Part shown: one piece after another, positions 1-38,238 of the stretch
Position numbering within the stretch: position 1 is the stretch's first letter
Layout: each line of letters begins with the position of its first letter
Assembly (NCBI GenBank): GCA_021813025.1
Contig: JAKAME010000005.1
Coordinates: 1 to 38,238, forward strand
Direction: 5' to 3'
Length of the DNA: 38,238 bases
Source: Microcaldota archaeon
GTDB lineage: Archaea; Micrarchaeota; Micrarchaeia; Anstonellales; Anstonellaceae
Position numbers and translations under genes: made by a program
Notes under the pieces: generated by a model
The model's input: the letters and a program-made list of their open reading frames with translations, nothing else
Told to the model about the DNA's origin: nothing
Database searches by the model: none

Positions 1-148
1 GTGCCGAACCGCTCGTACTTGATGCCCTTCTCTTGGAGCAGTTTCAAAAAAGCGGCGTCCACCTTGGCCAAAACCTCCTTGGGGGGAAAGTTGGCCCGCT
101 TGGAGCTGTCGACTCTTGTTTCTATGGCTCTGGGTGGGGCGTTCATGG
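1..148 (-). CDS. 5' part of a protein running off the window (MNAPPRAIETRVDSSKRANFPPKEVLAKVDAAFLKLLQEKGIKYERFG...), unknown function
   Basis: Open frame on the minus strand from ATG at 148 to the window edge; divergent from cbf5. Confidence 0.4.
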
Positions 149-195
149 ATTAGATTGGTGTCTAAAACTATAAAAACAAAGAGGCTGGAAGGGAT

Positions 196-1071
196 ATGAT
201 GAAAACAACGCCTACGCCAGCCGAGGAACTCCTTGACTGCTCTTTCCTCATCCTCGACAAGCCAAGGGGGCCGAGCACGCACGAGGTGACAAGCCATATC
301 CGCAAACTGCTTGGAGTGAAAAAAGTGGGGCAGATGGGAACTCTGGACCCGCAGGCATCAGGCGTGCTGGTGATTGGGATTGGAAAGGCAGTGAGACTGC
401 TCAGATTCGTGGATATGAAAGAAAAAAAATACGTGGGAGTGCTGAGAACAAGACAGGCGCCCAAAAATTTGGCAGAATTGCAGGCGGAATTCAACCGCCA
501 ATTGGGCAAAATCACCCAAATGCCGCCCAAGGCTTCCGCCGTGGCCAAGAGGGCGAGGCAGCGAAAGGTTTATGAATATAAGGCGCTTGAACTAATCCAC
601 AATACCGCGCTATTTGAATCCCGCGTCGAGGCAGGCACCTATGTACGGGTGCTGTGCTCCGAGGTCGGCAAGGCGTTTGGCGAAGGCAAAATGATTGAGC
701 TGCGGAGAGTGTCCGTCGGCTCTTTCGGAGAGGCCCAAAGCCTGCGCCTGCCCGACCTGGCAGATGCGGCGTGGAAATTCAGAAAGCATGGTGATGCGTC
801 GGCGCTGCGGAAAATGCTGCGCCCGGCGCATGGGATGCTCCAACTCCCGGCCATTCATGCGGCCGAAGCGGCCCTGGACGCATTCGCCCGCGGATTGCCT
901 CTGGCAATTTCCGGTGTGGGCGGTGCCGAGGCTGTTCGCAAAACGGGGGAATGGATGCAGGCCATAGACGCAAGCGGCCGGCTGGTCGCGATTGTCGAGG
1001 CGAAGGGTTCCGCCCTTTATCCCCGCGTCGTGCTCAAGCCTGCCGGAGGAAAACGGACGAGAGGGGAATGA
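196..1071 (+). CDS. cbf5: Archaeal tRNA/rRNA pseudouridine synthase Cbf5 (TruB family) with C-terminal PUA-like region
   Basis: LDKPRGPSTHEV and GTLDPQASGVLVIGIGKAVRLL catalytic motifs; ...AGTYVRVLCSEVG...; C-terminal PUA-like segment. Confidence 0.93.
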   Translation: MMKTTPTPAEELLDCSFLILDKPRGPSTHEVTSHIRKLLGVKKVGQMGTLDPQASGVLVIGIGKAVRLLRFVDMKEKKYVGVLRTRQAPKNLAELQAEFNRQLGKITQMPPKASAVAKRARQRKVYEYKALELIHNTALFESRVEAGTYVRVLCSEVGKAFGEGKMIELRRVSVGSFGEAQSLRLPDLADAAWKFRKHGDASALRKMLRPAHGMLQLPAIHAAEAALDAFARGLPLAISGVGGAEAVRKTGEWMQAIDASGRLVAIVEAKGSALYPRVVLKPAGGKRTRGE

Positions 1072-1099
1072 ACTCAAAACTTGTATTCATGCCGGGGAG

Positions 1100-1173
1100 C
1101 TTTTTTCTTTCTCTTTCTGCGGAAAGAGGAAAGAAAAAACCTCGGAAAAAAGAAAGAGAAAAGAAAGAGAGAG
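1100..1173 (+). repeat. Polypyrimidine-polypurine hairpin followed by second polypurine tract (copy 1, imperfect)
   Basis: TTTTTTCTTTCTCTTTC / GAAAGAGGAAAGAAAAAA stem with one extra G, then CCTCGG and AAAAAAGAAAGAGAAAAG...; lies about 40 bp upstream of tRNA-Ser. Confidence 0.7.
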
Positions 1174-1209
1174 TGAAAATGCAACCGTATGATGTGAACT
1201 CGCAATCAT

Positions 1210-1399
1210 GCCGGGATCGCATAACCTGGTAGTGCGCACGCCTGGAATGTTCCTCCTGCAAACACAGATGATTATGATCCTCGGGGGAGGGGAATCAGGA
1301 AGAACCTCAAACTGAAGGGGAGGGGGCGAAGCCCCCGCCCCTGCGGTTCGGAAAGCGTGTGCCCGCAAGGGCTTGAGAGTTCAAATCTCTCTCCCGGCG
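1210..1399 (+). tRNA. tRNA-Ser(GGA) with a 106-nt intron (1248..1353) at position 37/38
   Basis: Acceptor GCCGGGA(1210-1216)/TCCCGGC(1392-1398); anticodon stem CACGC(1237-1241)/GCGTG(1355-1359); loop CTGGAAA after splicing; long variable arm GCCC-GCAA-GGGC; T-arm GAGAG-TTCAAAT-CTCTC; BHB possible with CTGG/TCGG central helix and AAT and AAA bulges. Confidence 0.88.
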
Positions 1400-1409
1400 T
1401 AAAATAATC

Positions 1410-2249
1410 ATGGAACAAAATCATATTCACGCAAAATGCATGGTGATTGTTGTGGCTGAGAAAGTAGAAAAATCAAAAGACAAGCCTCATGATTCCAAAG
1501 AGGCCAAATCAGAGGGCTGGAAGGGCGGCGGACCCGCCAAGCCGGCAGTCTCGGCGGGCGCGCCGAAAGGGAGGCCGGTGGTCGTCCCCAGCGGCCCGAT
1601 TCTGGGCGCCAACGGACAGGAAATCCGCGGCATTGTGCGCATTTCAGGCAAGGACCTCAAGGGGCAGTGGAGCATTCCGCGCTCCCTGCGCTCCATCCGC
1701 GGGCTCGGACTCAACCTCGGCCAGATGCTCTCCGGCATCGTGCTGCGCGAGCTGAAAATACCTGCCAAGACAATGGTGGGCGAGCTTGACGAGGCGCAGA
1801 TGAAGAAGCTGGAGGACATCCTCCAGCACCCCGAGAAATACGGGGCCCCGACATTCATGCTCAACCGCCAGCGCGAGTTCGCGACAAACGAGACCCACCA
1901 CCTCATCGCGGTGGACTTGGGCTACGCGGTCAAGCAGGACGTCGAGCACGAGAAGGACGCTTACACTTGGAAAGGCTACCGCCATGCGTATGGGCAGAAG
2001 GTGCGCGGCCAGCACACCCGCTCCACGGGCCGCTCCGGCATGACCGTGGGCGTGCTGCGCAAAGCCGTCATCGCCAAGGCGGGCGCCGCCGCAGCCACCA
2101 CAGGCGCGGGAGCGCAGGCTGCAGCGCAGGCAAGCGACAAGGGCAAGGCAGCGGGCGCAACAGGCGCCCCTGCCGCAGCCGCGCCGAAGGCCGAGAAAGC
2201 ACCGGCCGCCAAGGCAGCCCCGGCAGGAAAGCCGGCGGAGAAAAAGTAA
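1410..2249 (+). CDS. rps13: 30S ribosomal protein uS13 with N-terminal and A/P/K-rich C-terminal extensions
   Basis: IRGIVRISGKDLKG...RGLGLNLGQML...RHAYGQKVRGQHTRSTGRSGMTVGV; alternative start near 1440. Confidence 0.93.
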   Translation: MEQNHIHAKCMVIVVAEKVEKSKDKPHDSKEAKSEGWKGGGPAKPAVSAGAPKGRPVVVPSGPILGANGQEIRGIVRISGKDLKGQWSIPRSLRSIRGLGLNLGQMLSGIVLRELKIPAKTMVGELDEAQMKKLEDILQHPEKYGAPTFMLNRQREFATNETHHLIAVDLGYAVKQDVEHEKDAYTWKGYRHAYGQKVRGQHTRSTGRSGMTVGVLRKAVIAKAGAAAATTGAGAQAAAQASDKGKAAGATGAPAAAAPKAEKAPAAKAAPAGKPAEKK

Positions 2250-2263
2250 GTTAGGTGATTCTG

Positions 2264-2911
2264 ATGGGAGATCCACGACGCTTGATTCCCAAGGCAGAGA
2301 CGCCACGCCGCGTCTGGGACGCCGACCGCATCAAGAACGAGAGCCAGATAAAGACCGAGTACGGCCTGCGCCGCACCCGCGAGCTTTGGACAGGGCTGGC
2401 GGAGCTGAAAAAGGCCCGCCGCTCTGCCCGCGCCATGCTCTCGCTTGGCGAGGCAGGCCGCGAGAAGGGAATGCAGGTCATCAGCAAGCTGCAACGCTTG
2501 GGCATTGCGAAGGGCGACATGCGCCTTGAGGACGTGCTGGGCCTTACTGTCCGCGATTTCTTGGAGCGCAGGCTGCAGACGCTTGTGCTCAAGAAAGGAC
2601 TGGCGCGCACCACGAAACAGGCGCGCCAGCTTGTGGTGCACGGCTTTATCGCCGTGGGCGGCAGGCGCGTCACCATCCCATCATACATGGTGACTCTCTC
2701 CGAGGAGCCGACAATTTCCTATTACAAGGCGATTGACATCGAGCCCCCGCAGCAGGAAGCGCCGAAGGGAGGCGTTGCCGGCCAGCGCGCGGCGCGCGCC
2801 AAGATGGCACAGGCCGCAACTGATGCCCCGGCTTCTGAAGCTGGCGCTGAGGCTGCTGAAGCTGCTCCGAAAGCACCCGCGGCCGCAAAAGCCCCGGCCG
2901 AAGCGGCTTGA
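2264..2911 (+). CDS. rps4: 30S ribosomal protein uS4 with A/P/K-rich C-terminal tail
   Basis: [23 protein letters not shown]...[65 protein letters not shown] upstream. Confidence 0.94.
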
Positions 2912-2926
2912 TTTTAGGTGATGTTC

Positions 2927-3520
2927 ATGGCTAACGAAAAAACCAAACCGGCCGACGAGAAGAAGGCTGATGAAAAGAAAATTGAGGAGAAGAAGGAGGT
3001 TGCGAGCGAGGCTATCCCCGCTTCGGCCCCTGTTCCATCAACTTCGGGCGCACCTGCCGCAGGCGCTCCGGCCCCAGCTGGCGCAGCTTCGGGCGCGCCG
3101 GGTGCAGCACCTGCCCCAGTCTATCCGCCCCGCGGACCAATCCGCTGGGCGCTCTGCCACGTGTATTCATCCAAGAATGACACCATCCTGACCATCACCG
3201 ACCTCTCGGGCGCCGAAACAATCGCCAAGGCGTCGGGCGGCATGATTGTCAAGGCAGACCGCGAAGAGGGCAAGCCCTACGCGGCCATGCAGGCCACCAT
3301 AAAGGCGGTGACCGAGGCCAAGAGCCGAGGCATCACCGGTTTGCACATACGCATCCGCGCGCCGGGCGGGCACGGCTCAAAGACTCCGGGCTCGGGCGCG
3401 CAGGCAGTGGTGCGCACCATAGCAAGGCAGGGAGTGCGCATCGGCAAGATAGAGGACGTAACCCCAATCCCGACCGACAGCACCAAGCGGCCCGGAGGCC
3501 GGCGCGGACGGCGCGTGTAG
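2927..3520 (+). CDS. rps11: 30S ribosomal protein uS11 with about 70-aa charged/A-P-rich N-terminal extension
   Basis: [45 protein letters not shown]...[32 protein letters not shown] track start 2918. Confidence 0.94.
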
Positions 3521-3526
3521 AGGAAA

Positions 3527-4147
3527 ATGGAGGAGGTTGAACCCATGGACATTGCCATTGAATCCGAGGACAGCCGGCACATGGCCTTCGCGCTCAGCAA
3601 AAGCCGCGCGGGATTCGCCAACCTGCTGCGCCGCTTTGCCATGAACCATGTGCCCACATTCGCCATCGACAAGGTGGTGTTCTACGAGAACAGCTCGTCC
3701 CTGTTCGACGAATACCTTGCTCACCGCATCGGCCTCGTGCCCCTCAAGTGGGCCTCCGGCTACAAGCCAGACGAGGAAGTGGTGTTCACGCTTGAGGCAT
3801 CGGGCCCCATGAACGTCACCTCCGCGCAGCTTCAGAGCACCAGCGACAAGGTGAAGGTGGCCACTGAGAAAATCCCGCTCCTCAAGCTCATGACAGAGCA
3901 GAACCTGCGCCTGGAGGCCAAGGCCCTTCAGGGCGTCGGGCGCAAGCACGCCCGCTGGCAGGCCGGCCTTGTGAGCTACGAAATGAGCGGGGACAAGTTC
4001 GGCTTCAAGGTCGAGAGCTTCATGCAGATGGGGCCCCGCGACATGCTTGGCCGGGCCGCCGACCTGCTCGAGGAGAAGTGCGAGGAGCTTGAATCAGACC
4101 TGTCCGCCCTTGCGAAGGGCGCGAAGAAAAAGAAAAAGGAGGATTGA
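3527..4147 (+). CDS. rpoD: DNA-directed RNA polymerase subunit D (Rpo3)
   Basis: RAGFANLLRRFAMNHVPTFAIDKVVFYENSSSLFDEYLAHRIGLVPLKW; position between S11 and L18e. Confidence 0.93.
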   Translation: MEEVEPMDIAIESEDSRHMAFALSKSRAGFANLLRRFAMNHVPTFAIDKVVFYENSSSLFDEYLAHRIGLVPLKWASGYKPDEEVVFTLEASGPMNVTSAQLQSTSDKVKVATEKIPLLKLMTEQNLRLEAKALQGVGRKHARWQAGLVSYEMSGDKFGFKVESFMQMGPRDMLGRAADLLEEKCEELESDLSALAKGAKKKKKED

Positions 4148-4160
4148 GATTGCATTGCAC

Positions 4161-4245
4161 GCAGGGGTAGCAAAGCTTGGTCAAATGCGCTAGCTTGAGG
4201 GGCTAGTGTCTTAGGACTTCGTGGGTTCAAATCCCTCCCCCTGCA
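4161..4245 (+). tRNA. tRNA-Leu(GAG), no intron
   Basis: Acceptor GCAGGGG/CCCCTGC + A; anticodon stem CTAGC/GCTAG with loop TTGAGGG; long variable arm; T-arm GTGGG-TTCAAAT-CCCTC (one T.T mismatch). Confidence 0.9.
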
Positions 4246-4247
4246 AG

Positions 4248-4297
4248 CTTTTTCTTTCTCCGCGGGAGAAAGAAAAACCTTGGAAAAAGAAAGAGGG
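4248..4297 (+). repeat. Polypyrimidine-polypurine hairpin plus perfect 14-nt polypurine mirror repeat (copy 2)
   Basis: TTTTTCTTTCTCC-gcg-GGAGAAAGAAAAA stem; GGGAGAAAGAAAAA (4264-4277), CCTTGG, AAAAAGAAAGAGGG (4284-4297) exact mirror; starts 3 bp after tRNA-Leu. Confidence 0.8.
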
Positions 4298-4331
4298 CAG
4301 TTTGCCCTCATGAAAAAAAATCACGCTGACA

Positions 4332-4661
4332 ATGGTGAACCAAATGGCATACAAGAAACAAACTTCCAAAACCCCGCCTTTCTGGGGCAGAGTGGACGAG
4401 CTTCTGGGCCGCTCCACCCGCAAAATGAAGAAGGGCGTCAATCTCAGCCGCCTTGACAGCCTCACCGAGGCTAACGAGAGCGTTGTGGTGGCTTGCAAAG
4501 TGCTGGGCACAGGAGTGCTGACGCACCCGCTCAGCGTGTGCGCCCCGGCCTTCAGCCGCAGCGCCAAGCTTCTGATAACAAAGTCGGGCGGCAAAGTGGT
4601 GGAGCTGGACCAGCTCCGCAAGCTGAACCCGACTGGCAAGGACCTCGTAATACTCATATAG
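4332..4661 (+). CDS. rpl18e: 50S ribosomal protein eL18 (L18e)
   Basis: RSTRKMKKGVNLSRLDSLTEANESVVVACKVLGTGVLTHPLSVCAPAFSRSAKLLI. Confidence 0.92.
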   Translation: MVNQMAYKKQTSKTPPFWGRVDELLGRSTRKMKKGVNLSRLDSLTEANESVVVACKVLGTGVLTHPLSVCAPAFSRSAKLLITKSGGKVVELDQLRKLNPTGKDLVILI

Positions 4662-4665
4662 GTGC

Positions 4666-5097
4666 ATGAACATGAAAGTCATTGACGCAAAAGGACTGGT
4701 CGCCGGAAGGCTTGCCAGCCAGATAGCCAAGCAGCTGCTCTCGGGAGAGACGGTCTCGGTAGTGAACGTATCGGACGCATTGGTGTCCGGCACGCTCAAA
4801 TACGAGGTGGGCCGCCTCAACTCGCTCAAGCACCAGAAGAGCAAGCAGGACCCCGAGCGCTCGCCCAAATACCCGCGCATTCCCCACCTGCTCTTCAAGC
4901 GCATGGTGAGGGGCATGCTGCCCAAGAAGTCCAGCCGCGGCCGCGAGGCGCTGAAACGGCTGCGGGCCTATTCGGGCGTGCCGGTAACGGTTGACATGGG
5001 CAAGGCAGAGCGCTACGAGGCCATAGCCAAGAGGCCGCCCAAATCAACCACGCTTGGCGCGATGTGCAGGGCGTTCAGCTGGGAGCCGGCGGCCTGA
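4666..5097 (+). CDS. rpl13: 50S ribosomal protein uL13
   Basis: VIDAKGLVAGRLASQIAKQLLSGETVSVVNVSDALVSG...RMVRGMLPKKSSRGREALKRLRAYSGVP. Confidence 0.94.
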   Translation: MNMKVIDAKGLVAGRLASQIAKQLLSGETVSVVNVSDALVSGTLKYEVGRLNSLKHQKSKQDPERSPKYPRIPHLLFKRMVRGMLPKKSSRGREALKRLRAYSGVPVTVDMGKAERYEAIAKRPPKSTTLGAMCRAFSWEPAA

Positions 5098-5112
5098 ATA
5101 TAGGTGATTGCG

Positions 5113-5550
5113 ATGACAACTCCGAAGAAAACTTCCAAGTCCGCCAAGAAGAAGGGCGGCATAGTCACGCGCGGCAAGCGCAAGGAATGCCTTGCGCGAG
5201 CCTCCATACGCAAGGGGAAGGGCGCGGTGCGCATAAACTCCCTCGCGCTCGAGGCAATACCCAACCGCTACGCGCGCGAGCTCATCCGCGAGCCCATCAC
5301 CATGGCGGCCGAAATAGCGCCTGAAGTGGACATTTCGGTGAGCGTGGTGGGCGGCGGGCAGATGGGCCAGGCGCAGGCCGCGCGCATGGCGATTGCCCGC
5401 GCGCTGGTGGAATACTCCGGCTCGCCCGAATTGAAGGCGAGGATGATTGAGCGCGACAGGTTCCTCCTCGCCGAGGACTTCAGGCGCGTTGAGCCCAAGA
5501 AATACCTTGGCCCCAAGGCCCGCGCGCGCTTCCAGAAATCGTACCGCTGA
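5113..5550 (+). CDS. rps9: 30S ribosomal protein uS9
   Basis: GGGQMGQAQAARMAIARALVEYSGS...DFRRVEPKKYLGPKARARFQKSYR; GGTGAT SD at 5103. Confidence 0.94.
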   Translation: MTTPKKTSKSAKKKGGIVTRGKRKECLARASIRKGKGAVRINSLALEAIPNRYARELIREPITMAAEIAPEVDISVSVVGGGQMGQAQAARMAIARALVEYSGSPELKARMIERDRFLLAEDFRRVEPKKYLGPKARARFQKSYR

Positions 5551-5568
5551 GTTTGCGAGGTGGATTGT

Positions 5569-5766
5569 ATGTACTTCCCGGTCCGGTGTTTTACCTGCGG
5601 CGCCCCAATTGCCGACAAGTGGGATGACTACGAGTCGCGCGTCAAGGCGGGCAGCAAGGCTGCCGAGGCGCTTGACGAGCTTGGGGTGGAGCGCTACTGC
5701 TGCCGCCGCATGTTCCTCTCCCACGTCAATGTCATGGACAAAATCATGAAATACACAAAGCTTTAG
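5569..5766 (+). CDS. rpoN: DNA-directed RNA polymerase subunit N (Rpo10)
   Basis: MYFPVRCFTCGAPIADKWDDYESR...LDELGVERYCCRRMFLSHVNVMDKIMKY. Confidence 0.95.
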   Translation: MYFPVRCFTCGAPIADKWDDYESRVKAGSKAAEALDELGVERYCCRRMFLSHVNVMDKIMKYTKL

Positions 5767-5786
5767 GAGGACATGATTGCATTTAT

Positions 5787-5899
5787 GGGGCCATGGGCTA
5801 ACCTGGTAGACTACGTGCTTGGGGTGCACGTGATCCGAGTGTGGATTTGTCCCGAACTAACGGGATGCTCCGCCGGGAATTCAAATCTCGGTGGCCCCA
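5787..5899 (+). tRNA. tRNA-Pro(GGG) interrupted in the T-arm by a noncanonical 40-nt intron (5840..5879)
   Basis: Acceptor GGGGCCA(5787-5793)/TGGCCCC(5892-5898)+A; anticodon stem CGTGC/GCACG, loop TTGGGGT; T-stem CCGAG(5835-5839) pairs CTCGG(5887-5891) only if 5840-5879 is removed; complete BHB drawn (see findings). Confidence 0.88.
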
Positions 5900-6011
5900 T
5901 TTTATTGTCACAATAACAAAATAGGAAAAACAACCAAGCCGTCCCGAAAGTAGCCGTCGGAAAATTCTTTCGGCGAGCATTTGCGGGCTCCTTGGATAAA
6001 TGGTGAAAACT

Positions 6012-6941
6012 ATGGCACAGGAAGGATTTCTGATAAAGCAGGAGAAATATCTCGAAGCCGGCATCCACATCGGAACCAAGCTTCGGGTAATAGACATGAA
6101 CAAGTTCATCTACCGCACGAGAAACGACGGCTTGTTCGTTCTCGACCTTCGCAAAATAGACGAGCGCATAAGGCTTGCAGGAAAGCTCATGTCAAAATAC
6201 GCGCCTGAGGAGATTGTGGTCGTTGCCTCGCGCGCCTACTCCTCCATGGCTGCGCAGGCTTTCGGACGGGTTACTGGCGCGCACGTGATTGCGGGGCGCT
6301 TCGTGCCCGGCGCGTTCACCAACGTGCAGCGCGCCGACTTCGTTGAGCCAAAGCTTGTGGTCATCTGCGACCCCAAGGGCGAGAGGCAGGCGGTGCTGGA
6401 ATGCGGCAAGATGGGCCTGCCCACGGTGGGATTGTGCGACACGGACAACTACACCATGCACATCGACTGGGTGATTCCCTGCAACAACAAGGGACGCCGC
6501 TCTCTGGCCCTCATCTTCTGGCTGCTCGCGCGCGAGATGGCCATGGTGAACGGCAAGACAACTTCATACGACGACTTCAAGCCCACCCTGGAAGAGTTCG
6601 AGGCTTCGCTGAACGCGCCTGCGCCTGAAGCTGCAAACGCGCCTGCCGTGGATGCGGCCTCTGCCCCCCAGGCCCCGCTGATTGAGACCGAATCCCCGGC
6701 CGCAAGCGCAGCAGAAGTGGCGGAAGAGGTGGAGGAGGCAGAGGAGGAAGAGGAGGCCGAAAAGGCAGGAGCTGAGGGCAAGGAAGCTTCGGCCGATGTT
6801 GAAAAGAAAGAGGGCGAGGCAAAGGCTTCCGGCGCGAAAAAGCCCCGCGCGCCCCGCGCCAGGAAGGCCGAGGGAGGGGAGAGGAAAGAGCCCGAATCCC
6901 GCGGCAGGGCCCACAAGGACGAGGAAGGGAAGAAAGAGTGA
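6012..6941 (+). CDS. rps2: 30S ribosomal protein uS2 with about 110-aa acidic/Ala-rich then Lys/Arg-rich C-terminal tail
   Basis: YLEAGIHIGTKLRVIDMNKFIYRTRNDGLFVLDLRKIDERIRLAGKL...GRFVPGAFTNVQ...EPKLVVICDPKGERQAVLECGKMGLPTVGLCDTDNY...IPCNNKGRRSLALIFWLLAREM. Confidence 0.95.
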   Translation: MAQEGFLIKQEKYLEAGIHIGTKLRVIDMNKFIYRTRNDGLFVLDLRKIDERIRLAGKLMSKYAPEEIVVVASRAYSSMAAQAFGRVTGAHVIAGRFVPGAFTNVQRADFVEPKLVVICDPKGERQAVLECGKMGLPTVGLCDTDNYTMHIDWVIPCNNKGRRSLALIFWLLAREMAMVNGKTTSYDDFKPTLEEFEASLNAPAPEAANAPAVDAASAPQAPLIETESPAASAAEVAEEVEEAEEEEEAEKAGAEGKEASADVEKKEGEAKASGAKKPRAPRARKAEGGERKEPESRGRAHKDEEGKKE

Positions 6942-7021
6942 AGCGGCCCTTTCGCTTTTTCATTTTTTCCAATTTTTCCCGCTTGTTTTACGACGATAAA
7001 ATGCGCCTGGCACGGGCCGAG

Positions 7022-7032
7022 CGATTTATAAA
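7022..7032 (+). promoter_or_regulatory. Archaeal TATA box (ATTTATAAATA) for the 7093 gene
   Basis: Sequence gcgatttataaataca about 65 bp upstream of ATG. Confidence 0.55.
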
Positions 7033-7092
7033 TACACCCCGGTTTAGAGAGGAGAGGTTGCAGCGCGAATCCTCCCCAAGCGAGGTGTTTTC

Positions 7093-7755
7093 ATGGCTTT
7101 GAACCCTTTTGCCAAGGCAGCCATACTTACGATAGCGGTTGCGGCCCTTGCGCTGGTCGTGGTTTCCCAGCTTGACGACGCGCGGGCAGGCTCGCTGAGA
7201 AAGAGCGTGGAGCTGGTTTCGTTCGAGAGCGAATCGAGCCGGCTGGTTTCCGAGTACGCCCAGCTTGGGGACGGGGACCCGTGCATGTTCGCGAACTTCA
7301 CGACTTCGCTGCAAAAGGAGAGGGCATACTCGCTGGCGGAGAAGCTCGGGGACTACCAGCGCTCCAACATGGTTGGCGCGGATTATGAGGCCATAAAGCG
7401 CGCGTATTTCGTAAGCCTGGCCGAGCTGCACATCCGGACGCTGGAAAACGCGCGCAAATGCCCCCAGTACGCGGAAATACCCGTGCTGTTCTTCTACCGC
7501 GAGGCGCCCCCGGACTGCCCGGAATGCAGGCTGCAGAACGAGGCCCTCGTGCTCGCGGCGCAAAGGTGCGGCAACGTGCGCACCTTCGCTTTTCCAGTGA
7601 ATGCCAACTACTCCTTCATCCAGCTGCTGGTCGGCAAATACAAGGTGCAGAAAGTCCCCGCCATGGTGATAGACGAGCGCGAGCTGGTTGACACGATTCA
7701 GAACCAGGACCAAATCGTGGCCATGCTGGAAAAAGACGGGGCGGCGTGCAGCTAG
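7093..7755 (+). CDS. Membrane-anchored thioredoxin-like protein with CPEC motif
   Basis: N-terminal TM helix (ILTIAVAALALVVV); VLFFYREAPPDCPECRLQ; KYKVQKVPAMVID cis-Pro-like motif. Confidence 0.7.
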   Translation: MALNPFAKAAILTIAVAALALVVVSQLDDARAGSLRKSVELVSFESESSRLVSEYAQLGDGDPCMFANFTTSLQKERAYSLAEKLGDYQRSNMVGADYEAIKRAYFVSLAELHIRTLENARKCPQYAEIPVLFFYREAPPDCPECRLQNEALVLAAQRCGNVRTFAFPVNANYSFIQLLVGKYKVQKVPAMVIDERELVDTIQNQDQIVAMLEKDGAACS

Positions 7756-7760
7756 CCAGA

Positions 7761-9089
7761 ATGGGCCGGTGTTTTGCGATGGATGCCAAGTTCGGGCAGC
7801 GAAGAAGGGCCGTCATGTTCGGCATTTTTTGCCTGGCGGCGGCGGTAGTGGCGCTCCTTTTCGTGTCTTACCAGACCGTCACGCTGTTCTACAGCCTCCT
7901 CACGGTCTACATCTTCTTCGTTTTCCTGACCATATGGCTTGACGGGGCGTGGAGGACGATTTCCCCGCCAAAGCCCGCGAAATGGCCCGGAGTGAGCATC
8001 ATAATACCCTCATACAACTCGGCCTCCACGCTAAGGGACTGCGTTGCCGCATGCAAGCGCCTGCGCTATGCTGGAAAGGCCGAGATAATAGTAATTGACG
8101 ACGGCAGCACGGACGGCTCGTGCGAAAGCCTGCGCATTGCAGGCGTGAAGGTTTTCCGCAAGGAAAACGGGGGGAAGGCCTCGGCCATGAATTTCGGGAT
8201 AAAGAAGGCTTCGTACGGGCGGATAGTGTGCGTTGACAGCGACTCCTACCCCCGCGAGGACGCGCTCGAGAAAATGGTCCCGTACATGGAAGAGGACTCA
8301 AAAGTCGGGGCAGTGGTGCTTTTCATCTGCGTGAGCAGGCCGAAAAGCCTGCTTGCGAAGGTGCAGGAGATAGAATACTGGGTTTCGTACGGCTTCTTCC
8401 TCAAGGCGCTTGATTCCATAGGCGGGCTATACGTCACCCCGGGGCCGATGGCCCTCTACCGCAGGGAGGTGTTCGAGAAACTCGGCGGGTTCGAGGAGAA
8501 GAACATAACCGAAGACATGGAGATAGCCCTGCGCATGCAGAAAAACGGCTGGAAGATACGCGCATGCCACCAGTCGGTGGTCTACACCGAGGCCCCTGAC
8601 ACGCTGCAGGGGGTTTTCAGGCAGCGCTTCCGCTGGTTCCGCGGCGGGTTTGCGAACGTGATAAAGTATTTCGACATGTTCTTCAACGAGAAATTCGGCG
8701 CGTTCGGGTTTTTCGTCCTGCCGCTCATCCTTGTAGCCGGATTCTTCGCCTCCACGTTCATGCTCTGGATTCTGGCGAGCTGGGCGAAAAGCGCGCTAAG
8801 CCTCGTGCTGCCCTCGCTCGGCAACATGAAAACCCTCGGCGACTTCATCGTTTCCGCGCCAGGCTCGCTGGACTACATGGCCGTTGATTCTGTTTTCATA
8901 TTCAGCATCTTCTGCACGCTGATATGGTGCTTCTTCGTCTACAAGAGCTTCCAGATAACCGGCAACCGGTTCGGGCCGAAGCACGCCGTTCCCATGGCCC
9001 TTCTGCTGTTCGCATTCCCGCTTTTCCTCGGATTCACCTTCCTTGCGAGCTATGCGGCGGAATTCACCGGGCTGAAGCGCGGCTGGTAG
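7761..9089 (+). CDS. Processive family 2 glycosyltransferase (cellulose/hyaluronan-synthase-like), multi-TM
   Basis: VSIIIPSYNSASTLRDCV, IIVIDDGSTDGS, GKASAMNFGIKKASYGRIVCVDSDS, ITEDMEIALRM, RQRFRWFRG (QRFRW); C-terminal TM helices. Confidence 0.88.
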   Translation: MGRCFAMDAKFGQRRRAVMFGIFCLAAAVVALLFVSYQTVTLFYSLLTVYIFFVFLTIWLDGAWRTISPPKPAKWPGVSIIIPSYNSASTLRDCVAACKRLRYAGKAEIIVIDDGSTDGSCESLRIAGVKVFRKENGGKASAMNFGIKKASYGRIVCVDSDSYPREDALEKMVPYMEEDSKVGAVVLFICVSRPKSLLAKVQEIEYWVSYGFFLKALDSIGGLYVTPGPMALYRREVFEKLGGFEEKNITEDMEIALRMQKNGWKIRACHQSVVYTEAPDTLQGVFRQRFRWFRGGFANVIKYFDMFFNEKFGAFGFFVLPLILVAGFFASTFMLWILASWAKSALSLVLPSLGNMKTLGDFIVSAPGSLDYMAVDSVFIFSIFCTLIWCFFVYKSFQITGNRFGPKHAVPMALLLFAFPLFLGFTFLASYAAEFTGLKRGW

Positions 9090-9150
9090 GAGAAAGGGAG
9101 CGCAGAAAAAAGCGCGGATGGCGCGTGAGAAAGGCTTTGGAAGATGATTT

Positions 9151-10425
9151 TTATTTTCCAAACACAAGCGCTTTCTCCCCCAGATATTTCGCCTTCTTTC
9201 CCAATTCCTCCTCTATGGAAAGCAGGCGGTTGTATTTGGCCGTGCGCTCGCCCCGGCAGGGCGCGCCGGACTTGAGCTGGCCGAAAGCCAGGCCAACGGC
9301 CAAATCCGCAATGGTCGTGTCCTCGGTTTCTCCTGAGCGGTGGGACACCATGACGCCCATGTGATGCGCCTTGCAGTACTGGGCGCACTCGATTGCCTCT
9401 GACAAGGTGCCGATTTGGTTGACTTTGAGGAGAAGGCAGGAAATGGCCTTTGCCTCGCGTGCTTTCTTCAGCCGCCTCAAGTTCGTCACAGTGAGGTCGT
9501 CCCCCACTATTTGCGTGCGAGAGCCTATGCTTGCATTCAATTCGCCGAAATGGGCGTAATCCTCCTCGTCAAACGGGTCCTCGAGCGAGACAAGGGGATA
9601 GGAGGAGGCAAGCGAGCGCCAATAATCCACCATCCCGTCCGCATCCTGCTCGCCGCCGTCTATTGAGTAGCGGCTGCTTTTTGCATCAAAAAATGAACTG
9701 GCGGCCGCATCCATTGCAAGCTTCACTTTTTTGGAATAGCCGGCCTCGGTTATTGCGTCCTCAAGCAGGTCGAGGGCTTCGCGGCTGGTTTGCAGCATGG
9801 GCGCGAATCCGCCCTCGTCGCCCACGTTTTTGCCCGAGGGGCCGTAGCGCTTGGCAATGAGCGAGCCCAAGGCATGATAGACCTCGGTGCCTGCTTGCAG
9901 CGCCTCGCTGAACTTGGAAAACCCGACAGGCGCGAGCATGCATTCCTGCACTGCCAGGCCTGAGCCTGCGTGCTTGCCTCCGTTAATCACATTGAGGAAG
10001 GGGATGGGAAGGATGGCGCCGCCAAGAAGCGAATAGGGAGAGACGCCTTTTGATGCGGCTGCCGCCTGCCACACGGCCATTGAAACTGCAGTTGTGGCAT
10101 TGGCCCCAAGGCGCGATTTGTTTTGGGTGCCGTCCAATTCGACGAGAATGGAGTCGATTTTTTCCTGATTTGCCGCAGGCTTGCCTGCAAGAGCCTTGGA
10201 AATGGCCCCGTTCACGTTTGCAACGGCGCGGCTCACTCCTTTTCCTCCCCAAGCCTTGCCCCCGTCGCGCAGCTCAAGGGCCTCGAACGTGCCCGTGGAT
10301 GCGCCTGAAGGGGCATAGGCGCGCGCATGAGTGCCGTCCGAGAGGACGACCTGCGCCTCAACGGTCGGGTTGCCGCGCGAATCAAGGCGCGCAGACGCGC
10401 GCACCGAGCGGATGGTGGCCGGCAT
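9151..10425 (-). CDS. eno: Enolase
   Basis: SARLDSRGNPTVEAQVVL; GAIPIPFLNVINGGKHAGSGLAVQE; GDEGGFAP; EDPFDEEDY; QIVGDDLTVTN; LLLKVNQIGTLSEA; SHRSGETEDT. Confidence 0.97.
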   Translation of the reverse strand: MPATIRSVRASARLDSRGNPTVEAQVVLSDGTHARAYAPSGASTGTFEALELRDGGKAWGGKGVSRAVANVNGAISKALAGKPAANQEKIDSILVELDGTQNKSRLGANATTAVSMAVWQAAAASKGVSPYSLLGGAILPIPFLNVINGGKHAGSGLAVQECMLAPVGFSKFSEALQAGTEVYHALGSLIAKRYGPSGKNVGDEGGFAPMLQTSREALDLLEDAITEAGYSKKVKLAMDAAASSFFDAKSSRYSIDGGEQDADGMVDYWRSLASSYPLVSLEDPFDEEDYAHFGELNASIGSRTQIVGDDLTVTNLRRLKKAREAKAISCLLLKVNQIGTLSEAIECAQYCKAHHMGVMVSHRSGETEDTTIADLAVGLAFGQLKSGAPCRGERTAKYNRLLSIEEELGKKAKYLGEKALVFGK

Positions 10426-10433
10426 GGGCTACC

Positions 10434-11057
10434 TCAGGCCTTCCAGGCGCTCAGGGGGGTGTCGGAAGCGGCCAGGCGGGCTGCGCGCCCCCCGAAGAGC
10501 GGCACGTGGGGCACTTTTCCGTCTCCCGCCCGCCAGCCCAGATAGGCGAAAATGAGAATGTGCAGGGCGAGAACGATAACGAAGAGGCCGGCCACCTGCG
10601 CGAAGGGGGCTACGGACACGGCTCCGCTCAGGGAGAGAAGGCCCACGAGCGCCAGCACAAGATAGATGACTATGAAGAACCACGAGAGCATGCTGGCCTG
10701 CAGGAAGTGGAAGCGCAGCCATCGCTGGGAAGAGAGGGGCGGGCTGAGGTGGGACCAGAACCACCGCGTCTGGCCGAAGAGCGAGTAGCATCGCTTGCCA
10801 AGCGCAAGCATCTCCAGCGTCTGCGCGTCATTGAGCTTGGGCTCGACTGCGGCAGGGACCGGAATGACCGAGGAGAGGGAATAGGCGGAGGCGGCGCCCG
10901 ATTGGGATGCGGGCCGCCATGCGGAGGATGAGGGCATGGACTGGGAGGGGCGGGCGGAGGCGAACGCCGGCCGGACCGAGCTGAAGCCCGGCTTTGGCGC
11001 AGGCTTTGACGGGCGGCGGCTGGCGCGCCGCCGATGAGACGGATGCTTGGATGCCAT
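10434..11057 (-). CDS. Hypothetical protein: disordered S/P/R-rich N-terminus plus two-TM C-terminal region
   Basis: ORF with hydrophobic segments SWFFIVIYLVLALVGLL and VAGLFVIVLALHILIFAYLG; candidate TATA (TTTATTTAAAG) upstream. Confidence 0.6.
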   Translation of the reverse strand: MASKHPSHRRRASRRPSKPAPKPGFSSVRPAFASARPSQSMPSSSAWRPASQSGAASAYSLSSVIPVPAAVEPKLNDAQTLEMLALGKRCYSLFGQTRWFWSHLSPPLSSQRWLRFHFLQASMLSWFFIVIYLVLALVGLLSLSGAVSVAPFAQVAGLFVIVLALHILIFAYLGWRAGDGKVPHVPLFGGRAARLAASDTPLSAWKA

Positions 11058-11102
11058 AAGACGGCTAAAGAGCGCAAAGTCTTTAAATAAAACGAAACCG
11101 GC

Positions 11103-11200
11103 GAGGGGGCTCCCTCAAGACGCCTTCGGCGTCTTGGGGCACCGCCGGCTCTCCAGAGCCGGCGATTGTCCTCCTGACCGCCCCCGCCGCTACGGGCGGT
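11103..11200. other. Array of four consecutive GC-rich hairpins in a divergent intergenic region; candidate structured ncRNA
   Basis: GAGGG/CCCTC; CAAGACGCC/GGCGTCTTG; CGCCGGCTCT/AGAGCCGGCG; ACCGCCC/GGGCGGT. Confidence 0.4.
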
Positions 11201-11249
11201 CCCTCCGGTCCCGGCCCCCGACGTATCCATTTTAAACCTACCCGCCCTA

Positions 11250-11483
11250 ATGGATTACAATACATCGGCCTTAGGCCAATATCCAATTTCAGGTGATATT
11301 TTGATTTGCGAGCGTTGCTCAAACCAGGTGCACTACGCAGAGAAGTGCGAATACTGCAAGAAAAGCGTCTGCTTAAGCTGCGTGAAAAGCGCCAAGCGCA
11401 TAAAGAAGACCAGCCGCCTCTCAATCTGCAAGGGATGCTGGGGAAACTTGCGCGCAAGAAAGCAGTTCAAGGCAGTGAATTAG
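11250..11483 (+). CDS. Small zinc-ribbon/treble-clef-like protein
   Basis: CERCSNQVHYAEKCEYCKKSVCLSCVKSAKRIKKTSRLSICKGCW; TATA-like ATTTTAAA about 15 bp upstream. Confidence 0.65.
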   Translation: MDYNTSALGQYPISGDILICERCSNQVHYAEKCEYCKKSVCLSCVKSAKRIKKTSRLSICKGCWGNLRARKQFKAVN

Positions 11484-11502
11484 AACTGGCCGGAAGCGGA
11501 TT

Positions 11503-11886
11503 ATGAAAAGCAAAAGCGAACGGCTCATCCAAGTGTGCCCCAACTGCGGCCATAGGGTCAAGACCAGCGATTTCTTCAGCAAGAATTGGCTTGCGTGGGA
11601 GGGCCAGCAAGCAATAAGCGGCGTTTTCACCTGCCCAAAATGCGGATATTACGGATTGCCGGTCGAGGTGAAGGAGCGCGACCTGCCCAAGATTAAATTC
11701 TCGAACAAGCCCATGGGGCGCCCGGTCTTCAGGAAGATGAATTGGCTTTCGTATCTGATGCTGCTGGGCGTCCTTGGGTGGATTTTGTTCCTGTTAATTT
11801 TTGCCTTCCCGGTCGTGGTGGCGCTCGCAGTCTTGCTGGCCATACTGGCCGCCATCAAATGGCTGTTCAGGCCCGCTTCCTCGTGA
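11503..11886 (+). CDS. Zinc-ribbon membrane protein
   Basis: CPNCGHRV...CPKCGYYGLP plus C-terminal hydrophobic helices. Confidence 0.65.
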   Translation: MKSKSERLIQVCPNCGHRVKTSDFFSKNWLAWEGQQAISGVFTCPKCGYYGLPVEVKERDLPKIKFSNKPMGRPVFRKMNWLSYLMLLGVLGWILFLLIFAFPVVVALAVLLAILAAIKWLFRPASS

Positions 11887-12301
11887 ATTTCAGGCTTTCC
11901 GAATTGATGCAGAATCTTTTTCCCGTTGGTTTGGGCCCGTCGCCGAACACGTGGCCAAGATGGCCTCCGCATTTGGCGCACACAACCTCGGTGCGGGCCA
12001 TGCCCAGAGACTTGTCCTCGTGCAGCTCCACCTTTTTCTCATCAAGAGCGGCCCAGAAGGCCGGCCAGCCGCAGTGGGAGTCGTATTTGGCTTCTGAGGA
12101 AAAAAGCGGGTTGCCGCAGGCTGCGCAGGAATAGACGCCCTGCCCGAAGTGGGAGTCGTATTGGCCGCTGAAGGGCAGTTCGGTGCCTTTCTCGCGCAGC
12201 ACGCGGAATTGGCTGGGGCTGAGTTGCTTGCGCCATTCGGCGTCGGATTTGAGGATTTTTTGCCCTTGATTTCCGGTTTTGGCGGTTTTTCGTCCTGCCA
12301 T
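11867..12301 (-). CDS. msrB: Peptide methionine-(R)-sulfoxide reductase MsrB
   Basis: GVYSCAACGNPLFSSEAKYDSHCGWPAFW...CAKCGGHLGHVFGDGP...RFCINS; 3' overlap of 20 bp with the convergent neighbour. Confidence 0.93.
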   Translation of the reverse strand: MAGRKTAKTGNQGQKILKSDAEWRKQLSPSQFRVLREKGTELPFSGQYDSHFGQGVYSCAACGNPLFSSEAKYDSHCGWPAFWAALDEKKVELHEDKSLGMARTEVVCAKCGGHLGHVFGDGPKPTGKRFCINSESLKFTRKRA

Positions 12302-12310
12302 CGCACAGCC

Positions 12311-15300
12311 TCAGAGCTTTGCCATCGCGATTTTGAGCTTCATCTCCTCGATTTCCCATTCCTTCACCAGCGCATCGGCAGGGGAATGGCCCTTGAGGTG
12401 GATGGTTTTCGCGCTTACGGTCGATTGAAGCGTTGCCATCTGTTTTTCGGCGGCAGAGAGAAGCTCCTTCGCGCCTGCAAGCCACACGTCCACGGGCTGG
12501 CCGGGGGAGAGGCCCATCTCCTTGCGCATCATCTGCATGCGCCTGCCTATTTCCCTGCCCAAGCCCTCGGAATAGAGCGCATCATCCATCACGCTGCAAA
12601 CATAGACTGTGCCTGAATCGAAAGGCGCGAGGGCGTAGCCTTCGGCTGTTTCGCTCACAGACGCCATGGCAGGCTCTATTTCCCACTTGTTCTCGACTTT
12701 CCATGGCTGCGGCCCGCGCAGGCCTTCGAGGATTTGCTCGGGGGCCAGCTTGGCGAGAGCAGCCAGCACCGCTGGCGAGTCGCCCTTGAACTTGGCGCCT
12801 ATTTTTGTCTTGTCAAGAGAAACATCGAATTTGGATTGGGGGGGAGCGAGGCGCGCATGGCGCACGTTGCAAAGCGCTGCGATGAGGTCTGAGAGGCGCT
12901 CGGCGGCATTCTTCACTTCGGTAGAAGAGGAGGATATGCAGAGATGCTCGGCAGGCCAGCGCAGCTTGAGGTTGGCTTTCGCGCGCGCATTGGCGGCCGC
13001 ATTGACGATGACGCGCGCATGGGTCATCTGGGTTTCAAGAAGCGGGTCGCGCCAGGCAGGATTGGGGGCGGGCCATGCAAGGAAGCTGACCGAATCCTCT
13101 TTCACGTAAGGTTTGAAGACTGCAAGATAGAGGTGCTCGGCAGTGAAGGGGGCGTATGGATAGAGAAGCTGCACTGCGGTGAGCAGGCTTTCATAAAGAG
13201 TGAACAGGCCGGCAGCAGCCTTGCGGTCCTCGCCAAGCCTTTGCTTGAGGCGCTTGAGATAGAAGCGGCTGACGTCTTCAACCAGGAATTCCTGCAGGGC
13301 GTAGAGGCCCTCGTGAGGCGCGTAGCCCTCGAACGACTGGCTGACTTTCTCGATTAAGCCCTGCGTGCGGGAGCGCAGCCAGCGGTCCTCCGGCTCGAAA
13401 TCTGCCTCTTCCACCAGCTTGCCTGCGGGCTTGTATGACTGCGCCATCCAGCTGCCGACATTGAGCACGATGTCAAGCACGCGCTTGCGCTCGTCAAGCT
13501 CGCGGTAGGAGAAGCGCAAGTCGTCCCATACCGTTGCGGAGAGGCCCCAGAGGCGGAAGGCGTCAGCGCCGTATTTGCCCAAAATCTCCTCTAGCGGAAC
13601 GAAGTTGCCGACCGATTTGGACATCTTCTCCCCCTTCTCGTCAACGAAAAACCCGTGCATGAGCACTGTCTTGTACGGGGACTCGTTGTTTAGCACCATG
13701 CCGCAGCCCAGGAGCGAGTAGAACCAGCCGCGAGTCTGGTCCTTGCCCTCGGTGATGAATTCCGCCTGCAGCTGGCCGTTCTTGGACCATGCGGCAGCCT
13801 CCGCTTCCCCAAGCTGGGCCCATGCGGCAGTGCCTGAATCAAACCACACGTCAAGGATGTCGGGCACGCGGCGCATGGTGCCTCCGCACTCGCAGGCGAG
13901 CGTGATGGAATCAATGAACGGGCGGTGAAGCTCTGGAAGGTCCGGAGCTGACGGGACAAAAGCCGCGACTGGAGGGCGGCCGGCCGCAGGTGTTGGCGCC
14001 CCGCCGGCCGGGCCTGTGCCGGCGGCGCCCGGGCCGGCGCCTGTTCCAGCAAGCAATTCTGCCTTCGAGCCGATTACTTTTCTTTTTCCGCACTCCTTTT
14101 TCTCGCAAACCCAGATTGGCAGGGGCGCGCCCCAGTAGCGCTGGCGGCTGATGCACCAGTCGGGGGCCGAGGAAACAAAGTCGCGGAACCTTGTCTTGGC
14201 GAAATCAGGCTGGAAGCGGATGTTTTTGTCCACCTCTTCCAGCATGCGCTCCTTCAATTTTGAAATTGAGACAAACCACTGGTTTGTTGCAATGAAAATC
14301 AGGGGGCTATGGCAGCGCCAGCAGTGGGGGTAGCGGTGGGTGATTTGCCCCTGATGGATGAGCGCGCCGCAGGTTTCCAAATCGGAGATTATCAATGAGT
14401 TTGATTCACGCGCGCTGCGGCCCACATACTGGCCTGCTTCGGCAGTGTAGAGGCCGGCTGCGTCCACTGGAGATAAGAGGGGAATGCCGGCGCGCCGGCC
14501 CACTATGAAGTCTTCAGGCCCATGCCCGGGGGCGCAGTGGACAAGGCCTGAGCCGTCCTCCATGGTGACGAATTCGTCTGAAAGCACCACCTTGCGCTCG
14601 TAGTCATGGCCGATTTTCGACTGGAGCGGATGCTCGTAGCGCAAACCCTCCAGCTTCTTGCCCGACGTCTCGCCCAATAGGATGGGCGAAACTAAGGGCT
14701 CGAAGGCCATCACCGCATCAAGGCGCTCTTTTGCAACAATCCAGACTTCCTCCCTCACCTTCACTTTCACATAGGAGTGGGTTGGGTGCACCATCACTCC
14801 CATGTTGCCCACCAGAGTCCATGGAGTGGTGGTCCAAATCACGAGAAATTCGTTCGGAGTGTCCTTGACCTTGAACTTGACGTAAATTGAAGGGTCGGTC
14901 TCCTCCTCGTATTCAAGCTCGTAGTTGGCAAGCGTTGTCTCGCAGCGCACGCACTGGGGCACCACGTAGTGGCCGGGCGTGAGCAGGCTCTTTCGCTCGG
15001 CAGCCTGTATGGTGCGCCAAATCGCCTCGATGTAGGAATCGTGGTAGGTGACGTAGGGGCGCTCCCAGTCCATCCAACCCCCGCAGCGCTCGAACTGGGT
15101 TGAAATTACCCCGATGTATTGGGTGGCGAAGCGCTTGCACTCGGCAATGAATTTGGCCACGCCTATTTTGCTTTCAATTTCCTTCTTGTTGGCTATCTTG
15201 AGCTCCTGCTCCACCTTGACTTCGATGGGCAGGCCGTGGGTGTCAAAGCCCGGCTGGTCGCGCACGTTGAATCCGCGCGCCCGCCAGTAGCGCAAAAACG

Positions 15301-15478
15301 AGTCCTTGAGGCATTTGTTCCAGGCCGTGCCGGGATGGATTTGGCCCGTGGCGTAGGGGGGGCCGTCCACAAAATAGAATTTCGGCCCGCCCGCATTCCT
15401 TGCCTTGAGCTTGCGGTAAATCTGGTTGGCCTTCCAGTAGGCCATGATGTTGGTTTCAAGCGATACGAGGTCGGCCAT
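12311..15478 (-). CDS. ileS: Isoleucyl-tRNA synthetase, with G/A/P-rich insert
   Basis: PPYATGQIHPGTAWNK (HIGH-type), ...RDQPGFDTHGLPIE, GEKMSKSVGNFV (KMSKS); about 1055 aa. Confidence 0.95.
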   Translation of the reverse strand: MADLVSLETNIMAYWKANQIYRKLKARNAGGPKFYFVDGPPYATGQIHPGTAWNKCLKDSFLRYWRARGFNVRDQPGFDTHGLPIEVKVEQELKIANKKEIESKIGVAKFIAECKRFATQYIGVISTQFERCGGWMDWERPYVTYHDSYIEAIWRTIQAAERKSLLTPGHYVVPQCVRCETTLANYELEYEEETDPSIYVKFKVKDTPNEFLVIWTTTPWTLVGNMGVMVHPTHSYVKVKVREEVWIVAKERLDAVMAFEPLVSPILLGETSGKKLEGLRYEHPLQSKIGHDYERKVVLSDEFVTMEDGSGLVHCAPGHGPEDFIVGRRAGIPLLSPVDAAGLYTAEAGQYVGRSARESNSLIISDLETCGALIHQGQITHRYPHCWRCHSPLIFIATNQWFVSISKLKERMLEEVDKNIRFQPDFAKTRFRDFVSSAPDWCISRQRYWGAPLPIWVCEKKECGKRKVIGSKAELLAGTGAGPGAAGTGPAGGAPTPAAGRPPVAAFVPSAPDLPELHRPFIDSITLACECGGTMRRVPDILDVWFDSGTAAWAQLGEAEAAAWSKNGQLQAEFITEGKDQTRGWFYSLLGCGMVLNNESPYKTVLMHGFFVDEKGEKMSKSVGNFVPLEEILGKYGADAFRLWGLSATVWDDLRFSYRELDERKRVLDIVLNVGSWMAQSYKPAGKLVEEADFEPEDRWLRSRTQGLIEKVSQSFEGYAPHEGLYALQEFLVEDVSRFYLKRLKQRLGEDRKAAAGLFTLYESLLTAVQLLYPYAPFTAEHLYLAVFKPYVKEDSVSFLAWPAPNPAWRDPLLETQMTHARVIVNAAANARAKANLKLRWPAEHLCISSSSTEVKNAAERLSDLIAALCNVRHARLAPPQSKFDVSLDKTKIGAKFKGDSPAVLAALAKLAPEQILEGLRGPQPWKVENKWEIEPAMASVSETAEGYALAPFDSGTVYVCSVMDDALYSEGLGREIGRRMQMMRKEMGLSPGQPVDVWLAGAKELLSAAEKQMATLQSTVSAKTIHLKGHSPADALVKEWEIEEMKLKIAMAKL

Positions 15479-15495
15479 GCAAATCAGCTATTTGT

Positions 15496-15885
15496 TCATT
15501 CCTCGACCGCCATTTCAGGCTCAGGCTCGCTGCCCCTCAGGGTGGTGCGCTCCAGCAGCCAGTCGATGGCCGGGGGGAGCAGGAGGGCTGCGGAGAGCAG
15601 GGTGGCCATCTGCGAGGTCCAGCCCGAGCGGGCGAACAGCCAGCCAATGAGGCCCCACGCGGCCGCTACCAGCACCGCATAATGCAGCAGGGGCTCGATG
15701 TGCTTCCTGCCCGCCTCCTGCCGCCATGACTGCAGTATGTGGTAGCCGCACACGGCTGCCGCCGGCGCTGCGGCAAAGGCTATGGCCGGCGCGCCGGCAA
15801 GCCATTTGAGCTGCCAAGCCAAGACAGCCAGCAGCAGGCCGGCAGCCAGCGCATAGGCGGCCCGCGTGTCCTCAGAATCGGTCAT
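15496..15885 (-). CDS. Hypothetical four-TM-type membrane protein
   Basis: 129-aa hydrophobic ORF ending just upstream of ileS. Confidence 0.5.
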   Translation of the reverse strand: MTDSEDTRAAYALAAGLLLAVLAWQLKWLAGAPAIAFAAAPAAAVCGYHILQSWRQEAGRKHIEPLLHYAVLVAAAWGLIGWLFARSGWTSQMATLLSAALLLPPAIDWLLERTTLRGSEPEPEMAVEE

Positions 15886-15970
15886 GGTGGATAACCTCGG
15901 ATGGAAATAACCTCGGAATTATGAATAGGGATAGGGCGGGGAAGGTATTTAATGTTTGTTTCGGGATAAG

Positions 15971-16960
15971 ATGGGTATGTCATCTGATTCTCCCATCGAC
16001 ATTACCCCATGGACCGAGAAATACCGCCCCCACCGCCTTGAGGACATCATCGGCCAGAAGGACGTGGTAAAGTCCATGATGGGTTTTGTGAAGGCAGGGA
16101 ACATGCCTCATTTGCTTCTGGCAGGCCCGCCCGGCTGCGGCAAAACAACCGCCACGCTTGCCCTGGCGCGCGAGCTTTATGGAGAGCAGGTCCATGAGTG
16201 CCTTCTTGAAATGAACGCCTCTGACGAGCGCGGCATAGACGTGGTTCGCGGGAAGATAAAGGATTTCGCCCGCACGCTGTCTTTGGCAAAAGTGCCTTTC
16301 AAGCTGATTTTTCTTGATGAAGCCGATTCACTGACCGCAGACGCGCAGTCCGCATTGCGCCGCACCATGGAAATGTATGTCACAAATACGCGCTTCATTC
16401 TTGGCGCAAATTACTCATCCAAAATAATCGAGCCAATCCAGTCCCGCTGCTCTGTGTTCCGCTTCAGGCCCCTGTCTCATGAGGAAATGAAGGCAATGGT
16501 GGAGCGCATCGCCAAAAAAGAGGGCTTGAAATTGGAGGAAAAGGCGTATGAGGCGCTTTTCTATGTGTCTGAAGGAGACATGAGACGGCTGATTAACGCC
16601 TTGCAGGGGGCTGCCCTGCACGGGCCGCACATCAGCGAGGAGAGCGTGTTCAAATTCGCCTCCCGCGCGCGACCAAAGGAAATTCTTGAAATGATGGAAT
16701 TCGCGCTTTCCGGCAAATTCGTGGAGGCCCGCAAGCATCTTCATACTTTGATGGTGAATTACGGCCTGTCCGGAGAAGATGTTTTGGTGCAGATGTACCG
16801 CGAAATTGACAATGTGAAGATAGATGAAAAGGCAAAGGCCGACCTCATCGACCGGATTGGGGAATACAACTTCAGAGTGGTGGAAGGGGCGAATGAAGTC
16901 ATTCAGCTTGAGGCGTGCTTGGCGCAATTGGCAGTGATTGGGAAGGAGAAGAAAGGGTGA
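15971..16960 (+). CDS. rfcS: Replication factor C small subunit (clamp loader), no intein
   Basis: PWTEKYRPHRLEDIIGQ; LLLAGPPGCGKTTATLALAREL; ELNASDERGID-type motif; FLDEADSLTADAQSALRRTME; SRCSVFRF. Confidence 0.96.
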   Translation: MGMSSDSPIDITPWTEKYRPHRLEDIIGQKDVVKSMMGFVKAGNMPHLLLAGPPGCGKTTATLALARELYGEQVHECLLEMNASDERGIDVVRGKIKDFARTLSLAKVPFKLIFLDEADSLTADAQSALRRTMEMYVTNTRFILGANYSSKIIEPIQSRCSVFRFRPLSHEEMKAMVERIAKKEGLKLEEKAYEALFYVSEGDMRRLINALQGAALHGPHISEESVFKFASRARPKEILEMMEFALSGKFVEARKHLHTLMVNYGLSGEDVLVQMYREIDNVKIDEKAKADLIDRIGEYNFRVVEGANEVIQLEACLAQLAVIGKEKKG

Positions 16961-16965
16961 AAGGG

Positions 16966-18129
16966 ATGAGCAATCAGGCTATTTATTTGCTTTATGCTTT
17001 TGTTGCTATTTCACTTCTTTTTCTAGCTGGGTGCACGACAAATCAACCGAGTCCCTCAACAAATACGACTCCGATACAGAGCGCAAATCTTGCTGAGCAA
17101 TGTCTTGTTTGCAATAATGAGATGTGCCAAACTGACCGCGACTGCCTATATATCAACGCGGAATCAGCAGACGTATGCAAACGTATGGGAAACGAAATGA
17201 TGCGCGATGATAGATTAAAGGAAGGAGGATGGGCTTTTACAAAGAATAATATTGGGGAGTGCATTATTCGCGTAGCAATAAGAAAAAATGATTCTAATAT
17301 CTGCATATCAAATGGACTTCAACTTGATTGCATAGAAGCCGTGGCAAAAAACAATAAGAATCCGGTCGCCTGCGCAAATTTGCTCCCAGAAAAAGATATG
17401 GCTGCGGAATGTTACAAAGAGTATGCAGATTACATAGGAATACTAACATCGTGCAATCAGTTGGAAACGAGCCAAGGACTGAAAAGAACCGTGTGTGTCC
17501 TTGAAAACTTGAGCATAAGCATAGCCCAAGTTGAGGCTATAACTCCTCAGATATGCGTAATCTGGGGCAATAGCGACCTATGTACGGCAACTATTGCATA
17601 TTACAAAAAAGATGTGCCAATGTGTGATTTGAGCGGAACCGAGAAAGGGAACTGCTATGCTGCAATTGCACTAGAAGATCCGTCCTTTGACCTAAAGAAA
17701 TGCGATGCCGTAGGCGTGGATTATCCTGCTTGCTATTTTTCCGTTGCTAAGCGGACAAACAACCCTGCGATTTGCGATGAAGTCCCATCATCTCTAAAGT
17801 CAAATTGTATCAACGAAATTGCACTATATTCATCGGATATAGACTTGTGCTCACAAATAGAAGACATGCCTAATGCAGTCGCATGCGTGCGATATATATT
17901 GAACAAAAGATGCCCCACATATCCCGAACTGGGAGAGTGCAATATCTCAATGAGCGATTGTGACGTAATGAGACAAGTTTTCCAACTTAGTGGGCGTTCT
18001 GACTCAAATCCAGACCAGTGCTACTACGGAATTGCAAAAAAGAATCTTGATGTAAGTGCATGTAGTAAAATTGGAGACATGAATGCACGCACGGAGTGCA
18101 CACAACTTGTTGGACATGCTGCTGACTAA
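16966..18129 (+). CDS. Putative lipoprotein built of tandem Cys-framed repeats of about 26 aa
   Basis: Signal/lipobox AISLLFLAGC; repeats such as CYFSVAKRTNNPAICDEVPSSLKSN / CINEIALYSSDIDLCSQIEDMPNAVA / CYYGIAKKNLDVSACSKIGDMNARTE; AT-rich compared with neighbours. Confidence 0.75.
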   Translation: MSNQAIYLLYAFVAISLLFLAGCTTNQPSPSTNTTPIQSANLAEQCLVCNNEMCQTDRDCLYINAESADVCKRMGNEMMRDDRLKEGGWAFTKNNIGECIIRVAIRKNDSNICISNGLQLDCIEAVAKNNKNPVACANLLPEKDMAAECYKEYADYIGILTSCNQLETSQGLKRTVCVLENLSISIAQVEAITPQICVIWGNSDLCTATIAYYKKDVPMCDLSGTEKGNCYAAIALEDPSFDLKKCDAVGVDYPACYFSVAKRTNNPAICDEVPSSLKSNCINEIALYSSDIDLCSQIEDMPNAVACVRYILNKRCPTYPELGECNISMSDCDVMRQVFQLSGRSDSNPDQCYYGIAKKNLDVSACSKIGDMNARTECTQLVGHAAD

Positions 18130-18168
18130 ATTGGTTTCACGCCTTTGGCAGTCTGACCCAATAACAAT

Positions 18169-18546
18169 TTATTTCCCCTTCAGCACACCCAATAGCTGCC
18201 TGTCGTAAGTCAGGACTTCCTCCCCGCGCCGGAAGGACAGATTGGCCAAGCAATAGTCGTTGAAGCTGATTTTGCGGCGCAAATTCCTCAACAAGCTGAG
18301 CGTGCCGGCGGCTTCCTCCCTGCTCACTGGATAGAGTTCAAAGCGCTCGTTGGAGCGGATCTCGTCCAAGGCGGCCAGTGCGAAATCCGGCCCTTGCTTG
18401 TAGATGAGGGCAGTGGCCAGTTCTTCAAGAATCCTGTCAGGCACAAGAATGGAGCCATTGGTCGAACGGCTGTCGGAAACGGCCTTCTGGTGGTCGGCAT
18501 CGTCCGCCACTAAGAGGGCGAACAAGAAGCAGGTGTCGGCAATCAT
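18169..18546 (-). CDS. PIN-domain ribonuclease toxin (VapC-like)
   Basis: MIADTCFLFALLVADDADHQKA...; internal acidic residues; ...SFNDYCLANLSFRRGEEVLTYDRQL. Confidence 0.82.
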   Translation of the reverse strand: MIADTCFLFALLVADDADHQKAVSDSRSTNGSILVPDRILEELATALIYKQGPDFALAALDEIRSNERFELYPVSREEAAGTLSLLRNLRRKISFNDYCLANLSFRRGEEVLTYDRQLLGVLKGK

Positions 18547-18776
18547 TGACGCGCCACCCCATAGACAATCTCATCGATGTGCCGGCTGCCATAGGTCTTC
18601 TTTTTGCTCTTTGGGAAAGATTCGACCCATGCAATCAAGTCATCCAAATCCTTGGTTTTGGGGGGCTCCGCTTCCCATCGCCCTGCATTCACAACATCGC
18701 TGAAGCTCATGCCCGCCTTCTTGTGGCGGCGCAGCAGAGCGTAGGCGGCTTCGGAGAGGCTGACCATTTTTACCAT
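18543..18776 (-). CDS. VapB-like antitoxin (DUF217-type)
   Basis: SLSEAAYALLRRHKKAGMSFSDVV; overlaps the PIN gene start by 4 bp. Confidence 0.75.
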   Translation of the reverse strand: MVKMVSLSEAAYALLRRHKKAGMSFSDVVNAGRWEAEPPKTKDLDDLIAWVESFPKSKKKTYGSRHIDEIVYGVARQ

Positions 18777-18803
18777 ATACGTATACTATACATAAACTAT
18801 TTA
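18776..18803. promoter_or_regulatory. vapBC-like promoter/operator: palindrome TATACGTATA and TTTAAATAG TATA box (minus strand)
   Basis: 18776-18785 is a perfect 10-bp palindrome between a minus-strand TATA box and the first in-frame start codons. Confidence 0.5.
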
Positions 18804-18854
18804 AACCTTGCAGACGGCAGCTTTCCGCACTAGGACAAAGACAGGGGTGCCACC

Positions 18855-19019
18855 ATGTCGAGCGACAAAGCGAAGGAATCCAAACGGAGGGAAGCTACCG
18901 GACCTGAGGAAGCCCGCCTCGTCGCCAAAGGGATTTTGGCCTGCATGGAAAAAATCCGCAGCGGCAAAATGAGAACCATTACCCTGCGGCAGGCCGTCCA
19001 GGAGGGCGTTTTCGATTAA
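18855..19019 (+). CDS. Small 54-aa charged protein (not in ORF track), unknown
   Basis: MSSDKAKESKRREATGPEEARLVAKGILACMEKIRSGKMRTITLRQAVQEGVFD*; GGGGTG upstream of ATG; divergent from the TA pair. Confidence 0.45.
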   Translation: MSSDKAKESKRREATGPEEARLVAKGILACMEKIRSGKMRTITLRQAVQEGVFD

Positions 19020-19077
19020 AACTGACCGGATAGTCTGTTTTAAAAGATTTATGACTCTGCACCAGCCCTAGGCCCGC

Positions 19078-19434
19078 ATGAGCGGGCCGGAAGGAAGCGG
19101 CCAAAAAAGAAACCAGAGGTTTGAGGCAAACAATATGGACGCACCTATCCTTAATGCTAAAACGCTGGGCGACCTCATCCCCAGCGCAAATGCGCTTGAA
19201 AAAAACACCCAGAGCCAGCAGAACAAAATCGTGGAAAAGCGGCTTGTTGACGCGCAGATGAAAAGCGTGCAGGAGAGGCAGATTGACAAGAGCGTTGCCC
19301 CCATAGCAGAAAGCGTCAAGCCGGACGCCAAAGCGGCAGCTACTCTTGTGAATGAGGCGCTGGTGCAGATGAGCTATGGGGATTCCGCCGTGATTGTGCC
19401 GCCAGCCAAGGCAGTTGAGAAGAAGAAAGAATAG
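19078..19434 (+). CDS. Hypothetical small protein (start may be 19135)
   Basis: ORF; upstream TTTTAAAAG TATA-like element; alternative ATG at 19135 preceded by GAGG. Confidence 0.5.
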   Translation: MSGPEGSGQKRNQRFEANNMDAPILNAKTLGDLIPSANALEKNTQSQQNKIVEKRLVDAQMKSVQERQIDKSVAPIAESVKPDAKAAATLVNEALVQMSYGDSAVIVPPAKAVEKKKE

Positions 19435-19444
19435 AGAACTGGTT

Positions 19445-20494
19445 TTAGGCTGACATTTTGAATCTCAGGAAAGCGGCCAGCCCGCCGATTCCGGCCAATT
19501 CTCTTCCGCCGTCTGATTCGTGCGAGAAAATCATCACCGGAGTCTTGGTTTTCTCCGCCATTTCGATTATTTCCTCCACATCCTTTCTTTGCCTCAATAA
19601 TTCGTCCAGCACAAGCACTTTCTGCGCTGCCGAGCTGTCCACAGCCGCCCGCACGTTCTTGAGCCCGTAGCACACCTTGTCAGAGCCTTTCGAAATCTGC
19701 GTCTTGAATTCCTCCATTGCCTGCATTTCAAGAGCCACGCGCTCGTCGGCAGCCACGCGCGAGAGCACGCCTTTTTTGAGCAATTCGTTGACGCCTGTGC
19801 GGTCGGCATAGGTGCAATGCTCGATGACAAAGCGCGAGGCAAGCTTCGCATCCCGCTCTTTGGCAAACTTCGAAAAATTGTTTGGAGCAAAGCCGGGGCC
19901 GGACACAATGATTTTGTTTGAGCCTTCAAGGCGCTGGAGGCGGGAGAGCAGTTCGCCATAGAATTGGGAGTGGGCCTCGGCCTGTCTCTTGGATTCGTCC
20001 CGCTTGCTGCCCGAACGCTCAAGCTCCCACTCGTATTGCACCCCATACCCGCGCAAAGAGGCCAGCAAAGCCTCGCGCTCGTCAAGCACAAGCACGTGCA
20101 CTTTCGGCCTTTTGGTTTCAGCTATGGCCTGCTTAAGGCGTGAAAGGTGGTGCTCTTTCCAGTCCTTGAAAATTGAAATTGCGAAATCAGGCTCGGCGTC
20201 AATGGTGTGATAGGAGCCTGCCTGCACGTATTCTACAGGTGTGCCTGAGAGGATTTTGCCTGACAGGCGCAGGCGGTTGGCGTGGCGGGCGAATTCGATT
20301 TTTTCAAGCAGGAGAGTGACGTTGATTTTCTTTTTCTCGGCCTGCGCATCTGGGGTGGCCTTGAAAGAGCGCCATGAGACCGCCTCCACCTTGTCTCCGC
20401 TGGCCAGTATGCGCTCAAGGTGCCAGAGGTCTTCGAGGTTCTCAGGCACCAGCTTGATGAGCCCTTCTTTGCGGTCCTGCTTGACGATTTTCAT
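19445..20494 (-). CDS. pelA: Pelota (Dom34) mRNA surveillance / ribosome rescue factor
   Basis: MKIVKQDRKEGLIKLVPENLEDLWHLERILASGDKVEAVSWR; IIVSGPGFAPNNFSKFAKE; C-terminal eRF1-like domain (VLVLDELLRQR...). Confidence 0.93.
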   Translation of the reverse strand: MKIVKQDRKEGLIKLVPENLEDLWHLERILASGDKVEAVSWRSFKATPDAQAEKKKINVTLLLEKIEFARHANRLRLSGKILSGTPVEYVQAGSYHTIDAEPDFAISIFKDWKEHHLSRLKQAIAETKRPKVHVLVLDEREALLASLRGYGVQYEWELERSGSKRDESKRQAEAHSQFYGELLSRLQRLEGSNKIIVSGPGFAPNNFSKFAKERDAKLASRFVIEHCTYADRTGVNELLKKGVLSRVAADERVALEMQAMEEFKTQISKGSDKVCYGLKNVRAAVDSSAAQKVLVLDELLRQRKDVEEIIEMAEKTKTPVMIFSHESDGGRELAGIGGLAAFLRFKMSA

Positions 20495-20517
20495 AAGCAT
20501 TATAAGCAAACCCAAGC

Positions 20518-20727
20518 TTGATATGTCTTATGGGCGGAACAGGGTTTTGGATTGCGGGCTTGGCCTGCCTTGCCTTTGGCGGAGCCCTCTATTTCGGCTA
20601 TGCCGGCCTGCTGGAGGAGCCCCTGCGCCAAGTGGCTGGAGCGGCATACGGCCTGCTGCCGGCAGGGTTTGGAATACTGGGCTGCGCCCTGTGCGGGCTG
20701 GCTTTTATCGGCCAGACAGAGCCTTAG
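20518..20727 (+). CDS. Small two-TM membrane protein
   Basis: 69-aa hydrophobic ORF between divergent pelota and ABCE1. Confidence 0.4.
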   Translation: MICLMGGTGFWIAGLACLAFGGALYFGYAGLLEEPLRQVAGAAYGLLPAGFGILGCALCGLAFIGQTEP

Positions 20728-20797
20728 GCGGGGCGGGCTAAGCATTAAATACGCCGAAAAACACAAGTTTAACAGCATATACTTAGGTGTATAGCTT

Positions 20798-22567
20798 ATG
20801 CCCCGAATCGCAATAATTGACAGAGACAAGTGCATCAAGGAGAAATGCGGCTACGTCTGCATGAAGGTTTGCCCCGGAGTGCAGATGGGCGACGATACGG
20901 TGACGGTTGACAAGGACGGCTTTCCGGTCATTTCCGAGCAGCTGTGCACAGGCTGCGGCATCTGCCCCAAGAAATGCCCGGTGGACTGCATCACCATCAT
21001 CAATCTGGCCGAAGAGATAGGCACGCCAATCCACCAGTTCGGAGTGAACGAGTTCAGGCTTCATGGCCTGCCCCTGCCGCAAAAAGGGGTGGTTGGCCTC
21101 ATAGGAAAGAACGGAATCGGAAAAAGCACGGCGCTGAAAATATTGGCTGCAAACATCATGCCCAATTTGGGAAAATACAACAGCCCGCCCGACATTAAAG
21201 AATTGGTTGCCTCGCTTCCGCGCGAAACAGGCACTTACATTTCCTCATTAGTTGGCAAGAAAGTGAAAATTTCGCTAAAGCCGCAGAATGTTGACAAAAT
21301 CCCCACAGCCACGCGCGGCAAAGTGAAGGATTTGCTAAAAGCAGTGGATGAGCGCGGGGCGCTAAAGAGAGCGACAGGGCTTTTCGAGCTGGAGGGCATG
21401 ATGGACAAGGAGCTGCGCCACCTCTCAGGAGGGGAATTGCAGCGCGTGGCCATTGCCGCCTCGTGGTGCAAGGACGCTGACCTTTACTATTTCGACGAGC
21501 CTGCCTCCTACCTTGACATTGAGCAGCGCCTGCGCGCTGCGCAGGCCATCAAGGAGCTGGCGAAGGAGAAGAACGTCATTGTGGTGGAGCATGACTTGGC
21601 CCTGTTCGATTATCTCTCTGATTATGTGCATGTTTTCTACGGGCAGGAGAACGCATACGGCGTGGTGTCTGGGGTGAAAAACACGCGTACTGGCATCAAC
21701 CAGTATTTGGGCGGATTTCTCAAAGAGGAGAACACCCGCTTCCGCGACCATGAAATCAATTTCGCGCGCACTGTGTCGGCAGGCAAAAGCAAGAGCCGCG
21801 TATCATTGCGCTATCCTGCGCTGGAAAAGAGGCTGGAGGGCTTCTCGTTCTCTGCAAAAGCTGGAGAGCTGCACGAGGGGGAAGTTGTCGGAATAATGGG
21901 CAGGAATGCGATTGGAAAATCGCTTTTCGTGAAAATGCTGGCAGGAGTGGAAAAGAACGAGAGCGGAGAGGAGCTGGAGCAGGCGCTGAAGGTTTCTTAC
22001 AAGCCGCAGTATGTGAAAGCCCTGCCCGGACTCACTATTGCCGCCCTGTTTGCGCAGTCGAAACTGGAGCCTGCATTTTTCGAGGAAGCCTCGCGCAAAT
22101 TGAATGTGACATCGCTTATGGAAAACGAGCTGGAGCACCTGTCTGGCGGGGAATTGCAGCGCGTGGCCATTGTGCTGGCTCTTTCGCAGGAGGCAGAGCT
22201 TTATTTGCTGGATGAGCCTTCCGCATTCTTGGATGTGGAGCAAAGGCTGCATTTGGCTGGCCTGCTGCAGAGGCTGATTCAGAATTCGGGAAGAATGGCC
22301 ATGGTGGTTGACCATGACCTGGTGTTTCTGGACGCGATTTCTTCCCGCGTCATGGTGTTTGAGGGCGAGCCGGGCGTGCGCGGGCAGGCTGGCGCGCCTG
22401 CCGACAAGCGGGCCGGGCTTAACGCATTCTTGAAGCAGATGAACATCACGCTGAGGCGTGACCCGGATACCGGAAGGCCGAGGATAAACAAACCCGACTC
22501 GGCTCTTGACAGGGAGCAGAAAGAGGCAGGGGAATACTATTACTACGACTCGAAGGCAGGGGAATAG
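20798..22567 (+). CDS. abce1: ABCE1/Rli1 ribosome-recycling Fe-S ABC ATPase
   Basis: N-terminal two-cluster ferredoxin-like domain (CIKEKCGYVCMKVCPGVQ ... CTGCGICPKKCP), twin Walker A, twin LSGGELQRVAI, DEPASYLDIEQRL / DEPSAFLDVEQRL. Confidence 0.96.
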   Translation: MPRIAIIDRDKCIKEKCGYVCMKVCPGVQMGDDTVTVDKDGFPVISEQLCTGCGICPKKCPVDCITIINLAEEIGTPIHQFGVNEFRLHGLPLPQKGVVGLIGKNGIGKSTALKILAANIMPNLGKYNSPPDIKELVASLPRETGTYISSLVGKKVKISLKPQNVDKIPTATRGKVKDLLKAVDERGALKRATGLFELEGMMDKELRHLSGGELQRVAIAASWCKDADLYYFDEPASYLDIEQRLRAAQAIKELAKEKNVIVVEHDLALFDYLSDYVHVFYGQENAYGVVSGVKNTRTGINQYLGGFLKEENTRFRDHEINFARTVSAGKSKSRVSLRYPALEKRLEGFSFSAKAGELHEGEVVGIMGRNAIGKSLFVKMLAGVEKNESGEELEQALKVSYKPQYVKALPGLTIAALFAQSKLEPAFFEEASRKLNVTSLMENELEHLSGGELQRVAIVLALSQEAELYLLDEPSAFLDVEQRLHLAGLLQRLIQNSGRMAMVVDHDLVFLDAISSRVMVFEGEPGVRGQAGAPADKRAGLNAFLKQMNITLRRDPDTGRPRINKPDSALDREQKEAGEYYYYDSKAGE

Positions 22568-22598
22568 ATAAGAAAAGAAACCGCGCCCACTCATGATT

Positions 22599-23831
22599 CT
22601 AGAAAACGGTGTTCCACGGCTGAGTGAAGGGGTTGACATACATGCCGTCGAACATTGGCGGGATGTAACCGTTCTTTTTGTAGGCCACGATGAACTTGTC
22701 GGCCTTGACGCACTCGAAAATGCCCTCGTCCTTGAGATGGAGGTTCTGGTTGATGTAATCCATCCGCTGCCCATAGCTGGCCTTTGCCTCGGAGTCCAGC
22801 ATGAAGAATTCAAGGATTTTTGCCATTGAGTTCTCGCTGTGCGCCCAGTGGCGGGTTTGAGTGGCCAGAAATTCGAAGCGCGCGTCCGGCAGACTTGAGG
22901 TCAGCTTCATGGCGAATCCGTTGATGTCGTCATTCGTTCCGCCCAGCGCCTCGATGATGTTTGCCACTTCGTTTGGCGCGTTGAACAGCGCGTCTCCGTG
23001 CACAAGTATTACCAGCGCGCCGCCGGGCTTGACCAGCTGATAAGCTTTGGTGGCCAGCTCCACCCACTGCTCGGGCGGGTGGAAGTAGAGCATGTGGTCG
23101 AGGCAGACGAGGTCGGCCTGCGGCAGCTCCTGCGACACGCGATAAACGCGGAAGGCGGAGGGGTCGACCGCGACCGGGAGCGTGGCGCGCACGACACAGG
23201 GGCCATCGACACTATCGGCCGAGAGCGCGCCATCTTGTATTGTCAGAAGCCTGGCCAGGCCCACCGTTACCGCAATATCGAAATCGGCTATGGTTCCGGC
23301 ATACTGCTCGTAATGGCCCTTCGGGAACTCGCCATACACCTGCGAGTATTTCACGTGAGGCTTGCAGGGGTCGTAGCCGTTGGAGATTTTGACGGCTTGG
23401 ATGAGGTTGTGCAGCGGGCCGGGCTTCTTGTTTTCGAATTTGCGCGAAAAGAGGCGGCCCAGAGTTTTGAGCGCGCCTTCGTTTCTGTCAACCAGTATGG
23501 CTTCCTTGAACTGCTCGGCCGCCAGCACGCTGGAGGAAAAGACTCCCTCCCCGCAGCCGATGCTCATGTAGGCCTTCGGCTTTTGCAGGGTTGGAACGAT
23601 ATGGCGGCGCACAAGCTCTGCGCCAACCTGCTTCTCGTCGCTGGAATGGTAGAAGGCGTGCAGCAAATCCATGAAGCCCGGCTCTTTGGACACGGTGTAG
23701 CCCCGCTCTGTGCCTGATTTGAGCTGGATGCCGAAAAGCACGCGCTCCAGCGCGCGCAGCTTCTGCGCGCTCAGGCGGGGCTGCTCGCTGACTGGCGGGG
23801 TTTTCCAGACAATTTGTGCAGTAGAGTTCAT
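22599..23831 (-). CDS. Putative class I SAM-dependent methyltransferase (ORF track start 23948; likely start 23831)
   Basis: YMSIGCGEGVFSSSVLAAEQFKEAILVDRN motif I-like; LVCLDHMLYFHPPEQWVELATKAYQLVKPGGALVIL; TATA-like TTTTTATATC upstream of 23831. Confidence 0.65.
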   Translation of the reverse strand: MNSTAQIVWKTPPVSEQPRLSAQKLRALERVLFGIQLKSGTERGYTVSKEPGFMDLLHAFYHSSDEKQVGAELVRRHIVPTLQKPKAYMSIGCGEGVFSSSVLAAEQFKEAILVDRNEGALKTLGRLFSRKFENKKPGPLHNLIQAVKISNGYDPCKPHVKYSQVYGEFPKGHYEQYAGTIADFDIAVTVGLARLLTIQDGALSADSVDGPCVVRATLPVAVDPSAFRVYRVSQELPQADLVCLDHMLYFHPPEQWVELATKAYQLVKPGGALVILVHGDALFNAPNEVANIIEALGGTNDDINGFAMKLTSSLPDARFEFLATQTRHWAHSENSMAKILEFFMLDSEAKASYGQRMDYINQNLHLKDEGIFECVKADKFIVAYKKNGYIPPMFDGMYVNPFTQPWNTVF

Positions 23832-23886
23832 GGGCGTGTATGGGGTTGCAAGATATAAAAATGTGTGGGGCGGGGCGGCAGATGCC

Positions 23887-23908
23887 AAAAATGCATTGCT
23901 GCATTTTT
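23887..23908. promoter_or_regulatory. Perfect 9-bp inverted repeat AAAAATGCA-TTGC-TGCATTTTT between divergent promoters
   Basis: Direct reading; lies between the TATA boxes of the minus- and plus-strand genes. Confidence 0.5.
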
Positions 23909-23969
23909 TCCAAAGCCCCAAAAACCAATCAAAAGCGCATATAAACATTGCATTTTAGGATAATAGCCG

Positions 23970-26900
23970 ATGTTCGTCCTGCAGCTGAGCCGGTCGGATA
24001 CTTTCGCCAATATCTCCAGCCTGCCTGCTTCTTCCGAAATCAACCGCGAAGTGAAGCGCACAGGCGTTTTTCCAACCACTTTCGAGGGCGCGCGGGAAAA
24101 GCTTGAGGCTGCGAAGAAAATGCACAACTGGCGCATGGGCGCCATGGACGCGGCCAGCGGCATCACCTATTCAGAGCGCACAAGCGGGCAGAAAAGCTGG
24201 GACAAGCCAAGAGAGGAAATAGAGGCTGGCGGATACGGAAGCAGGCCGGGCATTTCGGTTGGAAGAAGCCCGGCAGCCGTCAAGCTTGAGGAGATGGGCT
24301 ACAAGGACGGCGAGCAGGAGCTTCTCAACCTCCAGCTGGACGAGCGCTTCCAAAAGGCGCATGCCGAGGCGTCAACAGCAATCGACGGGCTGAAGAGGAC
24401 TTATGACGGCGTCAAGAAACAGCTGGACAGCACAACGGACCCGGCCGGGCGCAGGAAGCTGCAGCTCCTCATGGATGATTTGGCTTATGCGGCCAACGTG
24501 GCGGCATCGGTGGTGCTCAAGGAGGAGGAGCGCTACACACTCTGGGGGGCGAAGGATGCGGCCAGAAAGGGCAGGTTCGAGCAGCAGGCAGGCAGGACGT
24601 CGCTCAGGGACATCTTCTACCAGCTGGTTGACGCCAATTCCTACTTGGCGCACGAAAGCTTGGCAGGCTTTTACAACGTCCAATACGACAGCGGCGGCAG
24701 GCCGGAATACCTCACCAATGCGGCGCACCCTGAGCTTGAGAAATATTATTCATACATAAATCTGGCCAAAGGAAGGATGGACTCGCTTGGCAAGGCCGGC
24801 CAGTATGAGAAGCTTGTGGAGAATTATGCCTACAACCTGGGGCAGTTCGAGGCCTATTTCAACAGGGCGGTGGAAAAAGAAACCTCGTGGTTTCAGTATT
24901 CCAAAAGCATACGCGAGGCCCCTACGGGCATTGAGAAAATCTGCGCCGTCGCCTCGCCTTTTGTTGAGGCGGCCAGCCCGGTGGTGGCCGCCCTCTCCAT
25001 GCTCTGGCCCCAGACGGCCATTTTGGGCTATTCTTATTTCAGCGCACAGTCAATCAAAAGCTTTCAGGAGGGGGACTATCTGCACGGGGGGCTCATGGCC
25101 CTCACGCTGGCCGCCCCCATATTCTCCAGCATGACCGGCTCAGGCTCTGCATTTGTGAGCACGGCCGGCAAGGTGGGCTCCGTTTCAAGCAAAGGGGCCG
25201 GCCTCTTCTTCATGGTCGACATCGGCTTCTCCACAGGCCGGCTGCTCATAGACGGCTCCAAATACGGCTTCAGCGTGGAGCAGATGGAGGAGCTGGGAAG
25301 CAGTTTGGGATTCATCGCCATGCCGGCAGTGGTGCACACGAGGCTTGCGAAAGTTGTTCCCAAGAAGGAGCCATATAATCCGGTTGAGGAAGCTCCCCTC
25401 GAACTGAAAGGGGGGGAAGCAACGTCGAAGATTAAACTCAAAATATTTGAAGGGGCTGACCAAAAGAATCGGCAAAGCAATGAGGAGATGTATTCCGAAG
25501 CCGAGGCCACCCTTAAAGACGGGCAAAAAATAAATATTGTCAGGGTAAAAAATACCTCAAACAAAAAGCAAATGCGGGTTTTTGATGGGATGTATTCCCT
25601 TCTTGAGAGAAATTTCAGGGAAAGTGAAATAGAATCAAAGGATGATTACCTGAATTTCATCCAAGATGCGTATTCTGACAATTTCTTTGTGAATGTGGCA
25701 TACGATTTGAACGGCAGGGTAATCGGCGTCGGCACCTACAGCTATCTCGGAAAAATCAGCTCGATAATGGGAAATGTCATTGCCGTGGACCCCGGCTACA
25801 GAAATCTTGGGCTTGGCCAGGCCCTTCTTGACTTTCGGGACGTGCAGGCCTCAAAGCATGCAAAGAACCTTGGTTCGGAAATAAAATACGCGATTGCGGA
25901 GATAGACCTTCCAAATGCGGGCTATGACCCCCCTGGCCTGGTTAGCGGGCGCCTTAAATTCCATACTGAGGCAACAAATGTCAGATTTGTCAAAACAGAT
26001 GGGGGAGGGCCACTTGTATACATAATGCCCGATATGCAGGCGTATTTTGAGAACCCGTCCGCAGGCAAGGCGGATGAATGGCTCATTTTTGCAATCAGAA
26101 AATATGACGGAGGGAACAAAATCAGCGGTAAGGAAATCTATCCGCTGTTAAAATACTATTACATTGATTATCTTGGCATAGAATGCGGATTTGACATGCA
26201 GCATATGCGCCAGTACTTTATACAAACCCTTAATGCGAATTTCTCGCTTAACATCCCGCCGGGTGCATCAGAAAAGAAGGTGGAAAGGATATTCAACAAA
26301 AATGCCTCTTCGAGACAATTCGAATTCACAAAGCCTGCTGATTGGATTGAGAAGGATATAGAAGTTCGTGAGATAGAGCCTCTTACTCGTCGCGGAAAGC
26401 GGAGCGCCTCACCCGAAGCGAAAAAGACGAAAGCAGAAACACAAACCAAGAAAACCTGGCCGGAACAGCTTGCGCCAGACAACCTGAATCCGGACGCCAG
26501 AAAACAGAAGTACAGGATTGAATCCAATAAAAAAATCATGACATGGGAGGAATTCAAGGAGGAATATTACAAGTTTAGGGATGACTTTTATTCAAGGCAC
26601 GATAGGAACGAAATAAGGCTTCCGGAAAAATTCGTTAACAGCCTGCGAAACAGGAAAGCGTTGTGGAGTTTTGTCAAGGAATACGACGGCGGGCTTCCTG
26701 CCATAAGGAAAAGGCTTACCAAAGAGGCTGCCCAAGCCACGCTGGAGACAAAACCTATCCAAAAACACGAAACCTTCTCGCAGGAAGGTTATGATTTCCT
26801 ATTCGGCCGCATTGCACATCCCCTATTCGATATCACTGAGCCGCAAACAGGCCTTATTTATAGAGAACTCCAGAATGAAGTCGGACCGCAAGCAATCTCT

Positions 26901-28874
26901 CGGGATATAACTAGCTGGACCGAGATTCAGACGACCGTTCTCAATCACGTCTCTAAATATGGCGACAATGCACTGATTGTTATCGAAGGCGCGGCGCCCC
27001 ATATCTGGGGGGCCATTCCGATGCTGGAAAAGGAAGCTGGATGCAAGTACATCCAAGCGCCGACCCTTGCGCTTGCATTGAACAAAGGCTTGGGAGATGC
27101 CATCGGCAAGGTTGACCCGGAAAGACTCGCTGTTCAGATGACCCGGGACCTGGGAGTCGTGAAATATCTGGGCGCGAGAGATATCGAACATTTCATCAAC
27201 GAGCGCAATGCAGGCACCCAGAACCGAAATCTAATCATCGGAATGGAGGAGACGGGTTTGCATGGGCTATACACTACTGAGCATGCTGCCGGACCATATG
27301 AGGACATAATCAAGTACGTGCGAGAATATAGCCCGAAGAGCGTTTTGTATATCCATGAAGACCTTAATGTCGAGAACATAAAAAGCGGGCTAAACCGGTA
27401 TAAGGAGACTGGCCAGCTTGGGTCAGGTTGGTCGATTCTTCCACGCGACAAGTTTTTGGCGACTGCGATCGACCTTGGCGTTCCTGTTGAGTTTGGGGCG
27501 TTCGGTTTTCTGGACCGGCAAAATCTGCAAAACGCATTCGGAGTGTCCAGTTTGTTTGGATGGCAAAAATTCCCGTATACATATGCTTCAATGAAGGTAA
27601 AGGCAGAAACAAAAACCGGGGAGACAGCGCCCAAAGTCCGCATGGAGGAGCCGCAAGGCGCAAAAGACAATGCGGAAGCCTCCCAGCGAGGCAAGCCTCG
27701 CGGCATGGTCGGCGGCACGGCGTTCACGCGGCAGGAGCCGGTTCGCCTCGATGTTCCGGGCTTGGGGCCGAAAACAGAGCCAGTGAAAACGCAGGGGGAT
27801 TTTGTAAGGCAGGCCGAACGGCAGGTGAAAGAGCTGGAGAGGCTGGCCGGCAGCGTCTCCGCCCGCATGAGCGAGCTGGACGTCAGGCCGAACGAAAAGC
27901 TGCAGAACTGCCTGGAAGAGATTAACCGCCTGCTGTTTGACATCAAGTTTGACGTCCAAAAATGGAAGTATGGCCGCAGCTACGTCAGCGTCAGCGAAAT
28001 GCCGCCCGATTTCGCTCCCGTCGTCAAGGACGTGGGCCTGCTGGCCCTGAACTCGGCGCGGGCAGTGCAGGAGCTGAAAGTTCTGGCATCCAAAAAGCCG
28101 GGAGCATGGGGCGTGGGCGAACTGGAGGCGGTCGGGCGGGGGCTGCAGAACCTCTATGCAGCAGCCAATACGGGGAAGGGCCTGCCGCTGGAAGTCAAGC
28201 TTCCCCCGATTCAGAAGACCGTCATCCCGACCGCCGCCTCAAGCGCAGGCCCCAAGCAGAAGGAGGTCCAGTATTGGGAAAAAAGGGCGTTTGAGCTTGG
28301 CCAGCCGATTGAGGTTATCAACGAGAAGCGCGCCGAGCGCTCGTGGCAGCCGCTGAAAGTTGAAATGAAGATGAAGGAGGGCAAGCTGGTGCCTGAACTG
28401 GTGCAGGATGAATCGTATACCTTGATGGTTGGCGGAACGGCATACGGGCCGGGCCGGCCGGTCAGGCCCGGCATCTGGGTAAAGAATCCGAATGTGGAGG
28501 CCGCGCCCCGCTCGTGGGAATTCGGGCCAGACAACTGGGTGGTGGACGGCCCGGACGGGAGGGCATACATCCACAGCACCGAATTCGCCGACCGGCCGCG
28601 GGTGTTGAGGCCGGACGGAACCGCGGTCTGGTATGAAAACGCGTCAAAAGTATACAGCGGGGCGTATGCCCAGCTCACGAAAACGCTGGTGGGCGGGCAA
28701 AAGTTCGTGGTGGCCCCCATCGAGGAGGGATTCCGGCTGTATGTGCCCGAAAGGCTGATTCCGGGCTTGCGCGCAAGATTCGGCTATTATCAGGAGTATG
28801 TGATGAAGGATGGCGCGCTGGTCGGAACCGGCCGGCGAATGGCGGCCGGCGAACTGGGAAAGCCGGGGAAATGA
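23970..28874 (+). CDS. 1634-aa modular protein: helical N-terminal region, hydrophobic segment, embedded GNAT acetyltransferase domain, uncharacterised second domain, GC-rich C-terminal region
   Basis: Single uninterrupted ORF; GNAT motif A VIAVDPGYRNLGLGQALLDF near nt 25,770-25,830; AT-richer block about 25.4-27.6 kb. Confidence 0.85.
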   Translation: MFVLQLSRSDTFANISSLPASSEINREVKRTGVFPTTFEGAREKLEAAKKMHNWRMGAMDAASGITYSERTSGQKSWDKPREEIEAGGYGSRPGISVGRSPAAVKLEEMGYKDGEQELLNLQLDERFQKAHAEASTAIDGLKRTYDGVKKQLDSTTDPAGRRKLQLLMDDLAYAANVAASVVLKEEERYTLWGAKDAARKGRFEQQAGRTSLRDIFYQLVDANSYLAHESLAGFYNVQYDSGGRPEYLTNAAHPELEKYYSYINLAKGRMDSLGKAGQYEKLVENYAYNLGQFEAYFNRAVEKETSWFQYSKSIREAPTGIEKICAVASPFVEAASPVVAALSMLWPQTAILGYSYFSAQSIKSFQEGDYLHGGLMALTLAAPIFSSMTGSGSAFVSTAGKVGSVSSKGAGLFFMVDIGFSTGRLLIDGSKYGFSVEQMEELGSSLGFIAMPAVVHTRLAKVVPKKEPYNPVEEAPLELKGGEATSKIKLKIFEGADQKNRQSNEEMYSEAEATLKDGQKINIVRVKNTSNKKQMRVFDGMYSLLERNFRESEIESKDDYLNFIQDAYSDNFFVNVAYDLNGRVIGVGTYSYLGKISSIMGNVIAVDPGYRNLGLGQALLDFRDVQASKHAKNLGSEIKYAIAEIDLPNAGYDPPGLVSGRLKFHTEATNVRFVKTDGGGPLVYIMPDMQAYFENPSAGKADEWLIFAIRKYDGGNKISGKEIYPLLKYYYIDYLGIECGFDMQHMRQYFIQTLNANFSLNIPPGASEKKVERIFNKNASSRQFEFTKPADWIEKDIEVREIEPLTRRGKRSASPEAKKTKAETQTKKTWPEQLAPDNLNPDARKQKYRIESNKKIMTWEEFKEEYYKFRDDFYSRHDRNEIRLPEKFVNSLRNRKALWSFVKEYDGGLPAIRKRLTKEAAQATLETKPIQKHETFSQEGYDFLFGRIAHPLFDITEPQTGLIYRELQNEVGPQAISRDITSWTEIQTTVLNHVSKYGDNALIVIEGAAPHIWGAIPMLEKEAGCKYIQAPTLALALNKGLGDAIGKVDPERLAVQMTRDLGVVKYLGARDIEHFINERNAGTQNRNLIIGMEETGLHGLYTTEHAAGPYEDIIKYVREYSPKSVLYIHEDLNVENIKSGLNRYKETGQLGSGWSILPRDKFLATAIDLGVPVEFGAFGFLDRQNLQNAFGVSSLFGWQKFPYTYASMKVKAETKTGETAPKVRMEEPQGAKDNAEASQRGKPRGMVGGTAFTRQEPVRLDVPGLGPKTEPVKTQGDFVRQAERQVKELERLAGSVSARMSELDVRPNEKLQNCLEEINRLLFDIKFDVQKWKYGRSYVSVSEMPPDFAPVVKDVGLLALNSARAVQELKVLASKKPGAWGVGELEAVGRGLQNLYAAANTGKGLPLEVKLPPIQKTVIPTAASSAGPKQKEVQYWEKRAFELGQPIEVINEKRAERSWQPLKVEMKMKEGKLVPELVQDESYTLMVGGTAYGPGRPVRPGIWVKNPNVEAAPRSWEFGPDNWVVDGPDGRAYIHSTEFADRPRVLRPDGTAVWYENASKVYSGAYAQLTKTLVGGQKFVVAPIEEGFRLYVPERLIPGLRARFGYYQEYVMKDGALVGTGRRMAAGELGKPGK

Positions 28875-29026
28875 GGCAGGGAACGGAAGAAAGGGCGCGT
28901 CGTTGCCGATTTTCATTTTTCGTGTTTCTTTTCCGCCCCTTTGCAAAAACCCCCGGTTTCCCACGTCGGAGCGGGATATGCCTATTTATACCTAATCCCC
29001 GATTGCACGCCTGACAGGTGGATATA

Positions 29027-30100
29027 ATGGAAAGTTTGGTGAAATCCGTCCTGGGTGAGCAAGAGCCAGCTCGTGAAGCAACAAATGATTTTGGCTCGGA
29101 CCAGATTAGGATTTGCGTGGTAGGTGTCGGAGGCGGTGGCAACAACACCATCAACCGGCTCATACGCTCGGGCGTGAAGGGATGCGACCTGCTCGCGGTA
29201 AACACCGACAGGCAGCACCTCAACATGATACACGAGAAGGCCAAGAAGGTGCTCATAGGAAAGAGCATCACAAAGGGCCTGGGAGCGGGCGGCTACCCTG
29301 AGACCGGCGCGAAGTCGGCCGAGGTGGACCGCGGGCTTCTTGAGAAGGAGCTTGAAGGCTCGCATCTCGTGTTCATCTGCGCGGGCATGGGCGGCGGAAC
29401 GGGAACCGGCGCTGCGCCGGTGATTGCCGAAATCGCCAAGGAGCAGGGCGCTATTACCGTAGCTATGGTGACATACCCCTTCAACCTCGAGCGCGCGCGG
29501 CGCGCCAAGGCCGATGAGGGCATCCAGAAGCTGCGCAAGACTGTTGATTCGGTCATCGTGCTGGACAACAACCGCCTTGTGAAGCTCGTGCCGAACCTGC
29601 CTATGAACGAAGCATTCGCGGTTGCGGATGAAATCCTGGCCAAGGCCGTAGGAGGCCTGGTCTGGACCATCACCCAGCCTTCCCTGATTAACATTGACTT
29701 CGCGGACGTGCGGGCCATTGTGACGGGCGGAGGCGTGGGCTTCATTGCCGTGGGCGAGGGCAAGGGCACGGACAAGGTCCGCGCCGCTGCAGAGGGCGTG
29801 CTCAAGAACCGCCTCCTCGACGTGGAATTCGACGGAGCCAACGGGGCCCTCATCCACATCTCGGGCGGAGCTGACCTGACGCTGGGCGATGCCATCAAGG
29901 CCGGTGAGATAATCACCGAGAAGATGGACGCGCAGGCAAACGTCAAGTGGGGCGCAAGGCTTATCCCCGGCTACGACGGCAAGCTGGAAATCGTCGCGAT
30001 TGTCACGGGCGTCAAGGGCGCCAACGTGTTCGGAGCCTCGACAGAGGAGCCGGTTCGCGCGAGCGCATCCAGCTACAGCGACATCGAGATAATCGGGTAG
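29027..30100 (+). CDS. ftsZ: Cell division protein FtsZ (copy 1)
   Basis: ICVVGVGGGGNNTINRL; FICAGMGGGTGTGAAPVIAEIAKE tubulin/FtsZ signature; ITVAMVTYPF. Confidence 0.96.
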   Translation: MESLVKSVLGEQEPAREATNDFGSDQIRICVVGVGGGGNNTINRLIRSGVKGCDLLAVNTDRQHLNMIHEKAKKVLIGKSITKGLGAGGYPETGAKSAEVDRGLLEKELEGSHLVFICAGMGGGTGTGAAPVIAEIAKEQGAITVAMVTYPFNLERARRAKADEGIQKLRKTVDSVIVLDNNRLVKLVPNLPMNEAFAVADEILAKAVGGLVWTITQPSLINIDFADVRAIVTGGGVGFIAVGEGKGTDKVRAAAEGVLKNRLLDVEFDGANGALIHISGGADLTLGDAIKAGEIITEKMDAQANVKWGARLIPGYDGKLEIVAIVTGVKGANVFGASTEEPVRASASSYSDIEIIG

Positions 30101-30170
30101 AAATATCCGGTTTTTTCCTTTTTTATTTTTATTTTCATTTGCCTAGTTCCTCTGCCGGATTTTATTCCAG

Positions 30171-30213
30171 TTTTTCCTTTTCGTTTTCCGGTTTTTTCCT
30201 TTTCGTTTTCCGG
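30171..30213 (+). repeat. Two tandem copies of TTTTCCTTTTCGTTTTCCGG within a T-rich 3' region
   Basis: Direct reading downstream of ftsZ copy 1. Confidence 0.65.
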
Positions 30214-30281
30214 TTTTTGCTTTAATTTCCTGTTTTTCATTTTCTCTTTCCTGTTTTTTGCCTTTCAGTTAGTGTTTTATT

Positions 30282-30307
30282 CCCCCGCTTTCAAAGAAGC
30301 CTGGGGG
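30282..30307 (+). promoter_or_regulatory. Leader hairpin pairing CCCCC with the GGGGG next to the start codon of the 30313 gene
   Basis: CCCCCGCTT-tcaaag-AAGC-ct-GGGGG, followed by attgcATG. Confidence 0.4.
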
Positions 30308-30312
30308 ATTGC

Positions 30313-31062
30313 ATGCTGCTCTTTCAGGCCGGCCGGACCATCACAGGCCTTCCGCCAAAGAAAAAAGAGCCTGCCGGGGAGGATTCGGCCAAAACCGCAG
30401 CGCCTGACCTTGCGCCGAAAGAGAGCCGCGCGGATTCGGCCCGCATTTCGCTTGACACCATTCCGTCAAAGATTTTGCCGCAGAAACAGGAGCGCATTTT
30501 GAAAGGCGCCAAAAAAAAGCCGGGGAAAGATACCCTCAAAGAGGCGCAGAAGGAGCCGGAACGGCCGAGCGCCCGCGAGCAGGCCCTGCAGCGGATAGAC
30601 CCCGCGAACAGGGAGGGAGCCGGCAGGGAGTATGAGAAGGGCGTGGCGCTTCTGAAGTCGAACATCGTGAAGGGCAAGGACTACATGAACGGGCTGAAGA
30701 AAAAATACCCCCAGCTCAACGACCTGTGCAACCAGTCGGTTTCCGACGCCTACATCAAGCTCGGGTTCAGGTACATCAGGGAAGGATTCGAAAACCACAG
30801 CCAGACCTTCGTTGACAACGGCACCAGGATATACGACCACGGCAAGGAAATGGCTGACAAGGGCACCGCATGCTTCGAGAAAGCCATCCGCTACTGGCCA
30901 TCGAACAAAACCGCCATACGCGAGCGGCTTGGGAAAATGTGGACCGAGGACGTCGAAGGGGTGGCCGGCAAGTGGCCCAGCCTGCGGGAAAGGATGCGCA
31001 TGTACACGGAAATGGGGGGATACTCGAAAAGAATTGCAGAACTCATCAGAAGCCTTGAATAG
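30313..31062 (+). CDS. Hypothetical 249-aa protein (Lys/Pro-rich N-terminus, helical/TPR-like C-terminus) between two ftsZ genes
   Basis: ORF; helical pattern GREYEKGVALLKSNIVKGKDYMNGLKKKYPQLNDL... Confidence 0.7.
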   Translation: MLLFQAGRTITGLPPKKKEPAGEDSAKTAAPDLAPKESRADSARISLDTIPSKILPQKQERILKGAKKKPGKDTLKEAQKEPERPSAREQALQRIDPANREGAGREYEKGVALLKSNIVKGKDYMNGLKKKYPQLNDLCNQSVSDAYIKLGFRYIREGFENHSQTFVDNGTRIYDHGKEMADKGTACFEKAIRYWPSNKTAIRERLGKMWTEDVEGVAGKWPSLRERMRMYTEMGGYSKRIAELIRSLE

Positions 31063-31250
31063 AACGGCCATTTTTCCCCATTTTTCCATCATTTTTGCGA
31101 AATTTTATCTCCTCCCACACCCGAATCCGGTTTTTCGTTTTTCCACCTCGATGTATCTATCTGCTTTTTAAACATTTTACCTATCTACTAGCATCAAGGG
31201 CGTGATGCGCGCAAATCCGGCCATAAGCGACCAGACCGGAACGGCGCGCA

Positions 31251-32393
31251 ATGGGGCATGACGATAAAAAGACGGGGGTTGGGCAAATGTTGGAAGGTTT
31301 TGTGGCTTCGGCCAAGGAGAATAATTCAGCGCCAGTGCAGCACAGCGACCCCGTGCAGTCCGACGGGCTGATGTCGAACGACAAGGTGCGCATAGCCATA
31401 GTGGGCATCGGCGGCGGGGGCTGCAACACCGTTGATAGGATGATGAAAAACAACATCCAGTCCGCCCAGACAATCGCAATAAACACCGATTCGCTTCATT
31501 TGAAATCCATTCAGGCGCACAAGAAGGTGCTTATCGGCGCCAACGTCACGAGGGGCCTCGGCGCCGGCGGATTCCCCGAGGTGGCGGAGAAGTGCGCCGA
31601 GGCATCGAGGCAGCAGATTCGCGACGCGATTGGCGAAACAGAGCTGGTATTCCTGTGCGCAGGCATGGGCGGCGGAACCGGAACCGGCGCAGGCCCTGTT
31701 GTGGCCTCGGTGGCCAAGGAGCAGGGCGCGGTCGTGGTCTCGATTGTCACAATCCCCTTCGCGCTTGAGCGCGCGCGCATGAAGAAGGCTGTGTGGGGCC
31801 TGCAGAGGCTTGCGCCACACTCAGACACCATGGCGGTGATTGACAACAACCGCCTCGTGAGCTACTGCCCCAACCTTCCAATCTCAGATGCATTCAACCT
31901 TGCGGACGCCATTACGGGCAAGGCCGTGCGCGGCATTGCGGACACCATAATGCTGCCCAGTCTGATGAACATCGACTACGCGGATGTGCGCTCTGTCATG
32001 CAGGACGGGGGAGTGGCGCTGATTTCCATGGGCGAGGCCCATGGCAACGACCGCGTGGAGTCGGTCGTGAAAAACACCCTTGAGCACCCCCTGCTTGACG
32101 TTTCGTATGAGGGAGCCAAAGGAGCCCTGCTCCACATCGCGGGCGGCACCGGCCTCACGCTTGGCGAATCCATTTCGATTGGAGAGGGCATCACTTCCGA
32201 ATTCGCCCCCGACGCCAACGTGAAAATCGGCGCCCGCCTCGACCCCGGCATGGGGGATTTGGTTACCGTGACATCCATCGTGACCGGCCTGAAATCCGGT
32301 CAGCTCGAGGGAATCATGGGCCAGATGGGCGGCTCGCACAGCGCTCCTGAGCAGGGCCGGCCGAGCTTCATGGAGACAATGGTCGAGGTTTGA
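31251..32393 (+). CDS. ftsZ: Cell division protein FtsZ (copy 2)
   Basis: IAIVGIGGGGCNTVDRM; FLCAGMGGGTGTGAGPVVASVAKE; VVVSIVTIPF. Confidence 0.96.
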   Translation: MGHDDKKTGVGQMLEGFVASAKENNSAPVQHSDPVQSDGLMSNDKVRIAIVGIGGGGCNTVDRMMKNNIQSAQTIAINTDSLHLKSIQAHKKVLIGANVTRGLGAGGFPEVAEKCAEASRQQIRDAIGETELVFLCAGMGGGTGTGAGPVVASVAKEQGAVVVSIVTIPFALERARMKKAVWGLQRLAPHSDTMAVIDNNRLVSYCPNLPISDAFNLADAITGKAVRGIADTIMLPSLMNIDYADVRSVMQDGGVALISMGEAHGNDRVESVVKNTLEHPLLDVSYEGAKGALLHIAGGTGLTLGESISIGEGITSEFAPDANVKIGARLDPGMGDLVTVTSIVTGLKSGQLEGIMGQMGGSHSAPEQGRPSFMETMVEV

Positions 32394-32488
32394 AGCAGGC
32401 CCCGGCCAATTCTTCTTTTTGTTTTTCATTCCTTTTTCTATTGTTTTATAAATTTCCAGCGTCAGATATCACCTTCTATTTATTTTGT

Positions 32489-33259
32489 CTAGTCTCTCCT
32501 CAAGCTCAGCGTCGGAATACCAAGATTGCGTACAGCCATGGACAGGTCGCTTCGCAGTTCCCGGCAGCCCTCACCTTTGGCCTCCAGCTCATCGATTAAT
32601 TTTTCAGCCTCGAGAAACTTTTCTCTGGCTTGCTCAAGAGAATCTTTCTGCCCATAATCAAAACCTAAAGAAATGAGCAGGGATATCTTTTCGCGTTTGT
32701 CTTCTACCCTCTCAACGTATTTACTGGTCACGTCAGGATTACGGCCCATGAACGACCACCAAGCGGTTTGGGCCGCACGTGTTGTGGAAATCTCGTTCTT
32801 CTCTGTCTCTCGACTCTGGATTTGTCGGCCAGTCACATGAACTTTTCTGAGGAAAGGAATCAGCATAGCAAACCCGACCAAAATTACCAGTCCGACAGCA
32901 TATGCGAATCCTTTCCAGTCGGGCTTGTCCAACTCAGTTATTCTGCTTTGGACGGTTTTTCTAAGCGCGTCTGTCCGCGTTCCGGAGTAGTTATCCAAAT
33001 CTTTTTCGGTTTCCTTCAGTATTTCAAGATCGGTTTCGTAAAACTCGTGGGTAGCCACCCTTAGCATAAAGTTTCTCTCGTAATTCTGCGGAATATCCTG
33101 TTTGATTACCTGTTCCTGCAAAGGTTTTTGGGAAACCGGCTTTGGCTCCTGACCGTGTGCCTTGTAGAACGGGTTGGAGAGCGCCATCGTCCCCACTAAG
33201 ACATAGGGCAGCGTCTTGGCGGCGATTTTTTGGAATTTTATCATGTTCTCACCCGACAT
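32489..33259 (-). CDS. Hypothetical membrane protein with N-terminal signal-like segment and central TM
   Basis: TLPYVLVGTMALSNPFYKAHGQ; GFAYAVGLVILVGFAMLIPFL; coiled C-terminal region. Confidence 0.6.
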   Translation of the reverse strand: MSGENMIKFQKIAAKTLPYVLVGTMALSNPFYKAHGQEPKPVSQKPLQEQVIKQDIPQNYERNFMLRVATHEFYETDLEILKETEKDLDNYSGTRTDALRKTVQSRITELDKPDWKGFAYAVGLVILVGFAMLIPFLRKVHVTGRQIQSRETEKNEISTTRAAQTAWWSFMGRNPDVTSKYVERVEDKREKISLLISLGFDYGQKDSLEQAREKFLEAEKLIDELEAKGEGCRELRSDLSMAVRNLGIPTLSLRRD

Positions 33260-33364
33260 TGTGTTTCTCTATGTCTATCTATGGATTAATCTAAATATAA
33301 TACTTATAATCAATTTCTTTGACAAGTGCTTAGTATTTTAAACAAGTCTAACCATAAATCCAAT

Positions 33365-34369
33365 ATGTCAAACTCACTCGTCAAGCTCGATGCCAAGGAC
33401 AAGCGCATCCTCTACGAGCTGGAGCTGGACTGCCGCCTAGGCGGGCCGGAACTGGCCAAGCGCGTGGGAATTTCAAAGCAGGTGCTCTCCTACCGAATTT
33501 CGCGCCTCATGAAAGAAGGCGTCATCCTCTCTTTTCTGGCCGCTGTCAATGTCTCGCGCATGGGCTATGCCAACCACGAGGTCTGGATGCAGCTGCCTAA
33601 AATGCCGGAAAGCAAAAGAAAGGAATTGGAGGATTATTTGTGCGCCCATGCCAGCGTCAGGCTGGTGGCCGGCTGCGGGGGCAAATACGACCTTCTCATA
33701 GGCATTTTGGCCAAATCCGTCAACGAGTTCAACCGGATTCTCAAGCACATTTTGGCCAAATTCCCCGGCTGCGTCAATGATTATGCCATTCTGGTTTCCA
33801 CCGAGTTTTACACCTATCCCAAGACTTACCTCATCAACAACCAAGCAAGAAAAAAAGAAGTGCCCATGATCGGCTCGTTTGAAACAGTCCAAACCGATTC
33901 CACGGACCAAAAAATCCTCGCCGCCCTCTCGTCGAATGCGCGCGCCGGCACCATTGAATTGGCCAACCGGCTCAATCTGGCCCCCAACACCGTGCGCAGC
34001 CGGATAAAAGGCATGGAAAGGAGCGGCATCATCGAAGGATACAAGATTTTGATAGACCACCAAAAGACAGGTTATGAGAATTACGAGATTCTGGCCAGCA
34101 TGAGGCACATGCACCCCAAGAAAGAGGAAGAACTGGAGGAATTCTGCCGCTCGAATCCCTATTCCACCTTCCTGCTCAAATGCGTGGGCAAGTGGGACGT
34201 CGACATCGGCTTCGACTGCGAGGACAACGCCCATTTCCAGAAGATTTTGGTGGAGTTCAGAGACCGGTTCGGAGACATTATCCAAGATTACGAGGTCGTG
34301 CCGGTAATGGGATGGCGGAAATTCACTTATTACCCGTTCCACGGCCCGGCTTATGTGGGAAAAGCGTGA
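33365..34369 (+). CDS. Transcriptional regulator with two tandem Lrp/AsnC units
   Basis: LDAKDKRILYELELDCRLGGPELAKRVGISKQVLSYRISRLMKEGVI and TDQKILAALSSNARAGTIELANRLNLAPNTVRSRIKGMERSGIIEGY. Confidence 0.85.
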   Translation: MSNSLVKLDAKDKRILYELELDCRLGGPELAKRVGISKQVLSYRISRLMKEGVILSFLAAVNVSRMGYANHEVWMQLPKMPESKRKELEDYLCAHASVRLVAGCGGKYDLLIGILAKSVNEFNRILKHILAKFPGCVNDYAILVSTEFYTYPKTYLINNQARKKEVPMIGSFETVQTDSTDQKILAALSSNARAGTIELANRLNLAPNTVRSRIKGMERSGIIEGYKILIDHQKTGYENYEILASMRHMHPKKEEELEEFCRSNPYSTFLLKCVGKWDVDIGFDCEDNAHFQKILVEFRDRFGDIIQDYEVVPVMGWRKFTYYPFHGPAYVGKA

Positions 34370-34474
34370 TGGAAGTCTAGATTTTTTATTTTCAAATTCT
34401 TCTTTTCCTTTTTCATTCCTCTTTTTTTCCCAATTCTTCTTTTCGTTTTCCCTTTTCTCATTCTCCTTTTCGTT

Positions 34475-37400
34475 CTAGTAAAGCTTGTAGTTGATTCCAA
34501 AGTAAATCGCGCCGGGCGATATGGTGGCAGGCTTGCCGTATTTCTGCCAATGGCCTTCAAGGCTCAGAGTCAGCTTGCGGTCAAGAAGCTCCTGCGACAC
34601 CTGCGCCCCGACCAGCCACGAATTTGGGCCGGTCATCCCTGCCCTGAAACCGCTGAGCTTGGCAGTGAATGGGTTCTGGTCCCCAACACGGTAGGTTGCC
34701 TCCAGCCCGATTCTTCTTGGAACATACTTTTGCTCTGCCACAAGCCCGTCGAATATGCCCTCGAAAAGAAGGGAGGAAATCTCCTGCTGGCTCCTGAATG
34801 CCCACCACCTCAGCTTGGCGTCGGTGTAGAGCGGCATCATCATGGAGTCAAGCTCGGGGGCAATCTTCCTGCCGCCCTCGTCCGCAAGCCCGCTTCCGTG
34901 CCCCAGAGCTTCGGTAATCATCCTGCCCGACACTGGGACAAGCTTCACGCCCAGAAAGCCCTCGAAGCTGCTGTCCTGCGGCCTGTAGATGCAGTTGGCT
35001 TCCGCCCCTGCGAAGAAGATGGGCAGGGTTTTGGAGACAGGCCACGTGCCGGCGTACTGGTTGCCCTCTATGCTTGCCGAGGCCAGCCTCAGCCTTGACT
35101 GGTCGCTGTCCGGAACGAGGAGCCCCAGGCCGGCGTTCAGTCTGTATGAAAGCTCGAACTCCTTGCTGGAGCAGGCCGCACCCGAAAAGACTGCGTGCAC
35201 CGAGGCCGAGGTCATGTCATAGAACTGCGCCCAGAAAGCGGACTCGTCCGGAAGCTGCAGGAAGGGGTTTCTGAGCATGTTGAATGAGAACGACATGGCC
35301 GGAATCGGCTCCTTCTGCCCGTAGTCGAGGCGGATTCCGCTGTCGCCGGCGTTGTAGGCCATGCGGACGTAAGCAGAGCCTTTCGCCGTGCCTGACACCA
35401 GGCTTTCCAGCACCTGCGCTGCGGAGGCTATGTAGAGGCTGCTCAGCCACCTCTCCCCGCCGGTGAGCGCGTGCCAGGTGTATTCGAATCCGGGCTTGGC
35501 AGCCTCGTCCCTTTCCTTCTTGATGAGATTGTAAAGCCCGGTGCCTGGCTCAAGCCCCGAGAGCACCACATCATAGAATCTCACCCGCGCCATGTAATCA
35601 GTGAAGCCCCTGAGGGCCCTGCCCCGCTCCCCGAACTTGTCGAACTCCCCTGCGCCTATGTTGTCCCAGACATCAGAATACATTTTTTCCCGATTGGCGG
35701 CAAAAAAGCTGTTGATGAGGTCTGCCTGGGCCTTGGAATCCGCGCTGTTTATCGCGCCGCCGGAAGGAAGAAGCCGCAGCGCATCCTGCGCGTATCCGCT
35801 CGCAACGTCAACCCCCCTGTATTTGTCAAGGAATTCAGAGAAGCCGACTTCCTTGCCCAGCAGGTCCTTGTAGCCAAGCAGCGGGAAGAGGGCGCCGTAG
35901 AAGTTGGGGGCGGTGATTATCCTTCTCTTGTACCATTCGTCAAGCGGGGTGGGGGGCATCGAGCCGGGGCGGTTTAGCATGTCCCAAAGGCTGTATTCAT
36001 AATCAGCTTTAGTTGCAAACGGCTTTGTGAAAAGCCAGCCCGGCCTCTGCAGAGGAGTGTAGATTTTGGAGCCGAGGTCAACGCTGAGGAAAGGCTTGCG
36101 GCTCTCCGGCTCGATGCTCATGAGAATCGGCTGGCGGGCCGGCAGCAGCACGGCAGGCTCCTCTGCCTTGATTATTTTCGAGAAGTCGAGGTTCTGCGAA
36201 TACTCGTAAGCCTGCCCGCCGCTGCGCTCGGCAAGGTCTTTTATGAACTCGTAGTCGCCGGGCGGGTCGAGCGGGCTGCTCTCGCTGTCCACCTCGATTT
36301 TCTGGCCAACGTAGTGTATGCGGGCGTCGGGGAACTTCGCATGGAACTGCTCAAGCGCCCGTCGGTCTGCCATCACCTTCTCCAGGTCAGTCTCCCATTT
36401 CCACGGCTTGCCGTCCTTCGCGTCAGGCTCGTAGGACAGCCGGCGGTACTGGTTGCCGCCGTCGCCCATGAGCACCAGAGCGGTGGCTTTTCCCTTCTCG
36501 TAGTCCTCCATGAACCTGTATATCGCGGAGCGGTATCCGTCGTTGTCTGATGTCTTGCCGTCCTGGTAGTCGCGCTTGTTCTGCAGGTAGGCGTCCACGC
36601 CCTCGCCTGTGTAAATCTTGCGGAAATAGTCGTTGAACGCGTGCAGGTTGTTGTCGATGAGCGCATAGTTGGCCAGGTTGGTGTCCCTGTCGTCCGGAAG
36701 CATCTTGGAGGAGAACGTTCCCCCCACCCCGTCCAGCACGGATTTTTTCGCGTCCTTTATCTGCCGGCGGATGTCATCCTCGCTCCCAAGCGAGGTGGCA
36801 GACACGTCGTAATAGAATTGCACTTTCTGCTGCATGGGCCTAAGCACATAGCCGGCCAGAGGCTGTGGCTCGATGCTCACCAAGTCGGAAGTGTGGCCGG
36901 GGGAATGCGGCTTGTCTGCAGGAAGGAAGATTTCGTCTTTGCCGAATTCCGCGCCCCCGAAGCCGGCCTTGGGGCCGCTTCTTGCCGAGCGCACAAGCTC
37001 GAGCGTGCTGTTCGCATCCCCCGGCGCGATGTTCTCCGCCTCGGGCACCGCTATCCCGACGCCATTTTCCCCCTCCTTTGGAACATCCTTTGAATCAAGA
37101 GGCTTGCCCAGCACGGTTGCGACAGGCTTTCCACCCGAAACAGAGCCCTCGTCATCCACCGAATACTGGATTTGCCGGCCCTCGGTTCTTGGGAAGGTTG
37201 CGACAAGGGGCCCGTTGGCCGCCTCGCTGGCGTAGGTCTCGACATAGGCGTTGAACTGGCTTTTCACCCCGCCCCTGTCCTTGGGGCCTGCCATGCTGAA
37301 CTCGTAGGTCTGGGCGAATTTTGGAAGAAACTCCTGCACCGAGCCGCTGACGCGGCCCTGGGACGCGCTTCCGGAATAGTAGAGCGGCGAGCCGTCCTCC

Positions 37401-37582
37401 AGCAGGCAGGAAATTCCGAACGAGCCGTCCGGGCTGGCGCCCATCTGCAGCTTTTGGATGGAATGGGGGCTGACGTTCATCTCGCGGAAGATATCGTTGA
37501 GCTTGGGGACGACGCTGGCGCACACCTTGTCGGAGCGCAGCGCCTCGCTTTCCTTCAACATTTCCTGAGGCATATCAACCAA
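34475..37582 (-). CDS. 1035-aa protein with vWA-like domain and beta-strand-rich C-terminal region
   Basis: VQFYYDVSATS, ATALVLMGDGGNQ, FIKDLAERSGGQAYEYS (vWA-like); C-terminus LTLSLEGHWQKYGKPATISPGAIYFGINYKLY. Confidence 0.75.
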   Translation of the reverse strand: MVDMPQEMLKESEALRSDKVCASVVPKLNDIFREMNVSPHSIQKLQMGASPDGSFGISCLLEDGSPLYYSGSASQGRVSGSVQEFLPKFAQTYEFSMAGPKDRGGVKSQFNAYVETYASEAANGPLVATFPRTEGRQIQYSVDDEGSVSGGKPVATVLGKPLDSKDVPKEGENGVGIAVPEAENIAPGDANSTLELVRSARSGPKAGFGGAEFGKDEIFLPADKPHSPGHTSDLVSIEPQPLAGYVLRPMQQKVQFYYDVSATSLGSEDDIRRQIKDAKKSVLDGVGGTFSSKMLPDDRDTNLANYALIDNNLHAFNDYFRKIYTGEGVDAYLQNKRDYQDGKTSDNDGYRSAIYRFMEDYEKGKATALVLMGDGGNQYRRLSYEPDAKDGKPWKWETDLEKVMADRRALEQFHAKFPDARIHYVGQKIEVDSESSPLDPPGDYEFIKDLAERSGGQAYEYSQNLDFSKIIKAEEPAVLLPARQPILMSIEPESRKPFLSVDLGSKIYTPLQRPGWLFTKPFATKADYEYSLWDMLNRPGSMPPTPLDEWYKRRIITAPNFYGALFPLLGYKDLLGKEVGFSEFLDKYRGVDVASGYAQDALRLLPSGGAINSADSKAQADLINSFFAANREKMYSDVWDNIGAGEFDKFGERGRALRGFTDYMARVRFYDVVLSGLEPGTGLYNLIKKERDEAAKPGFEYTWHALTGGERWLSSLYIASAAQVLESLVSGTAKGSAYVRMAYNAGDSGIRLDYGQKEPIPAMSFSFNMLRNPFLQLPDESAFWAQFYDMTSASVHAVFSGAACSSKEFELSYRLNAGLGLLVPDSDQSRLRLASASIEGNQYAGTWPVSKTLPIFFAGAEANCIYRPQDSSFEGFLGVKLVPVSGRMITEALGHGSGLADEGGRKIAPELDSMMMPLYTDAKLRWWAFRSQQEISSLLFEGIFDGLVAEQKYVPRRIGLEATYRVGDQNPFTAKLSGFRAGMTGPNSWLVGAQVSQELLDRKLTLSLEGHWQKYGKPATISPGAIYFGINYKLY

Positions 37583-37673
37583 TGATGATTCCTACTCCTG
37601 CCTTATAAAGTTCTTGGCTTTGGCCAAAGGCCGCGCGCGACGGCCAACGCTTATTAATCCAGATTCTTTCTAT

Positions 37674-38238
37674 ATGGTCATGCTGCCGGCCTTCAAAGCT
37701 CGAGAGGACGAGGACTTCCAAGTGCCGAAGAACGTGATGGACGAGCACGCGGCGCTGAGGAAAAAGGCGCTCGAACTCCTGTTCGTATTCGACGGGACAT
37801 CGGCGCAGGCCTCGCTCCTCAAGAACTCGGCCGACCTGTTCAGGGGCAAATTCAAAGACCAGTCCATCCTGACCGTGAAGGCCGAGAGCCTGCCGGGCGA
37901 GATTGTCCGGGTCAAGGAGGAATGCGACTGCCACCTCAAGGACGAGGGCCTCATAATAGGCGGGCAGTCTTCCCAGCCCATGGCCGTTTACGAGACGCAT
38001 ACCAGCACCGAGCGCATAGCCGACCCTGACCATTACGACGAGTCGTTCGCCAGCCTGCAGAAGCGCATTCTTGCAGGCCAGGTGAGGGGCAGCGTAGTGT
38101 ACGTGGGCGACGGCGGGGCGGACGGCGTGAACGTGCCTCCGTGGGGCGAGGTGGAGAGCCTCATAGACGCCGCGAACACCATGGGCGTCTCGCTCTATTT
38201 CATCTATCTTGACGACGCAGGGGCTGACAAAAAGCAGT
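37674..38238 (+). CDS. vWA-like protein, 3' truncated by the window end (not in ORF track)
   Basis: MVMLPAFKAREDEDFQVPKNVMDEHAALRKKALELLFVFDGTSAQAS...GSVVYVGDGGADGVNVPPW...GVSLYFIYLDDAG; open to the window edge; TTATTAATC about 20 bp upstream. Confidence 0.7.
   Translation, partial: MVMLPAFKAREDEDFQVPKNVMDEHAALRKKALELLFVFDGTSAQASLLKNSADLFRGKFKDQSILTVKAESLPGEIVRVKEECDCHLKDEGLIIGGQSSQPMAVYETHTSTERIADPDHYDESFASLQKRILAGQVRGSVVYVGDGGADGVNVPPWGEVESLIDAANTMGVSLYFIYLDDAGADKKQ

Follow-up and report, generated by a model that had tools for sequence, protein, structure and literature searches.

The window analysed here, the whole 38,238-nucleotide stretch, contains at 5787-5899 a real tRNA-Pro(GGG) gene whose T-arm is interrupted by an intron. 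The gene is very probably functional, with a transcript predicted to carry a 40-nt archaeal bulge-helix-bulge (BHB) intron at position 53/54 and to be spliced. A BHB intron in the T-arm is the best-supported reading of the locus, and relatives across Micrarchaeota have this same tRNA interrupted once or twice in its T-arm. In the 1.34-Mb, 99-contig, 78.7%-complete genome of the host, a small uncultured archaeon (G000), the window corresponds to contig C14; model and pattern searches served to survey the tRNAs of this genome.

The interrupted gene and its junction

Features of the locus and its neighbourhood are as follows:
4161-4245, + strand: tRNA-Leu(GAG), intronless (ARAGORN), embedded in the same ribosomal protein (r-protein) gene cluster
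5104-5550, + strand: ribosomal protein S9 gene (Pfam PF00380), upstream in the same cluster
5569-5766: 65-aa ORF, ending ~20 nt before tRNA-Pro(GGG)
5787-5899, + strand: intron-containing tRNA-Pro(GGG) gene, acceptor through discriminator A73
5787-5839, + strand: 5' exon, positions 1-53
5787-5793 and 5892-5898, + strand: acceptor stem GGGGCCA/TGGCCCC, paired; A73 is 5899
5814-5830, + strand: anticodon arm CGTGC-TTGGGGT-GCACG, anticodon GGG
5831-5833 and 5881-5883, + strand: BHB outer helix TGA/TCA, 3/3 pairs in the window gene
5834-5837 and 5874-5877, + strand: BHB central helix TCCG (exon, positions 48-51)/CGGG (intron), 4 bp with one U-G, covarying in 41 genes
5835-5839 and 5887-5891, + strand: T-stem CCGAG/CTCGG
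5838-5840, + strand: bulge 1, AG^T; 5' splice site 5839/5840
5840-5879, + strand: 40-nt intron at position 53/54, a site common to 41 genes
5841-5845 and 5869-5873, + strand: BHB inner helix GTGGA/TCCGC, 5 bp
5850-5865, + strand: intron-internal hairpin TCCCG/CGGGA
5878-5880, + strand: bulge 2, AA^T; 3' splice site 5879/5880
5880-5899, + strand: 3' exon, positions 54-73
5880-5886, + strand: T-loop TTCAAAT
6000-6941, + strand: rpsB, ribosomal protein S2 (Pfam PF00318), downstream in conserved synteny in most of the relatives examined

The original prediction had read this locus as a tRNA-Pro(GGG) split by a T-arm intron with a canonical BHB and an internal hairpin, and every element, helix and bulge that it drew lies exactly where it was placed. 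Cutting after the second bulge base on each side, as it proposed, gives the 53/54 site: computed removal of the intron leaves a 73-nt tRNA with the T-arm CCGAG-TTCAAAT-CTCGG intact and restores the standard cloverleaf of the intronless orthologues, with one D-stem mismatch. This mismatch (D-stem, 5796-5811) is C12.A23 in the window tRNA and A12.C23 in the relative G001, while most relatives have a G-containing pair at 12/23; it could be tolerated or edited.

The junction comprises two 3-nt bulges on opposite strands, a 4-bp helix between them and flanking helices, which defines a BHB, and the 4-bp central and 5-bp inner helices occur together at the required places in only 0.027% of intron shuffles (0.00027). 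The insert is not a group I or II intron, being only 40 nt long and having no Rfam match at E<=1 (5000-7000), and the tRNA is neither split nor permuted, because its exons are contiguous and in order at 5787-5899.

The warning that annotation tools may miss this tRNA was borne out: ARAGORN reported no tRNA at 5787-5899, Rfam cmscan (E<=1, window 5000-7000) gave no match at the locus, and the tRNA-model scan of the whole genome did not recover the gene. Nor did an intact second tRNA-Pro(GGG), which would have told against the prediction, turn up in model and pattern searches of the genome, which at 78.7% completeness may still hold another copy; the Pro(CGG) and Pro(TGG) genes are intact.

The gap between tRNA-Pro(GGG) and rpsB is about 100 nt, with patchy sequence conservation across the genus, and the surrounding r-protein cluster also contains L13, S9, an RNA polymerase subunit D-like gene and tRNA-Leu(GAG). 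From its position and Cys pattern, the 65-aa ORF looks like rpoN. By its S2 protein, the window genome groups with LFW-29 (92% identity), which has been assigned to 'Ca. Anstonellaceae', order Anstonellales, Micrarchaeota (PMC8561730).

T-arm introns in relatives

Genes for tRNA-Pro(GGG) were gathered from relatives through their S2 neighbour and a sequence pattern; matches to AATCTGG...TTTGGGG in other families proved not to be tRNAs. Within Anstonellales, T-arm introns are present in 50/68 surveyed genes (53/54 alone in 17, the T-loop alone in 10 and both in 23), so that the description of T-arm introns as rare in archaea does not hold for this order, where most Pro(GGG) genes have one. The T-arm is intact in 18/68, most of them lacking any intron, and syntenic intronless orthologues with a TTCAAAT loop are present among the relatives. 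A third intron, at the anticodon, occurs in two genomes (G050 and G075), and in other orders of the class T-loop introns interrupt 7 of the 9 genes read, the shortest being 12 nt. On the S2 protein tree, the four intron states need 9 changes over 39 rows; introns have therefore been gained or lost repeatedly.

Among the introns recovered in the window's genus, those in the T-arm are confined to this isoacceptor. All the others lie at the anticodon, the anticodons and intron sites of interrupted genes having been read by eye. In a 92%-complete genome of the same genus (G002), the recovered isoacceptors have intact T-arms, with introns, where present, at the anticodon; only Arg(CCT) was not recovered there, and it is intact in the window genome. 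tRNA-Leu(TAA), absent from the model matches in both genomes, was suspected of a T-arm intron, and a pattern search revealed a normal T-arm together with a long intron at the canonical site. Leu(TAA) and Leu(CAG) (L359, L362 in G000; L363 in G002) carry long anticodon introns and are consequently overlooked or broken up by standard tRNA searches. Besides Ile(GAT), there is a tRNA with an intron at the canonical site that reading by eye assigns to Ile(UAU) (L028, G000:C80; L327, G002).

One account of this pattern, which we consider unlikely, accepts the introns as real and spliced and holds that they were gained to break an attachment site and thereby protect the r-protein cluster, the hotspot reflecting mobile-element pressure and not a tolerance of neutral introns. 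In PMC3293823, the gain of introns at tRNA attachment sites is indeed proposed as an integration defence, and the repeated origin or loss of the introns would fit. So would a tandem array that follows tRNA-Pro(GGG) in one relative (G001, L048:920-1350), with ~104-bp units and four copies of the tRNA 3' end, which points to insertion or duplication events that recurred at the end of the tRNA. However, this array occurs in one genome only, and in the window neither an integrase nor an element turned up at tRNA-Pro(GGG). The genus moreover has no T-arm introns in its remaining isoacceptors, although tRNA genes are generally integration targets.

Mechanistically, the T-arm BHB intron is nothing unusual for archaeal tRNA splicing: the intron is noncanonical, and the lineage has the broad-specificity type of enzyme. 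Noncanonical BHB introns have been described for Thermoproteales and further archaea rich in introns (Marck & Grosjean 2003 and Sugahara 2008, as cited in PMC11291895; PMC3218864; PMC8450103). The introns described here share with these the 3-nt bulges, the 4-bp central helix, the cut after the second bulge base, sites outside 37/38 and several introns per gene; whereas in those archaea noncanonical introns are distributed over many tRNAs, in the window's genus they are restricted to the Pro(GGG) T-arm and the rest of the introns recovered are canonical. BHB introns outside the anticodon loop also occur in Caldiarchaeum, the T-arm included (PMC3293823), and in the Asgard Atabeyarchaeia/Freyarchaeia (PMC11291895), but the accessible text of these two sources describes no isoacceptor-specific hotspot. 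Permuted tRNAs joined at 59/60, known from Thermofilum and Cyanidioschyzon (PMC3218864), have a BHB at the T-loop site that 14 relatives use here; in contrast to them, the exons here are in normal order. The recurrence in the T-arm of one isoacceptor appears to be new, no description having been found in the open-access literature searched.

Finders that assume an intact T-arm report the Pro(GGG) of this lineage as missing, and tRNA sets and codon-decoding inferences for Micrarchaeota are therefore distorted. The relatives moreover form a natural series at one syntenic locus with one enzyme type (no intron; 53/54; 58/59; 59/60; two or three introns; 12 to about 225 nt), which makes intron gain, loss and shift, and the removal order of two introns only a few bases apart, directly testable. 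It also raises the question why the T-arm of one isoacceptor was hit repeatedly, the genus's other tRNAs keeping the canonical site.

Covariation and predicted folding

The layout found in the window recurs in 40 relatives with compensatory changes, the pairing being conserved by compensation. Across the 41 genes with a 53/54 intron, the central helix is paired in 161/164 cells, compared with a mean of 70 and a maximum of 89 in 2000 sets of shuffled introns; all four central pairs form in 38/41 genes, that of the window among them. The compensatory exon/intron sets are TCCG/CGGR, TTCG/CGAA, TCTG/CAGA, TCCC/GGGA and CCCG/TGGG, and the inner helix runs for a mean of 4.2 bp versus 0.6 in shuffles. 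Watson-Crick pairs number 150 versus 114.6 (sd 4.4) after exchange of introns across genes, a control that ignores relatedness; since, in addition, the 3' boundary was picked among TTCAA matches partly by pairing, the size of the covariation effect is somewhat inflated, its direction not being in doubt.

The same data bear on whether the gene is alive. An insertion that disrupted an unused tRNA-Pro(GGG) copy would account for the failure of standard finders to recognise the locus and for the D-stem mismatch, but such a dead gene is very improbable: the exons are nearly invariant within the window's genus, the locus is the only Pro(GGG) gene found, and the covarying BHB, kept in 41 genomes, strongly disfavours it.

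In the isolated precursor (ViennaRNA, 37 C), a fold other than the BHB is predicted to have the lowest energy: it reaches -49.2 kcal/mol versus -45.3 kcal/mol with the BHB enforced, a gap of 3.9 kcal/mol, and the central helix has a pairing probability of ~0.03. The preferred fold pairs the intron's CCGGG with the 3' strand of the T-stem. CCGGG was dismissed as the 5' strand of the mature T-stem, since the loop would then have 9 nt and the TTCG/CGAA relatives do not conserve this arrangement. A fold with the T-stem paired and the insert looped out has about the energy of the BHB fold (both -45.3 kcal/mol), as a tRNA working unspliced with an enlarged T-arm would have it; this reading is very improbable, because changes in the T-stem 5' strand are matched by compensatory ones in the 3' strand of the intron, which is expected only if the BHB forms, and because the insert varies from 19 to 196 nt and is absent from some relatives.

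Splicing machinery and the predicted order of removal

Splicing of the T-arm BHB intron may proceed in the following manner: The 5' strand of the T-stem (48-51) would pair with the 3' part of the intron instead of with the T-stem 3' strand, creating the BHB. An endonuclease of epsilon2 type, presumably acting as a homodimer, would cut each 3-nt bulge (AG^T and AA^T), the acceptor stem would hold the exons together, and joining would most likely be performed by RtcB. The BHB uses the T-stem 5' strand and is thus mutually incompatible with the T-stem; splicing would therefore precede folding of the T-arm.

The genome encodes both EndA and the ligase RtcB. EndA has 400 aa, in agreement with the fused three-unit protomer of about 390 aa of epsilon2 enzymes, and its residues 2-400 align to 2-387 of ARMAN-2 EndA (PDB 4fz2; E=1e-125). 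Its Y235, H249 and K280 and the ASL lysine K160 align to Y236, H251, K282 and K161 of that structure, whose catalytic triad and ASL lysine have been assigned roles (PMC6379350). Judged by this alignment, the enzyme is of full-length epsilon2 (ARMAN-2) type, the broad-specificity class. The original prediction, which pointed to EndA architecture as a check, had held that the intron implies an endonuclease of relaxed specificity; the enzyme type fits, but the implication does not follow, because the window BHB is strict and by itself demands no such enzyme. Noncanonical tRNA introns and an epsilon2 endonuclease have been described for ARMAN-1/-2 (PMC4033280, PMC6379350, PMC12397907; PDB 4fz2, 9w2k), which belong to the same phylum and have an orthologous endonuclease with conserved triad and ASL lysine, whereas the window's host is placed in a different order, Anstonellales. 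Almost every genome of the order has a near-full-length EndA homologue; the exception is family f8, which gave short matches or none and whose sole recovered tRNA-Pro(GGG) is intronless.

The RtcB gene (G000:C13:17625-20348; L298, L299) is matched in two parts, residues 1-50 and 49-426, inside a single open frame of 959 aa; the in-frame insertion of at least ~450 aa is probably an intein. A second EndA-like protein of 223 aa with both EndA Pfam domains (L032:1456-2127:-, G000:C10) lacks the catalytic His and Lys in the window genome; of its aligned relatives (L279-L293), all have another residue in place of the His and most in place of the Lys. It occurs in 55/84 genomes of the order (E<=0.01) and is possibly a structural or accessory subunit; the literature surveyed contains no description of such a protein for epsilon2 enzymes.

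T-loop introns lie mostly at 58/59 or 59/60, three genes fitting 57/58 slightly better. The central exon strand is G53-C56 for 58/59 introns and 54-57 for 59/60 introns, the latter with the T-stem as outer helix. In 23 genes (e.g. L087/G010, L103/G058), two T-arm introns flank an exon of only 5-6 nt, and the central helix of the 58/59 intron reaches across the 53/54 junction in 20 genes with two introns. The 58/59 BHB needs nucleotides from both sides of this junction, and the 53/54 intron would therefore have to leave first. The lineage accepts introns in this arm repeatedly, and paired introns would be removed in order. Going further, we put forward only tentatively that the T-arm of the rpsB-adjacent tRNA-Pro(GGG) is a phylum-wide, isoacceptor-specific intron hotspot with a functional cause (e.g. 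splicing-coupled control of the r-protein cluster, or attachment-site blocking), where paired introns would be removed in obligatory order, possibly helped by the degenerate EndA-like protein.

An Rfam search with a conserved 58/59 intron returned nothing credible. In genus g22 (e.g. L096, L099, L101), this intron is nearly always 37 nt long; its stems differ between genes, whereas the loop stays near ACAAANACCTGCG, a pattern suggestive of selection on the loop.
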